From assembly GCA_022446885.1 (NCBI GenBank), contig JAKVBU010000021.1, positions 1 through 59,748 of the forward strand: a DNA stretch of 59,748 bases, given 5' to 3'. A program made the translations under genes and the position numbers. Below, one piece after another: positions 1-59,748 of this stretch (position 1 is the stretch's first letter; each line of letters begins with the position of its first letter). This stretch comes from Phycisphaerales bacterium (GTDB taxonomy: Bacteria; Planctomycetota; Phycisphaerae; Phycisphaerales; SM1A02). Under the pieces are notes generated by a model. It ran no database searches. It was given only the letters and a program-made list of their open reading frames with translations, and was not told the origin of the DNA.

Positions 1-688
1 GCATCTTGCTTCGGATGCCCGCATTCGATGAGAAGCCAACACCATCCTGGGCCCATTTACTGCGACCACGATCATCGAGCGGTTCATACCGGAGCATGAC
101 TGCGATGCGGCCTTCCAGTGTGTCACGTTCGCCGAAACTCGAATACCCGTCGGGGCCTTCTTCGATGGCGTATCCAGCGAATGACAGTGGCGCTTCGACC
201 GAGGCTGACCCGCTGTTTGCAAGTGTGTTGAAGTCCACACCCGGCTCGAATGTGTGCCGATCGAATTCGAGTCGCTGGTCATGAACCACACGCTGGCGAC
301 CATGGTTGAATTCGAAGGGCTGTCGCCACGGGTTGACCTCTGGATTGTCGCTGGCGAACGCTGGCTCCAGCCCGATCTGGTCCATGTGCCATTGGATGTA
401 GTTGAGGGCGAGATCGTCACCTCGAGTGCCTGGCTGGCGTCCTTCAAACCACGGGTTGGCGAGCGTCTGGACATGCTGATACCAGAGGCGACCGTCGGGG
501 TGCAGATCGCTCAAGACGCGTTGAGTCGTGCTGCGCCCTGTTTCGGTGGGTGGGTCAAAATCACGAACGCCGCTGGAGTTCTCGACGATGCGGCCCTTGG
601 GTGCGTCGTTTGCTTCTTGCCCAACGGCCTGCCCTGACGCAGGCAGTGTTGCCACAGCTATGAACACGAGGCCAGTGCGAACCAACAT
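1..688 (-). CDS. M28-family-like peptidase, N-terminal part (cut by window edge)
   Basis: The ATG at 688 follows AGGAG with about 10 bases spacing, and 229 codons are open to the window edge. Residues 1-19 look like a signal peptide (LVRTGLVFIAVATLPASG). Next come a WYQHVQTLANPWFEGR segment, the G-x-R-G-D-D and Y-I-Q-W-H region that starts planctomycete M28 aminopeptidases, and a segment around FAGYAIEE...YSSFGE with IAVMLRYEP that looks like a protease-associated (PA) insert domain. In the family, an exported zinc aminopeptidase releases N-terminal amino acids. The zinc ligands and catalytic domain lie beyond the left edge, so activity cannot be judged. Assignment rests on recognised family sequence; the exact substrate is unknown. 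Confidence 0.7.
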   Translation of the reverse strand, partial: MLVRTGLVFIAVATLPASGQAVGQEANDAPKGRIVENSSGVRDFDPPTETGRSTTQRVLSDLHPDGRLWYQHVQTLANPWFEGRQPGTRGDDLALNYIQWHMDQIGLEPAFASDNPEVNPWRQPFEFNHGRQRVVHDQRLEFDRHTFEPGVDFNTLANSGSASVEAPLSFAGYAIEEGPDGYSSFGERDTLEGRIAVMLRYEPLDDRGRSKWAQDGVGFSSNAGIRSKM

Positions 689-731
689 GGGTCGGGCTCC
701 TTTTCTGGTTGCGCCCAAGGACGGAACTCGC

Positions 732-737
732 ATGCTA
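732..737 (-). promoter_or_regulatory. Candidate -10 box (TAGCAT) for the M28 peptidase gene
   Basis: TAGCAT on the minus strand lies 43 bases before the start codon at 688. The same hexamer, within GGTAGCATGC, precedes the RRM gene at 40107, and TAGCAT also occurs before the MFS gene at 43589. No convincing -35 box is visible. Confidence 0.3.
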
Positions 738-740
738 CCT

Positions 741-1256
741 CTAGCCAAGGCAGGCGGCTGCCGGCAGCATGCCCGCCAGCCCCAGCGTGGCCCAAGTGCA
801 TGAAGCTGCGATCACGCCCGCGAGGATGTCATCGAGCAGGACGCCCCAGCCGCTGCTGAGGCACTGCAGCAGATCTATGGGAGGCGGCTTGAGGATGTCG
901 AACACTCGAAACCAGCCAAAACTCACGATGATGGCGGCTGCCAACATGCCCTCGGATGCCGGGCTGTATCCAGCCAACAGGACTGGAGAGAACGCGCCGG
1001 CCAAACTCATGCCTGCGACCTCGTCAATGACCACTTCGCCTGGGTCGCTCTGCCCAAAGTGCTTCTCGGCCCAGGGTGTGAGCCAGATGCAACTCAGGCT
1101 CGCGGCTGCCGCGATGAGCAACAGGATCCACCAGGCCTCTACCGGGGCATACAGGACAAGGACGAACGCAAGAGCGGCCATGCCCGCCGATCCCCATGTG
1201 CCCGGCGCTGGCTTGATCAGCCCTAGCCCACCTGCAGTGACAACGAGCAGTCGCAT
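741..1256 (-). CDS. pgpA: Phosphatidylglycerophosphatase A
   Basis: This 171-residue integral membrane phosphatase removes phosphate from phosphatidylglycerol phosphate, the last step of phosphatidylglycerol synthesis. The N-terminal GLGLIKPAPGTWGS and the central DPGEVVIDEVAGM are the hallmark PgpA motifs, the acidic residues of the second being catalytic in the family. Four hydrophobic segments are visible. I chose the ATG at 1256 over the in-frame TTG at 1259 because GGAGAAGG lies about 7 bases upstream. It sits 34 bases after pgsA on the same strand, and PgsA makes its substrate, so the pair is a functional operon. Length is normal for the family. Confidence 0.93.
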   Translation of the reverse strand: MRLLVVTAGGLGLIKPAPGTWGSAGMAALAFVLVLYAPVEAWWILLLIAAAASLSCIWLTPWAEKHFGQSDPGEVVIDEVAGMSLAGAFSPVLLAGYSPASEGMLAAAIIVSFGWFRVFDILKPPPIDLLQCLSSGWGVLLDDILAGVIAASCTWATLGLAGMLPAAACLG

Positions 1257-1290
1257 CAAGGGCCTTCTCCAGTCAAGGGGCCTGCTCTCG

Positions 1291-1920
1291 TCAAGGCGTC
1301 TGCTCCAGCCGTCGAACGGCCGCCAGATAGGGCAGCCCGGACCAGATCGTCACGGCAACGGTCGTCCAGACGAGGATGTGGTTGGTCCAAAAGATCGCCG
1401 GGTGCGTCGCAGGCGGGGCGATCGCCATGAGGCCCATCACGGTGGGCAGCGTCACGCTTTGGACAAACATCTTGAGTTTGCCAGCCCCCTTGGCCGGGAA
1501 CTCGATCCCTCGTGACTCGGCAACCGACCGGATCGCCGTCACCAGAAGCTCACGAGCCAGCAGCACAACGACCACCCACGGGTAGACACCGCTGGCCTGG
1601 TCCAGCAGGGGCCAAGGGGTGTTTTCCGGCGAGAGGGCAAATCGCTGGCCGCCCAGCACCACGAATCCGCCCAGCACGAGCAGTTTGTCGCACAGCGGGT
1701 CCATGATTCGCCCGAACAGGCTGACGACATTCCACCGCCTCGCCAGCCAGCCGTCGAGGACATCAGAGAGGGCCGCAGCGATGAACAGCCCGGTAGCTGT
1801 CCAGAGCCAAGCCACGCCTTCATCTGGGGCTCGATAGAAACTCAGGACCACAAAAAAGCCCGCTGCCATCAAGGCCCGCGCCATGGTGACGGCATTGGGG
1901 ATGTGGCGACGTTCCAGCAT
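1291..1920 (-). CDS. pgsA: CDP-diacylglycerol--glycerol-3-phosphate 3-phosphatidyltransferase
   Basis: PgsA condenses CDP-diacylglycerol with glycerol-3-phosphate to give phosphatidylglycerol phosphate in the inner membrane. At about residues 53-80 the protein has the full CDP-alcohol phosphotransferase signature D-x2-D-G-x2-A-R-x8-G-x3-D-x3-D (SDVLDGWLARR followed by GRIMDPLCDK). There are several transmembrane helices, the 209-residue length is normal, and the C-terminus is hydrophobic. It is read divergently from nuoJ and is followed by pgpA. The ATG at 1920 has no Shine-Dalgarno sequence, but TAGGAT lies 10 bases upstream, so the transcript may be almost leaderless. Confidence 0.93.
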   Translation of the reverse strand: MLERRHIPNAVTMARALMAAGFFVVLSFYRAPDEGVAWLWTATGLFIAAALSDVLDGWLARRWNVVSLFGRIMDPLCDKLLVLGGFVVLGGQRFALSPENTPWPLLDQASGVYPWVVVVLLARELLVTAIRSVAESRGIEFPAKGAGKLKMFVQSVTLPTVMGLMAIAPPATHPAIFWTNHILVWTTVAVTIWSGLPYLAAVRRLEQTP

Positions 1921-1930
1921 TGGTGCCGGG

Positions 1931-1936
1931 ATCCTA
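1931..1936 (-). promoter_or_regulatory. Candidate -10 box (TAGGAT) of pgsA
   Basis: A TANNNT hexamer lies 10 bases upstream of the pgsA ATG, with no ribosome-binding site between them. It would place the transcription start within a few bases of the start codon. No -35 match is seen. Confidence 0.35.
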
Positions 1937-2047
1937 ATTCACCGGGCAGCGTGGGGCCCGATTCAGTTGCGGGGGGTTCGCCATGGCGACTATCCTCCCC
2001 GCTTGGCCTCTCGGTTCCGTGGGGGCCACTGCCCGCTCAACCCCTCG

Positions 2048-2986
2048 ATGCCCCTGCTTCAGCCCACAATCGCTATTGCCGCCGCCGCGCTTGGGCTATT
2101 GCTCGTGCTCATGGGCCGCGGCGCCCCACAACGCTGGGTTGGGGGTGCCATTTCGCTGGGCGCATTGGCTTGGCTGCTCGTGCTGGCGGGCGAGATGCCC
2201 GACGACACATCAGCGGGCGCCCTTGGCCGTGAGGCGGCCTTCATCGTGTTCGCAGCGCTGTCACTGGCCTCTGCGGTCCGCATGATTGCTCAGCCGCGGC
2301 CGGTGTACGCAGCGCTCTTCTTTGTACTGGTCATCCTGAGCACCTGCGGCCTGCTGCTGCTGCTCGAGGCGTGGTTCATCGCGTTTGCCGTGGTGATCGT
2401 TTACGCCGGTGCCATTTTGATCACCTACATGTTCGTGTTGATGTTGGCTCAGCAGGCTTCTGATGCCCAGCAGGTGGGCGAGATACCCGAGTACGACCGC
2501 AGGCCCCGCGAACCAATGACCGCTGTGATTGTGGGCATGTTCGTTGCATTGATCATGGCGGTGGTGGTGTTCCGCGGAATTGGTGAGTTGCCCGCTCCCG
2601 CGACCGAACAGACAAGGCTTCAAGCCTCTGCCCAGTTGCTCAATGCGCTGCCCCGGCAACTTGACCGAGCCGCAACCAATGCCGGTCTTGAACCGTCAGA
2701 TGACCTGGTTGCCCGCGTGCAGGGTGGGGACGTCGTCGCCCAATCCAGCGCCGGGCTGCGAGTGCTTGATGAACGTGATTTTCCTGGCACGACCGAACTC
2801 GTCGGGTGGGATCTCGTCGCGAGATTCCCCGCCAGCCTTGAAGTGGCCGGGGTGGTGCTGCTCATGGCGATGTTCGGTGCCGTGGTGTTGGCTCGACGGA
2901 GGATCGATCTGGGCGAAGACGAGTTGCGTGCGTCGTCTGGCATGCCTTCACTTGGCGGGCACGGTGAGTCGGGGGATGCCCACTGA
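2048..2986 (+). CDS. nuoJ: NADH-quinone oxidoreductase subunit J
   Basis: NuoJ is a small membrane subunit of complex I, next to NuoK in the proton-translocating arm. The segment RPVYAALFFVLVILSTCG followed by IVYAGAILITYMFVLML is the conserved NuoJ helix pair, which includes the pi-bulge helix of the family. At 312 residues it is longer than the common 160-200: it has an added N-terminal hydrophobic pair and a soluble loop between the last two helices. The ATG at 2048 begins MPLLQPTIAI and leads straight into the first helix; upstream in-frame Met codons would add an implausible Arg/His-rich leader. No Shine-Dalgarno is seen. Its stop overlaps the nuoK start by one base (TGATG). Confidence 0.88.
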   Translation: MPLLQPTIAIAAAALGLLLVLMGRGAPQRWVGGAISLGALAWLLVLAGEMPDDTSAGALGREAAFIVFAALSLASAVRMIAQPRPVYAALFFVLVILSTCGLLLLLEAWFIAFAVVIVYAGAILITYMFVLMLAQQASDAQQVGEIPEYDRRPREPMTAVIVGMFVALIMAVVVFRGIGELPAPATEQTRLQASAQLLNALPRQLDRAATNAGLEPSDDLVARVQGGDVVAQSSAGLRVLDERDFPGTTELVGWDLVARFPASLEVAGVVLLMAMFGAVVLARRRIDLGEDELRASSGMPSLGGHGESGDAH

Positions 2987-3336
2987 TGGTGCAGTTGCCC
3001 GAAATCGTGACGCAAGGCGCCGACCTGTTCACGCAGGCCCAGTTGGCTCGTTACCTGCTGTTGTCGGGATTGCTCCTGGCCGTAGGTCTGGCCGGATTTC
3101 TGTCGCGTCGCAATCTGATCGTGATGTTCCTGTGCACTGAACTGATGTTCCAGGCGGCCGTGATTGCCTTCGTCGCACTGGGCCGCTGGTACTGGGACTT
3201 CTCCGGGCAGGTCTTTGTGATCTTCATCCTGACCATCGCCGCTGCTGAAGCAGCACTGGCCTTGGCGCTGGTGGTCTTGTTGCACCGGAGGCGAGGAACG
3301 CTTGACGCGGGTGTCTGGCAGGAGCTCAGCGAATGA
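2986..3336 (+). CDS. nuoK: NADH-quinone oxidoreductase subunit K
   Basis: This 116-residue three-helix membrane subunit of complex I is homologous to MrpC. The middle helix contains MFLCTELMFQAA, with the buried glutamate that lies on the proton path, and the last helix has VIFILTIAAAEAALALA with the second conserved glutamate. Family length is about 100. It is translationally coupled to both neighbours: TGATG with nuoJ and ATGA with nuoL. Confidence 0.93.
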   Translation: MVQLPEIVTQGADLFTQAQLARYLLLSGLLLAVGLAGFLSRRNLIVMFLCTELMFQAAVIAFVALGRWYWDFSGQVFVIFILTIAAAEAALALALVVLLHRRRGTLDAGVWQELSE

Positions 3337-5444
3337 CGCCCCTGTCCGACGCAGTGCCCGTTCCCGTCGATCAGGTGCATGTCCTCACGGACCTGTCCTG
3401 GGCCGGGCTCATTCTGTGGCTGCCGCTGCTCTCGATGGTGCTCTGTGGCATCTGCGCCATCTTCAAGTGCCGAACCAAACTACCGGCCTGGATCACGGTG
3501 GGGTGCCTTGCCGGGTCGTTCATCACGGCCCTCTTCCTGTGGAATCACTACGAGGCACCTGGCGACGTCGTACACATCGTTCGCTGGTTCGATGTGGCTT
3601 GGGTTGGTGGGGGATTCTCCGCCGACATCTCGTTCTATGTTGATTCGCTGTCTCTGCTGTGGATTCTGTTCGTCACGGGTCTGGGCACGCTGATCGCCTT
3701 CTACGCCAGCGAGTACATGGAGCCGGACCTGGGGCCGGGCTTCTGCCGATTCTTCGCCGGGGTGAGCGTGTTCCTGTTCGCCATGTCGGCGCTCGTGCTG
3801 GCCGACAATCTCGTGCTTCTGTATCTGGGCTGGGAAGGCGTCGGCTTCGCCTCTTACTGGCTCATCGGCTACTACTACACCCGCCCCGAGGCGGTCGCAG
3901 CGGCCAAGAAGGCGTTCATCGTCAATCGCATCGGCGACCTCGGCCTGGCGCTTGCGATCTGGCTCTGCTGGACCAGTTTCGGCACGGTGCAGTACGACGA
4001 GTTGGTCACGGTTGTCGAGTCTGGGCAGTTCACCGCCATGACGGGCGACTGGTCAGTTGCCGCGATCCCGTGGCTGCTCATGCTCGCGGCGTTCGGCAAG
4101 TCGGCCCAGCTGCCCCTGTATGTCTGGCTTCCCGATGCCATGGAAGGCCCCACGCCCGTCTCCGCCCTGATCCACGCGGCGACGATGGTGACAGCTGGCG
4201 TCTATCTGCTGGCCCGCATGTATCCGCTGTTCCTGCTCGATGGTGACCACAGTGCCCTGCACGTGGTGGCCTGGGTCGGCGGGCTTACGGCACTGCTGGC
4301 GGCCACGATCGGCATGGCCCAATTCGACATCAAGCGGATCATGGCCTACTCCACGGTGTCCCAACTGGGCTTCATGTTCATGGGGCTTGGTGTGCTGACC
4401 ACATATGGCGCCGCCTACCACGTGTTCACCCACGCCTTCTTCAAGGCGGTGCTCTTCTTGACGTGTGGTGCCGTCATGCACGGGTTCGCGGGGCAGTTGG
4501 ACCTGCGAAAGCTCAGCGGGCTGCGACACATCAAGGGGTGGCGAATCACCGCATGGGCGATGTTTGTGGGTTGCCTGTGCCTGGCAGGATTCCCCTTCAC
4601 ATCGGGGTACTTCAGCAAGGACGCGATTCTGGCAGAGGCCTTCGTGACGCATGGCCCGGGCTTCGAGATTCTTGGCTGGATTGCGATCTTCACTGCGGGT
4701 CTGACCGCCTACTACACCTTCAGAGTGTGGTTCCGGGTGTGCGCCGGTCCCGTGCAGTACGAACCCGGCGATGAGCACCATGGTGATGACCATGGGCATG
4801 ACGGCCACTTCCATCCGCACGCGCCGCGGTTTGCCATGAACAGCGTGATGGCCATCATCGCGGTGGGGGCGCTGCTGGCGGCCGTGCCCTACTTCATGTC
4901 CAGCGACGTGAAGGGGGGCTGGATTGCCGACATGGTGCACGACTCCACCGCCGCAGAAGGCATTCCCGCAGTGCGACAGGCAGCCGATGCAGAAGCGCAT
5001 CACGGCGACATCCTTGGCTTTGACCCTCACGTTGCGATGTATTGGATTTCTGGCGGCGTCGGGTTCATCGGATTGTGCATCGCTGCATGGCTGCACCTGT
5101 TCAGGCGATCAGATGCTGATGCACTCAAGCGTGCGCTTGCGGGCAACGCCCTGATTGCATGGCTCCCGCGGGCCATGGAACGCAAGTGGTATGTGGACGA
5201 GATCTATCACGCACTCATCCGTGCCCCACTCTGGGTGCTCTCACACGTGTTCCACGCGATTGACCGCATCGTGATCGATCTCGTGATCGTTGATGGCATC
5301 GCACGCCTGCCCCGAGCATTCGGTCGCTGGATGCAGCCCTTGGCCACCGGCGGCGTGCAGTCTTCGGCAGCCGCCATGGCCGGTGGCGTCATGCTGTTGA
5401 TCCTCGTACTGCTCATCTTCCTGACGACGGGGGCACTGCACTGA
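3333..5444 (+). CDS. nuoL: NADH-quinone oxidoreductase subunit L
   Basis: NuoL is the distal antiporter-like subunit of complex I and carries the long lateral helix. At 703 residues it is slightly longer than usual. Visible landmarks are LGWEGVGFASYWLIGYYY, AFGKSAQLPLYVWLPDAMEGPTPVSALIHAATMV (the conserved Lys and His of the proton channel) and AYSTVSQLGFMFMGLG. A His/Asp-rich loop (GDEHHGDDHGHDGHFHPH) sits near residues 485-502, before the last helices. The start at 3333 follows GGAG with 8 bases spacing and overlaps the nuoK stop. The final TGATG overlaps nuoM. Confidence 0.95.
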   Translation: MTPLSDAVPVPVDQVHVLTDLSWAGLILWLPLLSMVLCGICAIFKCRTKLPAWITVGCLAGSFITALFLWNHYEAPGDVVHIVRWFDVAWVGGGFSADISFYVDSLSLLWILFVTGLGTLIAFYASEYMEPDLGPGFCRFFAGVSVFLFAMSALVLADNLVLLYLGWEGVGFASYWLIGYYYTRPEAVAAAKKAFIVNRIGDLGLALAIWLCWTSFGTVQYDELVTVVESGQFTAMTGDWSVAAIPWLLMLAAFGKSAQLPLYVWLPDAMEGPTPVSALIHAATMVTAGVYLLARMYPLFLLDGDHSALHVVAWVGGLTALLAATIGMAQFDIKRIMAYSTVSQLGFMFMGLGVLTTYGAAYHVFTHAFFKAVLFLTCGAVMHGFAGQLDLRKLSGLRHIKGWRITAWAMFVGCLCLAGFPFTSGYFSKDAILAEAFVTHGPGFEILGWIAIFTAGLTAYYTFRVWFRVCAGPVQYEPGDEHHGDDHGHDGHFHPHAPRFAMNSVMAIIAVGALLAAVPYFMSSDVKGGWIADMVHDSTAAEGIPAVRQAADAEAHHGDILGFDPHVAMYWISGGVGFIGLCIAAWLHLFRRSDADALKRALAGNALIAWLPRAMERKWYVDEIYHALIRAPLWVLSHVFHAIDRIVIDLVIVDGIARLPRAFGRWMQPLATGGVQSSAAAMAGGVMLLILVLLIFLTTGALH

Positions 5445-7003
5445 TGCTCGCGCTCGTTCTCATCGCACTACCGCTGCTGGGCGCCCTCATCGTGGCCGTC
5501 AGCCCAGTCCGTAATGCAAGAGGCACTGCCCTTCTGGCAACGCTGGCGGCATTCGGAGCCACAGTTGCCGCTGCGATCGGGTTTGAGGGTTGGGGCAACG
5601 GCCGCTTCGGGCTGGCGCTGGAGGCGCCTTGGCTGGAGGGTGTGGGGGTTTCATTGGCGCTGGGTGCTGACTCGGTCGCCATGCTGCTGGTGCTGCTCAC
5701 GGCCTTGTTGATGCCGCTGTCGGTGTTGGGCTCATGGACTGCCATTACCGCCCGACGCCGCGAGTTCTTCGGCTGGCTGCTCGTGTTGCAGGCGGCGATG
5801 ACCGCCGTCTTTCTAGCCCGCGACATCGTGGTCTTCTACGTGGCCTTCGAGTTCACGCTGATCCCGATGTATTTCCTCATCGCGATCTACGGCAGCACCA
5901 ATCGTGCACGCGCCAGCATCAAGTTCTTCATCTACACCTTCACCGGATCGCTGGTGGCGTTGGCAGGCATCGTCTACGTCGCCTGGGCATTCGCGCAGGA
6001 GCACGGGCACTGGTCATTCTCGATCGAGCAATTGACCACCTTCGCCGCTTCTGGCTTGTCAATGCACGAAGCCACCATGGTGCTGCTGGCGTTGATGGCT
6101 GGCTTCGCCGTGAAGGTGCCTCTGTTCCCGGTGCACACGTGGCTGCCACTGGCCCACACCGAGGCACCCACGGCCGGCTCGGTCATTCTGGCGGGCGTCC
6201 TGCTGAAACTGGGCACCTACGGCATCTACCGATTCGTGCTTCCGATGTTGCCCGTGGTTGTGGTCGAGTGGGCCCCGTTCATCGCCGTACTGTCGGTTGT
6301 GGGCATCATCTACGCCGGCCTCATCTGCTGGGTGCAGCGTGATGTCAAAAAGTTAGTTGCATACTCGTCAGTGAGCCACCTTGGGTTCTGTGTACTGGGG
6401 CTGTTTGCGTTGAACCCGCTTGGGCTGCAGGGCAGCGTGCTCTACATGATCAACCACGGTCTCTCGACGGGCGCCTTGTTCTTTCTGATCGGGATGATGT
6501 ACGAGCGGTATCACACCCGTGACATGACAGCAGTGGGCGGGCTCGCTCGACGAATGCCAGTGTGGTCGTGCTTCATGGTGTTCTTCGTGCTGGCCTCGGT
6601 CGGTCTGCCGGGCTTGAACGGATTCGTGAGCGAGTTCCTTTGTCTGCTGGCGGCATTCGCTGCAGGCGACGCGGGCGCCTATCCGGGCGTATTGGGGCCG
6701 TGGTTCGCGGCCTTTGCCGCCGTTGGCATGGTGATTGCAGCGATGTACCTGCTGCGGATGGTTGGCAGCATGGTGTTCGGTGCACTTCGAGAGCCTGGGG
6801 ACCATCACGAACACGACCAGTTGAGTGCGGATCTGACGCCGCGAGAGATCACCGTGTTGATTCCGTTGGCCGTGCTTTGTGTGCTGCTTGGTGTGGCACC
6901 GTGGTTGGCGACCGACGCGATCGAGGGGTCGATCACCAACACATTGGCGGCCTATCCGGAGTCGGTCGCAACGGTCCACGAATTCATGGCGGGGGGGCGC
7001 TGA
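5444..7003 (+). CDS. nuoM: NADH-quinone oxidoreductase subunit M
   Basis: This is an antiporter-like proton-pumping subunit of complex I, 519 residues, about 14 helices. Hallmarks are FYVAFEFTLIPMYFLI (the key glutamate), GFAVKVPLFPVHTWLPLAHTEAPTAGSVILAG (the conserved Lys and the His-containing broken helix) and LVAYSSVSHLGFCVLG. It lies between nuoL (one-base overlap) and nuoN (9-base gap). A short His-rich stretch (DHHEHDQL) precedes the last helices, echoing the NuoL loop. Confidence 0.95.
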   Translation: MLALVLIALPLLGALIVAVSPVRNARGTALLATLAAFGATVAAAIGFEGWGNGRFGLALEAPWLEGVGVSLALGADSVAMLLVLLTALLMPLSVLGSWTAITARRREFFGWLLVLQAAMTAVFLARDIVVFYVAFEFTLIPMYFLIAIYGSTNRARASIKFFIYTFTGSLVALAGIVYVAWAFAQEHGHWSFSIEQLTTFAASGLSMHEATMVLLALMAGFAVKVPLFPVHTWLPLAHTEAPTAGSVILAGVLLKLGTYGIYRFVLPMLPVVVVEWAPFIAVLSVVGIIYAGLICWVQRDVKKLVAYSSVSHLGFCVLGLFALNPLGLQGSVLYMINHGLSTGALFFLIGMMYERYHTRDMTAVGGLARRMPVWSCFMVFFVLASVGLPGLNGFVSEFLCLLAAFAAGDAGAYPGVLGPWFAAFAAVGMVIAAMYLLRMVGSMVFGALREPGDHHEHDQLSADLTPREITVLIPLAVLCVLLGVAPWLATDAIEGSITNTLAAYPESVATVHEFMAGGR

Positions 7004-7012
7004 GCATCTGAC

Positions 7013-8509
7013 ATGGTCTTTCCACTGCTCATTCCGGAACTGATCGTGCTCGCCGGCGCTGTGACATGTGCCATCGTGGGCGTCTCCAGCAAGCGCAGCG
7101 TGCGGGACGCGCTGCCGGGTGTGGCGATTGTCACATTGGTCATTACTGGCCTGTGGATCTCGATCTTCGCCGGCGTGGAAGGCATGCGTGCTCCAGGCTC
7201 GACGCTCCAGACGCTTGGGCCTTGGGTCGGTGTCGTCACCTGTGCACTGGGTGTCGTGCTCGTGCTGCTCAATGCCGGAACTGCTGATCGTGAATACGAG
7301 TCAGCGGTAGCCGCGGGGAAAGTGACGTTCGATCCGCTTCGCACAACTCGAGGTGAGTTCTACGTATTCCTGCTGCTGAGCCTCGGTGGCTTGCTGCTGG
7401 TGACAGCGGCCAGTGACCTGATCTGGCTCTTCCTGGCGCTCGAACTGACCTCGCTGCCCACCTACGTCATGGTCGCCATGAGCCGGACGCAGGGGCGGGC
7501 CCAAGAAGCGGCGATGAAGTACTTCTTCCTCGGGGCCATGTCGGCGGCGCTCTTCTTGTATGGATTCGCGCTGCTGTACGGAGCAACCGGCACCGTGGAA
7601 CTCGCCTCCATGCAGGCGGTGTTCACCCAACAGGCCGCAGCTGGCGGCATTGGCGTCATGGGCATCGCCGGCATGCTGCTGGCGGTGTTGGGGATTGGCT
7701 TCAAACTCGCTGCGGCACCGATGCACCTCTACGCCGCAGATGTCTACGAAGGCGCCGCCTCACCCGTGACGGCATTTCTGGGCTTCGTGCCCAAGGCCGC
7801 TGGTGCATTGGCGCTCATGTTGCTGCTCTCCACGATCGGCTGGTTCGACAATGGCGCCCTGCCGCCGGTGTTGAGCGTGTTGCTCTGGGTCATGGCAGCC
7901 CTGACCATGACGCTGGGCAACATCGGGGCGTTGCTGCAGACCTCGGCCAAGCGTATGTTGGCCTGGTCATCGATTGCCCACAGTGGCTACATCCTGATGG
8001 GCATTCTGGCGGGCCCTCATGTTGGCGGCTTTGGCGCAGTGCTGGTCTATCTGCTCGCCTATGGGCTCTCCAACACGGCTGCGTTCGCCGCGCTGGCTGC
8101 GTTGCGGCGTGGCGGCGCTGAAGTCGAATCACTCAAGGATCTACCGGGCTTGCGCGAGCAGCACGGGCTGACGGCGTGGACGATGGCCATCGCCTCGGGC
8201 AGCCTGCTTGGCTTCCCGCCGCTCATCGGCTTCTGGGGCAAGTTGCTGCTGTTCATCGCGGCCGTTGCATCTGGACACATCGTGCTCGTTGTCATCGCCG
8301 CCCTTAACAGTGCCATCAGTGCGGGCTACTACCTGAAACTGGTAGCGATTCCGATCATGGGCGAGCCCACGGCTCGAAGTCGTGAAGTCGAGCGGGCCAT
8401 CTCGCCGTGGCCAAGGCTGGTGGGAATCGCACTGGCTGTCTCGCTGCTGCTGATGCCGCTCGTGTTGCCGGTGCTCATGCAGCAGGTGCAACGCATCTTT
8501 GCCAACTGA
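7013..8509 (+). CDS. nuoN: NADH-quinone oxidoreductase subunit N
   Basis: NuoN is the antiporter-like subunit nearest NuoJ/K in complex I; this protein has 498 residues. Landmarks are FLALELTSLPTYVMVA, GFKLAAAPMHLYAADVYEGAASPVTAFL (conserved Lys and broken helix) and LAWSSIAHSGYILMG. It is the last gene of the plus-strand run, which stops here without any nuoA-I genes. A perfect six-base inverted repeat follows 12 bases after the stop. Confidence 0.94.
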   Translation: MVFPLLIPELIVLAGAVTCAIVGVSSKRSVRDALPGVAIVTLVITGLWISIFAGVEGMRAPGSTLQTLGPWVGVVTCALGVVLVLLNAGTADREYESAVAAGKVTFDPLRTTRGEFYVFLLLSLGGLLLVTAASDLIWLFLALELTSLPTYVMVAMSRTQGRAQEAAMKYFFLGAMSAALFLYGFALLYGATGTVELASMQAVFTQQAAAGGIGVMGIAGMLLAVLGIGFKLAAAPMHLYAADVYEGAASPVTAFLGFVPKAAGALALMLLLSTIGWFDNGALPPVLSVLLWVMAALTMTLGNIGALLQTSAKRMLAWSSIAHSGYILMGILAGPHVGGFGAVLVYLLAYGLSNTAAFAALAALRRGGAEVESLKDLPGLREQHGLTAWTMAIASGSLLGFPPLIGFWGKLLLFIAAVASGHIVLVVIAALNSAISAGYYLKLVAIPIMGEPTARSREVERAISPWPRLVGIALAVSLLLMPLVLPVLMQQVQRIFAN

Positions 8510-8521
8510 TTCGCTGCTGTC

Positions 8522-8537
8522 GCGTCATAGCTGACGC
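8522..8537. terminator. Short inverted repeat between convergent genes, possible terminator
   Basis: GCGTCA and TGACGC form a perfect 6-bp stem with a 4-base loop in the 30-base gap between the nuoN stop and the stop of the convergent gene at 8540. There is no T-run on either strand, so a role in termination is inferred from position only. Confidence 0.35.
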
Positions 8538-8539
8538 AC

Positions 8540-9403
8540 TTAGTCGGCCACGACCACCTGTTGAGGTGGGGGTGTCCCCATGGCGAATTGGATCAACAGA
8601 CCAAGGACGGAGAGCCCCAGCCAGCAGCCGATGGCAAACAAGGCGGACTCTTGGGGAGAGAACCCCAGCGAAGTGCCGCCCAGCGCCTGAAAGAGACGAG
8701 GCACAGACCCGGCGATCATGAGCGCGCCCCCGACGGCGGTCAGGAGCACTGCCGAAGTTCGGGATGCAAGGGCCGAAAGCAGCAGGCCCAGCAGTGCCGC
8801 GGAGCCGCCGGCGATGAGGATGGCGAATCGATCAGCCCCAGGGACGAGGGCCCAAGCGGCTCGAACCGGCCGCAACTCCGGGCGCGCCTCAAGTTCGGCT
8901 GCGATGTTTCCAATCGTCTCGTCTGCACTCAACACCGGTGCCGACGGGGCCGAGACAGGCGCGTCAGCGTCGGGCAGGGGCGCTTCATCGAGGCCAAAGA
9001 GCATGGCGACGGGAGGTTGAGGCAACGGCTGGTCATCTGGGGCAATCAGCGCAATCAGCGCCCATGTCGTGACGGCTGTGAGCAGGCCCAGCAACAGGCA
9101 CAGGCTCAAGCCGGAGGCCAGATGCCAAGCGAGCAGTGCCACGCAGGCTGTGGTCAGAGCGCCGACGAGTGGCAGGACCCACTCGGGCCCGACACCGGTC
9201 TCCAGCCAGACGAGCCGTCCGAGAATGGCACCGCCAGCCAGTCCGAGTGCCCCTACGGCGGGCCTGATGATGCTGCCCCCGGCGGCCCAGAGCACCAGGC
9301 CAAGTGCCAGCGCTGTGATGATCCAGGCCAGCGAGGCATCTGAACCAGCAGGTGCCCCGGAGGCGGCAGATTCAGCGGCCAAAATGAGGTTGAACAGGCC
9401 CAT
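8540..9403 (-). CDS. Integral membrane protein of unknown function
   Basis: I do not recognise this 287-residue protein. It has about four or five hydrophobic segments in the first 125 residues (for example [18 protein letters not shown] and [17 protein letters not shown]). A soluble Pro/Asp/Ala-rich stretch follows (about residues 126-185), then three more hydrophobic segments ([35 protein letters not shown] and [19 protein letters not shown]). The first residues, up to about 20, could be an uncleaved leader. It converges with nuoN and is divergent from the YyaL-type gene (start 9474). The pattern resembles small envelope proteins that sense or shape the membrane, but no function can be given. 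Confidence 0.75.
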
Positions 9404-9458
9404 GCATGGACTTCATCGGCCTGCCGAGGCCCCAGGCCGCAGGAAGGGCGCCCCCAAC

Positions 9459-9464
9459 TACCAT
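9459..9464 (+). promoter_or_regulatory. Candidate -10 box (TACCAT) of the YyaL-type gene
   Basis: TACCAT ends 9 bases before the ATG at 9474 with no Shine-Dalgarno sequence between. The spacing matches the box before glyQS and supports that start codon as leaderless. Confidence 0.3.
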
Positions 9465-9473
9465 GCCCAGCCC

Positions 9474-11804
9474 ATGCCCCTGATTCCCTCTGTACTGGCA
9501 GTATTGACCATGGCGACGACCGATCCACACGGGGCCCAGACTGAAAGAGCCCCCAATGAGCTTCTGAACGAGACAAGCCCTTATCTGCTGCAGCACGCCT
9601 ACAACCCGGTGCAGTGGTACCCATGGGGGCAAGAGGCGATCGAGAAGGCCCGGCTTGAGGACAAGCCCATCTTCCTGAGCGTGGGGTATTCAACCTGCTA
9701 TTGGTGCCACGTGATGGAGCGGGAGTCCTTTGAAAGCGAGGACATCGCGGCCATGCTCAATGAGCACTTTGTACCGGTCAAGGTGGACCGGGAAGAACGG
9801 CCCGATGTAGACGACATCTACATGACCGCGGTGCAGGTCATGACGGGCTCGGGCGGTTGGCCCATGTCGGTGTTCATTGAACCAGGCTCACTTAAGCCCT
9901 TCTTTGGGGGCACCTACTTCCCCCCATCAGACATGGGCGGGCGGCCGGGGTTCGGCACCCTGCTTGAAGCAATTCATGAGGCGTGGATCGATCCGGCCAA
10001 GCGGGTGGAGTTGGAGGGGCAAGCAGATCGTCTCGCTGCCGCGGTGGAAGCGCGTCTGGCCGCCATGCCAGAGCCAGCCTTGCCCACCAGATCAGTGGTG
10101 GATGCGGCGGTGGCGCAGTTGATGTCAACCTACGACGAACAGGACGGCGGCTTTGGAGGCGCACCGAAGTTTCCCACGCCGCCGAATCTGCAGCTGCTCA
10201 TGGCCACGGCTTGGGACCGCCCGGATGTACAGCAGGCCCTGATGCATACGCTCGATCGAATGGTCATGGGCGGCATCTATGATCAGGTCGGTGGGGGCTT
10301 TCATCGTTACAGCACCGATGCTCGATGGCTGGTGCCGCACTTTGAGAAGATGCTCTACGACAACGGGCAACTCGCTTCGGTCTACGCCGAAGCAGCAATG
10401 CGAACGGATGAGGGGCTCTATCGGGCTGTCGCCAGCGAGATCGCCGACTACGTGCTGCGCGACATGATCGATGCCAGCGGCGCCTTTTGGTCGGCTCAAG
10501 ATGCCGAGTCCAATGCCCGCGAGGGTGAGAGTTACATCTGGACACCGGTTGAAGTGGATGCCGCTCTGACCGCGGGGGGTCTTGACGCCGATGACATTGC
10601 ATTCGCCCACCGCGTGTATGGCCTGAGTGAAGGGGCCAACTTCCGAGACCCACACCACGCCTCCGATCCCAGATGGGTACTGCATCTGGTTGATCATCCT
10701 TCGAAACTGGCTGCAGCTGAGGGTGTTACAGGCCCAGCGTTTCATCAGTGGCTGGTGCGGGTGAACGAGGCGCTCAAGGTAGTACGGGATGCACGCGAAC
10801 AACCCATCACTGACGACAAGGTGCTGGCCGGTTGGAACGGATTGATGATTGCAGGCCTGGCCGACACAGCTCGGGCGACGGGGGAGCAGCGATACATCGA
10901 CGCTGCTATTGCCGCAGCCGACGCGATTCGCTTGCACATGTGGAACGAGGAGACCGGGCTCAAGCGGTCGATGCGTGGCGGTGAGGCTCGCATCGACGCC
11001 TTTCTAGAGGACTACGCACTGCTCGGGGGTGGAGCGATGGCGCTGCATCGGGCCACGGGAGACCCGCAGTGGCTCAATTGGGCGCAGCAACTGGCAGATC
11101 AGGCAAAGGAGCGCTTCTTTGTGACCGAGTCTGGCTGGTTCGACATGCCCGCGGGCGATGCGTTGCTGTTCGTACGAGGGCGTTCTCTTTATGACGGGGC
11201 CATGCCTGCAGGCACATCCGCGATGCTGGCGCTGCTGGTTGCCTTGGCCGAGGCGACAGAAGACGAACGCTGGCTTGATCTCGCTGCCCAAACCGGGGCC
11301 TCCATCGGCCCCGTGTTGGAGCGATCGCCTCGCAGCATGCCTGTTGCCGTGCGCGCGATCGACGGGCTGCTTCGTCACAAGCCTCTTGAGCAAGGCGCAG
11401 TGGAGGCGTCTGCCAAACACAGCGAGGGGGCCGTGACCGCTCATGTCATCGGCTTGCCCTCGTCGCTGGCTGGCGGTGCGTCGGCTACGGCCCGCCTGGT
11501 GCTCACCATGGACAAGGGGTGGCACGTGACGCTGCCGGGCACGAATGACGAATTCGCAATGCCCCTGCAGGTGGATCCCGGGGACCCCACGCTGGAGGTC
11601 CAGATTGACTGGCCCAAGGGGCATGCGCTCCAGACGCTCGCTGGAGAAGTGCAGGTGCTTGAGGGCACCGTCGAGATCCCGCTTCGCATCCAGCGGGCCC
11701 AAGGAGGTGCGGACGCGCCCGTGAGCATCGTGGTGACCTGGCAGGCTTGCGATGATCAGATGTGCAAGGCCCCGGTCACCCATCGATTCGGGGAGGCGCC
11801 CTGA
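9474..11804 (+). CDS. YyaL/SSP411-family (DUF255) thioredoxin-domain protein with C-terminal DsbD-N-like domain
   Basis: Residues about 25-180 are the DUF255 thioredoxin-like domain: [21 protein letters not shown], then [16 protein letters not shown] with the CxxC pair C75/C78, then [14 protein letters not shown]. Residues about 190-600 are the (alpha/alpha)6 part, with [44 protein letters not shown] and [13 protein letters not shown]. The family is widespread; a role in thiol redox or sugar chemistry has been suggested but not settled. The last ~125 residues (about 652-776) do not belong to the family. They have a beta-rich pattern ending [13 protein letters not shown], which matches the N-terminal domain of DsbD with its C-x5-C pair. 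The ATG at 9474 was chosen because of TACCAT 9 bases upstream; the alternative is 9510. Confidence 0.88.
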
Positions 11805-11806
11805 CC

Positions 11807-12349
11807 ATGTCCGATGTTCTGCAAATCGCACTGGTTCAGACAGGGGGCACGATCGAGAAGACCTACAACGCATGGGGCGGCACATTGGCCAATGCAGGGT
11901 CCGTATTGGAGGACATGCTCAATGGGCTGCAGTTGGAGGGCGTGCAGGTGCAATTGCATCCATTGCTCGCCAAAGACAGTTTGGATCTGACTCCGGGGGA
12001 TCATGATCTGATCGTAAAGCGGGCCCTTGAGCTGGCTGGAGATCACGATGGTGTTGTGGTCTTGCACGGAACCGATCGCCTCTCGGTGACGGGAGAGCAA
12101 CTACACACAGCCTGTGGAGGTGCGCCAGAGGCACCGATTGTGCTCACCGGGGCCATGCGACCCTGGATTTTGCGTACCAGCGATGCCCTCCAGAACCTCA
12201 CGGAGGCTCTGCTTGCGGTACAACTGCTGCCCCGTGGAGTGCATGTGTGCATGCACAACCGGGTTCTGACCTTTCCCGGCGTCGTGAAGGACACGGCGCA
12301 TCTGCGATTCGTCTCTGCCGATGAGACACAAGAGGAGCTCGACGCGTGA
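11807..12349 (+). CDS. Single-domain asparaginase-like protein
   Basis: This 180-residue protein equals only the N-terminal (catalytic) domain of type I/II L-asparaginases. QTGGTIEKTY holds the first nucleophilic Thr, VVLHGTDRLSVTG the Thr-Asp pair, and LTGAMRPWILRTSDALQNLTEAL the conserved third motif. The C-terminal domain of full-length enzymes (about 320 residues) is absent. The next gene starts within the stop codon (GTGA), so this is a natural short form, not a truncation by the window. Similar short asparaginase-domain proteins exist in other bacteria; whether they hydrolyse asparagine is not clear. The ATG lies two bases after the stop of the YyaL-type gene, so the two are coupled. 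Confidence 0.85.
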   Translation: MSDVLQIALVQTGGTIEKTYNAWGGTLANAGSVLEDMLNGLQLEGVQVQLHPLLAKDSLDLTPGDHDLIVKRALELAGDHDGVVVLHGTDRLSVTGEQLHTACGGAPEAPIVLTGAMRPWILRTSDALQNLTEALLAVQLLPRGVHVCMHNRVLTFPGVVKDTAHLRFVSADETQEELDA

Positions 12350-14409
12350 GCCAACCGAAGTACCGAACCGCCCCAGTGCCCTCCAAGCGCATGCCCGGTG
12401 GTATTCCCTACATCATCGGTAACGAAGCGGCCGAGCGGTTCAGCTTCTACGGAATGAAGGGCATCCTGGTCGTGTTCATGACCAGTTATCTCTTCATGCT
12501 GCCAGGGTCGTCTGCGACCGAGCGGATGGGGCAGACCGAGGCCATCTACAACTACCACCTGTTCACCTCGGCGGTCTACTTCACGCCAATCTTCGGCGCT
12601 CTGCTGAGCGACATTCTGCTGGGCAAGTACCTCACGATCATCAGCCTGAGTCTGGTGTACTGCGCCGGTCACGCGGCACTGGCATTCATGGGCGCTGGGG
12701 ATGGCATCAACCCCGGATGGATGCTGTTTCTGGGGCTTGGGCTGATCGCACTGGGATCGGGGGGCATCAAGCCTTGTGTGAGTGCCCATGTGGGTGACCA
12801 GTTCGGCAGGACAAACGGCCATTTGCTGTCAAAGATCTACGGCTGGTTCTACTTCTCGATCAACGTAGGGGCCTTCCTGTCGACCCTGCTCACGCCTTGG
12901 CTGCTGGAGTGGTACGGCCCGCACTGGGCGTTCGGTGTTCCGGGCGTGCTGATGGCGATCGCGACGTTCATGTTCTGGCTTGGCCGCAAGAAGTTCGTGC
13001 ACGTGCCTGCCGGCGGGCTCAAGTGGTTCCGCGAGACATTCAGTTGGGAGGGCATTTGCACGATTCTCAAGCTGAGCCCCATCTACGTGTTTGTGGCTGT
13101 GTTCTGGGCCCTCTTCGATCAGACGGGCAGCGCCTGGGTGCTGCAGGCTGAAGATCTTGAACGGAAGTGGCTCGGCATCACCTGGCTGTCATCACAGATT
13201 CAGGCGGTCAACCCGATCATGATCCTGGTGCTGATTCCGGTGTTCACGTTCATCATCTATCCGCTGATCAACAGCGTCTGGAAACTGACGCCCCTGCGAA
13301 AGATCGCCTTGGGGCTGTTCGTGATGGCGGTTGGATTCTCGCTGGCTTCCATTGTTCAGGGTTGGATCGATGCAGGGCAGCGCCCGAGCATCGGCTGGCA
13401 GGTTGCCGCCTATTCGATCCTCACCGCGTCGGAAGTCATGGTGTCGATCACCTGCCTCGAGTTCTCCTATACGCAGGCACCGCGTGCCATGAAGTCGGTG
13501 ATCATGGCGCTCTTCCTGATGAGTGTGTCACTGGGCAATGTGTTCGTGGCCGGCGTGAACAAGGTGATTCAGGTGCCGTCAATCGCAGCCGATGTGAAGG
13601 CGCTGGCATCGGAGTTCGGCGCCGAGCATCAGTCCATGAGCGAGCACGGCACATCCGGAACGGCTGACCGCACGCTCAATCGTCATCGCCATCACAGGGC
13701 CATGCAGCAGGGCGTCGCCTACGAGCCTGCCAAGGATGGCCACTTCACCATGGTGCTGGCGGGTGTCGATGATGTGTTGGGTTCAGGCGACGACATTCGG
13801 TTGGGCTTTGCGCCCGATGGCACGACAACGGGCATTGTCGGACAGGAGTCCGATGACATCCGCCAAGGCATAGCGCGTGTGTCCAACTTCTGGGAAGCGA
13901 ACCACCGCTTGCCCACGAATGAAGAAGGCACTGATCTGGTCAAGTCCATCACGGATCCCTGGGGCCAGCCGCTGCACTATCAAATGCGCAACAGCAAGAA
14001 GTTCATCGTCTCCAGTAGTGGCCCGGATTCCACATGGCAGAGTCAGTTCGACATTCGGGGCGAAGTCACGGTGACCTCGCTGACCGAGGCGGAACACGAA
14101 GACGCTCAGGATGCCAAGGCCGAACCGGACGTTCTGGCATGGGCGCACCCCGAGCACACTTGGATCGAGCGTGAAGTGGCCAAGCGCGAAGGGCTCGAGT
14201 TGAAGCCCAAGTCGGAGCACGAGCGAGAGGCCTACGTGCCTGGCTTTGCCGGCGAGGTGCGTTGGGATATTGGAGGGTCCAACCTGCTCTCGGGCGCCAG
14301 TTACTTCTGGTTCTGGACCTGGGTGATGCTGGGCACCGCCATCATCTTCATTCCGGTTGCTTGGCTGTATCGACCACGGACATACCTCCAGGAAGAGGAG
14401 GAAGGCTGA
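12346..14409 (+). CDS. POT-family (PTR2) proton-dependent peptide transporter with GspG-like insert
   Basis: The N-terminal ~410 residues are a POT transporter: GNEAAERFSFYGMKGIL is the ExxERFxYY proton-coupling motif, LGSGGIKPCVSAHVGDQF the PTR2 signature, and about 11 membrane helices follow. The start is a GTG overlapping the asparaginase stop (GTGA). Between about residues 412 and 642 a 230-residue hydrophilic insert interrupts the fold before the last helix pair (ASYFWFWTWVMLGTAIIFI). Residues about 505-570 of the insert read RLPTNEEG...ITDPWGQPLHY...FIVSSSGPDS...FDI, the order of conserved residues in the calcium-binding C-terminal part of the major pseudopilin GspG. A second stretch, VDDVLGSGDDI, resembles the same loop. 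Normal POT proteins of about 500 residues lack this. Confidence 0.9.
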   Translation: MSQPKYRTAPVPSKRMPGGIPYIIGNEAAERFSFYGMKGILVVFMTSYLFMLPGSSATERMGQTEAIYNYHLFTSAVYFTPIFGALLSDILLGKYLTIISLSLVYCAGHAALAFMGAGDGINPGWMLFLGLGLIALGSGGIKPCVSAHVGDQFGRTNGHLLSKIYGWFYFSINVGAFLSTLLTPWLLEWYGPHWAFGVPGVLMAIATFMFWLGRKKFVHVPAGGLKWFRETFSWEGICTILKLSPIYVFVAVFWALFDQTGSAWVLQAEDLERKWLGITWLSSQIQAVNPIMILVLIPVFTFIIYPLINSVWKLTPLRKIALGLFVMAVGFSLASIVQGWIDAGQRPSIGWQVAAYSILTASEVMVSITCLEFSYTQAPRAMKSVIMALFLMSVSLGNVFVAGVNKVIQVPSIAADVKALASEFGAEHQSMSEHGTSGTADRTLNRHRHHRAMQQGVAYEPAKDGHFTMVLAGVDDVLGSGDDIRLGFAPDGTTTGIVGQESDDIRQGIARVSNFWEANHRLPTNEEGTDLVKSITDPWGQPLHYQMRNSKKFIVSSSGPDSTWQSQFDIRGEVTVTSLTEAEHEDAQDAKAEPDVLAWAHPEHTWIEREVAKREGLELKPKSEHEREAYVPGFAGEVRWDIGGSNLLSGASYFWFWTWVMLGTAIIFIPVAWLYRPRTYLQEEEEG

Positions 14410-15732
14410 TCAGCCGGCAGGCCGGGCTCCGGAGTCAGGCCTGGCTCGGGAGTCAGGCCTGGCTCCGGATTCAAGCTTGACTCCAGTGTCAGGCTCAGCT
14501 CCAGAGGACTCAGCCGCCGCGGTAGGCACTTCACGGTCTGGCCGCATCGCCTGCAAGGTGATGCGGTCATTGGCCACGTTCATCAGAATGAAGGGCCGCA
14601 TCGGGTCGCTCGTGGGCCGAGCAATCCAGCTCGTCAGGTCGAGCCGCATCAGGCGGTTCTTGTCGTTGCGGTCCTGCCAGTGCAGGCCTTCGGGCAAGGT
14701 GAGCAGGAAGCCGCCGCGGTCATCGTGCACACACGCCACCGACTGGTCCGCCAGCAGCATGGGCTGCTGCCAATTCAGGCCGGTGGGCATCCACAACATC
14801 ATTCGCTGTTGACGGGGGTCGTAGTAGAAGACCTCTTCCAGCGGCGGTGTGGGTGTACCCACGACATGATGGCGAGCAGTGGCCGAAATCAGTGCATCCA
14901 CCGGGCGGCCGCCGGCCATGATCGGAATGCTGCGAAGATCCTGCTCCAGGGTCGCGGGGGAGTCGGCATCGAGCGAGATGAGTTGCAACTGATCGGGCGT
15001 GAGCCGGTAGGCGCTGAGCCGATTCGATCGCATGGACCAGGAGGGCAGCAGCCAGTTTCCGGTGCCATGAGGAATCACCGTCTCCTGATGCTCGCGGGCG
15101 TGCAGCCCGGAAAAGCGAATGACCAGATCAAACCTGGAATCGTCGATCTTGCGTTCGCTCCAGGCGAGTCGGCCGTCGAGCCCGATGGAGGGAAATGCTG
15201 CGACCGCATCGCCCTGCACCAGCCACGTCAGGTCTCCCGTGTTCCAATCAACTTTGCCGATCCAGCGGCTGCCGTCTTCATTGGGGCGCTCGACGAGGAA
15301 GCCGGTCTCATCGGCGCTGTCGGTCAGGAGCAGTGGGCCTTCCAACTCGGTCTGCACACGCATGCCTCCGCGGCCGGGAAGCACCTGCCAGATGGCGACT
15401 GAGGTGTTTGAGGGAACTGGCCCGCCGGGCATGGCCAAGCGCGTCATGACACTGGGCTCATCGCCGGTACTGACCGCGATGTGGGCGCCGTCAGGGCTCA
15501 GCAGGGGGAGGATTGTCTGCCCGGCTGGGATGTCGCCAAGATGCCAGGTGCCGCCGGTGAATGAGAGTCGAGATGCTTCGGCCGACAGGAACTGCTGCTC
15601 GGAAATCTCAGCGAGGCGATCCCACTGCTGTTGTGTCAGTGTGGACCGCTTGGGCCATTGCGTCTCTCCGGTCGTACATCCGCTGAGCACGACAGACGCG
15701 GCGATCAGTGCCATTGAGGGGCGCACTCGCAT
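14410..15732 (-). CDS. Lipoprotein of unknown function, last gene of the type II secretion operon
   Basis: The protein has 440 residues. The signal ends in the lipobox LSGC, so the mature N-terminal Cys should be lipidated. The body has WD/beta-propeller-like blocks (ILPLLSPDGAHIAVS, AFPSIGLDGRLAWSERK, NWLLPSWSMRSNRLSAYRL), suggesting a TolB-like fold, but I cannot assign a family. The last ~25 residues are an imperfect Ser-Gly-Ala-Arg-Pro-Asp repeat, with a matching DNA repeat. The ATG at 15732 overlaps the gspD stop (TGATG); the GTG one codon upstream is less likely. Lipoproteins at this place in secretion operons can act as secretin pilotins, but the length and propeller-like pattern do not match known pilotins. 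Confidence 0.8.
   Translation of the reverse strand: MRVRPSMALIAASVVLSGCTTGETQWPKRSTLTQQQWDRLAEISEQQFLSAEASRLSFTGGTWHLGDIPAGQTILPLLSPDGAHIAVSTGDEPSVMTRLAMPGGPVPSNTSVAIWQVLPGRGGMRVQTELEGPLLLTDSADETGFLVERPNEDGSRWIGKVDWNTGDLTWLVQGDAVAAFPSIGLDGRLAWSERKIDDSRFDLVIRFSGLHAREHQETVIPHGTGNWLLPSWSMRSNRLSAYRLTPDQLQLISLDADSPATLEQDLRSIPIMAGGRPVDALISATARHHVVGTPTPPLEEVFYYDPRQQRMMLWMPTGLNWQQPMLLADQSVACVHDDRGGFLLTLPEGLHWQDRNDKNRLMRLDLTSWIARPTSDPMRPFILMNVANDRITLQAMRPDREVPTAAAESSGAEPDTGVKLESGARPDSRARPDSGARPAG
14413..14495. repeat. Short imperfect tandem repeat at the lipoprotein 3' end
   Basis: Copies of a motif close to GGAGTCAGGCCTGGCTC recur about every 15-18 bases through the last codons of the lipoprotein gene and encode the Ala-Arg-Pro-Asp-Ser-Gly tail. 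Copies differ at several positions (one reads GGATTCAAGCTTGACTC). The tail length is probably variable between strains. Confidence 0.6.
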
Positions 15733-18632
15733 CACTTGTTCTCGGGTACCGCGTCAGGGTCGATCTGCCGCAGTCGTTCTCGGGTTTCGTCGGTCTGAGG
15801 CGTGATACGACGCAGCAGCGAACTGTCGGGGCCGTACTGGTCGATCTCAGTCTGAATCGGGTCACGGTCAGGTGGCTGGACATTGCCCTTTTCAGTGACA
15901 CGCTCGTAAACATTCAGGTCGATGAGGGCCTGCTCATCTCGCAATTGTTCGCCAAGTGGACGAGCCACAGCTTCGAGGCGTTGCAGATCTTCGACGTTGT
16001 AATTGGAGTAGTTGTCGAAGGGGCGGTGCACAACGGTCGGCGTGAGGAACGCGATCAGTTCAGTCCGTTCAAGCGACTCCTCGGTGTGCGAGAAGAGCCC
16101 ACCGATGAGGGGGATGTCACCCAGAATCGGAATCTTGGTCTTCAGCACCGTCTCCGTCTCTTTGAGCAGGCCGCCGATCACGACCGTCTGCCCATCGAGC
16201 AGAATCACGTGGCTCGAGACCTGCTTGCGGGTGAAGATCTGGCTGTTGACGGTGCCGTCGGCGCCGGCGCTGATCGTGGCGCTGGGGCCGATGGCGGAGA
16301 GTTCCAGCGTCACCGTGAGGTCTACTGCCCCTTCCTCGGTGATGCGGGGCCGTACGTTCAGGAATACACCGACGTTCTTGTAGTTGACGTTGGTCTGCGT
16401 GTTGAGACCAGCTGAAGCACTGTCGGTGATGGATGAGACGACCGGATACTCAAGGCCGCTGAAGAACACAGCTTCCTCGTTGTCGGCCGTGTAGACCCGC
16501 GGCTCCTGAATGACTCGGGTGTTCGTCACGGTATTGAGCGCCTCGATGACCAGATTCAGATCAAAGGGCCCCAGGGCCAGCACGCCGGTCGTGCCCGTAA
16601 GCAGGTGGTCGAAGATGAACTCCAGAGGATTCAGGGTGGATGATTGATAGTTGACGCCACCAGCGACGTATCCATTTGGTTGGCCCCCGAACTGGATGGG
16701 GGCCGAAGTGAACACGCCTTGTCCCTGTTTGGAGATGCCCCGTCCCATTTGCACGCCCAGATTCAGGCTGTCACCCAAGTCCACTTCCACGACGGTCGCC
16801 GAGATCATCACTTGGCGTCGTGGCCGATCAAATGCGTGAATCAGCCGAACCATGGAGTCTCGATAGGCCGGCGGGGCAAGCACTGCCAGTGCGTTCTGGC
16901 GAATGACTGGCACCACTCGTACCTTGCCGATCAGGGCCGATTCTGCCGACTGGTCGTCTTCGTTTCCGCCCGTTTGCCAGGGGAAGTTGAGGTCCTGAGA
17001 TCCGCTGGCGGTGTCGGGGCCGGAGATGTTGATGCCGCCCGAGCTCGAGGAACTGTCTGATGCCGCGAAACCCTCTGCCGTCAATCCGGTCTCCGGTCGC
17101 GGCAACGAAACACGGGCACCAGCCCGCGCCAGCAGAATGTTGATCTCTTCCGAGAGCTCGACTGCGTTGGCGTACTTGAGCGGGATGACTTCCGGCAGAC
17201 CGACGTCGGTGGGCTGATCCACTTCCTCGATGATCTGCTCGATGAAGTCGAACGACTCGGCGGTCTTGGCCAATACGAGCAGGGCGTTTCGATCGGGGAA
17301 GGCCTCGATGTTGTAGACACCTTCAATGCCCTCGGTGGCGGTGGCACCGCCGCTTTGGCCACTACGGCCTGCTGGAGAGCGGCCACTTGAACTGGAACCA
17401 CCCCCGGCGCCCAGCACGGTCTGCAGCAAGTCTCGCACCTTGATCGGATCTGTGTACTTGAGAATGAACAGCCGGGAGGTGCCCTCGGGTCGAGGCAGAT
17501 CCCACTGCCGTTCAATCAGCACCGTGATGTCTTCGAGCACATCTCGCTCGGCCTCGATCGTGATCGTGTTCTGTTGGGCGTTGACGGTGGTTCGCAGCGG
17601 CACACGCTGACGTCCCTCGATCTGGCTGGTGTTGGTCCGGGGCGTATTTCGACCGCGGTTCTGGTTGTTCGACTGGCCGCGGGAGGGGGTTGTTCGTGAT
17701 CCCGAAGACGAGCCACTCTCTTCAAACAGCGCCAGTACGTTCTCTTCGATCTGCAGCGCATCAGCCCACTTCAGGCGGAATGTGCGGATGTGATCGTCGA
17801 GCCACAGGTGGTCTTGCTCCTTGATGATCAACTCCGCTTGTTGGCACAGAGCCACATCGCCCAGCAGCAAAATCTGGTTCGACAGCGAGTCGCCGGTGAT
17901 CTTGGCATAGTCCGCCGGGAAGAACGTCTCGAGATTCTGCACGATCGTCTCGGCGTTGGCCCGTTCGACCTGGAAGATCTTGAGGATGAGTGTGCCTCGG
18001 TCGATCCGCTCGGACACGGTGTCTTGCGGCCCGACAACTTCGATCTCGCCCAGCTCGTCGCGCATGTCCAGCAACTTGCCGATGAAGATCACATCGGGGC
18101 GCTCGATGATGCCAATTTCGTTCATCCGCAGATAACTGAAGATCAGATCGAGCGCTTCCGATCGGGGCACTGCTTCATCAGCGATGATGGTGAATTCATC
18201 TCGGGCAGCCGATGCAATATTGTTGCCCACGGGCATCACGATCTTGCCGGTCTCGATGGCGATGAAGTCGAGCAGATCGTCGAACTTCACTTCCTTGAGA
18301 TTGAGGGTGACAAGTTCATCTTTGACGGGACGCCGATCAGTTCGAGCCCGGCCGTGTCCGAATTGAGGCGGAACGGGGGCTTCAACCTCTTCTTCGATCG
18401 GGGCAGGTTCGGGCGCCTCAACTTCGTCTTCGGTCGGGGCAGGCTCAATTGGTGCAGATGCAGGTTCCTCAGGCAATGCAGGGGACTCGATCGGATCCTC
18501 GGCTGGCTCTTCAATGATGGGCGCGGGTGGAGGGGGTTCCGGGGCTGGACGATCAGGAGCGTCCTGAGCCGTGGCGATGTGAGCCACGAAGAAGGCGATG
18601 GGCAGGATCAGTCGCATCATTGGGACGGGCAT
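15732..18632 (-). CDS. gspD: Type II secretion system secretin GspD
   Basis: This is the outer-membrane secretin ring, 966 residues. Residues 1-22 are a signal peptide (LILPIAFFVAHIATAQ). Residues ~24-100 are Pro/Glu/Ala-rich, and then come N0/N1-type repeats (LLDFIAIETGKIVMPVG, LKYTDPIKVRDLLQTVLGAGGG, LKYANAVELSEEINILL). The C-terminal secretin domain shows VVEVDLGDSLNLGVQMG, VYTADNEEAVFFSGLEYPVV, VNYKNVGVFLNVRPRI and LKTKIPILGDIPLIGGLFS, the last being the diagnostic membrane-spanning signature. I chose the ATG at 18632, which follows GAGAG and lies 13 bases after the upstream stop; an upstream in-frame start would overlap that gene. After the secretin domain there is a ~70-residue hydrophilic tail. 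Confidence 0.93.
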   Translation of the reverse strand: MPVPMMRLILPIAFFVAHIATAQDAPDRPAPEPPPPAPIIEEPAEDPIESPALPEEPASAPIEPAPTEDEVEAPEPAPIEEEVEAPVPPQFGHGRARTDRRPVKDELVTLNLKEVKFDDLLDFIAIETGKIVMPVGNNIASAARDEFTIIADEAVPRSEALDLIFSYLRMNEIGIIERPDVIFIGKLLDMRDELGEIEVVGPQDTVSERIDRGTLILKIFQVERANAETIVQNLETFFPADYAKITGDSLSNQILLLGDVALCQQAELIIKEQDHLWLDDHIRTFRLKWADALQIEENVLALFEESGSSSGSRTTPSRGQSNNQNRGRNTPRTNTSQIEGRQRVPLRTTVNAQQNTITIEAERDVLEDITVLIERQWDLPRPEGTSRLFILKYTDPIKVRDLLQTVLGAGGGSSSSGRSPAGRSGQSGGATATEGIEGVYNIEAFPDRNALLVLAKTAESFDFIEQIIEEVDQPTDVGLPEVIPLKYANAVELSEEINILLARAGARVSLPRPETGLTAEGFAASDSSSSSGGINISGPDTASGSQDLNFPWQTGGNEDDQSAESALIGKVRVVPVIRQNALAVLAPPAYRDSMVRLIHAFDRPRRQVMISATVVEVDLGDSLNLGVQMGRGISKQGQGVFTSAPIQFGGQPNGYVAGGVNYQSSTLNPLEFIFDHLLTGTTGVLALGPFDLNLVIEALNTVTNTRVIQEPRVYTADNEEAVFFSGLEYPVVSSITDSASAGLNTQTNVNYKNVGVFLNVRPRITEEGAVDLTVTLELSAIGPSATISAGADGTVNSQIFTRKQVSSHVILLDGQTVVIGGLLKETETVLKTKIPILGDIPLIGGLFSHTEESLERTELIAFLTPTVVHRPFDNYSNYNVEDLQRLEAVARPLGEQLRDEQALIDLNVYERVTEKGNVQPPDRDPIQTEIDQYGPDSSLLRRITPQTDETRERLRQIDPDAVPENK

Positions 18633-18645
18633 GCGAGGGGCTCTC

Positions 18646-19380
18646 TCAAGGGGTGTGGGCGCCGCTGGCGCCCCGCGTTGGTCTGTTGTCCTCGACATGG
18701 GGTCGCGAACGACCTTCGAGGAGGGTGTCGGTCACTGTCTCATTGGCCGAGGGAAGTTCATCGGCCGGGAACAGGTCGAGTTCGAATGGGCCGCCGCCGC
18801 GCCAATGCACGGTGACGGTGCGGGGGGCGTCGATGGCGACGACTTCGATTTCCTCGAGCACTTGGCCACGAGGGATCACGATCAGGTCGTCGTTCTGTTT
18901 GAATACGGCATCGGAGCCCCACACCATCACGAGGTCCGGGCCGGCATAACGAGAGGGGCCGCTGGGCGGTAGTGGTGGTGGCGGGGGGGCGATCTCACGA
19001 GGCTTGCAGGTTTCTTCCGTGCACGACGAGCCGCCTTTCCAGGTGCCGCCAGATACACGACACTCACTACGCTCGAGGATCTGGCACTCAGTCTCAGACA
19101 TGCAGCAGGCACCGGTGGGCTCCGGTGGTGGCGGGGCGGGAGGTGCTGGTGGGTCGAAGAAGAAACTGCGTCCGTGGATTCGGTTTCGATCCACGCGATC
19201 GACATCCAAGTGGGCTTCGATCGTCCGAGCGTGGATCGCCGGATCGGGTGCCTCGCCGCCACGCAGGTGGGCGATGGTGCGGCTCACCGGCACCGCAAGC
19301 CAGATGACAATGATGATCATCGCCCCTACAGCAGCGAGGCTCAAGCCGAGCGGTCCACGTAGATCATCGCGGTGCATCAT
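18646..19380 (-). CDS. GspC/PilP-like inner-membrane protein with Cys-rich module
   Basis: The protein has 244 residues. One transmembrane helix near residues 12-31 is followed by a periplasmic part, like GspC or PilP, which link the inner-membrane platform to the secretin. The neighbours agree: gspM is just upstream (ATGA overlap) and gspD just downstream. Residues 89-125 are a compact Cys module, TGACC-x5-C-x7-C-x4-GGTWKGG-x2-C-x4-C with six Cys, flanked on both sides by polyproline (residues 77-87 and 131-139). This module is known from extracellular proteins of planctomycetes and does not occur in classical GspC. The C-terminal ~110 residues look like an HR/PDZ-type beta-rich domain, but no motif allows certainty. 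The call is from context plus topology. Confidence 0.72.
   Translation of the reverse strand: MMHRDDLRGPLGLSLAAVGAMIIIVIWLAVPVSRTIAHLRGGEAPDPAIHARTIEAHLDVDRVDRNRIHGRSFFFDPPAPPAPPPPEPTGACCMSETECQILERSECRVSGGTWKGGSSCTEETCKPREIAPPPPPLPPSGPSRYAGPDLVMVWGSDAVFKQNDDLIVIPRGQVLEEIEVVAIDAPRTVTVHWRGGGPFELDLFPADELPSANETVTDTLLEGRSRPHVEDNRPTRGASGAHTP
19006..19116 (-). other. Cys-rich GACC...GGTW module inside the GspC-like protein
   Basis: Encodes residues 89-125 of the GspC/PilP-like protein, six cysteines (92, 93, 99, 107, 120, 125) within 34 residues around a Gly-Gly-Thr-Trp core. It lies between polyproline linkers, so it is probably an independently folded, disulfide-bonded periplasmic domain. Confidence 0.7.
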
Positions 19381-19961
19381 CGACGTCGGCTCCCCGCATT
19401 GACCCACGCTTCGACGGTTGCTGTGACGTCGAGCGTGCCCGATCGTTTGCCACGTGTCAGTCGCAGCGACTCAATTGACTCGATCGCCGGGTTCATCTCC
19501 AGATCAGCAATCAACTCATGGGCAGTTTCAACCTCGCCCGTGAATGCAAGATCAGCCTTGATTCGCTCTACTCGCCCGCCGGTCAGGCCGCGAACCGTCA
19601 CGCCGCTACCCGACTCATTGAGCGTGTAGTCGGTGATGCCCCAAGTGGCCATGGTTGACTTGATCGTTTCGATGAGCGACTGGGAGCCCTCTTCTCGGCT
19701 GTCGGGAAGTTCGACGGGCCCGTGCGCGAGAACGGCGTTTCGGGTACTCAGTGAACCTCCACCGGCATCCTCGATCAACACGAGGTTCTCCTCGATGGCG
19801 TCGGCTTGGTCCCCCCAACCGTTTGCCATGGGCATGAAGACCTCAGACCACACCAGCAACAGTACCGTGACACCGAGCACACCCACGGCGAACTTGCCCG
19901 TGGGGCTCATGGTCGAGAATTGCTCGCCAAAGCGCTGCGACATGGACGAAGGCTCGGCCAT
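19377..19961 (-). CDS. gspM: GspM/PilO-like type II secretion protein
   Basis: This 194-residue bitopic protein has a short cytoplasmic N-terminus, one helix (about 24-43, AVGVLGVTVLLLVWSEVF), a coiled-coil-like stretch, and a ferredoxin-like periplasmic domain of two beta-alpha-beta halves (VTVRGLTGGRVERIKADLAFTG..., IESIESLRLTRG...LDVTATVEAW), as in GspM and PilO. It should pair with the GspL-like protein, whose stop overlaps its start by one base, and feeds into the GspC-like gene with an ATGA overlap. The assignment rests on topology and operon place; sequence identity in this family is always low. Confidence 0.75.
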   Translation of the reverse strand: MAEPSSMSQRFGEQFSTMSPTGKFAVGVLGVTVLLLVWSEVFMPMANGWGDQADAIEENLVLIEDAGGGSLSTRNAVLAHGPVELPDSREEGSQSLIETIKSTMATWGITDYTLNESGSGVTVRGLTGGRVERIKADLAFTGEVETAHELIADLEMNPAIESIESLRLTRGKRSGTLDVTATVEAWVNAGSRRR

Positions 19962-21970
19962 CAGTTCTTGTTCCCTTCGTTGACCTTCATCAACTGATCG
20001 AAGAGCAGCTTGAAGTAGGCCTTGAGGGCCTCCTTCTGTGCCTCATCCTTCACTCGATTTCGGGCCTGCGCGACTTCACCAATGCGGGCTCGCAATTCGT
20101 CTGCGTTGAGCGTTGCGACCTGCTCGGCCGTGAGGATCTGCGGCATGGCGCCCAGTGCGCCTGAGTCGAGGTCGCCGCTCTGGAACTCGGCAGAGCCCAC
20201 GCTCACCGAACCGCTGGATGCGGCGTTGCCGCTGGGGCGATCAATCTCAGGACGGTGCCCACCCTCAGCCGTGACGACCCGGTTGATCGTCGAGGGATCG
20301 ACACGCTCAACTTCATCATCGCCGGTTCCGGGACGTCGGCTCGGATCATGGCCGGGGCGGGGGCGCCTGCCGGTGTTCCCGGCAGGATCGGAGTTTGAGG
20401 CATTGCCACTGCCATCGGCGACAGCGGTCTCGGCGTTGTTGCCCTCAGAACTGGGCTCATCAGCGTTGGTGTCGTCTTGCTCAAGATCCACAGGGTCAGG
20501 CTTGGATGGTGGCATCGGCGCGGATCCCTGGGCAACAGGATCCCAGCCGCCCAGTTCGCTGGGCCGGGCCGGGGGGCCTCCGTCTGCCGTCGCAGGCAGG
20601 TTGTAGATGCGCTGCTGATGGGTCCAGGCGGCGAAGTCGTGTTCATCCGCATAACGCGGTCGAAGCTGAGCGTTTCGGACCGACGCGACCATGGTGAACT
20701 CTCGCTGGCCGATGCGTTTCTTGCCATCCCACTCGACGGTGACTTCATTGAACACTTTGGAGGCCTGCAGATTGGCCTTCATTCGGGTGATGAGATCGGC
20801 TGCTGAGGCGCCGCCCTTGGGTGTCGCGTGCCCTCGAATGCGAATGGGCTCGCCATTGTCAATACGAATCTGCTCGATGACGACGCCGAGGGGGGCCGCG
20901 GCGCCAATGTCGGCCAGCAGTTTGGTCATGGGCCAGGTCTCGCGACTGAGCACCTGGTAGTACTGCGAGCGGGACTTGGCGTCCTTGGCCGAAGCGACAG
21001 CCGTTGCCAGTTCCGGGTGCGAGGCTTCCAGGATCGCCAGCCGCGCTGCACTTACGGCGATGGGCCCGATGAATAGCAATGCGATGGCTGCTATCAGGAG
21101 GGCTACAGCGGTGCGACGGGTTCGCATCGAGGCAATTGCCCGTTCACGGCGAGATGTTCGAAGCCGCGGCGCCCGTTGCTGGAGCACTGTCAGAGGGGCC
21201 AGCGGCCCAGTGGCGGCCAAGGCACACCCGATGGCCACACCGAAGAGCGCCGTGTCTTGAGGCACCTCGCCAGTGCATCGCCCCAGGAGGGCCTCTGATG
21301 CTGCTGGGGAGAGTCGTAGGGCACCGGTGCCCGAAACCTGAGCGCTGTCGAGGCCGGCCAAGGCAGCCGTCTCAGTCAGTGCACCCTGCAAGGCGGATGT
21401 CGGGTCGGGTTCACGCATGCATCGGGCGGTCAGTCGCGAGGGCCCCTGCAAGACCAGCGACAAACTGCCCGCGTCGGTGTCCACCAGGGCGGCGGCGTCG
21501 CCCACACTGACCATGCTGAGCAAGCCCACCACATCAGGCACCGACAGGACTGAGCGTCCCAGGCTGGGCATGTCGCCAGCATCGGTCGAGGGCCAACTCA
21601 CAAAGAGCCCAGTTCGGCCGCTGACACCCTCGACTGGAGGCAGTAGGGCGGCGGCAATTCGGTGGGGGGGTTCGTCGGCCATGGGGCGGCCGTGAACATC
21701 TGCGTGCAGACGCTGCTCAAGGAGGGCCTCGTCTACATCCTCACCCAATGCGACGCTGCGGCAGACGGTGCGGGCACCGGGCAGCACGACCCGAATCGAC
21801 CCCACACTCTGGCCAGCCACCCAGCCGGGCAGATCGGCATCTGAGCACCGATGGGCAGCCTCGATGGAGAGCCCGGTTTCGGTGGGCTGGGCGATCAGCG
21901 CAGACCATGCACCGTCGATCCGGTGGCAGATCAAGAGAGATGGCGATGTGGATTCGGGAACACTTGGCAT
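19961..21970 (-). CDS. gspL: GspL/PilN-like platform protein with actin-like N-terminal part
   Basis: The protein has 669 residues. The first ~250 look like the actin-like cytoplasmic domain of GspL/PilM in degenerate form (VRVVLPGARTVCRSVALGEDVDEALLEQRL, AALVDTDAGSLSLVLQG). A helix at about 287-306 (AVALLIAAIALLFIGPIAV) leads to a PilN-like periplasmic domain (WPMTKLLADIGAAAPLGVVIEQIRID). An acidic/Pro/Gly-rich disordered stretch runs over about 470-590, and a C-terminal amphipathic helix (ELRARIGEVAQARNRVKDEAQKEALKAYFKLLFDQL) ends the protein. GspL recruits the GspE ATPase to the membrane. A 65-base gap separates it from gspK, the widest gap in the operon. Confidence 0.78.
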   Translation of the reverse strand: MPSVPESTSPSLLICHRIDGAWSALIAQPTETGLSIEAAHRCSDADLPGWVAGQSVGSIRVVLPGARTVCRSVALGEDVDEALLEQRLHADVHGRPMADEPPHRIAAALLPPVEGVSGRTGLFVSWPSTDAGDMPSLGRSVLSVPDVVGLLSMVSVGDAAALVDTDAGSLSLVLQGPSRLTARCMREPDPTSALQGALTETAALAGLDSAQVSGTGALRLSPAASEALLGRCTGEVPQDTALFGVAIGCALAATGPLAPLTVLQQRAPRLRTSRRERAIASMRTRRTAVALLIAAIALLFIGPIAVSAARLAILEASHPELATAVASAKDAKSRSQYYQVLSRETWPMTKLLADIGAAAPLGVVIEQIRIDNGEPIRIRGHATPKGGASAADLITRMKANLQASKVFNEVTVEWDGKKRIGQREFTMVASVRNAQLRPRYADEHDFAAWTHQQRIYNLPATADGGPPARPSELGGWDPVAQGSAPMPPSKPDPVDLEQDDTNADEPSSEGNNAETAVADGSGNASNSDPAGNTGRRPRPGHDPSRRPGTGDDEVERVDPSTINRVVTAEGGHRPEIDRPSGNAASSGSVSVGSAEFQSGDLDSGALGAMPQILTAEQVATLNADELRARIGEVAQARNRVKDEAQKEALKAYFKLLFDQLMKVNEGNKN

Positions 21971-22035
21971 TGCAGGTCGTGAGGGCTATCAGGGCCCGTC
22001 TGCCCTTCTCTATCGGCTGGATTACCGGCTGCAGG

Positions 22036-23406
22036 TCAGTCCTCACGGATGTCCAGAATGCGAACCGGCACGGATGAACGATCCACAGTGACCACGATTT
22101 CCGCTTCCTGCCCGGTTGCCTTGCTGAATCCCCTGCTGGTGATGGTGAAGACGTTGCTCCGGGTGTCAAAAAACCGGGTCAACTGGGCCATTCCATCGGG
22201 ATCCGCCTCCGGCAGGGCCCACAGATCAACCACGCTCGTGAGCCCGGCAGCTCGCTGCGTGCGAAGTGCCAGCAGATTCTCGACCAGCCGCTCCTGCCCC
22301 TCGAGCATGGCGTAGAGGGTGTCTGCGGGCACCGTGTTGATATTGAGGCGGCCCAAGGCCGGTCGATGGGGGGCCTCGACGATGGTCTCCGAGAGCAAAA
22401 TGGCCACTTCATCGGGGGTCAGGCTGGTATCTACCTGCCCAGCCTCGCCATCGTCAGCTTCACCCGAACCAGCGGTGGCCATGCCCAGCTCGCTGACCAG
22501 CGTGTCGAGCGAGAAGTCCTCCTGGCGAGCCATGCCCAGCACCGAATCTGCTTTCTCGGGGAGCAGTTCAAGGCCAAACCAAGCAAACCGATCGATGAGT
22601 TCGGTGGCATCGGCATTTCGCAGCCAGATGCGAGGCTCACCGCTGTCAGTGGAACCTCCAGCGACCGAACGGGTTGTGAGCATCGCTGACCAGCCACCAT
22701 CGAGGGTGTCTGAGCCATCGTCGAGGGGGAGCAGTTCGTCGCCGTCTCGCTCCTCAGGGTCGAGCCGGTTGTTCATGTTCCAGTCTTCGCCTCGAATCTC
22801 CTCTGGCTCGATGCCCGCAACCAATTCCAACTCCGCGACATTGTGCAGCAGACCATTTCGTGGCTCGTATCGGGCATCAAGAGAGAGGTAGTAGTCACGT
22901 TCCACACCGAATTCGCCCGGTTCGTCGTCTTCATCGATCCAGTCTTCGATGGCGTCGAACACACCCCAAGCCAGCGGGCCGAACATGGTGTTGACAAGGC
23001 CACGGAACTCGCCGTTGACGTTCAATTTGCTGTGCTCGTCCATCGGGCCGGCAAAGGGCGCCGCGCTCCCGGCGCCATTGTGCTGGATGAGCCAATTGCC
23101 CCCTGAGACATCGCCGATGTGTACGGCATCGAGGTCGTGGATCAGGGCGTAGGCGTCCATCGGAACCGGATAGCGGGTGTGCAGCGCCAATGTTGCGATT
23201 GTTGACTCCACCCCTGCGCGAGCAGCCCAGCGAGCCTTGATGCGTTCCATGGCGTCGCGGCCCTCCAGCAACATCCTCCCCGATGTGACCTGCAAGCCGG
23301 CGACAATCATGCCCAGCGCGGCCAGCCCCCAGATGACGGCGATCATCGCCGAGCCTCTGCGTGACCATCGAGCTGGACGTGCCAGATGTGGGTTCGGGTG
23401 GTTCAT
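22036..23406 (-). CDS. gspK: Type II secretion minor pseudopilin GspK
   Basis: This is the tip pseudopilin, 456 residues. The N-terminal leader RRGSAMIAVIWGLAALGMIVAG has the prepilin cleavage region and hydrophobic helix, but with Ser-Ala-Met at the cleavage site, as often seen in GspK. The segment FDAIEDWIDEDDEPGEFGVERDYY is the GspK calcium-site region, and LGRLNINTVPADTLYAMLEGQERLVENLLALR is the conserved helix-hairpin-like segment. It is longer than the usual ~320 because of acidic loops. It starts inside the gspJ stop (ATGA). Confidence 0.9.
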   Translation of the reverse strand: MNHPNPHLARPARWSRRGSAMIAVIWGLAALGMIVAGLQVTSGRMLLEGRDAMERIKARWAARAGVESTIATLALHTRYPVPMDAYALIHDLDAVHIGDVSGGNWLIQHNGAGSAAPFAGPMDEHSKLNVNGEFRGLVNTMFGPLAWGVFDAIEDWIDEDDEPGEFGVERDYYLSLDARYEPRNGLLHNVAELELVAGIEPEEIRGEDWNMNNRLDPEERDGDELLPLDDGSDTLDGGWSAMLTTRSVAGGSTDSGEPRIWLRNADATELIDRFAWFGLELLPEKADSVLGMARQEDFSLDTLVSELGMATAGSGEADDGEAGQVDTSLTPDEVAILLSETIVEAPHRPALGRLNINTVPADTLYAMLEGQERLVENLLALRTQRAAGLTSVVDLWALPEADPDGMAQLTRFFDTRSNVFTITSRGFSKATGQEAEIVVTVDRSSVPVRILDIRED

Positions 23407-24425
23407 CGTCCGCCACCTCCGCCGCCACCACCACCACCGCCGCCGCCGCCGCCGCGTGCACCCCCGCCCTGGCCGGTTGAAGCGCCACCGCCTCCACCGC
23501 CACCACGCCCGCCCCCGCCGGGAAGATTCACGCCCGGGGGAAGGTCTACGGTCGAGCCATCGGGCAAGGTGATGGTATTTCCACCCGGGCCGATTTGCGG
23601 TGTGCCTTCAGCGCCGAGCCCTGCACCGCCTGCCCCGGGCACATCGCCGCCAGCGACGGGAATTGGCAAGGGCGCGTTGTTGGCGATCGCTTCGATGACG
23701 GCATCGAGTTGCTCCTCATCGAGGCCCCACTTGTCCATGACGGCTTGGGCCAGCAGCAGATCGGCCATCTCCTTTGGCATTCGGCTTCGATCGAGCGCCA
23801 CAACAGTCTGCAAGGTGGCCAATGGCGCATCACGCAGCGCCTCGCCAGGATCAGCGCCGGTAGCCGTAACTGTCAGTCGGATGGCCTGTGGAAGGCCGTC
23901 TCGATCGGAGTCCCATACGGCATACCACTGCTCGCCATCCCATGCTTCGATGTTCAGGCCAGCGATCCCCTCCGTGGCCGGGTAGACGATGCCGCCACCG
24001 CGGGGGTACTTGTCGGGCATGGCGTCTCGGCGGTGCCAGAGCACCGGGCCGTCGTCGTCTTCCTCGATGCGGAAAGCAGACTCGAATTCTGTGCCATCTC
24101 CGTTGTAGTCAAGATCGCGGGTGGCGCGAATCCGGCTGTTGAAGATGAGCACTTCATCACGCTCGTACGACTCGCGGCCGATCGTTGTGCCGTTGTCCAC
24201 CAGCAGCAAGCGGGTGAAATACAGGTCTTCGTGGCGCAGGATGGAGACCAGTTCTCGTCGCAGCGAACGCATCGCCACATCCGCCCGCAGGTAGGCATCG
24301 GCTCGCTCGCGGGCGATGTCGCGGCCCTGATTGACCTGTCCCACCGAAAGCCCCATCGCGCCCAGCACGAGCGCCAGGATGATGCCGGCCGTGAGCAGTT
24401 CGATCATGGTGAACCCGCGACGCAT
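23403..24425 (-). CDS. gspJ: Type II secretion minor pseudopilin GspJ with polyglycine tail
   Basis: The protein has 340 residues and begins MRRGFTMIELLTAGIILALVLG, a perfect type III signal (cleavage after Gly, Phe +1, Glu +5). The fold region around LRRELVSILRHEDLYF and VLWHRRDAMPDKYPRGGGIVY fits GspJ. A long C-terminal extension (about 245-340) goes from Pro/Gly to almost pure glycine, ending with more than 15 Gly in a row before Arg. The extension does not resemble other GspJ proteins and is encoded by a slippage-prone triplet tract. One-base overlap with gspI upstream and a four-base overlap with gspK downstream. Confidence 0.87.
   Translation of the reverse strand: MRRGFTMIELLTAGIILALVLGAMGLSVGQVNQGRDIARERADAYLRADVAMRSLRRELVSILRHEDLYFTRLLLVDNGTTIGRESYERDEVLIFNSRIRATRDLDYNGDGTEFESAFRIEEDDDGPVLWHRRDAMPDKYPRGGGIVYPATEGIAGLNIEAWDGEQWYAVWDSDRDGLPQAIRLTVTATGADPGEALRDAPLATLQTVVALDRSRMPKEMADLLLAQAVMDKWGLDEEQLDAVIEAIANNAPLPIPVAGGDVPGAGGAGLGAEGTPQIGPGGNTITLPDGSTVDLPPGVNLPGGGGRGGGGGGGASTGQGGGARGGGGGGGGGGGGGGGR
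23406..23520. repeat. Triplet repeat tract (GGN) encoding the GspJ polyglycine tail
   Basis: Runs of CCGCCG, CCACCA and close variants on the plus strand encode the glycine tail on the minus strand. The tract is immediately before the gspK start and prone to replication slippage in multiples of three. Confidence 0.75.
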
Positions 24426-24901
24426 CAGCCACCACCTGCCCCGGGGGCAGCCTCTTCTTCATCTTCATCCCAACTGCGAGCCTCTCGATCCAGCGGCTCC
24501 TGGGGGCGCCAGTTGTTCCAGTCGTCTTCGTCTCCCTGACGAGGGGCCACGAGTGTCTGCACCTGCACATTCATGGGGCCGCCTCGCTCCATCCACGACA
24601 CGGTGGCGGTGACTTCAAAGGGGGCCCAATCACCCTGAGCGCGAATATTGACGTGGAAGTCGTAGTCGGTGAATGGAGCATCGAATCGCCCCTCGGCGGG
24701 CTGTCGCAAACTGTAGCGCTCCGGCCCCTCGGCGAGCACCATGCTCAGCAGACCGTCTGCCAGCCAACTGGCGGTAATGCGCCGCTCCGACACGCCTTGG
24801 CCGATGAGCGACTGCGACGCCAGCGACATGGTGACGGCCAGGCCAATGGCGAGGATCAATGCCGCCACGAGCACATCGAGCAGGACGACGCCGCGACGCA
24901 T
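24425..24901 (-). CDS. gspI: Type II secretion minor pseudopilin GspI
   Basis: The protein has 158 residues. It starts MRRGVVLLDVLVAALILAIGLAV: a pseudopilin helix in which the usual Gly-Phe/Met-Thr-Leu-x-Glu is Gly-Val-Val-Leu-Leu-Asp, so Asp replaces Glu at +5. A core of ~100 residues follows, then an acidic tail rich in Asp, Glu, Trp and Arg. The ATG at 24901 overlaps the gspH stop by one base (TGATG) and is preferred over an in-frame start six codons upstream. Position between gspH and gspJ supports the call. Confidence 0.82.
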   Translation of the reverse strand: MRRGVVLLDVLVAALILAIGLAVTMSLASQSLIGQGVSERRITASWLADGLLSMVLAEGPERYSLRQPAEGRFDAPFTDYDFHVNIRAQGDWAPFEVTATVSWMERGGPMNVQVQTLVAPRQGDEDDWNNWRPQEPLDREARSWDEDEEEAAPGAGGG

Positions 24902-25479
24902 CACCAGTCCTCCTGCCAACGCCCGGTGGCGTCGAGATCGATTGGCTCGCGTTCGATCATGGCGGTGTTGGCCATGTCCGGGTCGAGCACCATTGGCCGG
25001 ATCGCCTGTGATGGAAGCACCAGTGAAACCTCACGCGTTCGGTTGTCGGTCTCGGCTCGCATCGTCACTTCCACCCGCGGGCGAGACAGGCCGGGCAAGG
25101 CCGTGAGCGGTTGGTACGAGGGATCGACACGTTCACCATCAGCCCAGAAGTCGAGGTTCACCGGCTCGATCCAGTCGGGCAGTCGAATGGGAGACAGGGA
25201 AGGATCTCGCACCCACATGGGCTGGCCGTCTACTTCAACACGATTGACCAGTCGCAGTTGGGCGGGTTCCAGCTCGAGCGAAATGCCGATCGGCGCATCT
25301 GCGAACTCACTGCGAAGGGCATAGGTGAGCAGGAGGTCGGCGATCTGGTCTCTCACCAGATTGAAGGTGCGTTCTCGCGTGCCGCCGATGGAGACAATGA
25401 GCACCGTCATGATGGCCGCCGCCAACACGGTGACGACGACAACCTCGATCAGTGTGAATCCTCGACGGGCGCCATTCAT
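24901..25479 (-). CDS. gspH: Type II secretion minor pseudopilin GspH
   Basis: The 192-residue protein begins MNGARRGFTLIEVVVVTVLAAAIMTVLIV, the classical prepilin peptidase site Gly|Phe-Thr-Leu-Ile-Glu and hydrophobic helix. The rest is beta-rich (IGISLELEPAQLRLVNRVEVDG, VEVTMRAETDNRTREVSLVLPS), as expected for a GspH-type globular domain. Eight bases after gspG; overlaps gspI by one base. Assigned as H rather than I or J by gene order and length. Confidence 0.82.
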   Translation of the reverse strand: MNGARRGFTLIEVVVVTVLAAAIMTVLIVSIGGTRERTFNLVRDQIADLLLTYALRSEFADAPIGISLELEPAQLRLVNRVEVDGQPMWVRDPSLSPIRLPDWIEPVNLDFWADGERVDPSYQPLTALPGLSRPRVEVTMRAETDNRTREVSLVLPSQAIRPMVLDPDMANTAMIEREPIDLDATGRWQEDW

Positions 25480-25487
25480 GTTCGAGC

Positions 25488-25922
25488 CTACTGCGTGACG
25501 TCCTCGTTCTCGCCCTCACCGCCAGGGGAACCGTCTTTGCCATAGGAAAGAATGTCGAAGTCGGCGTTGATGTCACCTGGCACGAGCACGATGAAGACAT
25601 TGCCCCACGGGTCGATGATGTCGTCCGCCTTTGGCAGATAACGGCGGGGGCCACCTCCGTCATCGGGGCCCAGCACCAGAATCTCGAGGTTGAAGTTGTC
25701 CTCCAGATCGCTACCACCGGTTTCGGCAACGTACATGTTCAGTGCCTGAGCAATCTTGCTCGCCTGCGTCTTGGCGATGGCGGTCTTACTCGAGCCGAGG
25801 GTGCCGATGACGCTTGTGGTGAGCACTGCCGCGAGCAGGGCGAGCACAGTCACCACGACGATGACCTCGACCATGGTGAAGCCGCGTCGGGCTCGTCGTG
25901 AGTGGTGTCGTTGACGGGGCAT
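25488..25922 (-). CDS. gspG: Type II secretion major pseudopilin GspG
   Basis: The 144-residue protein has a basic leader and then RRGFTMVEVIVVVTVLALLAAVL with the cleavable Gly|Phe and Glu +5. The second half has the GspG landmarks: LNMYVAETGG, YLPKADDIIDPWGNVFIV and FDILSYGKDGSPGGEGENEDV, i.e. the D-P-W-G-N turn and the calcium loop S-Y-G-x-D-G. It would polymerise into the pseudopilus. GGAG lies 8 bases before the ATG. It follows gspF by 21 bases. Confidence 0.93.
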   Translation of the reverse strand: MPRQRHHSRRARRGFTMVEVIVVVTVLALLAAVLTTSVIGTLGSSKTAIAKTQASKIAQALNMYVAETGGSDLEDNFNLEILVLGPDDGGGPRRYLPKADDIIDPWGNVFIVLVPGDINADFDILSYGKDGSPGGEGENEDVTQ

Positions 25923-25943
25923 GTGTGTTCTCCGGGGCTCTTG

Positions 25944-27176
25944 TCAGCCCATGAGTTTCTGAAGTTCCATCAGGGGCAGCAGAATTGCCGCCAAAACGAA
26001 TCCGCCGATGCAGGCCATGATGATGATCATCAGCGGGGGGAAAGCCTTGGTGAATATCTTGAGGGATGCTTCGACCTGCCGGTCGAAAGCGGTGGACGCA
26101 TGTTCGAGCATTTGTTCCAGACGCCCTGATCGCTCACCGAGATTCACCACCTGCACAAGCAGAGGCGGGAACAAGCCGGATCGCTCCAGCGGCTCGGCCA
26201 GTGGTCTACCTTCAGTCACGCTGTCAGTGACCTCGTCGATAGCCGCCGTCATGGCGGTGTTGCCCAGCGTGTCGCGCGTGATGCGCAGGCACTCCAGAAT
26301 CGACAGGCCGGCGCCAGAGAGGGTGCCCATGGTGCGGGTGAATCGGGCGACGGCCACGTCACGCAGCAGCCGCCCCACGACAGGTTGCCGCAACTTCCAA
26401 CGGTCGAATCGCAGGCGATTCTCAGGTGCTGCAACCCAGACTTTCCAGAATGCACTGATGGCGATCAGGCCCAGGACGATGAAGATCCACCACTGCGTGA
26501 GGACATCGGCCAAGCCCAGCAGGATGCGGGTGGGCAGCGGCAGTTCGGTCATGCCAGCGGCTTTCAGTGGCTCCATGAGAGTGGGAATGAGCACGGTGAC
26601 GAGAATGATCACGCTGACCACGATGAGGCCGGCGACGATCAGTGGGTAGAGCGCCGCGCCCATCACCTCACGCTTGAGTTCTACCTGTCGCTCGAGCAGG
26701 TCGGCGAGTTGGTGCAGCACCACATGCTGCTGGCCCGATGCGTCTGAGGCCCGGATCATGCCGGTCACAAGATCATTGAATGGCGGGCCCCAGGTCATGG
26801 CTGCCTTGTGCAGTGGGTCACCGGCTTCAACTCGTTCGATGAGGTGATCGAGCATGGGCGCCAGACGCGGGGAGATCTGCCGCCTCAGCGTGGTCAGGGC
26901 CTGCAGCAGGGGCAGTCCAGCCTCCAAGGCCGTGGCTAACTCGCGGACCAACGTCGCCAGTTCCGCGGGTTTGATCCGCTGGCGGCGGGGTTCCTTGGCG
27001 ACAGTGCGGGGGGCGGATGCTCGCTGCGGGGTGTTGGCGGCTACCGGCTGAACGGTAGTGGCTGTTTCACCTCGGGCCAGCAGTGTGCGGACGACCTCAG
27101 AGCGGGTTGCCGCTTCGAGCACGCCTTGGCGTGGCTGACCTTGTGCAGTGAGGCTCTGGTACTCGAACCGGGGCAT
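25944..27176 (-). CDS. gspF: Type II secretion inner-membrane platform protein GspF
   Basis: This 410-residue polytopic protein has two repeated GspF domains. It starts MPRFEYQSLTAQGQPRQGVLEA, the standard GspF N-terminus. The first domain has LVRELATALEAGLPLLQALTTL and the second FTRTMGTLSGAGLSILECLRITRDTLGN. Helices are around PLIVAGLIVVSVIILVTVLI and at the C-terminus (MIIIMACIGGFVLAAILLPLMELQKLMG). A ~25-residue Ala/Arg linker (AANTPQRASAPRTVAKEPRRQR) follows the first 50 residues. The ATG at 27176 is one base after the gspE stop. Confidence 0.93.
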   Translation of the reverse strand: MPRFEYQSLTAQGQPRQGVLEAATRSEVVRTLLARGETATTVQPVAANTPQRASAPRTVAKEPRRQRIKPAELATLVRELATALEAGLPLLQALTTLRRQISPRLAPMLDHLIERVEAGDPLHKAAMTWGPPFNDLVTGMIRASDASGQQHVVLHQLADLLERQVELKREVMGAALYPLIVAGLIVVSVIILVTVLIPTLMEPLKAAGMTELPLPTRILLGLADVLTQWWIFIVLGLIAISAFWKVWVAAPENRLRFDRWKLRQPVVGRLLRDVAVARFTRTMGTLSGAGLSILECLRITRDTLGNTAMTAAIDEVTDSVTEGRPLAEPLERSGLFPPLLVQVVNLGERSGRLEQMLEHASTAFDRQVEASLKIFTKAFPPLMIIIMACIGGFVLAAILLPLMELQKLMG

Positions 27177-27177
27177 G

Positions 27178-28830
27178 TCAGGACAGCCCCTCCTCCACGT
27201 CTTGCGTGGCCCGCAGCACTTCACCGATGGTGGAGGTGCCATCCTTGATTCGTTCAATGCCGTCCTGCCGCATCGTGGCAAAGTCATCGGGTAACGATGC
27301 TCGCAATTGGGCAAGCTCCACCTCGCGTGAGATGGCACGCCGCATGGGGCCGTGCAGTGCGATGATTTCATAGAAGGCCACGCGTCCGCGATAGCCCGTG
27401 TTGTTGCACTTCTCACAACCGCGTCCATGCCAGACTCGGCCTTCGAGGTAGGCCATCTCTGCGTCGGTGACGCGGGCGATGTCGTCGTCGGTCATGTCCA
27501 CCTGCTCACGGCAGAACTCGCAGATGCGTCTTCCCAGTCGTTGGGCCATCAGGCCTTCCAGCACGGACGCAGCCAGATAGGGCTCGACGCCCATGTCGGT
27601 CAATCGGCCGATCGATGAGATCGCATCGTTGGTATGCAAGGTGGACAGGATCAGGTGGCCTGTGAGCGCCGATCGAATCGCAATGTCGGCGGTTTCACCG
27701 TCACGCACCTCGCCCACCAGCACGATGTCAGGGTCTTGCCGGAGAATTGATCGCAGACCGGTTGCGAAGGTGAGGCCACGCTTGGGATTGACCGGAATCT
27801 GGTTGATGCCAGGAAGTTCGTATTCGACGGGATCCTCAATTGTGATGATCTTCCGGGAGGGGTCGAAGATGCGCTTCAGGGAGGCGTACAGCGTGGTCGT
27901 CTTGCCCGAGCCCGTGGGGCCGGTGACGAGCACCATGCCGTGGGGTTTGTGGAGCAGCCCGTCCATGCGGTCTTGCAGATGTTCTCGCATGCCCAGTGCG
28001 TCGAAGTCCAGCCGCAATTGACTCTTGTCGAGGATACGCATGACGACCGACTCGCCGTAGAGCGTCGGCACGGTCGACACACGAATGTCGATCTTGCGGC
28101 CTTCGTATCGCAGCGAAATCTTGCCGTCTTGTGGCACATATCGCTCGGCGATGTTCATCGCAGACATGATCTTGATGCGGCCGATCAACGCCGCCTGCAG
28201 GTGCTTGGGTGGTGGGGGCTGCTCGTGCAGCATGCCGTCGATGCGGTAGCGAACCTTCAATTCATCTTCGAAGGGCTCAACGTGGACGTCAGACGTGCGC
28301 GATTGGATCGCTTCGATCAAGAGCAGGTTGACCAGATTGACGAGGGTGGGTTCCTCCGCCATGCGGTGGATGTCACCCGTCTCGATGGAGTCGAGATTGT
28401 GCTCTTGGTCCTTTTCATCTTCGCCGCCGTCACCGGCAAGGGCATCAGCGATCTTGGAAGCGGTCGTTCCGTAATTGGCTCGCAGCAGGTCGGCAAAGAG
28501 CGACTGTTCCATGCCCTCACGCGCCACCGGCATGCCGGTAAGCACACCCACCTCGTCGGCCGCATCGATGTCGAGCGGGTCAACCATGGCCAGCACGATG
28601 CGGCCATCCTCGATTCGAACCGGCACGACGCGCAGCCGCACTGCAACATCAGGATCGACGAGTTCAACTGCCTCAGGCGCCGCATCGAGTGGATCTTCAT
28701 GCCACGCCAGCCCAAGTGCTTTGGCTCTGTCACGTCTAGAGGCGCCTTCAGACGCCCCGACGGGCGCAACCTCGATGGTTGCGGGCTCCGCGTCAGAGGG
28801 ATCGCGATCGAGTTCCGGGTCTCGGTCCAC
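27178..28830 (-). CDS. gspE: Type II secretion ATPase GspE
   Basis: This is the cytoplasmic hexameric ATPase that powers the pseudopilus. The N1E-like domain (VRLRVVPVRIEDGRIVLAMVDPLD) is followed by RTSDVHVEPFEDELKVRYRIDG. Walker A GPTGSGKTTT is near residue 304, the Asp box follows (IITIEDPVEYE), then Walker B LRQDPDIVLVGEVRDGETAD and the His box LTGHLILSTLHTNDA. A tetra-Cys zinc element, CEFC and CEKC, is near residues 435 and 470. The start is probably the GTG at 28830, one base after the upstream stop (550 residues). An in-frame ATG at 28932 would overlap the upstream gene by 101 bases and add a Pro/Ala/Arg leader. Confidence 0.9.
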   Translation of the reverse strand: MDRDPELDRDPSDAEPATIEVAPVGASEGASRRDRAKALGLAWHEDPLDAAPEAVELVDPDVAVRLRVVPVRIEDGRIVLAMVDPLDIDAADEVGVLTGMPVAREGMEQSLFADLLRANYGTTASKIADALAGDGGEDEKDQEHNLDSIETGDIHRMAEEPTLVNLVNLLLIEAIQSRTSDVHVEPFEDELKVRYRIDGMLHEQPPPPKHLQAALIGRIKIMSAMNIAERYVPQDGKISLRYEGRKIDIRVSTVPTLYGESVVMRILDKSQLRLDFDALGMREHLQDRMDGLLHKPHGMVLVTGPTGSGKTTTLYASLKRIFDPSRKIITIEDPVEYELPGINQIPVNPKRGLTFATGLRSILRQDPDIVLVGEVRDGETADIAIRSALTGHLILSTLHTNDAISSIGRLTDMGVEPYLAASVLEGLMAQRLGRRICEFCREQVDMTDDDIARVTDAEMAYLEGRVWHGRGCEKCNNTGYRGRVAFYEIIALHGPMRRAISREVELAQLRASLPDDFATMRQDGIERIKDGTSTIGEVLRATQDVEEGLS

Positions 28831-28831
28831 G

Positions 28832-30178
28832 TCAGCGGTCCTTCGATCCGCCCTTGCTGCCACCCTTGCCGCCGCCGGGGCCGGAGCGGGGGTCTCGATT
28901 GGAGAGACCACGGCCGGCCTGCCCGGCGTCAACTCCCTTGCCGCCGCTGCTCAAACTCGGTGGGCCGGTGGGGCGGGCCTTACCTTCGCCGTTTGTCGCA
29001 GCCCGCGGCATGAACCGGCGGGCGCCATCCAAGGTTCCGAAGCACTCCACGGTGATGAGTTCCTTGAGCGTCTCCATGTACTCGGCGCCCATCTCACGGC
29101 GGTCCTGATACATCTGACGGGTGGGGTCTTCGATCTGCTCGATACCTTCACCTCGGGCCCGCCGCGCGGCATTTGCGATTCCATTCTTGTGCTGGCGAGG
29201 TTCGAAGTCTCGCGTGGCCACCAGAATGGACTCGTTGAGTTCGTCAACACGGCCCAGATACTCGTCGAAGAGGTTCTGGACGGACGTCCGCAGCGAGGGG
29301 TCATCCGTCACGCACTGAGCCTCCAGTGCTGCTGCGAAAATACGCTGGGCAGGCGTGGTTCTGAAGATTCTGCCGTACCCACGCTTGAGTGCCTCATGGC
29401 GGAAGGTCCGGCCATCTTCGCCACCGATGGCCGCGGCGATTTGTTCGATGGATGCATCGTTGACATCACGCACCATGACGCGTGAATCGAGCATCTTGCG
29501 CCGGTGATCGACATCCTCGGGGCTGCCTGCTTCACGCCGCTTGATGACGTCGATGAAACCCGAGCCCGGTTGCACAAGTGATTGCGTGAATCGGTTTCGA
29601 AGTGCGTTGTCGATGTTCTCGTCGTACGCGACCATGTGCACCTCGATGGGCGTGCCTTCCCACGGCCCCATCTCCATGTCGCGAACGACGTGAAAGAGAT
29701 TGACCGACTCACCTGCGAGCACGCCGTGGGGGAGGTTCTTCTCGCGATACAGTTGTCTGGCGAACGCCGTCCATCGCTCCTGTTGCTCGGCGTCGAGCAG
29801 CACCCGGACATGCTCCAGCAGTTTGTCATTGAGCACTTCACGCTCGATGGCCCACTCTTGGATCGGTGCCAGCACGGTGGCCAGCAACTGGTCTTCGTCG
29901 TTGCGGAGCTCATCAACCTGATCGGCGATGGCGGTGATCTTGTCGTTCATCGCCTCGATGCCTTCATTGAAGTCCTGTTCGTAGTCTTCAAAGGCAATCT
30001 CGACGATCACCTGCTGCTCATCGCTGAGCTCAAGGCCTTCGATGAACAAGAGCAAATCGCGACTGAAGTACTCAGGCCGCATGAGGGCGGGGATGGCCTC
30101 CAGGCCCCCCTGCGCCGCTGCGGGGAGGGTCGCGGCCAGCGACAGGCAGGCCGTTGCAGCCATTGTTCGGATGGACAT
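28832..30178 (-). CDS. Exported LTxxQ-like protein of unknown function, first gene of the type II secretion operon
   Basis: The protein has 448 residues. The signal peptide is MSIRTMAATACLSLAATLPAAA with cleavage near Ala-Ala-Ala-Gln. Two helical segments, LELSDEQQVIVEIAFEDYEQ and LLDAEQQERWTAFARQLYREK, fit the LTxxQ pattern of Spy/CpxP-like periplasmic proteins, with an acidic helix between them. A third similar block begins ASIEQIAAAIGGEDGRTFRHEALKRGY. The last ~45 residues are Gly/Lys/Ser-rich and disordered (GGGKGGSKGGSKDR). The ATG at 30178 is preceded by AGGAG at 10 bases. It is one base from the gspE start, so the two are made together; no classical Gsp component matches it. Confidence 0.75.
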   Translation of the reverse strand: MSIRTMAATACLSLAATLPAAAQGGLEAIPALMRPEYFSRDLLLFIEGLELSDEQQVIVEIAFEDYEQDFNEGIEAMNDKITAIADQVDELRNDEDQLLATVLAPIQEWAIEREVLNDKLLEHVRVLLDAEQQERWTAFARQLYREKNLPHGVLAGESVNLFHVVRDMEMGPWEGTPIEVHMVAYDENIDNALRNRFTQSLVQPGSGFIDVIKRREAGSPEDVDHRRKMLDSRVMVRDVNDASIEQIAAAIGGEDGRTFRHEALKRGYGRIFRTTPAQRIFAAALEAQCVTDDPSLRTSVQNLFDEYLGRVDELNESILVATRDFEPRQHKNGIANAARRARGEGIEQIEDPTRQMYQDRREMGAEYMETLKELITVECFGTLDGARRFMPRAATNGEGKARPTGPPSLSSGGKGVDAGQAGRGLSNRDPRSGPGGGKGGSKGGSKDR

Positions 30179-30286
30179 GGGTCGAAGTCTCCTGAGCACC
30201 GCATCTGGTCGGCGGGTTCGGTCACATGATCGAGCCGGCATCCAAGGCACAACGCACAGGGTCGCCTCTCAATGCCGTCGAGTTGG

Positions 30287-30292
30287 ATTCTA
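30287..30292 (-). promoter_or_regulatory. Candidate -10 box (TAGAAT) of the type II secretion operon
   Basis: GATAGAATCC lies 108 bases before the first gene of the operon, in the only sizeable gap upstream of it (30179-30315). The gap also contains the small palindrome GAGGGCCCCTC near 30306-30316, just at the end of the CoA-transferase gene. Confidence 0.3.
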
Positions 30293-30315
30293 TCTCGGAC
30301 AGTCTGGAGGGCCCC

Positions 30316-31014
30316 TCAAGCCGGAGTCGTCGTGAGTTGCTCGATTCTTTTCTCGGACGTGGTTTGCACGATCCGATCCACGAAAATGCCCGGCGTGTGG
30401 ATCTGATCCGGGGGGATTGATCCTGCCGGCACGATCTCCTCCACCTCGGCCACGGTGACTTCGCCGCACATGGCCACCGCAGGATTGAAGTTCCGGGCCG
30501 TCATTCGGTAGACGAGGTTGCCCGCCGTATCGCCCTTCCAGGCCTTCACCAGCGAGAGATCGGCCCTGATGCCCGTTTCCAGAATGCAGGTGGAGCCGTC
30601 AAACTCGCGGTGCTCTTTGCCATCGGCCACGACCGTGCCAACGCCGGTGCGGGTGTAAAAACCGGGGATTCCAGCGCCACCTGCTCGCATTCGCTCCGCC
30701 AGCGTGCCTTGCGGGGTGAACTCCAACTCCAACTCGCCTGAGAGGTACTGGCGTTCGAATTCGGCGTTCTCCCCCACGTAGGAACTGACCATTTTCCGGA
30801 TCTGCCTCGACTCCAGAAGTAGCCCGAGGCCCCAATTGTCCACGCCAGCGTTGTTGGAGACGGCTGTGAGGCCGGTAGCCCCTGAGTCTCGCAAGGCGAT
30901 GATCAACTGTTCGGGAATGCCGCAGAGGCCGAATCCGCCCACAGCGACCGTCATGTTGTCGCGGCAGATCCCCTCCAGCGCCTCCACAGGTGACGAAAAC
31001 GACTTGCGATTCAT
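30316..31014 (-). CDS. 3-oxoacid CoA-transferase subunit A
   Basis: The 232-residue protein carries the CoA-transferase family I A-subunit pattern: [23 protein letters not shown] near the N-terminus, then [67 protein letters not shown] and [11 protein letters not shown]. In succinyl-CoA:3-ketoacid CoA-transferase, the A chain binds CoA and the B chain carries the catalytic glutamate. No B-subunit gene follows: the next gene on this strand is the LTxxQ-like protein. The partner must lie elsewhere. The ATG at 31014 is in the usual place ([13 protein letters not shown]). It is divergent from the heme oxygenase gene. Confidence 0.9.
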
Positions 31015-31113
31015 GGGTCGAGGGGGGATCCTGTCTGGTCTGGGGGCCTTCGCAAGAAGGTCCAAATGCAGTTCTCCGGCAGGATACCCTCTCCCCAAAC
31101 CCTCGAGGTACGC

Positions 31114-31830
31114 ATGACCACGACGAACATGACCGATACCACGGGCATCATGGACCGCCTCAAAGTCGAGACTCGGCCGGCCCACGATCGCATCGAGTCG
31201 GTGCCCTTCAGCATGATGATGCAGGAGGGGCGGCTGCCCCGACAGCGATTCGCTGCCAAACTCACCTGCTGGCTGGCCGTGCATGGCACACTGGAGGCCG
31301 CCGTTCGAGAGAGCGATGATGAGGCCTGTCAAGCAGTCTGGCGAGACTCCATGGCCCGCACGAGCCATCTTCGCCATGACCTGACCTGTCATGGTGAGAT
31401 GGACCTGCCCGCAGCGGCTGCAACGGCCACCCTCAAGACGGTGAACTGGATCGCAGGCCTGGCCGATAGCGATCCGCGAGCCCTGCTTGGGCCGCTGTAC
31501 GTGCTGGAGGGCTCCAAACTCGGCGGCACGATTCTGCGTCGATGCCTCGACGAGGCCTATGGCTGTGGTCCTGAGGCCTTGAGCTACTTCTGGGCGTCGG
31601 GGACATCACCCATGCCCGACTTCAAGGCATTCAAGGCCCGAATGGAGACGGCGTTGACAGACGAGTCCGATCGCGATCGGGTCGTTGCCGCGGCATCGGG
31701 CCTGTTCCTTCAACTCACCGATGTGCTGGAAGGCCTGCTGGAAGGGCTCGACACCACCTCGGGTGATTCCGAGCCCGCACCCCCCGCACCCCCGGCGCCC
31801 GAGGGCGTCTGCCCGTTCGGCCACGGGTGA
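31114..31830 (+). CDS. Heme oxygenase (bacterial HmuO/BphO-like)
   Basis: This 238-residue protein should open heme to biliverdin, iron and CO. The first helix [17 protein letters not shown] places His24 as the axial heme ligand, and the distal-helix region reads [19 protein letters not shown], typical of bacterial heme oxygenases. After about residue 215 there is a Pro/Ala-rich tail ending GVCPFGHG, a Cys-Pro dipeptide like heme-regulatory motifs. The ATG at 31114 follows CTCGAGG; an in-frame ATG at 31066 would run into the divergent promoter. The MFS gene begins 4 bases after its stop, so the two are an operon. Confidence 0.87.
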
Positions 31831-31834
31831 CTTG

Positions 31835-33016
31835 GTGAAGCCCCAAGGGCTGCGCACATTGGGCCTGAGCCTTCTTGTTGGTCTGGCAACGCTGCCAGAC
31901 TCAATGGTGCCTATCGCGCTCAAGTCGGCGGTGGTCGATCGTTGGCAGGTTTCAAGCGCCGATGCCCATTGGTTCGCCGGGATCGCGTTGCTGGGCGCCG
32001 TCGCGGCGGTGTTCATGCTGCGGCTACTTGAGCGGCGGTCCTCTCCGGCTCGCACTATTGCGGTGGCGTCCATCGTGAACGCGGTTGCCTTGTGCACGCT
32101 GGCGGCGCCGGTGGGATTTGAGCCGGCATTGGGGTTGCGATTCCTGACCGGTGCCATGGACATGGTCACGCTCGCAGTACTGCTGGGGCTGCTTGAGTCG
32201 GGCGACAGTGATCGAGCGGGCCGTCGATACGGCCCTGCCGCACTTGCGATCATGCTCGGGTTGGCGGCGGGGTTCGTCATCGGCGGGATTCTTGCCAAGG
32301 GCCTGGGCTCGAATATCTTTCTGGTGGGGGCGTCCTTGTCGATTCTGCTCGCTGTAGCGGCGGGGTGTACCGGTGGGCTGCTCAAGAGCGAATTCACCGT
32401 GACAGCCAAGTCATCGCAGGCTGTGCGCTATTGGCCGGCGCTACTGTTCAGTTTCTCGGATCGTGCGCTTTCCGCAGTGCTCAGCGTCACCGGCACGCTG
32501 TACCTCGTAGACGAATTGGGACTCGGCGAGAAGTTCATCGGAGGTGCGTTGGGACTGGTGCTCGTGATCATCGGGCTGGGGGCCTGGCCCGCTGGCGTGC
32601 TCTCTGATCGAGTTGGCCCACTGCCGGTGCGCATTGCCGCAGTATTGACCTATGCCACAGCATTCGCATTGCTGGCTGCGTCCCCGTGGATGTCACCGGT
32701 GGCAATCGCCTTTGTCCTTCTCTTGATGGGCATCGGAGGGGCCGGGCTGGCGCCGTCGATGTTTGTGCTGGCTTCCCGCAAGGGCCGAGGCGCTCTGGAC
32801 ATGGGCGGGATTCACGCATCCGGTTCTGGCGGCTATTTCATCGGCATGCTCACCGCAGGCGGTCTGCTGCTCATGCGGCCACAGTTTGGTGCAGGCAGCA
32901 CGTTTCAGGTGATCTTCCTGACCTTTGCCACGGCCTATCTGCTGCTCAATCTGCTGGCCATCGCGGCGATGGCTGGATGGCGCGTGCCCACGCGGGGCGG
33001 GCTCAGCGAGCTCTGA
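31835..33016 (+). CDS. MFS transporter coupled to heme oxygenase
   Basis: The protein has 393 residues and about 12 helices, with an MFS-type middle (GLVLVIIGLGAWPAGVLSDRVGPLPVRIAAV contains the G-x-x-x-D-R-x-G-x-R type loop after helix 8). The likely start is GTG at 31835, 4 bases after the heme oxygenase stop; TTG at 31832 is an alternative. The substrate is unknown; the pairing with heme oxygenase suggests heme, biliverdin, iron chelate or porphyrin transport, but the sequence has no substrate marker. The stop overlaps the convergent ABC permease gene by 14 bases. Confidence 0.8.
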   Translation: MKPQGLRTLGLSLLVGLATLPDSMVPIALKSAVVDRWQVSSADAHWFAGIALLGAVAAVFMLRLLERRSSPARTIAVASIVNAVALCTLAAPVGFEPALGLRFLTGAMDMVTLAVLLGLLESGDSDRAGRRYGPAALAIMLGLAAGFVIGGILAKGLGSNIFLVGASLSILLAVAAGCTGGLLKSEFTVTAKSSQAVRYWPALLFSFSDRALSAVLSVTGTLYLVDELGLGEKFIGGALGLVLVIIGLGAWPAGVLSDRVGPLPVRIAAVLTYATAFALLAASPWMSPVAIAFVLLLMGIGGAGLAPSMFVLASRKGRGALDMGGIHASGSGGYFIGMLTAGGLLLMRPQFGAGSTFQVIFLTFATAYLLLNLLAIAAMAGWRVPTRGGLSEL

Positions 33017-34337
33017 TCCAACGCAGCAGTTCCCGCATGGACGGGGGCTTGCCCTGCATGAGGATGCCCACGCGGAAGACTCGCCCGGCCGCCCAGATCA
33101 TTGTGAAGGCGGCGGCGTAGCCTACGATCAAGGCCGAGACAACTTCGATCCAGGGCAGAGGTTCAGTGGCAGCTGAGGCTCGCAACACCAGGATGAAGGG
33201 TGACAGCGGCGGAATGTACGAGGTCACGATGGCTACGACGCCACCGGGATCCTCGGTGATCACGGGAATCAGCAGCAGTGGCGCCATGATCACGACCATC
33301 ACCGGGCCCAGCAGTGTCTGGGCTTCAGTGATATCGCTGACGGCGGCGCCTACGCCGGCCATCATGGCGGCAATCATCAGGTAGGCCATGATCAGGCACG
33401 CACCGGCGATGAGCAGCGTGTCAATTCGCACCACATCGGCCGCCGCCATCAAGGTCAACAGGGCCACCGCGACAAGGGCGTACATCGCGAGCATGACCAG
33501 CGTGACGAGACCAAAACCGATGACCTTGCCTCGAATGAGTTCGCCCGGCCCACAGGCGCTCAGGAGCACCTCGATCACCTTGGAGGACTTCTCCTCCACG
33601 GTCGACGTGAGCAGGTAATTGCCGCCGGTGAACGTTGTCATCCAGATCAGCCCCATGACCACGACGGGAACGAGCCAACGCGTCCACTGCGCTTCGGTGC
33701 GCTCGCCTCCGGCCTGGTCCAGTCGGGTCGTGCGCAGTTTGGGCCTCTTGAACATCTTCCGGATGACAGCGGGGCTGTAGCCCTCGCCGATGAGCCTCGC
33801 GTCAACTGCAGCAGTGCGGGCTGTGTCCTCAAGCAGTTCCACATGGCTGTTGGGGGCAGACGGCGGAACAAGCAGTTCGAGCCGCTCCTGCCCCTCAGGC
33901 TCACTCGGAGGATGCACGATGAGGGCAGCCAGCCAAGTGCCGTCACGCACGCCAACTCGCAGTGCGTCGTCGCTGAGGGATGACTCATCGGTGAACACCA
34001 CGTCGCCGGTATCTGGGCGTGACGAAGCCTGCTGGGCCTCGGTTGCTTGCTCGATCGCTGAGTCCACAAGTTCGGTTGCCGTCTCACCGGTGGGGGCAGC
34101 AGTTGGCTCGGCCCCATCGCCCTCAAAGGCCAGTTTGAGAGACTCGATGAGGTGCGGCCCCCCACCTTTGACAGCGAGCGTCCCTTGCATGGGGGCGATG
34201 GTGGGCTTCAGGAACATCTCGGCCGCGATGCTGATGGCGATGAACGCGACCGGCAGTACCACGGCACCGATGAAGAAGGCCTTGGTGAGAACGGTGCGAC
34301 GGAACTCCCGTATGGCGATGATTCCGGCGCGGCTCAT
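33003..34337 (-). CDS. ABC-2 type transporter permease (NatB-like)
   Basis: The 444-residue protein has a first helix at about 20-40 (AFFIGAVVLPVAFIAISIA), a large extracytoplasmic domain (about 45-215), and five or six C-terminal helices. The diagnostic NatB/ABC-2 stretch TSTVEEKSSKVIEVLLSACGPGELIRGKVIGFG lies between the first two of them. It pairs with the ATP-binding gene immediately upstream (ATGA overlap). Export of sodium or a small molecule has been shown for relatives; the substrate here cannot be told. Confidence 0.88.
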   Translation of the reverse strand: MSRAGIIAIREFRRTVLTKAFFIGAVVLPVAFIAISIAAEMFLKPTIAPMQGTLAVKGGGPHLIESLKLAFEGDGAEPTAAPTGETATELVDSAIEQATEAQQASSRPDTGDVVFTDESSLSDDALRVGVRDGTWLAALIVHPPSEPEGQERLELLVPPSAPNSHVELLEDTARTAAVDARLIGEGYSPAVIRKMFKRPKLRTTRLDQAGGERTEAQWTRWLVPVVVMGLIWMTTFTGGNYLLTSTVEEKSSKVIEVLLSACGPGELIRGKVIGFGLVTLVMLAMYALVAVALLTLMAAADVVRIDTLLIAGACLIMAYLMIAAMMAGVGAAVSDITEAQTLLGPVMVVIMAPLLLIPVITEDPGGVVAIVTSYIPPLSPFILVLRASAATEPLPWIEVVSALIVGYAAAFTMIWAAGRVFRVGILMQGKPPSMRELLRWIRAR

Positions 34338-35242
34338 GCGCTTGCCTCCATCACAAGGCGAGCGAACACGTCTTCCAGTGTCAGCTGCTGCTGCTCAATT
34401 CGGCGCATTGGCGTCTGCGTCAGAATGGACTGCATCGTGCTCTGGGGGTCAGCCCCTTCTGGCAGGTGCATCGTGAACGTGTTGTGTCCGTCTCCAGCGG
34501 CTTCAACGGTTGCGCCCGGAACCTCAGGTGGAGTTGCCCCGCCGAGGGGCTCGACGATGAGCGCATCGGAGGTGAATCGCTTTCGGATGGACGCCAGTGG
34601 TTCGTCGAGCAACAGCACACCATTGTTGATGAGCAGGATGTGCTCGCACAGCGACTCCGCTTCCGGCAACACGTGCGTCGAAAAGAGAATCGTGCGTCCC
34701 TCCTGATGCATGTCGCGGATGACACTTGAGAGCAACTGTCGGTTGACCGGATCGAGACCGGAGAAGGGCTCGTCGAGGATCAGGATCTCGGGGTCGTGCA
34801 GCACAGAGGCGATGAATTGGATCTTCTGCTGCTGGCCCTTGCTGAGTTCCTCGCAGCGGCGACGCTCGACGCCTTCAAGGTCGAGTCGCTCCAGCCACCA
34901 GCCAATGCGCTTGGTGGAGGTTGCCTTATCGATCCCCTTGAGGGCGCTGAGAAAGCACAGGAACTCATTGATCCGCATCCGCCGATACAGGCCTCGCTCT
35001 TCGGGCAGATAGCCGATTCGGTCCTTGGCATCGAGGGCGGAGCCGCCCAGGATGGACAGGCGACCCTCGTCCGGGTGAATGATCGACATGATCATTCGGA
35101 TCGTGGTGCTCTTTCCTGCGCCGTTGGGCCCGAGAAAGCCAGCAAGGGTTCCTTTGGCCACCTGCAGGTCGATGGCATCGACCGCGGTGTGGTCGCCAAA
35201 GCGCCTCGTGACACCAGCGAGTTCAATGACGGGGTCAGGCAT
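34334..35242 (-). CDS. ABC transporter ATP-binding protein (NatA-like)
   Basis: The 302-residue protein has Walker A GPNGAGKST near residue 37, signature LSKGQQQK (Lys in place of the usual Gly of LSGGQ), Walker B ILILDEPFSGLDP and the His-loop STHV. The C-terminal ~70 residues form the extra domain of the ABC-2 exporter class (DALIVEPLGG...). I chose ATG 35242 (MPDPVIELAGVTRRFG); the longer ORF adds a leader that lies inside the upstream gene. It overlaps the stop of the LolA-like gene by 8 bases, so all three genes (permease, ATPase, LolA-like) may be one transcript. Confidence 0.92.
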   Translation of the reverse strand: MPDPVIELAGVTRRFGDHTAVDAIDLQVAKGTLAGFLGPNGAGKSTTIRMIMSIIHPDEGRLSILGGSALDAKDRIGYLPEERGLYRRMRINEFLCFLSALKGIDKATSTKRIGWWLERLDLEGVERRRCEELSKGQQQKIQFIASVLHDPEILILDEPFSGLDPVNRQLLSSVIRDMHQEGRTILFSTHVLPEAESLCEHILLINNGVLLLDEPLASIRKRFTSDALIVEPLGGATPPEVPGATVEAAGDGHNTFTMHLPEGADPQSTMQSILTQTPMRRIEQQQLTLEDVFARLVMEASA

Positions 35243-36062
35243 CTGTGTCAGCGTCCGTTGAAGCAGGCGTCTTGAACCGGGCGTCGTCAGGCGCAATCTC
35301 GTCAAAGGTGATGCGCTTCACCTCAAGCTCCACCCGCGTCGTGCCCCCCAGAATCTCGATGCGATGAAACAGAACGAGTTCGCCCACTGGCTTGTAGTCT
35401 TTGAATCGCACCGTGACGACGGGGGCGCCCTCGGAGGCATCCATGGGCATGGTGAATCCCGCCAGAAGATTCGATGCCTTGTCGATGAACAGCCGCTCAC
35501 CGCGGCCGTCGGATCGCTCAAGTGCAATCTCCCATGTGTCAGCGCCGTGGAATCTCGATGATCCCATCGTCTTCATCGAGTCGGCTCGATCGGGCAGCGT
35601 GAAGGCCAATTCAAACCAATTGGCCCTTTGGCGCCGCGACTCAACCTCTTGAAGGGACAAGGCCTCAACCGTTCTCGCGCCGGGCAACTCAAGCAGGCTC
35701 CAGCCGACGGTTCCGTCGCTGCCGAATGCCGCAGTGCCCAGCCCCGGAAAGGTGGTCTCAAAGGCCGCGCGATCCGAGTCAGCGACCAGCCAGAGGAAGG
35801 TGCCAGGTGATTTGGCGCCGGGCAGGCGAATGTGGCCGATGACCTCCATGCCTTGAATGCTGTGAATTGCCGCCAACCCACCCGAAGCCCGGATGAACTG
35901 GGCCACCAGATCCTCAGCCGGGGGCGGGGTCTGCGCCTCCTGCGTTCCCCTCGGCGGGGGTTCCGCCGACGGGGGAGGCTGCTCCCAATGCCAATTCAGG
36001 AGCGAAATCACGATGCACAGGGCCTTCAGCACGGCTGGGAAGTCTATCCTCGATGCTTTCAT
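35235..36062 (-). CDS. Exported LolA-like (outer-membrane lipoprotein-sorting-like) protein
   Basis: The protein has 275 residues. The N-terminal segment FPAVLKALCIVISLLNW is signal- or anchor-like, followed by a Pro-rich linker (PPPSAEPPPRGTQEAQTPPP). The body begins FIRASGGLAAIHSIQGMEVIGHIRLPG and has repeated antiparallel strands (TWEIALERSDGRGERLFIDKASNLLAGFTMP, VTVRFKDYKPVGELVLFHRIEI), the pattern of LolA/LolB-type half-barrels and of planctomycete outer-membrane lipoprotein-sorting-like proteins. The role is unproven. It is divergent from metH with only 56 bases between start codons. Confidence 0.65.
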   Translation of the reverse strand: MKASRIDFPAVLKALCIVISLLNWHWEQPPPSAEPPPRGTQEAQTPPPAEDLVAQFIRASGGLAAIHSIQGMEVIGHIRLPGAKSPGTFLWLVADSDRAAFETTFPGLGTAAFGSDGTVGWSLLELPGARTVEALSLQEVESRRQRANWFELAFTLPDRADSMKTMGSSRFHGADTWEIALERSDGRGERLFIDKASNLLAGFTMPMDASEGAPVVTVRFKDYKPVGELVLFHRIEILGGTTRVELEVKRITFDEIAPDDARFKTPASTDADTDA

Positions 36063-36082
36063 GCATGTATCCGGAAGAACGG

Positions 36083-36111
36083 TTGCTTGGCGGCCCACTG
36101 GGGCGTAGCCT
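36083..36111 (+). promoter_or_regulatory. Candidate metH promoter, TTGCTT-N17-TAGCCT
   Basis: A -35-like TTGCTT (36083-36088) and a -10-like TAGCCT (36106-36111) are separated by 17 bases. The -10 box ends 7 bases before the ATG at 36119, predicting a transcript that begins at or next to the start codon. No Shine-Dalgarno and no room for a riboswitch are present. Confidence 0.45.
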
Positions 36112-36118
36112 CTGCGCC

Positions 36119-39100
36119 ATGACCAGCCCCTTTCTGGCCGCCGCCCGCAATCGTCCTCTGGTGCTCGATGGCGCCATGGGGTCCACCCTGCAATCCATGC
36201 CGTTGGACATTGCCAGCGACTATCTGGGGCATGAGAACTGCGTCGATCTGCTGGTGCGTTCCCGTCCGGAACTGGTGCAGGGCATACACGAGTCGTTTCT
36301 CGCTGCCGGTAGCGATGCAGTAGAGACCAATACCTTTGGCGCCAATCCCCTCGTGCTGTCGGAGTTTGATGATGAGGTGGCCTCCTGGGCTCGATCGCTC
36401 AACGCCGAGGCGGCGCAGGTGGCTCGCGCTGCATGTGAGGTGCATGCAACGGCAGATCGCCCCCGATTCGTGCTTGGCTCCATGGGCCCGGGCACGCGCT
36501 TGATCACCCTTGGGCAGGTGAGTTGGGATGACATGTGCCGCTCGTATGCGACGCAAGCTGCTGGTCTGATCGAGGGTGGAGCCGACGGGCTGTTGATCGA
36601 AACTTGCCAGGACCTGCTGCAAGTGAAGGCAGCGGTGAACGGCGCACTTGCGGCGATGGACGAAACCGGCCGGTCGCCGCAAGACGTACCAATTCTGGTG
36701 AGCCTGACAATCGAGTCAACCGGCACGATGCTCATGGGCTCCGAGATTGCCGCCGCGATTTCAGCGCTGCGAGGATTCCCGATCGCGTCGCTGGGCCTCA
36801 ATTGCGCAACTGGTCCCAAGGCGATGACAGCCCACATCGAGGTGCTCTCACGTCAGTGGCCGGGGCTGATTTCATGCGTGCCAAACGCCGGCCTGCCCGT
36901 ATTGGTGGAAGGTCGAACCGAGTTTCCTCTGCAGCCCGTGCCGCTGGCGGAGACGCTCGGCGACTTCATGGATCGATTCGGGGTGGGCATCGTTGGCGGC
37001 TGTTGTGGCACAACGCCCGAACACATTGCGGCAATTGCCCAAGAGGTTTCAACGCGCAGGGCTTCGAGTCGTTCAGCGGAGGGCTTCTCGCCTGGGTGCT
37101 GCAGCCTGTACTCGCCGGTTGACTACGAACAGGAGAATTCCTTCTTCATCGTGGGCGAGCGGATGAACGCGTCGGGCTCACGTAAGTTCAAGCGACTGCT
37201 TGAGAATGAAGACTGGGACGAAATGGTCTCGCTGGCCCGGCAACAGGTGCGTGAAGGCGCCAATTGTCTGGACATCAATGTGGACTACGCCGGCCGCGAC
37301 AACGCTCAGGACATGGGGCGAATCGTTTCCGAAGTTGTCCGACAGGTAGACGCGCCTCTGATGCTCGACTCAACGCAAGTGTCCACCTTGCGGGCCGGGT
37401 TGGAACGTGCGGGCGGCAAGTGCATCATCAACTCAGCCAACTTCGAAGACTCCGACGCCAAATTCGACGAGATCTGCTCACTCGCCGCAACGTTCGGCGC
37501 TGGTCTGGTGATCGGCACAATCGACGAGGATCCCGAGGCAGCCATGGCCCGCACGGCGGACCGCAAGTACGAGATCACTGCCCGAGCCGTCGAGCGGGCC
37601 GTTTCGCACCATGGTCTCGCGGTGGAAGACTTGTTCATCGATCCGCTGGTGCTGCCGATCTCGACTGGTATGGATCATGACCGCCGCAGCGCCATGGAAT
37701 TGGTGCAGGGCGTTCGTCGCATTCGCGAGTCGTGGCCCACGATCCAGATCACCTGCGGGCTCTCCAATTGTTCATTCGGTCTCAAGCCCGCTGCTCGGCA
37801 AGTGCTCAATTCGGTGCTCTTGTGGGAACTGCTCGATGCAGGGCTGACCAGCGCCATCGTGCATGCCTCGAAGATTCAGCCGATGAACCGCATCGACTCG
37901 GCGGCCAAACAGGCGGCCCTCGATCTGATCTACGACCGCCGGGCACATGCTCGTGGCGGCACCGGGTTGCCTGCGGGCGTGGAAGACGAGGCGCACGACC
38001 CGCTGCAGCACTTCATCTCGCTCTTCCCAGATGAAGCCGCCGACGCCCGCTCCGACCAAGGCCCGGAGCGGTCTCTTGAAGAGTGGCTGCAGGCGCACAT
38101 CGTCGATGGCGAAAAGCAGGGGCTCGAAGCACATCTTGATGAGGCCCTTGAACGCTACAGCGCTGTGGAGATCATCAACGACCACCTGCTCTCGGGCATG
38201 AAGACGGTCGGTGAGTTGTTCGGTTCGGGTCAGATGCAGTTGCCCTTCGTGCTGCAGTCGGCTCAGGTCATGAAGCAGGCCGTTTCGCATCTTGAACCCC
38301 ACATGGAGAAGCTCGAGGGGGTCTCGCGTGGGCGCATCGTTCTGGCCACTGTGCGAGGCGATGTGCACGACATCGGCAAGAACCTCGTTGACATCATCCT
38401 GTCGAACAACGGGTGGACGGTTGACAACATCGGCATCAAGCAGACGATCGACGACATCGTGCAGGCCTGGCGTTCATCGGGCGCCGACGCCATCGGCATG
38501 TCGGGGCTGCTGGTCAAGAGCGTCATCGTGATGGAGGAGAATCTCCGGGCGATGAACGAGATGGGCATCGACGTACCGGTATTGCTGGGCGGGGCCGCAC
38601 TGTCGCGTCACTACTGCGAATCGCATCTGCGCTCGCTGTATGAAGGCCCGCTGTATTACGGCAAGGATGCGTTCGATGGCTTGCGAATCTGCGAAGCGCT
38701 CGCCGAGGGGCGTGGCGCAGCCTTGGATACTGAGGCAGACGTTCGTCTGGCCAAGCGGGCTGCGGTCGAGGCCCGAGTCGGTGCCATGCGACGAGTGGAC
38801 GGCGACGAGGCCGCCACCGCCACAGTCGAGGGCACTCGCCGCGACGTGGCCCAGGATGTGCCCGTGCCAACCACGCCATTCCTCGGTCGGCGTCTGGTCG
38901 AGTCGGTTCCGCTGGAGGAGATCTACCCCTTCGTGAATACCACGGCCTTGTTCCGTGGGCAGTGGGGCTTTCGACGGGGCGATCGCAGCAAGGGCGACTA
39001 CCAACGCATGCTGGACGAGACGGCAGTGCCCGTGTTCGATCGCCTGAAGCGTGAACTGGCCAGCACCCTGAGGCCAGCGGTCGTTTATGGCTGGTGGCCT

Positions 39101-39652
39101 GTGGCGGCCGAGGGTGATGACCTGGTCGTGTTCGATCCGGACGATGCCTCCAGCGAGATTGCCCGCTTTGACTTCCCTCGCCAAGGGGGACGACGCCGAC
39201 TGTGCATCAGCGACTTCTTCCGAGACATTGACTCCCCAGAGCGGGATGTGCTTGGCCTGAGCTGCGTCACCATGGGAAGTGAGATCTCACGGTTGGCTCA
39301 GAGGCTCTTTGATGAGGACCAGTACACCGAGTACCTCTATGTACACGGCATGGGTGTCGAGTGTGCCGAGGCGCTGGCCGAGTGCTGGCACATGCGAATG
39401 CGTCAGGAGGCGGGCATCGACGGAGACGACAGCCCGCATGTGCGTGAGCTCTTCAGCCAGCACTATCGAGGCAGCCGGTACTCATTCGGCTATCCGGCCT
39501 GTCCGGACATGTCACATCAGGAGATTATGTTCGAGTTGCTCAAGCCGCAGGACATTGGCTGCACGCTGACCGAGAATCACCAGATCGATCCGGAACAGAG
39601 CACGAGTGCGATCATCGTGCACCATCCCGAGGCCAAGTACTTCAATATCTGA
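36119..39652 (+). CDS. metH: Cobalamin-dependent methionine synthase
   Basis: The 1177-residue enzyme transfers the methyl group of methyl-tetrahydrofolate via cobalamin to homocysteine. Domains: homocysteine/zinc module 1-~325 (LDGAMGSTLQ, Cys near 228 in LNCAT, and the Cys pair GGCCGTTPEH near 292); pterin domain ~345-610 (FFIVGERMNASGSRKFKRLL, NCLDINVDYAGRD); helical cap ~640-740; B12 domain from ~745 with DVHDIGKN, whose His (near 750) ligates cobalt, then IGMSGLL and GGAALSR; reactivation domain ~900-1177 with RGSRYSFGYPACPD and CTLTENHQIDPEQSTSAIIVHHPEAKYF. All five modules look intact. The start at 36119 is leaderless-type. Confidence 0.97.
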   Translation: MTSPFLAAARNRPLVLDGAMGSTLQSMPLDIASDYLGHENCVDLLVRSRPELVQGIHESFLAAGSDAVETNTFGANPLVLSEFDDEVASWARSLNAEAAQVARAACEVHATADRPRFVLGSMGPGTRLITLGQVSWDDMCRSYATQAAGLIEGGADGLLIETCQDLLQVKAAVNGALAAMDETGRSPQDVPILVSLTIESTGTMLMGSEIAAAISALRGFPIASLGLNCATGPKAMTAHIEVLSRQWPGLISCVPNAGLPVLVEGRTEFPLQPVPLAETLGDFMDRFGVGIVGGCCGTTPEHIAAIAQEVSTRRASSRSAEGFSPGCCSLYSPVDYEQENSFFIVGERMNASGSRKFKRLLENEDWDEMVSLARQQVREGANCLDINVDYAGRDNAQDMGRIVSEVVRQVDAPLMLDSTQVSTLRAGLERAGGKCIINSANFEDSDAKFDEICSLAATFGAGLVIGTIDEDPEAAMARTADRKYEITARAVERAVSHHGLAVEDLFIDPLVLPISTGMDHDRRSAMELVQGVRRIRESWPTIQITCGLSNCSFGLKPAARQVLNSVLLWELLDAGLTSAIVHASKIQPMNRIDSAAKQAALDLIYDRRAHARGGTGLPAGVEDEAHDPLQHFISLFPDEAADARSDQGPERSLEEWLQAHIVDGEKQGLEAHLDEALERYSAVEIINDHLLSGMKTVGELFGSGQMQLPFVLQSAQVMKQAVSHLEPHMEKLEGVSRGRIVLATVRGDVHDIGKNLVDIILSNNGWTVDNIGIKQTIDDIVQAWRSSGADAIGMSGLLVKSVIVMEENLRAMNEMGIDVPVLLGGAALSRHYCESHLRSLYEGPLYYGKDAFDGLRICEALAEGRGAALDTEADVRLAKRAAVEARVGAMRRVDGDEAATATVEGTRRDVAQDVPVPTTPFLGRRLVESVPLEEIYPFVNTTALFRGQWGFRRGDRSKGDYQRMLDETAVPVFDRLKRELASTLRPAVVYGWWPVAAEGDDLVVFDPDDASSEIARFDFPRQGGRRRLCISDFFRDIDSPERDVLGLSCVTMGSEISRLAQRLFDEDQYTEYLYVHGMGVECAEALAECWHMRMRQEAGIDGDDSPHVRELFSQHYRGSRYSFGYPACPDMSHQEIMFELLKPQDIGCTLTENHQIDPEQSTSAIIVHHPEAKYFNI

Positions 39653-39696
39653 TGTCCGTCGCCCGTCTTGGATTGAATTCCTGATGCGCGCACGAC

Positions 39697-39724
39697 AACG
39701 GCACCCGCCGAGGCAGGTGCCGTT
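39697..39724. terminator. Perfect 9-bp hairpin after metH, bidirectional terminator candidate
   Basis: AACGGCACC and GGTGCCGTT pair perfectly around a 10-base loop, between the convergent metH and RRM genes. There is no T-run on either side, as also at 8522. Position between two convergent stops supports termination or mRNA 3'-end protection. Confidence 0.5.
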
Positions 39725-39745
39725 CTCATTGGTCTGATCGGTCGG

Positions 39746-39988
39746 TCAGCGGCGCGGCTGCGCTTCGTTGACTCTGAGACCGCGTCCACCGCAGTCTTGG
39801 CCGTCGAGTTCGGACATCGCCTTCCGGGCGTCGTCATCAGCCATTTCAACGAAACCAAATCCGCGTGAGCGGCCGGTCTCGCGGTCCATCACCACGGATG
39901 CGGAGATGACATGACCGTGAGCGGAAAACATGTCGGAGAGTTCTGCGTCATCGACGCGCCAGGGGAGATTGCCTACGTAGATCTTCAT
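39746..39988 (-). CDS. Small RRM-type RNA-binding protein
   Basis: The 80-residue protein is a single RNA-recognition motif. RNP-2 is IYVGNL at residues 3-8, RNP-1 is RGFGFVEM near 43-50, and it ends in a short Arg-rich tail. Such stand-alone RRM proteins in planctomycetes, cyanobacteria and other bacteria bind RNA and are often cold-induced. The ATG at 39988 (MKIYVGNLPW) has no Shine-Dalgarno; the upstream in-frame ATG would add 26 unrelated residues. The nearest -10-like box (TAGCAT) is 118 bases upstream, which implies a long 5' leader. Confidence 0.93.
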   Translation of the reverse strand: MKIYVGNLPWRVDDAELSDMFSAHGHVISASVVMDRETGRSRGFGFVEMADDDARKAMSELDGQDCGGRGLRVNEAQPRR

Positions 39989-40126
39989 GAACGGAACCAG
40001 TCGGAAACATGCCGCGGAACAAGGGTGAATCTGAACAGGGCCCCTCCGCTGCAGGAGGCCGTCCATTCAAGGTGGGCGGAGGCCGCCTCACCATCTGAGG
40101 GTGAGCATGCTACCAATTCGCCCCAG
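39989..40126 (-). promoter_or_regulatory. Long leader region of the RRM gene
   Basis: The 138-base gap holds a TAGCAT box at 40107-40112 (in GGTAGCATGC) and a CTCACC/GGTGAG hairpin at 40087-40105, leaving about 90 further bases without an ORF or ribosome-binding site before the start codon. Long leaders with cold- or self-regulation are known for other small RRM genes. No regulatory function can be read from the sequence. Confidence 0.35.
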
Positions 40127-41326
40127 TCAGGGCCGTGGAAAGGTCGCAATGGGCAGCAGGAGGGCATCAATGCCCTTTTTGCGGTCTTTGGCGGTCCAAG
40201 CGACGATCAAGTGATCGCCAGTGCGGACCATCTGGGGTATGCCTGCTCGCCGGCCCTCTGGCACTCGCGCCAGCAATTCGACTGGCCCCAACTGCCCGTC
40301 GTTGCTTACGAAGCGCACCTGTAGCCACTGGTCGGCGTCATCGCTGTCGAGCCATGCAACAAGGGCGCCATCATCAACCAGGGTGAGTGCCGGCCGCCCT
40401 TGGGTGCCGGGTGTATCGATCTGAATCGGGGCTTCGAATGTCGCGCCCCCGTCTGATGACCAGGCCAGATTGAGCCCCGGATGATCCCCGCCCCCGGAAG
40501 CCCAGACCACGGCGGCGGTGGCGCCGTCTGCCTCGATGCGAGGGCCGTTCACTGGGCAGCCATTGATCTTCCATCCACCTGCCGAGACCGGCTCGCTCTT
40601 GAGCCAGGTGCCAGCGACGTTGCGCACAATTGCGATGTCGCGTTCTTCTTCCGGGCCACGATCTCGCACAACCACTGCCGGGCCAAGCGGCATGGCCGCC
40701 GCGGCGGTGGGGCAGCACTCGCACACCCGGTCGTCCAGTTGCGTGCTCTTGCCCACCTTGTCTCTGAGCATGGCGGTGCGCAACATCATGTCGCCGCTGC
40801 CGTGTCCGGCGTGGCCTTCGCCTGACATGGCTCGACCGTCAAGCCAGAAGGCACGAATGCCCTCATCTTCTGGAAGCAGGGTGACGAACCCATGTTCACC
40901 CAGCGTGCGATCATCATTGAGCGTGCCGTGTTGCACCCACTCGGACGTGAGGGAGTTCGCTCGGGCCACGCCGATGTCGTAGGCGTATGTGCCTGGCCCG
41001 CTCGTTTGCAGCCAAGTCGCCCACAGTGTGCCGTCGGAGGCCTGGGCAACGCGGGGTATGTCGGCCCAGTTCATGAAGAAGTCGGCACGCCGAACAATTG
41101 CTTTGGGTTCGCTCCATGTGCCATCGATGCCGTGGCTGCGCACGCTCATCATCAGGGCGGGGTCACCCATCGGATCGGCGATCCAACTGAGCACCACGCC
41201 TTCCTTGGCAACGCACAGGGAAGGGGCGATGGCCTCGCCGACAACTGGCGGTGTTGCAGAGACCGGTCCGGCGTTGATATTGCCAGCCAGAGCGGCAAGC
41301 AAAGCAGTGAGTGGCAGATAGGGCAT
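40127..41326 (-). CDS. Exported sialidase-like (BNR/propeller) protein
   Basis: The protein has 399 residues. Residues 1-19 (MPYLPLTALLAALAGNINA) form a signal peptide. The body has repeated propeller blades with BNR-like Asp boxes (LNLAWSSDGGATFEAP, VLSWIADPMGDPALMMSV). A tight cysteine cluster, CECCPT near residues 199-204, is typical of a planctomycete/bacteroidete sialidase-like subgroup. Real sialidases need an Arg triad that I cannot place here, so glycosidase activity is not claimed. It is the last of three same-strand genes (MFS, FAD protein, this one). Confidence 0.75.
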   Translation of the reverse strand: MPYLPLTALLAALAGNINAGPVSATPPVVGEAIAPSLCVAKEGVVLSWIADPMGDPALMMSVRSHGIDGTWSEPKAIVRRADFFMNWADIPRVAQASDGTLWATWLQTSGPGTYAYDIGVARANSLTSEWVQHGTLNDDRTLGEHGFVTLLPEDEGIRAFWLDGRAMSGEGHAGHGSGDMMLRTAMLRDKVGKSTQLDDRVCECCPTAAAAMPLGPAVVVRDRGPEEERDIAIVRNVAGTWLKSEPVSAGGWKINGCPVNGPRIEADGATAAVVWASGGGDHPGLNLAWSSDGGATFEAPIQIDTPGTQGRPALTLVDDGALVAWLDSDDADQWLQVRFVSNDGQLGPVELLARVPEGRRAGIPQMVRTGDHLIVAWTAKDRKKGIDALLLPIATFPRP

Positions 41327-41366
41327 CGGGCCATTCTCGCGGGCCTGGCTCAGGGCGTCCAGTTGA

Positions 41367-41957
41367 TCAGGGTGTGTCGTGTATGTGCGTTCGTTTGCCA
41401 GCCCATTCGCACAGCAGTTCAACGGCCACCTGAGCGCCGATGCCTGCGGCGATAGCGAATTGACTCGAGCCCCCAGCCAGGAGGCCTGCGACATGGGCCT
41501 GCGGGGCGATCTGCCAGAGGCCGTCGTGGGGGAGCGAGATACGGCCAGACTTGCCGTCAGGGTGATGGGGGATCGGCTCGACGGGCAGGCCTGCAATGTC
41601 CTGATGCTTGTACCCGGTGGCCAGTACGAGGTGTACGCCGGTGAAGGTGCGTTGGTCATCGCACATCGCCCGCCACGGATCAGCCTGCAACTGGGTCACG
41701 TGGGCGTCAATGATCGTGCCCACATTGAATCCCTCGAACTGCGTGCGCATCTTCTTGAGCACATCAAGCCCGAGCGTGCCAGTATCAATGCCCGGAGCGT
41801 TGTTGAGCAACGCCTTGTCAAGGTCGCTGCGACCATCATCGAGCAGGATGATCCGCCGGTCGCCAAACCAGGGCTTGGTACAGGCCGATGCCAGCGTGAT
41901 GGCACACGACAGCCCGGCCGCCCCGCCCCCGATGATCAGTACATGAGCCTCCGTCAT
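41367..41957 (-). CDS. Short thioredoxin-reductase-like FAD protein lacking the NADPH domain
   Basis: The protein has 196 residues. The FAD-binding Rossmann motif is VLIIGGGAAGLSCA (residues 6-19), LATGYKHQDI is near 113, and a C-terminal segment (VAGLLAGGSSQFAIAAGIGAQVAVELL) resembles the end of the FAD domain of thioredoxin reductases. The central NADPH domain (about 130 residues) and the CxxC pair are missing, so it cannot act as a normal thioredoxin reductase. The reading frame is intact and its start overlaps the MFS stop (ATGA). Short FAD proteins of this type exist in other bacteria; the electron donor is unknown. Confidence 0.8.
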   Translation of the reverse strand: MTEAHVLIIGGGAAGLSCAITLASACTKPWFGDRRIILLDDGRSDLDKALLNNAPGIDTGTLGLDVLKKMRTQFEGFNVGTIIDAHVTQLQADPWRAMCDDQRTFTGVHLVLATGYKHQDIAGLPVEPIPHHPDGKSGRISLPHDGLWQIAPQAHVAGLLAGGSSQFAIAAGIGAQVAVELLCEWAGKRTHIHDTP

Positions 41958-43552
41958 GTCGACTTGCTGGTGTCGTTCCCATCCAGTGACACAGGTCGAT
42001 AGCCCCCACGCTGGTCAAACCAAGTGATCAGGCACAGGTAGGACACCAGCATGACGATTGGCAGAATCGACACGGCAAAGAGTGCTTCGGCCTTGCCGAT
42101 CCGCTGGGCAGTGACCAATGCCTCCTGATGCAGGTGTGGATCTTTACTGCGAGCAATGCCAGCGCCTTCCGCTGAGAGCGCCGAGTAGGAACCGAGCAAG
42201 CTCGACTTGTCTTCATCGACATAGAGGGCGGCGACTTCGGCGTCGGCTTCCTGCAGCGCCCGGACAATCTCGGTGTCCTGCACTTGCCCCAGCCAGACGC
42301 TGCCGAGCACGCCCAAGCCGAGCATGCCCACGCCTGCGATCAAGTTGATCGTCATGGCGCCGCCCTTGGGGAATTGCTCGGAAACGAAACCCAGCGTGGT
42401 CGGCCAGAAGAAGGTCTGCCCGACGCCGTAAATGGTGGCGGCAAGGATGATCACGCCAGCGCCGACGGCGACATCGTCTGCCAGCACGCCGAGCCACCAG
42501 ATGCCCAGCGTCACGATTGCTGCGCTCGCGGCCAGCACGCCCAGTGGCTTGAGGGCAGCCACGATCGGGCCGCACACGAGCCGCAGCGTCATCATGATCG
42601 CAGCGGTATACACGAGTACCCAGCCTGAGTCGATGCCCAGTGCGTTATTGATGGCCGGCCCGAGCAGGTCCTTGATCCAGGTGTCCGTGCCCAGTTCGGT
42701 GGTCGCCAGCGCGAGCATGATCAGCAGCAGGAAGATGTACATGGGTCGTCCGAACGACCGCACCGCGCCTTCGAGCCCATTGCCATCGGTGTCGGTGATG
42801 AACATGCCGTAGATGGCCGCGATGAACCCTGCGATCACGACCTGAGCGCCAAAGCTCTGGAGCATCTCGATGCCCAGCACATTCGTGGTCAACTCCATCA
42901 CAATCAACAGGGCCACGATGAACGCGCCGCCCCAGCCCACCTGCCGCAGCATCTCGCGATCGGAGATGCCCGCTTTCACCCGTTCGCTGATGGGGAAGCG
43001 CATGTTCAGCATCATGAACCCGAAGACACAGGCGGGAATGATGATCAGAGCGATCTTCCACTGCCACGACATGGCGTCGCCGATGCCAAGGACAACGATG
43101 CCAGTGAGTACAAGGCCGCCGGGCCACCCTGCATGCAGGATGTTGAGCCAGGTGGTCTTGTTCTCCTTGTACATGTCGGCAATGAGCGGATTGATGACCG
43201 CCTCGACCGTGCCTGCGCCCAGCGCCCCCAGAATGCTCGCCCAATAGAGCATCGAGAAGCCCGTGGCGAAGATCGACAGCACTGCGAATGAGATGAAGCA
43301 GAAGAAGGCGAAGGCCATGGCCGGGCCGTACCCGATGCGATCCAGTACCAGCGAGAAGAGCACGATGCTCACACCAAATGGCCAAAGCCCGGCCCCGAAG
43401 ATCGTGCCCACCTGCGTCTTGTCGAGCTCGAAGTCGGCCTCCCACGTGGGCATGATCATCATGCGCAACATGAATGCGAAGGCCGTCGTGATGAGCGCGA
43501 TAAAGCAGGCCAGGAAAATGCGCTTCCTGGCTTCGGCAGTGAGTTCAGTCAT
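41954..43552 (-). CDS. MFS transporter
   Basis: The 532-residue protein has about 12-14 helices, beginning RKRIFLACFIALITTAFAFMLRMMIMPTWE. It has an MFS loop-like VLDRIGYGPAMA after helix 2 and FPISERVKAG at the central loop. Between the last two helices a hydrophilic stretch of ~65 residues (about 435-500, EADAEVAALYVDEDKSSLLGSYSAL) is unusual. It is similar in style to planctomycete MFS proteins labelled sugar or FHS-type; the substrate is unknown. It heads the minus-strand group with the FAD protein and the sialidase-like gene. A TAGCAT box lies 36 bases before the ATG. Confidence 0.85.
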   Translation of the reverse strand: MTELTAEARKRIFLACFIALITTAFAFMLRMMIMPTWEADFELDKTQVGTIFGAGLWPFGVSIVLFSLVLDRIGYGPAMAFAFFCFISFAVLSIFATGFSMLYWASILGALGAGTVEAVINPLIADMYKENKTTWLNILHAGWPGGLVLTGIVVLGIGDAMSWQWKIALIIIPACVFGFMMLNMRFPISERVKAGISDREMLRQVGWGGAFIVALLIVMELTTNVLGIEMLQSFGAQVVIAGFIAAIYGMFITDTDGNGLEGAVRSFGRPMYIFLLLIMLALATTELGTDTWIKDLLGPAINNALGIDSGWVLVYTAAIMMTLRLVCGPIVAALKPLGVLAASAAIVTLGIWWLGVLADDVAVGAGVIILAATIYGVGQTFFWPTTLGFVSEQFPKGGAMTINLIAGVGMLGLGVLGSVWLGQVQDTEIVRALQEADAEVAALYVDEDKSSLLGSYSALSAEGAGIARSKDPHLHQEALVTAQRIGKAEALFAVSILPIVMLVSYLCLITWFDQRGGYRPVSLDGNDTSKST

Positions 43553-43588
43553 CGAGACATCTCCCTTGGGCCGGAATCGGCGCGGGCG

Positions 43589-43594
43589 ATGCTA
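43589..43594 (-). promoter_or_regulatory. Candidate -10 box (TAGCAT) of the MFS operon
   Basis: CACTAGCATCG lies 36 bases upstream of the MFS ATG in the 56-base gap after the esterase gene. GGGAGATG near the start codon may serve as ribosome-binding site. Confidence 0.3.
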
Positions 43595-43608
43595 GTGCAA
43601 GCGATGCC

Positions 43609-44628
43609 TCACGGGCACTCGCCCCAGAGGGCCAGCATCGCAAGTAGATCAACCACATCGCTGGTGCCATCGCCGTCAATGTCGCCGCCGTCGGTGCCCC
43701 AGTGCGCCAGCAGCATGAGCAGGTCTTCTACCGCCACGACTCCATCACCTGTCAGATCTGCTGTGCAAGAGTCTGGTGCTGGGTGGGTTGCGAACCAGTC
43801 GAAGAAGTGGTCCATGGCCTCTGCGCCGAAGGTGAACAGATGCCCCGACAGGTACGCGTCCCAGCCACGGACCTCGCCGGTGGAGCACCCGGGCGTGTAG
43901 GAGGTGATCTGCGTTTCATCGCCCCAGATGGCCAGATCGAGGTTGATCCATTCGTCATGAGTCTGTGGTGTTTCGTCGCAGCCCAGATGCAACGCCCAGT
44001 TTGTCAGCGTTGTATACACACTCGGGTACGTCGTGCCATTGAGCGGGCCACCGCCGGGCCAGATGATGACGTCGAGCGTGCCGTGAAACTGGAGCACATT
44101 CAGTGCGTTGGTGGCAGTGCAACCGTCCATCGATGACGGCCCCATGCCTGAGAGTGACACGATCGATGCGAATCGATCGGGGTGTTCGCAGCCCATGCGA
44201 TGGGCCATGAACCCGCCACTGGAGTGGCCCATCAGGTGGATGTGTCTGGGGTCTACGGCATAGGTCGCTTCCAGATGATCGACGAGCGCCAGGAGGTATG
44301 CCACGTGGTCGGGATTGGCGCCGCCGAAGTCACAGCAGGCTTCAGATCCATTCCAGAAGTAGCCAAATCCGTCGCTTGAACCGGTAGGCCGCACGAGGAT
44401 GTAGCCGCGCTCGCGGGCTGGAATCGCGAAGTGGTAGGCGAAGGTGTCCGTCCAGGGGCCGCTCAGGGGGCTGTAGCCATGAAGCAGAATCAGCAGTGGG
44501 GCAGGGGTGTTGGGGTCGTACCCGTCGGGCAATTGAACAGGAACGTCTGCAGGTGGCGTGAGATCACCCCACTCACCGGCGATGAGCGTATTGGAGAGGG
44601 CCAATAACAGAATTGCTGCAAGTCGCAT
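43609..44628 (-). CDS. Exported PHB-depolymerase/feruloyl-esterase-like hydrolase with dockerin-like tail
   Basis: The protein has 339 residues. The signal is MRLAAILLLALSNTLIA. The alpha/beta hydrolase part has LLILLHGYSP (oxyanion region) and the nucleophile elbow GHSSGG with Ser137; LQFHGTLDVII fits the acid-residue strand, and His near the end of the domain is plausible. This resembles the LpqC/PHB-depolymerase esterase family. Residues 287-339 are two EF-hand-like loops, DLTGDG and DIDGDG, each followed by a Leu-rich helix (VEDLLMLLAHWG, VVDLLAMLALWG), bracketed by SC at the start and EC at the end. GAGAGG lies before the ATG, and TAGGAT is 12 bases upstream. Confidence 0.85.
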   Translation of the reverse strand: MRLAAILLLALSNTLIAGEWGDLTPPADVPVQLPDGYDPNTPAPLLILLHGYSPLSGPWTDTFAYHFAIPARERGYILVRPTGSSDGFGYFWNGSEACCDFGGANPDHVAYLLALVDHLEATYAVDPRHIHLMGHSSGGFMAHRMGCEHPDRFASIVSLSGMGPSSMDGCTATNALNVLQFHGTLDVIIWPGGGPLNGTTYPSVYTTLTNWALHLGCDETPQTHDEWINLDLAIWGDETQITSYTPGCSTGEVRGWDAYLSGHLFTFGAEAMDHFFDWFATHPAPDSCTADLTGDGVVAVEDLLMLLAHWGTDGGDIDGDGTSDVVDLLAMLALWGECP

Positions 44629-44640
44629 GCGTCACCTCTC

Positions 44641-44646
44641 ATCCTA
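44641..44646 (-). promoter_or_regulatory. Candidate -10 box (TAGGAT) of the esterase gene
   Basis: TAGGAT ends 12 bases before the ATG at 44628, and the short spacer holds GAGAGG. The predicted leader is only about 5 bases, so the purine run may instead be incidental. Confidence 0.3.
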
Positions 44647-44759
44647 TGCCGTCATCGGCACGGTCCAAGGCGAATCGAGCAAACCGGCTCAGGGGCATTG
44701 AGACAGCGTCTACCTGTAGGCAAGTGCCCAAGTGACCATACTCTGGTAGGCGGCCTTTG

Positions 44760-44831
44760 GACGGATCGGGAACGACCGAAATCGACGATCTGCTGCTCTT
44801 GCTGACCCACTGGGGGGCTTGCTGGCATTGA
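44760..44831 (+). pseudogene. Remnant of a dockerin-tailed exoprotein gene (C-terminal codons only)
   Basis: One plus-strand frame reads DGSGTTEIDDLLLLLTHWGACWH and then stops. This is the second EF-hand-like loop and the Leu-rich helix with the final W-G-x-C of the dockerin-like tails encoded by the neighbours at 43609, 44904 and 47328. Upstream, the same frame meets a stop at 44733. A different frame just before (about 44725-44757) reads CPSDHTLVGG, like the first loop, so a frameshift seems to separate the halves. Nothing upstream can encode the rest, because the divergent esterase starts at 44628. The 275-base gap (44629-44903) holds no other gene I can see. Confidence 0.6.
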
Positions 44832-44903
44832 TGTGCCAACAGCCCCGGGTGCCTTGTGTACACGCGGTGTGTCCAGGCCGTGTTCAACGGCTTTGGTCGG
44901 CGC

Positions 44904-46988
44904 TCAGCACTCACCCCAGCCAGCAAGCACGATCAGCAGGTCGCTGGCGCCCACCATGCCGTCGCCATCCAGATCGGCGGGACCATCGCCTTGCCCCCAT
45001 TGGGCGATGAGCGACAGGATGTCATTGGCGCCGACCTCGCCGTCACCTGTGATGTCGCCAACACAACTGTCGCACTGCGTTTCCTGGGCGATGATCTGCA
45101 CCGACGCCACGTGCCATCCGGTGTAGTCGTTGTACAGATAGTCTCCCGAGTCAAACTGCAGACCCAGTTGAACCGACTGCCCGCTGATCGACGTCAGAGG
45201 AACGTCGATGGTCTCCCAGCCCGACGTATCGCCGAACTCATGCGCCGTGACCCCATTGACCAGCAGGAGACTCACGTCGTAGTTTGGGCTGTTCTCAGTT
45301 TCGAGTGCCATACAGATGCGCACGACCATGTCGCCGCCGATGCCATCGAGTGAGACCGCGGGAGAAGTAAGGGTGCCAGTGACCGCCCCGCCGGTGTCGT
45401 AATCACACTCGCCAGCTTGGCCGAAGTACGCCGAGGCCGAGGTCTCGCAGGAATCGCTCGGTGCGCAGCCGCCGCTGGATCCATGCCACAGCCCGTCAGC
45501 GGCCCACTGCACCGGGATACCGCCTGCAAAGGACGTGTCCAGGATTATGGTCTGAACGAACTCGCCCACGTGCAATGGCCAACTGTCAATTGAGGCAGGT
45601 AGCGGCCAGATGACGTGTGTGCCTTCATCGCCAGTGGCTCGAACCTGCCAGGCGATGGTCTGTTCGCAGGCCAGTTCCGTCCATGTATGCCGCCACATGT
45701 CGTCGCCAATAGAGGCGGGGGCTGTCCACTGCATGGGGCTGCCATCGATTGACACGCCCACCTCGATCGAGTCAGGTAGGGGGGCTTCCTCCCCGGCCTC
45801 GAGTACGAAGTCCATGGTGTGTGTGCCAGGTGGCAAGATCTCCGGGCGACCATCGGGGAATGTCAGCTGCAGCACATTGGGTATGCACACGCCCTGCGGG
45901 TTGGCGAGGGCGTACTGAAGATCGGCGTGATGGATGGCGCAGCCGTGGTTGAATCCGCCCGTGCTGGAACACCCCGCATTCGTGTGAATGCCGATCGCCA
46001 GACCTGTGGCTTCATCGAGCACGGCGCTACCGCTATTGCCGCCAGTGGTATCCGTTTGATAGCCAAGCACCGTGCCGTCGAGAATCGCGTAGGGCCCGGT
46101 GTGCGTTTTCTGGACCTGATTCCAGGTCGGGCTGATCGGTGATGAGGTGGTGCCGTAGCCGATGATCGTGATGTCCTGATCGCTCACCTGATCGGGGGCA
46201 TCAGCCAACATGTACGACGCCCCTTGAGCCTGGTATGCCGTGAGGCCGGTCTCCGAATTCGGGAAGCACCCGAGGTAGGCCCAGTCATTTCCGATCTCCA
46301 CGTAGCCGAACTGCAGTGACTCGGGATCGATGGGGTATTGATCTTCCGGCCCGGGGTGATTGACTGAGCCATCTCCATTGCTCAATGGCACGTTGAACTG
46401 GGCGACGTGCCCGCTGACACCCTCGTCCATGCAGTGCCCCGCAGAGAGAAAGGAGTTTGCCGCATCGTCGATCAGCCACATGGTGCAGCCCACCGGCCAG
46501 TGCCGGGCGGCCCGTGGGTCGCTGCTGGGAATGCGGTCATCCGTGTTGCCGCAGATCGATCGCTCCACATCGGTGCCAGCGACCGTCCATCGGGCGGCCT
46601 CGATCGTCAGGTGCGAGCGGCCCGACTGCGCCGGTGCAAGCAACTCAACATGCACCATGGGCCCATTGAACCAGGCGCTGTGATGTTGCCACTGACTCAG
46701 CGAAGTAGCGTTCAGATGTTGCTGATGTCCATCTTTGAGTGAGGTCAGCCGCAGTGTGCACCCATCGGCCAGTTTGGTTCGGCCAAAGCGAATCTGAAGA
46801 TCGCCGGCCTCGGGTATGGCTACGAGATGGTTGAACACGATTGCCGGTACATCGGTGTCGTTAGCAACTGTCGTCGAGTGGACATCGATGGTCTGCGAAC
46901 GGACGTTGGTGCCGCTGGTCTGGGCCGAGCCGGCCGTTACCGCAAAGGCGATCGCCATTGCACCGAATGCTCGCTCGAAAATGGACAT
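44904..46988 (-). CDS. Exported trypsin-like serine protease with dockerin-like tail
   Basis: The protein has 694 residues. The signal is MSIFERAFGAMAIAFAVTAGSAQ. The catalytic triad is visible: FLSAGHC with His185, GNDWAYLG with Asp235 and TTGGNSGSAV with Ser319, the S1 family glutamyl-endopeptidase-like arrangement. After the protease come a beta-rich stretch (about 360-450) and a jelly-roll-like binding domain (about 480-635; WHGSSGGCAPSDSCE, IDVPLTSISGQSVQLGLQFDSGDY). Residues 641-694 are the Cys-bracketed double EF-hand tail (SCVGDITGDG, DLDGDG, ending GWGEC). GGGAG lies before the ATG at 46988; the upstream in-frame start is less likely. Confidence 0.88.
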   Translation of the reverse strand: MSIFERAFGAMAIAFAVTAGSAQTSGTNVRSQTIDVHSTTVANDTDVPAIVFNHLVAIPEAGDLQIRFGRTKLADGCTLRLTSLKDGHQQHLNATSLSQWQHHSAWFNGPMVHVELLAPAQSGRSHLTIEAARWTVAGTDVERSICGNTDDRIPSSDPRAARHWPVGCTMWLIDDAANSFLSAGHCMDEGVSGHVAQFNVPLSNGDGSVNHPGPEDQYPIDPESLQFGYVEIGNDWAYLGCFPNSETGLTAYQAQGASYMLADAPDQVSDQDITIIGYGTTSSPISPTWNQVQKTHTGPYAILDGTVLGYQTDTTGGNSGSAVLDEATGLAIGIHTNAGCSSTGGFNHGCAIHHADLQYALANPQGVCIPNVLQLTFPDGRPEILPPGTHTMDFVLEAGEEAPLPDSIEVGVSIDGSPMQWTAPASIGDDMWRHTWTELACEQTIAWQVRATGDEGTHVIWPLPASIDSWPLHVGEFVQTIILDTSFAGGIPVQWAADGLWHGSSGGCAPSDSCETSASAYFGQAGECDYDTGGAVTGTLTSPAVSLDGIGGDMVVRICMALETENSPNYDVSLLLVNGVTAHEFGDTSGWETIDVPLTSISGQSVQLGLQFDSGDYLYNDYTGWHVASVQIIAQETQCDSCVGDITGDGEVGANDILSLIAQWGQGDGPADLDGDGMVGASDLLIVLAGWGEC

Positions 46989-47327
46989 GTCTCGCTCCCT
47001 GTGGGGCTCCACCCGACCACGGTGACTATTGTTTGGTTAAATCGCCATCTACACAAGGCTTGGCTTGTGGAATCCAGGACAACCTGTCTCGCTAACTGAT
47101 TCTCACTTGACAGAGGATAAGGCTTGGAGAATGAGGTTAATCACGCTGGAGACAGGTTCAGGTCGAGGTAGAGTGGGTACGTCTTGAGATGGCACGCTGG
47201 TATGACCAATGGGGCTGAAAACCAAGTTGGGGAAGCCAGTGCAGGTGAGGCTGCCGGTCGGGATTCATGGCAGGGCAGTGTTCAGAGCAGGGCAGGTCAA
47301 AGCAGGGACAGTGGAGAGGCAGTTCAG
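46989..47327. other. Divergent intergenic region between two exoprotein genes
   Basis: The 339 bases have no convincing ORF. They contain the small hairpin CACAAG/CTTGTG at 47052-47069, a long imperfect inverted repeat (47081-47158), a TTGACA at 47107-47112 inside the repeat with only a weak -10 (AATGAG) 17 bases on, and a purine-rich stretch before the start at 47328 (GGAGAGG). The promoters of both genes should lie here. Confidence 0.6.
47081..47158. repeat. Imperfect inverted repeat with perfect 10-bp outer arms
   Basis: AACCTGTCTC (47081-47090) and GAGACAGGTT (47149-47158) are perfect reverse complements. Inside them TAAC-TGATTCTC (47093-47104) pairs with GAGAATGAGGTTA (47127-47139) with few mismatches. 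The arms enclose 22 bases that contain TTGACA. Confidence 0.7.
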
Positions 47328-48731
47328 ATGAATCGATGGGTAGTGATCTTGGGTGTCTCTTGTTGTCTGTGGGCGTCGGGCACTTCAACTGGGGGTGAGA
47401 CATGCATGCCGTCGCATCAGGTCGAGGTCGACTGGGATGCAGGGCAGGCTGGTTGGCCAGGTAGTGTGGCGTTGGGCGGCGGTTGGCATGCAATTGGCGA
47501 TGATGACTACGATGACGGTCTTGGAATAGTCAAACTTTCCAAGTTGGATCCGGCTTCTCAACAGTGGACTGATTATCAAGAGATCACTGGGGCGATCTTG
47601 AATCAGGGATTTGGAACTTCGATCGAGTTGTCGTACTACGGACTTGCTGTGTACTCGGCAGATTCCAACTTGGTTGAGCTGTTTGTGCTGGAGGAGGGCA
47701 AGTGGGCTTGGGTCAAGACGTTGACACCGTGGGATCCTGATGGTTATCTCACGGGAGCGATCTCGCTCCATGGCGATTCGCTATTGGTTTGCGAAGTCGA
47801 CAGCAATGGACAGATTCTGGTTGTTCAGTGGATGGAAGTTGAGGGCGAGTGGCAAATCGTGAAAGTGATTCCGACGGCGGTCTCAGAACCGATCGTCCGA
47901 ATGGACTACGACGGCGAGTGGATGGTCCTTGGCTTTCCCACTTACGACGCTGATGGGAGCAACAACAACGGCTACCTGCAGGTCTGGCGGCACCTGGGGC
48001 TGGAAGGGTGGAGTTTCATCGGCAGTTACCAGCCGTACCCCGACGTTGAAGGGGCCGCCGGCGGTAGTCATGTTGCGATCAGCGAGGGTACGCTCAGCGC
48101 CGTGGCTGGTTCGCATGCCCTTGGGGGCTACTCAATTGACGTGTATCAGGTCTTTGGCCAGTCGATATCTCGAGTGCTGCAGGTGCCAGCCGAAGTTGAA
48201 CAGATTGTCGGCATTGACATGCACGATTCCACTGTGGCAGTCGCAGTGTCTGATCAGGTCATGTCGGCTGGTGCCACCTTGATTCAACTCCATGGGTCAG
48301 GTGCAGACATGGCATGGACAGATGCGCAAGTGAGCTTTGATGGTGAAGCGCCCGGTTCACCGCTGACTGCGATAGCCATGAACGACAATTTTCTCATCGG
48401 GCGTGGATATGGGGCGGGCTACGTGCCAAACGTCTGGATCGCGCCAGCGTACGACTGCAACAACAATGGAGTGGCCGATCAGTGTGACTTGGCTGGCACT
48501 CCCGGATGGGATATTGATCGTGACGGCCGGTACGACTGGTGCGCCTGCCCGGGCAATGTCAATCCACACCTGGACTGGGTCATCGATGTGAACGATGTCT
48601 ACAGCGTGCTGTTTGCATGGGGTGGAAACGGGTTGTGGGGGCCAGGTGAAGGTGATTGCAATGGCGACACACTATGCAACATCGAAGACCTGATCATCGT
48701 GCTTCGGAACTGGGGGCAGTGCTGGAACTGA
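47328..48731 (+). CDS. Exported beta-propeller-like protein with calcium-binding and dockerin-like tail
   Basis: The protein has 467 residues. The signal is MNRWVVILGVSCCLWASG. Residues ~35-400 contain about seven repeats of the type SVALGGGWHAIGDDDYDDG, AISLHGDSLLVCEVDSNGQ, VAISEGTLSAVAGSHA, like FG-GAP/integrin or quinoprotein-type blades. Next DCNNNGVADQCDLAGT...DIDRDGRYDWC resembles thrombospondin type-3/EF-hand calcium loops, and the end (ID-VNDVYSVLFAWGG...DCNGDTLCNIEDLIIVLRNWGQCWN) is a diverged dockerin-like pair. GGAGAGG precedes the ATG at 47328; the 48 extra codons of the longer ORF are Gly/Ser/Gln-rich and unlikely to be used. Codon use is visibly more A+T-rich than in the neighbours. 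Function unknown. Confidence 0.8.
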   Translation: MNRWVVILGVSCCLWASGTSTGGETCMPSHQVEVDWDAGQAGWPGSVALGGGWHAIGDDDYDDGLGIVKLSKLDPASQQWTDYQEITGAILNQGFGTSIELSYYGLAVYSADSNLVELFVLEEGKWAWVKTLTPWDPDGYLTGAISLHGDSLLVCEVDSNGQILVVQWMEVEGEWQIVKVIPTAVSEPIVRMDYDGEWMVLGFPTYDADGSNNNGYLQVWRHLGLEGWSFIGSYQPYPDVEGAAGGSHVAISEGTLSAVAGSHALGGYSIDVYQVFGQSISRVLQVPAEVEQIVGIDMHDSTVAVAVSDQVMSAGATLIQLHGSGADMAWTDAQVSFDGEAPGSPLTAIAMNDNFLIGRGYGAGYVPNVWIAPAYDCNNNGVADQCDLAGTPGWDIDRDGRYDWCACPGNVNPHLDWVIDVNDVYSVLFAWGGNGLWGPGEGDCNGDTLCNIEDLIIVLRNWGQCWN

Positions 48732-48738
48732 GTGTCCC

Positions 48739-50280
48739 TCAGCCCACGTGCTCGCCCATGAACACGCTCACCTGATCGAGGGCAATGCGCTCCTGCGCTT
48801 GCGTGTCACGGTGCCGCACAGTCACGGCCTGATCGCTGGCCGTGTCGCCGTCGATCGTGAAGCAGAATGGGCAACCTGCTTCGTCCATGCGGGCATAGCG
48901 TTTGCCAATGCTTTGCTTGACGTCCATCACGACATCCCACCGCTCACGCAATTCCCCAAAGAGATTCGCTGCGATCTCGGGCATGCCATCTTTGGCGACC
49001 AGCGGGAAGATGGCCGCCTGAATGGGCGCAATCGACGGGTGGAACTTCATGTAGACCTTGGACGCCCGCTCCGGATCAGGCGTGTAGGCCTCACACAAGA
49101 GCGCCAACGTGCCGCGGCTCAGGCCGGCTGATGGCTCGATGACATGGGGCAGGTAGCGTTCATTGCGGGCCTGATCGAAGTACGCCAGCTTCTTGCCTGC
49201 GAACTCCTGATGGCGTGACAGATCGAAATTCCCCCGATGGGCAACGCCCTCCAGCTCGCCAAAGCCCGGCGCCGTGAAGGGGAATCTGTACTCCACGTCA
49301 AAGGTGCCGCAGCCTTCCTTGGCATAGTGCGCCAACTCATCGGCATCGTGCTTTCGCATCAGAATGTTGTCGCTCGTCAGGCCGATCGACTGCCACCACT
49401 TCGAGCGAACATCACACCAGAACTCGAACCACTGCTCGGCTTCACTTTCGTGGCAGAACCACTCGATCTCCATCTGCTCGAACTCACGAGACCTGAAGAT
49501 GAAGTTCCGAGGCGTGACCTCGTTGCGGAACGCCTTGCCTATCTGGGCGATGCCAAAGGGCACCTTGACCCGCATCGTGTCCACGACATTGCCGAAGTTC
49601 AGGAAGATGCCCTGAGCCGTTTCGGGGCGCAGATAGGCGGCGCTCTCTTCATCCTGCAGGGCGCCCACGAACGTCTTGAACATCAAGTTGAATTGACGTG
49701 GCTCGGTGAGTGAGCCCACGGCCTTGGTGTCGGGCCCCACGGTGATGGCCAACTCGTCGGCAGACAGTGCCGTCAGTGGGCAGGTGTCAAGTTCTTCGTC
49801 GGCCAGTTCACGCTTGACGTACTTCTCGAGTTTCTTGCGGGCCGAGGCAAGTGAGTCATCGTCGCCATCGATAAAGGCGTAGATCTGTCCACCGTCGGTC
49901 TGCCCCTTCAGGCCCAGGCAGGCCAGATGGTCGGCCCGGTACCGGGACTTCGTCTCGCGACAGTCAACCATCGGGTCGTTGAATCCACCCACATGACCCG
50001 ATGCCTCCCAGACACGGGGGTTCTGGACGATCGACGAGTCGAGCCCGACGATCGAAATCTCGTTGCCGTCGGGGCCGACGGGGGGCCGCTTGACCATGTC
50101 CCGCCACCAACGATCACGCAGGTTGTTCTTCAGGGCCGTGCCCAGCGGGCCGTAGTCCCAGAAGCCGTTGAGGCCTCCGTAGATCTCACTGGCGGGGTAG
50201 ATGAAACCGCGACGCTTACACAGCGAAACGAGTTCATCCATCGAAAAGGAATGGGTTGATTGCGTATCGGAGTCGCTCAT
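48739..50280 (-). CDS. glyQS: Glycyl-tRNA synthetase, dimeric (alpha2) type
   Basis: This 513-residue class II enzyme charges tRNA-Gly. The N-terminal part has MDELVSLCKRRGFIYPASEIYGGLNGFWDYGPLG, the glycine-site signature. Motif 2 is FRNEVTPRNFIFRSREFEQMEIEWF and motif 3 is EPSAGLSRGTLALL. The C-terminal anticodon domain follows (HPSIAPIQAAIFPL...VTVRHRDTQAQERIALDQV). A single chain of this length is the bacterial/eukaryal-like alpha2 form, not GlyQ/GlyS. Start at ATG 50280 is favoured by TACGAT 9 bases upstream; GTG 50304 and ATG 50241 are also possible. It follows pdxA on the same strand. Confidence 0.95.
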   Translation of the reverse strand: MSDSDTQSTHSFSMDELVSLCKRRGFIYPASEIYGGLNGFWDYGPLGTALKNNLRDRWWRDMVKRPPVGPDGNEISIVGLDSSIVQNPRVWEASGHVGGFNDPMVDCRETKSRYRADHLACLGLKGQTDGGQIYAFIDGDDDSLASARKKLEKYVKRELADEELDTCPLTALSADELAITVGPDTKAVGSLTEPRQFNLMFKTFVGALQDEESAAYLRPETAQGIFLNFGNVVDTMRVKVPFGIAQIGKAFRNEVTPRNFIFRSREFEQMEIEWFCHESEAEQWFEFWCDVRSKWWQSIGLTSDNILMRKHDADELAHYAKEGCGTFDVEYRFPFTAPGFGELEGVAHRGNFDLSRHQEFAGKKLAYFDQARNERYLPHVIEPSAGLSRGTLALLCEAYTPDPERASKVYMKFHPSIAPIQAAIFPLVAKDGMPEIAANLFGELRERWDVVMDVKQSIGKRYARMDEAGCPFCFTIDGDTASDQAVTVRHRDTQAQERIALDQVSVFMGEHVG

Positions 50281-50289
50281 GGGGCGGGC

Positions 50290-50295
50290 ATCGTA
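50290..50295 (-). promoter_or_regulatory. Candidate -10 box (TACGAT) of glyQS
   Basis: TACGAT ends 9 bases before the glyQS ATG and no Shine-Dalgarno lies between. TTGAGG occurs 25 bases further upstream, too far for a normal -35. Confidence 0.3.
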
Positions 50296-50344
50296 CCCGG
50301 ACACCGCCCGCTCAGGCCTCCCTCAACGCGCCCTTGGCCCTGCC

Positions 50345-51385
50345 CTAGACGAGGGCTGAATCGCGCTTGCGAGCCTCACTCAATCGAATGGCGAGTTCGA
50401 TCGCTCGGCACATCGACCCATGGTCGGCCACGCCCTTGCCAGCGATGTCGAAGGCGGTTCCGTGATCTGGGCTGGTGCGAACAATGGGCAGGCCGACCGT
50501 CCAATTCACCGCAGCAGAATCGCTGAGCAATTTGAGCGGGATCAGCCCCTGATCGTGATACATGGCTACCACCATGTCCCACCTGCCTGCCGCGGCATCC
50601 CGGAAGATCGTGTCGGCGGGGAAGGGCCCCGAGGCATCGATGCCGCGCTCACGGGCCATCGAAATCGCCGGCGCAATCACCCGCGTCTCTTCGTCACCTA
50701 TTCGGCCACCCTCACCGGCATGCGGATTCAAACCGCACACCGCAATACGAGGCCGCTCCATGCCCAACTCAAGGCAGGCCGCATGGCCCAGATCGATGGG
50801 TTCGAAGACTCGGCCGATAGTCAGCAGATTGCGAAGGTCCATCAAGGGCACATGCACTGTGGCCAGTGCAACTCGAAGCCGGGGCGACTCGAACACCATG
50901 CAAGCTCGGCGAGCTCGCGTGCGCGCTGCCAGCAATTCTGTGTGACCAGGCCAGGTGTACCCAGCCAGCCCCCACGACGCCTTGCAAATTGGGGCGGTAA
51001 CGATGGCATCGGTTCGCCTTGGGTCGTCTGGGGCTCGCATGGCATCGGCGATGGCCGACTCGACCCACTGCTTCGAGGCCAACCCCGCCTGCTTGGAGGG
51101 CATGGCATCCATCGGGGCCATGTCGGCGTATTGGGCGTCATGCAGCACGATCACGTCATCGGGAGGGGGCTCCGATGCGCAGGCGGGCACGCTGGTCCAT
51201 GAGGCATCGATGCCGCAGCGCTGCTGGGCCCAAGCAAGGGCATCCGGGCACCCATGTACGCAGAACCTCGCTCGCAGGCGAAGGTCATGCTCGGCCAGAC
51301 AGCGGGCGATCAACTCCGGGCCGATGCCCCCTGGATCACCCATCGTCAGGCCAATGCGGGGGCGTATGTCGCGAGGTGAGACCAT
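50345..51385 (-). CDS. pdxA: 4-hydroxythreonine-4-phosphate dehydrogenase
   Basis: PdxA (346 residues) oxidises 4-phosphohydroxy-L-threonine in the deoxyxylulose-5-phosphate-dependent pyridoxal phosphate pathway. Family motifs: IGLTMGDPGGIGPELI at the N-terminus, TAPICKASW, PGHTELLA, NPHAGEGGRIGDEE (metal-binding His), MYHDQGLIPLK (metal-binding His) and SPDHGTAFDIAGKG (third His). Length is normal. The ATG at 51385 is 6 bases after TAGAAT and has no Shine-Dalgarno. The gene is divergent from that at 51418 and upstream of glyQS. Confidence 0.95.
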   Translation of the reverse strand: MVSPRDIRPRIGLTMGDPGGIGPELIARCLAEHDLRLRARFCVHGCPDALAWAQQRCGIDASWTSVPACASEPPPDDVIVLHDAQYADMAPMDAMPSKQAGLASKQWVESAIADAMRAPDDPRRTDAIVTAPICKASWGLAGYTWPGHTELLAARTRARRACMVFESPRLRVALATVHVPLMDLRNLLTIGRVFEPIDLGHAACLELGMERPRIAVCGLNPHAGEGGRIGDEETRVIAPAISMARERGIDASGPFPADTIFRDAAAGRWDMVVAMYHDQGLIPLKLLSDSAAVNWTVGLPIVRTSPDHGTAFDIAGKGVADHGSMCRAIELAIRLSEARKRDSALV

Positions 51386-51390
51386 CGACG

Positions 51391-51397
51391 TATTCTA
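51391..51397. promoter_or_regulatory. Shared divergent -10 box (TATTCTA) of pdxA and the unknown gene at 51418
   Basis: Read on the minus strand it gives TAGAAT 6 bases before the pdxA ATG; read on the plus strand it gives TATTCT. It overlaps the in-frame ATG at 51397, which speaks against that codon and for ATG 51418 as the start of the plus-strand gene. Confidence 0.4.
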
Positions 51398-51417
51398 TGG
51401 CCGATGGTCGTCCTGGC

Positions 51418-52059
51418 ATGACTGAAGCACAACAACCAGAACACACCCACGACGAGCGAGCCAGGGCGGCAGCAGACAGTTTGCGCAGCGGCGCAGCATC
51501 CACCATCGAAGAGGCCATCGCCCTCCTGCCCCCGGGGCCACCACCACCGGCAGGGCTCATTCGCCGACATCTGGAGGCTATGGATCAGGCTTCCAAGGGG
51601 CTGGGTGACTGGTGGCGTGAGCGCCTTGAGGCACTTGAAGCCCTCACGCAGTTGCTCGACACAATTGCCTTCCTATTGCCTGAGTCCACGATCCTGCTCA
51701 CGGGCCGCACCGCCCAGGGCCATGTGGACGGCCTGAGCGCTGCCCGCGTCAGGGTGATCGGTGTCGAGGCGCCACATCTGGTCGATGCCCTGGAGCAGCA
51801 CGGTTTCAGGCCACCTGACGTGAGTGCGCAGCGAACCTCACTTGGCTCGATGCCCGTGGTCCACCTGTTCGATCATCTGGGGCACCAGGTTGACTGCCTC
51901 GTGCTGCCCGATGTGCCACAGGCCCACGACGGCGTCAATCTCGTAGACGGTGGTCGAGTTTCCGTGCTTGCGATGGAGCGATTTGAAGCCATCGTCGAAG
52001 CAGCGAGGCGGACCACATCGCAATTCTCGCCGCAATCGCCACCTCGAGCGGGCGATTAG
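51418..52059 (+). CDS. Protein of unknown function, nucleotidyltransferase-like
   Basis: This is a 213-residue soluble protein. A helical N-terminal half (residues 10-85, RARAAADSLRSGAASTIEEAIALLPPG...) is followed by an alpha/beta part with ILLTGRTAQGHVDGLSAARVRVIGVEAPHLVDALEQHGF and a C-terminal VVHLFDHLGHQVDCLVLPD. This latter pattern recalls nucleotidyltransferase-superfamily proteins (strand-loop with G-[RS] and a later Asp-x-Leu), but the catalytic Asp pair is not clear. The start could also be ATG 51397. Its stop lies 6 bases before the convergent S1 gene. No family is assigned with confidence. Confidence 0.6.
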   Translation: MTEAQQPEHTHDERARAAADSLRSGAASTIEEAIALLPPGPPPPAGLIRRHLEAMDQASKGLGDWWRERLEALEALTQLLDTIAFLLPESTILLTGRTAQGHVDGLSAARVRVIGVEAPHLVDALEQHGFRPPDVSAQRTSLGSMPVVHLFDHLGHQVDCLVLPDVPQAHDGVNLVDGGRVSVLAMERFEAIVEAARRTTSQFSPQSPPRAGD

Positions 52060-52065
52060 TGGGGA

Positions 52066-53259
52066 TCAGCCCAGCCCACCCTTGAGCTGCCCGCCGAACT
52101 TCTCCCGCAGTTTGCGCATGGCCGGATCTTCTTCCCGGCTGGAGGCGGCAGCGTCGCTGCTCTGGGCCCGCTTCATGGACAAGCTGATGCGCTGCTGCCC
52201 CGGATCGACGCCCAGCACCTGCACCTGAACGACCTGGCCCACCTTCACGATCTGCGAGGGCTTGTGCACGCGTTCGTGGGCCATCTCGGAGATGTGCACC
52301 AGACCTTCGACGCCCGGGGCCACCTCGACGAACGCCCCGAAGGCCTCGAGCCGAGTGACAGGGCCTGACACCATCGAGCCCTCCGACAGGTCGGTAGCCG
52401 CCGAGGTGAAGGGATCGCTCGCCAGTTGCTTCATGCCAAGAGACACACGCACCGGGTCGCGGTCGGTCTCAATACCCAGCACCTGCACCCGCACGGCATC
52501 TCCGGCCTTGACGACATCTTCAACCTTGCGCACCCGCTCCCAGGAGAGGTCGCTGATGTGCACCAGCCCGTCTACACCGCCGACATCTACAAAGGCGCCG
52601 AAGTCCTTGACGCTGGTGACCGTGCCATCAACCACGTCGCCCACGCTCAGTGCCGCGAGCGTTTCGCCGCGTTCCTGCTCCCGCAGCGCCTGCATCGCCT
52701 TGCGGCGAGAGAGCACCAGCCGACCTTTGCTCCGATCGAGTTCGATCACCTCGCAGGGCAGCTTCTGGCCAATGAACACATCGAGGTCTTCAATGTGCCG
52801 CAGGTCCACCTGGCCTGCGGGCATGAAGGCCTTGTGGCCCGAGACATCCAGTTCCAGCCCGCCCTTGTTGGAGCCGGTGCACATGGCCTCGATCACCTGC
52901 CCCTCGCCGATGTCCTGCCAGCGAGCTTTGGCGATGGCGCCGCGGCGTGACAAAATAAGGACGCCATCTTCGGGGTCGGTTCGCTCGACGGTAAAGGTGT
53001 CTGTTGTGCCGATGGCGGGCTCGTCTTTGAACTGCGAACGGGCGCACACGCCAGTGAGGCGGGGGCCGAACTCCACGAGCACCTCGTCTCCACGAATCAA
53101 CACGATGGTGCCGGTACGTTCGCTGCGAGTGCCCGATGACACCTCAGGGCCGTCATCGAGCATGTCATCGATGCGACCATCGCCCAGCGCGGCGTTGATC
53201 TCGGCTTCAAGCGCGGCATCGAGAGAAGAAGGCGGCTGGCCATGATCGGCATTGCTCAT
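52066..53259 (-). CDS. S1 RNA-binding domain protein with four S1 repeats (ribosomal protein S1-like)
   Basis: The 397-residue protein has an acidic N-terminal 50 residues and then four OB-type S1 domains. The third (GDVVDGTVTSVKDFGAFVDVGGVDGLVHISDLSWERV) and fourth (GSMVSGPVTRLEAFGAFVEVAPGVEGLVHISEMAHERV) are canonical; the first two are diverged, as in ribosomal protein S1. The end is basic (MRKLREKFGGQLKGGLG). In S1 the domains hold mRNA on the 30S subunit. The ATG at 53259 overlaps the mtaB stop (ATGA) and has AAGGA 9-10 bases upstream. Whether this is the main ribosomal S1 or a second S1 protein cannot be decided from this window. Confidence 0.88.
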   Translation of the reverse strand: MSNADHGQPPSSLDAALEAEINAALGDGRIDDMLDDGPEVSSGTRSERTGTIVLIRGDEVLVEFGPRLTGVCARSQFKDEPAIGTTDTFTVERTDPEDGVLILSRRGAIAKARWQDIGEGQVIEAMCTGSNKGGLELDVSGHKAFMPAGQVDLRHIEDLDVFIGQKLPCEVIELDRSKGRLVLSRRKAMQALREQERGETLAALSVGDVVDGTVTSVKDFGAFVDVGGVDGLVHISDLSWERVRKVEDVVKAGDAVRVQVLGIETDRDPVRVSLGMKQLASDPFTSAATDLSEGSMVSGPVTRLEAFGAFVEVAPGVEGLVHISEMAHERVHKPSQIVKVGQVVQVQVLGVDPGQQRISLSMKRAQSSDAAASSREEDPAMRKLREKFGGQLKGGLG

Positions 53260-54737
53260 GCGGGGCATCCTTGAGGCAGTTGTGGCAAGGCCACAGCGGG
53301 GGTCTCCGCGTGCACCTGCCCGAGCAGCACATCATCGTGGATTTCTTCAGCGTGTGCCTGCACCAATTGGCCGGTTTGCAGATGGGCCCCATCAATCGAC
53401 ACGAGGGCATATTGATCGCAGCGGCCCAGCCATCGCCCGGGTCTGGCGGCATCGGCCTGCTCGATAATGACCCGCAGCCCCCGGCCCAGCAGCCGACGCT
53501 GGAACCGCGCTCGCAGCCCGCCGGGGCGAGTCTCCAACTCAATCAGGGCCCGCACCCGCTGGCGGGCCGTGGCCCCATCCACGGCCTGATCTCGCCAGCG
53601 TGCCGCGGCCGTGCCCGGCCGCGGGCTGTAGGGGAACACATGCATGTGGAAGAAGCCAGCTTCCAACGCCATGGCAACGGTGGCCGCATGGTCAGCAGGG
53701 GTCTCTCCAGGAAAGCCGCAGATGACATCGGTCGTCAGGGCCACATCATCGCCCAGTCGCTCACGCACCATGGCCAGCATGTCCCGGTAGTCATCGGCCC
53801 CGTACTGGCGATTCATTCGCCGCAGCACCCGGTCTGAGCCGCTCTGCAAGGGCAGATGCAGATGGGGCACGATGACACCGTCGTTGGCCGACATGGCATC
53901 GAGCAGCGGTTCGTCTACATCGCCGGGCTCCATGGAAGAGAGCCGCAATCGCTTCAGCCCCGGAATCTGGGCCACCGTATCCATCAGGTCAGCGAGGGGA
54001 GACCCACTTGAGGGGGACTGCCGCCGGCGCAGCGCCGTCTCATGCCCCCAGGCCCCGATGAAGATGCCGGTGAGGACAACTTCCACGTGGCCTGCATCCA
54101 CAAGCTGCCGCACTTCTTCGACAACCTGTTCAATTGTCTTGGACCTCAGCGTGGGCCGCAGCCGGGGAATGATGCAGAACGTGCAGTGGGCATCGCACCC
54201 ATCTTGAATCTTCACTTCAGCCCGAACATGGCCGCCTGCGGCAGGCGGCGGGGCCGTTGAGCCCATTGGGAGCACCCGCAGCGATCGAGCCCTTGCCGGC
54301 GCCTGTTCCTGGGCCTGTGTTTGTGCCTGTTTTTGTGCCGGAGTCTGTACCTGTGATTGCCCCTCCAGCCATGCCTCCACACGGTGGGCGAAACGCTCGG
54401 GCAAGGTGGCGTCTCCCGCATGCCCGATGAGATTGGCCTCACCGCCAGCGGCATCGGCGTTTCGGGCACGGTCTGGATCGGCCGCCAAGCAGCCCGTGAC
54501 GATCACCAGCGGCGATGGCCCGCTGCCTCCCCCAGTTCGTCTGGCAGCCCGCCGGGCGGCATTTCGGCTCTTGGCCGCGGCCCGGGTGGTGACGGCGCAA
54601 CTATGGATCACCTCCACATGAGCCCCCCCGGGGCCCGAGGCAGGGCGCAGGCCTCGATCGAGCAGCACCTGCTCCAGCGCGCGGGCTTCGGCGTGATTCA
54701 CACGGCAGCCAAGGGTTGAAATCCGGTAGGTCAACAT
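53256..54737 (-). CDS. mtaB: tRNA-t6A37 methylthiotransferase (MtaB-type) with Gln/Ala insert
   Basis: This 493-residue radical SAM enzyme adds a methylthio group to t6A37 of tRNAs reading ANN codons. The N-terminal MTTase domain has C11, C47 and C83 (STLGCRVNHAE, IHSCAVT, VTGCLA) for the auxiliary cluster. The radical SAM cluster Cys are C181, C185, C188 (GCDAHCTFC). Later come HLHLPLQSGSDRVLRRMNRQY and DVICGFPGETPAD, and a C-terminal TRAM-like part (GRGLRVIIEQ...LVQAHAEEI). Residues 127-150 are a Gln/Ala repeat between the first two domains. The start MLTYRISTLGCRVN at 54737 matches the family. Confidence 0.9.
   Translation of the reverse strand: MLTYRISTLGCRVNHAEARALEQVLLDRGLRPASGPGGAHVEVIHSCAVTTRAAAKSRNAARRAARRTGGGSGPSPLVIVTGCLAADPDRARNADAAGGEANLIGHAGDATLPERFAHRVEAWLEGQSQVQTPAQKQAQTQAQEQAPARARSLRVLPMGSTAPPPAAGGHVRAEVKIQDGCDAHCTFCIIPRLRPTLRSKTIEQVVEEVRQLVDAGHVEVVLTGIFIGAWGHETALRRRQSPSSGSPLADLMDTVAQIPGLKRLRLSSMEPGDVDEPLLDAMSANDGVIVPHLHLPLQSGSDRVLRRMNRQYGADDYRDMLAMVRERLGDDVALTTDVICGFPGETPADHAATVAMALEAGFFHMHVFPYSPRPGTAAARWRDQAVDGATARQRVRALIELETRPGGLRARFQRRLLGRGLRVIIEQADAARPGRWLGRCDQYALVSIDGAHLQTGQLVQAHAEEIHDDVLLGQVHAETPAVALPQLPQGCPA
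54288..54359. repeat. Degenerate hexanucleotide repeat encoding the MtaB Gln-rich insert
   Basis: Units close to CTGGGC/CTGTGT/TTGTGC recur every 6 bases on the plus strand; on the coding strand they give CAG/GCx codons for alternating Gln and Ala/Thr (residues 127-150). Family members have no insert at this point that I know of. Confidence 0.6.
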
Positions 54738-54844
54738 CGGGGGCACCCAGCGGGTCAGTTTAGCCCTGCTCCCATGCTCGTCCACGTCGGCTCTTCGCAT
54801 CCAAGAGCGGCTTGCACACGTACCTCCAATGAGGTCCCGCTCTG

Positions 54845-54850
54845 TATAGT
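54845..54850 (+). promoter_or_regulatory. Candidate -10 box (TATAGT) of the PilM operon
   Basis: TATAGT, the best -10 match in the divergent mtaB/pilM gap, lies 85 bases before the pilM start, which itself has GGAG 6 bases upstream. No good -35 is present at 16-18 bases. Confidence 0.35.
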
Positions 54851-54935
54851 TCACAGCCACCTCGTGCATGATGTTCCTCGGGCTCGGCCGTGTGCGCCGC
54901 CCGGCGGGTACATCTCGGATCGGTTTGGAGTCTGC

Positions 54936-57017
54936 ATGGCATCTGGATCCAGTTCATTGGGCGGCAAGGCCGCCTGGGGTATTGAAATCGGCGCCTTCGC
55001 CATCAAGGCGTTGCGTCTGGAAGCAGATCCCGGTGGCGTACGGGTTTCAGACTTCGCCGTCATTCCCCACAAGCGAGTGCTGTCGACGCCTGATCTGGAT
55101 GCCGACGAGCTCATTCGGCTGAGTTTGGGTCAGCTCATCAGCCAGAAACGTCTTGAGGGCGAGCATCTGGTGATGTCGGTGCCGGGGCACTCATCATTCG
55201 CCCGTTTCGCCAAGCTACCGCCGGTTGAGCCCAAGAAGATTCCCGACATCGTCCGCTTCGAAGCGGTGCAGCAGATTCCATTTCCCATCGAGGAAGTCGA
55301 GTGGGACTACCAGACCTTCATGGACGAAGGCTCGCCCGAAGTCGAGGTTGGCCTGTTTGCGGTTACCAAGGACAAGGTCCGCGAGATGCTGGGCATTTGG
55401 AGTGAGGTCGGGCTGAGCCCGGAAGTGCTCACGCTCAGTCCGGTAGCGCTCTTCAACGGGATGCACTTCGATCGGTCCCTGCGAGAACACCCCGCACCGG
55501 TGGCGTTTGTCGATATCGGCACCATGGCGGCCGACGTGGTCATCGCCGAGGGCGATCGATGCTGGATCCGCACCTTCCCATTGGGCGGCCATCACTTCAC
55601 ATCCGCAATCGCCGAGGCATTCAAACTCTCATATGCCAAGGCGGAGCGGCTCAAGCAGGAAGCCGCCACCAGTAAGTACGCCAAGCAGATCATGCAGGCG
55701 ATGCGGCCGGTCTTCGCTGACTTGCTGCAAGACTTGCAGCGATCATTGGGGTACTTCAATGCCAGCCGGCCGGGCGTCTCGCTCAGCGGCATGGTCGGGG
55801 TGGGATCAACGTTCCGCATTCCCGGCCTTCGGAAGTTCATCGGGCAACAGTTGCAGATCGACGTGCAGCGACTGGATGAGTTCCGCCGCATCGCCGTCGA
55901 AGGCCGCGAGGCGGCGGCATTTTCCGAACAGGTTGTTTCGCTGGGCACGGCTTACGGGCTGGCGATGCAGGGTTTGGGCGAGGTGTCATTGGACGCCAAT
56001 CTGGTGCCCATGGGTATTCGCCGAGACCAATTGTGGCGTCGCAAGACAAAGTGGTTCGTGGCGGCGGCGGCGTTGGCAGTTGCGGCAGGCGGCGTGACAT
56101 TCATTCGAACCGCCATGGACTCGGCAGCCCTTGATGTCGAGCCGCCACAGGTGAGCCAGACGCTTGCCGCAGCCAAGGCCAACGTCAACCAGCTCACGAA
56201 TGCAACGGGCCAATTCAGACAGAATGCTCTGGCGCCAAAACTGCTCGAGATGCTCGATCACCGCGACGTCTGGCCCCTGCTGGTGAGTGACGTGGCCACG
56301 GCACTTCGATCTGCCAACCCACAGAGCGAGCTCATCGGCTCCGATGTCGAAGCCGTGCAGCATGTAGATCCTGAGTCTCGGCGGCTCATTGAATTGGCCG
56401 GGCTTTCTGGGGCTTACACCGGTGCCGCTGATGGCGGCGGTAGCGCCGGCGGTGGCATGCCCCCCGGCATGGGCCCGGGCGCCGCACCGGGAGGGATGCC
56501 CGGCGGGCCAGGCCAAGGTGGCGGGGGCGGCGCAGCACAGGTCTTGGGCACGATCGATGTCACGATTCAACTGGAGTTGACCCACGCCAATCCTGTGGGC
56601 TTCGTCAACGACACGGTTGTCAAGTGGCTCAAGGACAACGCCAAACGTCCGGGCTTGCCCTACCGAATCACTGATGTGAAGACCGACCGCACTCAACTCG
56701 CTGAAGCAGTGCGCCCTGGCGGTGCAGGTAGCTCCGGCAATAGTGGCTCCGGCGGTGGCTTTGGGCCCCCCGGCGGTGGTGGGCCTGGCGGTGGAGGCGG
56801 CGGCTTTGGCCCCGGCGGCGGTGGCGCAGGCGGCGGCGGCTTTGGCCCCGGTGGCGGTGGCAATGGTGGCGGGGGCGGTCAAGGCCGCTCCAGCGGAGGC
56901 GATATTGACGGCACACTGCCTGAAGGGGCGGACCCATATCCGCCGGGCACGACGATCTATCAATTGCCCGTGACGTTCACGGTTGAGTTGATCACGCCCA
57001 CGGGAGGTGCGGCATGA
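54936..57017 (+). CDS. pilM: PilM-like assembly protein fused to a membrane-anchored PilN-like domain
   Basis: The protein has 693 residues. The first ~365 are a complete PilM actin-like domain: AAWGIEIGAFAIKALRL (phosphate loop 1), VMSVPGHSSFARFAKLPPVEPKKIPDIVRFEAVQQIPFPIEEVEWDYQ, VAFVDIGTMAADVVIAEG (phosphate loop 2) and GMVGVGSTFRIPGLRKFI. One helix follows (about 373-390, WFVAAAALAVAAGGVTFI), then a periplasmic part with long glycine tracts (about 500-530 and 590-650; FGPGGGG units) and a final beta strand region. In type IV pilus systems PilM and PilN are separate proteins; here they are one chain. GGAG is 6 bases before the ATG. The next gene overlaps by four bases. Confidence 0.85.
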   Translation: MASGSSSLGGKAAWGIEIGAFAIKALRLEADPGGVRVSDFAVIPHKRVLSTPDLDADELIRLSLGQLISQKRLEGEHLVMSVPGHSSFARFAKLPPVEPKKIPDIVRFEAVQQIPFPIEEVEWDYQTFMDEGSPEVEVGLFAVTKDKVREMLGIWSEVGLSPEVLTLSPVALFNGMHFDRSLREHPAPVAFVDIGTMAADVVIAEGDRCWIRTFPLGGHHFTSAIAEAFKLSYAKAERLKQEAATSKYAKQIMQAMRPVFADLLQDLQRSLGYFNASRPGVSLSGMVGVGSTFRIPGLRKFIGQQLQIDVQRLDEFRRIAVEGREAAAFSEQVVSLGTAYGLAMQGLGEVSLDANLVPMGIRRDQLWRRKTKWFVAAAALAVAAGGVTFIRTAMDSAALDVEPPQVSQTLAAAKANVNQLTNATGQFRQNALAPKLLEMLDHRDVWPLLVSDVATALRSANPQSELIGSDVEAVQHVDPESRRLIELAGLSGAYTGAADGGGSAGGGMPPGMGPGAAPGGMPGGPGQGGGGGAAQVLGTIDVTIQLELTHANPVGFVNDTVVKWLKDNAKRPGLPYRITDVKTDRTQLAEAVRPGGAGSSGNSGSGGGFGPPGGGGPGGGGGGFGPGGGGAGGGGFGPGGGGNGGGGGQGRSSGGDIDGTLPEGADPYPPGTTIYQLPVTFTVELITPTGGAA
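56736..56895 (+). repeat. Glycine-tract repeats (GFGPGGGG) in the pilM gene
   Basis: GGCTTTGGCCCCGGCGGCGGTGGC-type units occur about three times with shorter GGTGGCGG spacers. The same unit, GFGPGGGG, occurs twice more at the end of the third gene of this operon. Confidence 0.7.
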
Positions 57018-58621
57018 ACGGACAAGCCATCGGTCGTTGGATGAAGTCCAATCTGGTCATCGTCGTTTGCATCGTTGTGATCATCGGTGCCCCTGTCGGG
57101 CTGTGGTTTGTTTCATCGGGCTGGTCCGCTGAACTGCAATCCAACGTGAAGAAGCGTGGGGGCAAACTTGACCAACTGGCGTCAGCAGGCAAGGCCCAGT
57201 TCTCGTGGCCCGGCTCAAACGAGTCTTCCAGCGTGATTGTCACACCGACACTGGTGGACGCATTCAAGTCACACGCCGAGTTGCTCAAGTCGCAGGCCGA
57301 TGACGTGGTTGTGCAGGCCAATGCTCGCAACCAAGCAGGCTTTGAGAACCACTTCACGGTGCTATTGCCCTTCCCCAAGCCAAAGTCAGTACCCGGGTGG
57401 GACACCATGAAGATTCAGGAGCGGGAAGATGCATGGAAGGGGGTTTCCGAGGCTGACAGGCAAGAGGCGCTCTATCAAGCGCTGCAGGTTCACCCGCAAG
57501 GCATCCACGAGCAACTCCTGAAGCTGTACGAGCATCTGCTGCACGAGACCCTCAACGCGGGCTCGCCGCCTGATCCGGCCGACATCAAGGTGCGGCTGGA
57601 CTCGGTTCGAGATGCATTGACCGATGGTGGGGCAACCTTGCAGTCACTCGATGAACAGGAACGCACGGATCTCGAGCGCAAACTCGGCGATGAGCGAATG
57701 GCCATGTATCGGGAGCGTGCCGAGGGCATCGGCGTCTATCTGACGCTGCAGACGCTCGCGCCCCCGTCATTTGTCTCTACGGATGTGCCTGACCAGGAAG
57801 AGATCACCAATTGGCTGTGGCGTTACTGGGTGCTGCAGCGGGTGGCGCAGGGGATTCAGGCAGCCAACGACACAGGTTCCGGGGCTGGAATGACATCCGA
57901 GGTGGTGGCGGCGATCAAGCGAATTGACCGTATCGACATCAGAGGGCTCATGTCTCTGGAGACGCCCGCAGCAGCCGACCGAGCATTCGCCAAAGGTGGT
58001 GGGGGTGGCGATGGCAGAGGTGGAGGGAATAACCCGCCAGGTGGTGGCCCCCCCGGCGGCGGTCCTCCCGGTGGTGGCCCGCCCGGTATTCCCCCAGGTG
58101 GTCCGCCTAGTGGCCCGCCCGGAGGTGGGCCAGGCGGTGGCGGCCCCGGTGGCGGGTTCGGAGGTGCGCCTACCGGGCCAACAGCGCCAGAGCCCGGAAA
58201 GACCGATCGCACCAAGTCGATCACAGGGCGAGTCAGTAACCAGCTCTATGACGTGGTGCTGGTAGACCTCGACATGATCGTTGCGACCGATCGCATCGAT
58301 CAGGTGTTGCGAGGGTTCTCGCGCCCGGTCGAGACGGCCGTGCTGGATGTCGTCATTCAGCCCGCTGATGCATTCGCCGCCCTGCAACAGGGGTTCTACT
58401 ACGGCACCGGGTCGGTCAGCCGGCTGGTGCTCACCATCGAGACGATCTGGCTGCGGGAGTGGACACAGGTTCACTTGCCCGACAGCGTTCGCAATGAAAT
58501 GGGCTTCCCAGCCCGACAGATGCAGGCTCAGGACTCTGGAATGCCTGGGCAGGGCCCTCCCGGAATGCCACGGCCACCAGGTGGCCCGCCGCGTGGGGGC
58601 CCGGGGCACCCGGGTCGATAA
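57014..58621 (+). CDS. Membrane-anchored protein with glycine/proline-rich linker, PilM operon gene 2
   Basis: The protein has 535 residues. A short cytoplasmic N-terminus is followed by one helix (about 13-34, NLVIVVCIVVIIGAPVGLWFV). A helical, mostly hydrophilic periplasmic domain (about 35-330; several coiled-coil-like stretches such as DRQEALYQALQVHPQGIHEQLLKLYEHLLHETL) comes next. A ~65-residue GGGPPGGGPPGG linker leads to a compact alpha/beta domain (about 395-490, YDVVLVDLDMIVATDRIDQVLRGFSRPVETAVLDVVIQPADAF) and another Pro/Gly tail. Topology and position after PilM-PilN suggest a PilO/GspM-like partner, but no recognised signature is present. Four-base overlap with pilM. Confidence 0.7.
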   Translation: MNGQAIGRWMKSNLVIVVCIVVIIGAPVGLWFVSSGWSAELQSNVKKRGGKLDQLASAGKAQFSWPGSNESSSVIVTPTLVDAFKSHAELLKSQADDVVVQANARNQAGFENHFTVLLPFPKPKSVPGWDTMKIQEREDAWKGVSEADRQEALYQALQVHPQGIHEQLLKLYEHLLHETLNAGSPPDPADIKVRLDSVRDALTDGGATLQSLDEQERTDLERKLGDERMAMYRERAEGIGVYLTLQTLAPPSFVSTDVPDQEEITNWLWRYWVLQRVAQGIQAANDTGSGAGMTSEVVAAIKRIDRIDIRGLMSLETPAAADRAFAKGGGGGDGRGGGNNPPGGGPPGGGPPGGGPPGIPPGGPPSGPPGGGPGGGGPGGGFGGAPTGPTAPEPGKTDRTKSITGRVSNQLYDVVLVDLDMIVATDRIDQVLRGFSRPVETAVLDVVIQPADAFAALQQGFYYGTGSVSRLVLTIETIWLREWTQVHLPDSVRNEMGFPARQMQAQDSGMPGQGPPGMPRPPGGPPRGGPGHPGR

Positions 58622-58662
58622 GTCCATCCTGATCAACGAACGAGACGAGCACAGCACGCACC

Positions 58663-59748
58663 ATGGCCAATTCGAAGATCACATTTTGGGAACGCTACAC
58701 CGAGTTTCTCGTGTTGGGGCTTGTGGCAGTGGCATTCATCGTGCTGCTCGCCATGCAGTTCATCGGCGCCCCAAACGCCTACTCCTCTCGCGGATCTGAA
58801 CCCATTGCGCCCGGCGCAATCAATGGCAAGTTGCAGGAGGCGGCCTCTCGGCTGGACGCCCAGCTCAAGCAAGATGGCTTGCCTGCGGGCATCGGTGAAG
58901 CAGACAACTCAGATCTCGCCGCTGCATTTGCCCAAGGGATGACGCAGCACGTGGGGCCTACGCAGCCGGTGACGCTTGCCTACGCACCTCGTGGCAGCCT
59001 CGGCTCAGAGACCACTTCACTGCAGGGCACTGCAGCCGTCGTGGTACCCGGCGTGCCAACGCCGACCATGGTGGACGTGTATCAGGTCTTCGACACGCTG
59101 GATGACACGGTCATTTCGACCTGGCCGGACCTGGCCCAGCGCTATCCTGACGGTGGGCCATATGACGTTACTTGGCTGACTGTCGCTGCGAAGTTCGACG
59201 CCTCGGCGTTGCTCTCGCAGTGGCGAACGCCTCAGGGTGACGCCCGTGGCATTCCGGATCGCTGGTTTGACGCTCGTGTTGATGTGGTCGATGTCCGCAT
59301 CGAGCGGCGTACGCAGTTGGCTGATGGATCTTGGTCAGCGCCCGAGCTCATCGATCTCTTGCCCGGGGCACCTGAGTTTCGGGAGGGGTTGACGAAGGTT
59401 GAAGATATCACCGATCGAGACATGCTGATCGATGGTCTGCGGCGGCCGCCCATGCAGCGACTGGTGATGCAGCCGGACTTCCTCCTGACCAAGAGCGCCC
59501 GCTGGATGACCCCCGAGGCATATCAGGCCCGTGGGCAGGAAGCCAGTCAATTGACGCCGCTGGAGGCGCTGCGTCGATTGATGGCATCCAAGCGGCGGAT
59601 TGAGCAGGAGCTCGAAGGGCTCGGCGGCGGATTCGGCGGCGGCGGACCTGGCGGCGGTGGACCTGGCGGCGGTGGACCTGGCGGCGGTGGTGGGTTTGGT
59701 CCCGGCGGCGGTGGTGGCGGCGGTGGCTTCGGTCCCGGCGGCGGCGGT
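58663..59748 (+). CDS. Membrane-anchored glycine-rich protein, PilM operon gene 3 (cut by window edge)
   Basis: 362 codons are visible without a stop. Residues 1-12 are cytoplasmic, then there is a helix (about 13-32, EFLVLGLVAVAFIVLLAMQF). An extracytoplasmic part follows with beta-rich segments (AAVVVPGVPTPTMVDVYQVFDTLDD, YDVTWLTVAAKFD, VDVVDVRIERRTQ) and a helical region with EALRRLMASKRRIEQELEGL. At the edge it runs into GGGGPGGGG repeats (a 15-base unit three times). The topology resembles PilP/GspC or another bitopic platform protein; I do not recognise the family. It starts 41 bases after gene 2. Confidence 0.7.
   Translation, partial: MANSKITFWERYTEFLVLGLVAVAFIVLLAMQFIGAPNAYSSRGSEPIAPGAINGKLQEAASRLDAQLKQDGLPAGIGEADNSDLAAAFAQGMTQHVGPTQPVTLAYAPRGSLGSETTSLQGTAAVVVPGVPTPTMVDVYQVFDTLDDTVISTWPDLAQRYPDGGPYDVTWLTVAAKFDASALLSQWRTPQGDARGIPDRWFDARVDVVDVRIERRTQLADGSWSAPELIDLLPGAPEFREGLTKVEDITDRDMLIDGLRRPPMQRLVMQPDFLLTKSARWMTPEAYQARGQEASQLTPLEALRRLMASKRRIEQELEGLGGGFGGGGPGGGGPGGGGPGGGGGFGPGGGGGGGGFGPGGGG
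59634..59748 (+). repeat. 15-base tandem repeat encoding GGGPG units
   Basis: GGCGGCGGTGGACCT is repeated three times and then degenerates into further GGCGGCGGTGG units up to the window edge. It encodes the glycine tail of the last gene. Confidence 0.8.

Follow-up and report, generated by a model that had tools for sequence, protein, structure and literature searches.

A stretch of 59,748 nucleotides from a Phycisphaerales bacterium (contig JAKVBU010000021.1 of assembly GCA_022446885.1; hereafter the window) contains a gene for a peptide transporter of the POT/PTR2 family whose product carries a large hydrophilic insert ahead of its last helix. The locus raises the question of what this insert is and what it does for a transporter. 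The sequence-only reading of the window had proposed that it is a pseudopilin-type globular domain resembling the major pseudopilin GspG, placed outside the cytoplasm, and that it may capture peptides or be linked to secretion.

The transporter and its insert

The transporter gene (positions 12346–14409, forward strand) begins with GTG and encodes 687 amino acids. The translation scores 260.9 bits against the PTR2 Pfam model, above the cut-off of 27, and contains NEAAERFSFYG and LEFSYTQAPRAMKS, which we take to be the ExxERF-type and EFSYTQAP-type signatures of the POT family. The nearest solved structures are PepTSo (2xut, E 4.2e-89) and then 6ei3, which share the PTR2 core and, with chains of 524 and 514 residues, align to the window protein only as far as TM11. 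While 2xut advances from residue 207 to 291 in this alignment, the query advances only from 222 to 233, so the window POT lacks a stretch that presumably corresponds to the two extra helices between the bundles. The predicted product is a proton-coupled peptide transporter of the POT/PTR2 family.

TM11 ends near residue 409 and, in the alignment to 2xut, the insert follows it directly. The whole insert comprises 235 residues (residues 410–644; positions 13573–14277, forward strand) and is followed by TM12, which was placed by hydropathy at residues 656–674 (14311–14367, forward strand). No 19-residue window within residues 409–644 has a mean hydropathy above 0.64, and a search of the same residues revealed no hydrophobic stretch and no GFTxxE-type motif, confirming that a large hydrophilic insert precedes the last helix. 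Bases 13579–14275 (residues 412–643) hold RLPTNEEG, TDPWGQP, SGPDS and FDI in the order claimed for them, and the genuine GspG of the window, which belongs to its T2SS cluster and was used for comparison (25488–25922, reverse strand, frame running from 25922 to 25488), contains GFTMVEV, DPWGN and SYGKDG as had been described. POT transporters have both termini inside the cell, so the TM11–TM12 loop should be periplasmic, and its net charge of −17 fits this placement. The extracytoplasmic location that had been suggested for the domain agrees with this topology, and the insert is most simply taken to be periplasmic.

An assembly artefact can be ruled out, as 82 other loci, drawn from numerous assemblies and among them the chromosome records CP036272 and CP036290, have an insert at this position. 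The insert is a real and well-supported domain fusion that is conserved beyond the source genome, and it is not a pilin.

Sequence evidence for a GspG-type domain

Taken by itself, the window sequence is borderline for T2SSG and weak as a single sequence. The insert matches the Pfam T2SSG model with E 0.011 and 16.2 bits (E 0.15 within the whole POT protein) and the NCBIfam model TIGR01710 with 14.9 bits, and so lies below both cut-offs (21 and 88.85, respectively). A Pfam scan of a slightly longer piece of the window gave no match at E≤0.01, the PDB matches listed for the window insert on its own were all encapsulins with E of at least 0.36, and BLASTP of the insert against the window's own GspG aligned DPWG only (E 0.083).

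The homologous inserts, considered together, resemble GspG far beyond what chance would produce, to judge from profile comparisons. When 81 inserts were scanned singly, 17 matched Pfam T2SSG at E≤0.01 (best 2.7e-6), while the runner-up family had 2; this 81-row alignment excludes L046, which has unknown residues, and L066, whose frame exits the match at residue 570, and L105, in which the match stops at residue 550, falls below the insert length limit of 120 residues. A profile of the 81 rows searched against all PDB sequences returned GspG chains as its top five matches (E 0.0013–0.075). With hhalign, insert residues 85–172 matched a set of 30 pilin-type sequences with a probability of 97.0, a score of 59.6 and E 1.3e-10, and a stricter set of 22 with a probability of 96.6, a score of 56.4 and E 5.7e-10, each E value applying to one comparison. 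The 30 rows were picked from relatives by a motif filter and include pilins other than GspG, and about five of the 22 rows also resemble such pilins. Among 100 column shuffles for each comparison the best scores were 14.8 and 19.4, and none reached the observed values. The profile search against T2SSG that had been suggested as a check therefore supports the proposal at the level of the family.

The match is confined to residues 497–577 (13834–14076, forward strand), which almost certainly have a pilin-type fold. The idea that the insert is a pseudopilin domain accordingly holds for only about 80 of its 235 residues. A profile of this part matches 83 of 83 aligned rows at E<1e-5, although it was built from most of those rows. 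The most constant residues are P523 and D537 (80 of 83 rows each), Y545 and G559 (83 each), D561 (78), D569 (76), the pair G643–G644, and W606 (82 of 83), which opens a linker helix 3' of the domain (residues 606–615; 14161–14190, forward strand). In the DPWG turn (residues 537–540; 13954–13965, forward strand), P538 is kept in 48 rows, W539 in 58 and G540 in 73. The domain shares with GspG/PulG (T2SSG, PF08334) the globular pilin fold, the DPWG turn, a GPDx...D loop and LPT-x-EG after the helix. Unlike these proteins, it lies inside a polytopic transporter, begins within a soluble loop and has no prepilin leader, no N-methylation motif and no hydrophobic first half of helix 1.

Predicted structure

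AlphaFold, run on the insert alignment, gave a model with a mean pLDDT of 91.0 and a pTM of 0.79, in which the GspG-type part is predicted to form a helix at residues 500–519, a short helix at 525–532 and strands at 544–547, 552–557 and 570–576. Foldseek returned no match for the insert model at E≤0.001 and no GspG among the best 50 matches listed. A second look with VIA-align, covering Foldseek's 1000 best, placed E. coli GspG (3g20) first (Z 7.6, rmsd 2.2, 75 aligned residues), followed by PulG (5o2y) and the GspG proteins of Vibrio vulnificus and V. cholerae (3gn9 and 3fu1) with Z 7.4 each, and then by three type IV pilins in ranks 5–7 (Z 6.3, 5.9 and 5.5). After the pilins came PI3-kinases (Z 5.1), aligned on the N-terminal part of the insert. 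The alignments to GspG span 75–80 residues. Z values below 8 are modest and may reflect a common arrangement, yet the seven top-ranked pilins agree with the profile result. The matches listed in the second look, headed by pilins, contained no immunoglobulin-like fold of the type that makes up the mammalian PepT ectodomain (see Discussion). The model check that had been proposed for the insert thus yields a well-ordered prediction with a GspG-like fold, and neither disorder nor the absence of a profile hit combined with a fold unlike GspG was found.

Calcium-type loops and the N-terminal subdomain

In the available text of PMC3396595, the calcium contacts of E. coli GspG (3G20) are given as D117, T122, D125 and the main chain, with the T122 contact described as a side-chain contact in one place and as a main-chain contact in the discussion. 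The same text gives the loop motif as GxDGxx[GN][TN]xDD, reports that a motif-bearing peptide binds calcium and notes the motif in unrelated proteins, for example in peroxidase inserts. In the window, the loop GPDSTWQSQFD (residues 559–569; 14020–14052, forward strand) aligns D561, S566 and D569 with the GspG residues D117, T122 and D125, and over the 83 rows the first position is D in 78, the second S or T in 81 and the third D in 76. A first loop of this type, GVDDVLGSGDD (residues 473–483; 13762–13794, forward strand), lies in the N-terminal part, where the counterparts D475, S480 and D483 are kept, with gaps counted among the 83 rows, as D in 47, S or T in 47 and D in 62. Of 81 inserts, 13 contain the literal motif, in 12 cases within the N-terminal part, and 59 contain a relaxed form, which 9 have twice; the literal motif is absent from the window insert, whose first loop aligns without matching it exactly. 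Because both parts have a loop with the calcium-ligand pattern of pseudopilins, folding of the insert in the periplasm most likely depends on calcium.

The N-terminal subdomain (residues 410–493; 13573–13824, forward strand), which contains GVDDVLGSGDDI, consists of two helices followed by strand, loop and strand. Compared with the GspG-type part by hhalign, it aligned over 34 columns with a probability of 78 and a score of 27.5, the best of 100 shuffles reaching 16.2. Against the two pilin sets directly, it scored 16.4 and 18.3 (probabilities 2.6 and 5.1%), where the best shuffles gave 14.0 and 16.1. Modelled alone, from 48 of the 58 listed rows, it gave a pLDDT of 87.7 with two helices and four strands. 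Foldseek found no match for this model at E≤0.001, and in the second look pantothenate synthetase ranked first (Z 5.8) and type IV pilins second and third (Z 5.8 and 5.2), with a Z of only 3.8 for GspG 3g20. The N-terminal profile found no match in 12 of 83 rows, and 7 rows (L098, L100, L101, L102, L107, L108 and L110) have under 30 residues ahead of the GspG-type part. We consider the subdomain to be probably a degenerate second pilin-type copy, a reading that draws mainly on its comparison with the C-terminal part because the fold comparison is tied with unrelated proteins.

The module in other proteins

The window's genome has T2SSG matches in seven places, at least two of them non-pilin, namely the POT and a TraB/GumN-type protein (G000:C14) in which TraB is above and T2SSG below its cut-off. 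In two TraB/GumN-type proteins of relatives (L165 and L166), T2SSG is above its cut-off and TraB slightly under, and two further proteins (L191 and L192, the latter with T2SSG at E 7e-10) appear by eye to be alike. The T2SSG cut-off is also exceeded by two long proteins, L189 at E 1.2e-17 and L190, which has DUF3352 as well, at E 7.8e-6, and a 1181-residue frame (L186) has three module-like stretches without a Pfam match. When the profile of the GspG-type part was used as the query, the top five non-POT matches inspected from the draw of 214 genomes described below (L183, L184, L194, L185 and L195; 48.5–60.3 bits) were small frames, hydrophobic in the N-terminal half and lacking a pilin motif; next came a similar small frame (L196) and two frames that look lipoprotein-like (L197 and L200). 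The membrane, lipoprotein-like or signal-bearing character of the anchors of these non-pilin frames was judged by eye. Real pilins (L198, L199 and L201) followed the non-pilin frames with 42.5 bits or less, and the POT insert thus differs from GspG/PulG also in scoring higher with some non-pilin modules than with the GspG proteins inspected.

Because small non-pilin frames outscore real pilins, the POT more likely took up, or shares its origin with, a pilin-free module than the gspG of the adjoining operon. As far as sequence can tell, the POT insert exemplifies a broader use of the T2SSG module. The TraB/GumN, DUF3352, small membrane and lipoprotein-like proteins would carry the same module, apparently extracytoplasmic and without the pilin helix; they differ from the POT insert in that their hosts are various and include no transporter.

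Distribution and history

Of 61 genomes searched for the transporter, 35 had a match, a figure that takes in distant POTs. Among the 37 genomes of the window's family, matches ran through the insert in 10 and were insert-less in 12, the rest having distant, fragmentary or no matches. From a scan of named species genomes the best 80 of 347 relatives were kept, a ranking that favours carriers, and removal of identical rows reduced 104 rows to 99. An insert of at least 120 residues is present in 82 loci besides the window (58 from Planctomycetota, 16 from Verrucomicrobiota, 4 from the window's family and 4 with other labels); the labels of the carriers outside both phyla (L054, L066, L055 and L098) are draft-record titles only. 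In a draw of 214 genomes spread evenly over the phylum, 17 genomes from three families had a strong, long match (E<1e-30) and 57 had any match at E≤1e-5, shorter matches included. The census of homologues that had been proposed for the insert thus finds the combination to be common across Planctomycetota and Verrucomicrobiota, beyond the source genome.

A tree of the transporter core was built with the insert columns removed (101 rows; L063, L024 and L023 were left out as too short), and on it the insert spans lineages of Verrucomicrobiota and Planctomycetota. One supported clade from the window's family and order (13 rows) lacks the insert, with a single carrier (L009) nested in it. The insert label requires 3 changes on the tree, or 4 with L103, a row labelled as lacking the insert that is merely cut by a contig end. 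This pattern is consistent with one early gain and later loss and, near L009, with either a further gain or multiple losses; the early branches are insecure. The combination of transporter and insert is old.

The TM9–TM10 region is long in 8 of the 13 non-carriers (66–264 residues, versus 21 otherwise) and in none of 80 carriers, the window included (L103, L023, L063, L024, L105 and L066 are left out of this count). The 13 non-carriers form one clade and so are not 13 independent events, and a Fisher value on these counts ignores kinship. Two of the extensions resemble F5/8 type C domains (L017, E 5.5e-5; L015, E 0.0049), both under the Pfam cut-off.

Discussion

We lean towards reading the insert as an extracytoplasmic accessory ectodomain of a proton-coupled peptide transporter. 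Its core, residues ~497–577, would be a GspG-type domain that lacks the anchoring pilin helix; a probable degenerate second copy lies ahead of this core, and periplasmic folding of the whole most likely depends on calcium. Held in the TM11–TM12 loop, the insert may serve as a platform for binding or docking, a role that has been proposed for the ectodomain of mammalian PepT1/2, rather than as a pilus subunit. Its partners could, at a guess, be proteins of the periplasm or secreted ones, peptidases for example, or the insert could form a lid near the peptide entrance. In keeping with an ectodomain, the long TM9–TM10 loop is found in 8 of 13 non-carriers but in 0 of 80 carriers.

An alternative that we regard as possible, if rather unlikely, treats the insert as a decoration, structural or close to neutral, with no role beyond stability or spacing. 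The loss of the insert from one POT clade would be expected of such a decoration, as would its faster divergence than the core (window versus L045, 42% in the insert and 81% in the transporter core). In the available text of PMC4597091, moreover, the ectodomain of mammalian PepT is described as removable without appreciable loss of transport. Against this, both phyla retain the residues of the fold and the calcium-type ligands, the GspG-type part is found in every aligned row (by a profile to which most of those rows contributed), and members of the clade lacking the insert often have another loop extension.

The genomic neighbourhood bears on a second alternative, in which the domain docks the T2SS, binding the pseudopilus or the assembly platform and so coupling the secretion of digestive enzymes to peptide uptake. 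The POT gene overlaps by 4 bases a gene for an asparaginase N-terminal domain protein (11762–12349, forward strand) and is followed by the gene at 14410 and by a secretin of GspD type (15732–18698, reverse strand), which belongs to the T2SS cluster that adjoins the POT region. Within 3-kb flanks of 109 loci, related genes were found for the asparaginase in 33, the 14410 gene in 25 and the secretin in 19. In G002, G006, G009 and G036, as in the window, a single contig holds an insert-bearing POT with a T2SSG gene ~11 kb away, and all 20 insert-bearing genomes searched have matches to the GspG model at E≤1e-5, 14 of them above the cut-off. However, insert-free POTs lie at similar distances from a T2SSG gene (~14 kb in G011 and ~13 kb in G014), so the linkage belongs to the transporter gene and not to the insert, and the insert was dropped as a marker of T2SS linkage. 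In addition, no secretin was seen in flanks of at most 3 kb of loci labelled Pirellulales or Verrucomicrobiota, the matches to the GspG model are only partial in G264 (L099) and G268 (L107), and the domain's top five non-POT matches among those inspected are non-pilin membrane proteins, the best real pilin inspected reaching 42.5 bits. Packing in the pseudopilus is driven by the pilin helix, which the POT domain lacks. We therefore find docking of the T2SS quite improbable.

That the resemblance is convergent, with a W-G turn and an acidic calcium-type loop having arisen independently, could be argued from the weak single-sequence scores and the occurrence of the loop motif in unrelated proteins (in the available text of PMC3396595), but is very hard to reconcile with a helix, turn and strands that match in the right order over 75–80 residues, four GspG structures at the top of the comparison and profile scores of 56–60 against a best shuffle of 19.4.

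For an accessory ectodomain, the best functional analogue would be that of mammalian PepT1 and PepT2 (SLC15A1/2), which is likewise an extra folded unit on the outer side of a POT and, like the insert, apparently comprises two domains in tandem; in the available text of PMC4597091 it binds trypsin. The analogy also carries a caution, namely that the insert may be dispensable for transport. The mammalian ectodomain lies between TM9 and TM10 and consists of two immunoglobulin-like domains, as described in the available text of PMC4597091, whereas the POT insert is pilin-like and follows TM11, and the TM9–TM10 region of the window POT is short. A search of the open-licence literature found no paper joining POT with pseudopilin, T2SSG with Planctomycetes, or pseudopilin with both Planctomycetes and peptide transporters. 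The transporter is a variant of a known family, POT/PTR2; its new feature is the pilin-type ectodomain in the TM11–TM12 loop.

A broader proposal, which we put forward as speculation and think unlikely, is that the globular domain of pseudopilins is a general calcium-dependent extracytoplasmic adaptor in Planctomycetota and Verrucomicrobiota, used in envelope proteins such as transporters, TraB/GumN proteins and lipoproteins, and that in the POT it recruits secreted peptidases or a secretion machine to the site of uptake. If this were true, a bacterial pump, besides mammalian PepT, would work with a protease-recruiting ectodomain.

The distribution of the domain means that a match to a T2SSG profile in Planctomycetota or Verrucomicrobiota need not signify a pilin. 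In its available text, a review (PMC4331665) states that bacterial, fungal and plant homologues lack the large ectodomain of the mammalian transporters; in contrast, a whole lineage of bacterial POT transporters has an ectodomain, in a different loop and with a pilin-type fold, and the clade without the insert often extends the TM9–TM10 region, the site used in mammals. The question of why peptide transporters gain ectodomains would thereby become testable in bacteria.

T2SSG-type modules outside POT transporters

Among the matches inspected, the top-scoring relatives of the insert outside POTs are small proteins that lack a pilin motif, of the kind found at loci L183 and L184. Such proteins, each with a hydrophobic N-terminal half and no pilin motif, are encoded at L125, L126, L129, L183, L184, L185, L194, L195 and L196; the 308-residue frame of L183 contains two T2SSG modules and the others one each.

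TraB/GumN-type proteins of relatives carry a T2SSG-type module centrally (L116:862-2100, − strand; L165:1093-2448, +; L166:850-2397, −; and L191 and L192), and the window's genome encodes one protein of this type with the module, at G000:C14. Among longer proteins, L189:2220-4679 (+) has two T2SSG modules, L190:869-3391 (+) combines T2SSG with DUF3352, and an open frame of 1181 residues at L186:539-4081 (+) includes three T2SSG-type stretches, although the frame itself had no Pfam match at E≤0.01.

At L197 and L200 a T2SSG-type module ends lipoprotein-like frames (signal and cysteine judged by eye). A lipoprotein-like ORF in the window's genome (L113:1009-1557 (+) and beyond, at G000:C65) continues into a GspG-like stretch, which is interrupted by TAG and whose YKTAIAKTQASKIAQAL is almost identical to that of the window's GspG.

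Gene neighbourhood and other POT extensions

The POT start is overlapped by four bases by the gene (11762-12349, +) for a 195-residue asparaginase-type protein comprising the N-terminal domain only; a related gene occurs in the flanks of 33 of the 109 loci compared.

Three POTs without the pilin-type insert have TM9-TM10 regions of 206-264 residues (L015:1680-2273, +; L016:757-1530, −; L017:949-1542, −), two of which resemble an F5/8 type C domain. This is the loop that houses the ectodomain of mammalian PepT1/2 (PMC4597091).
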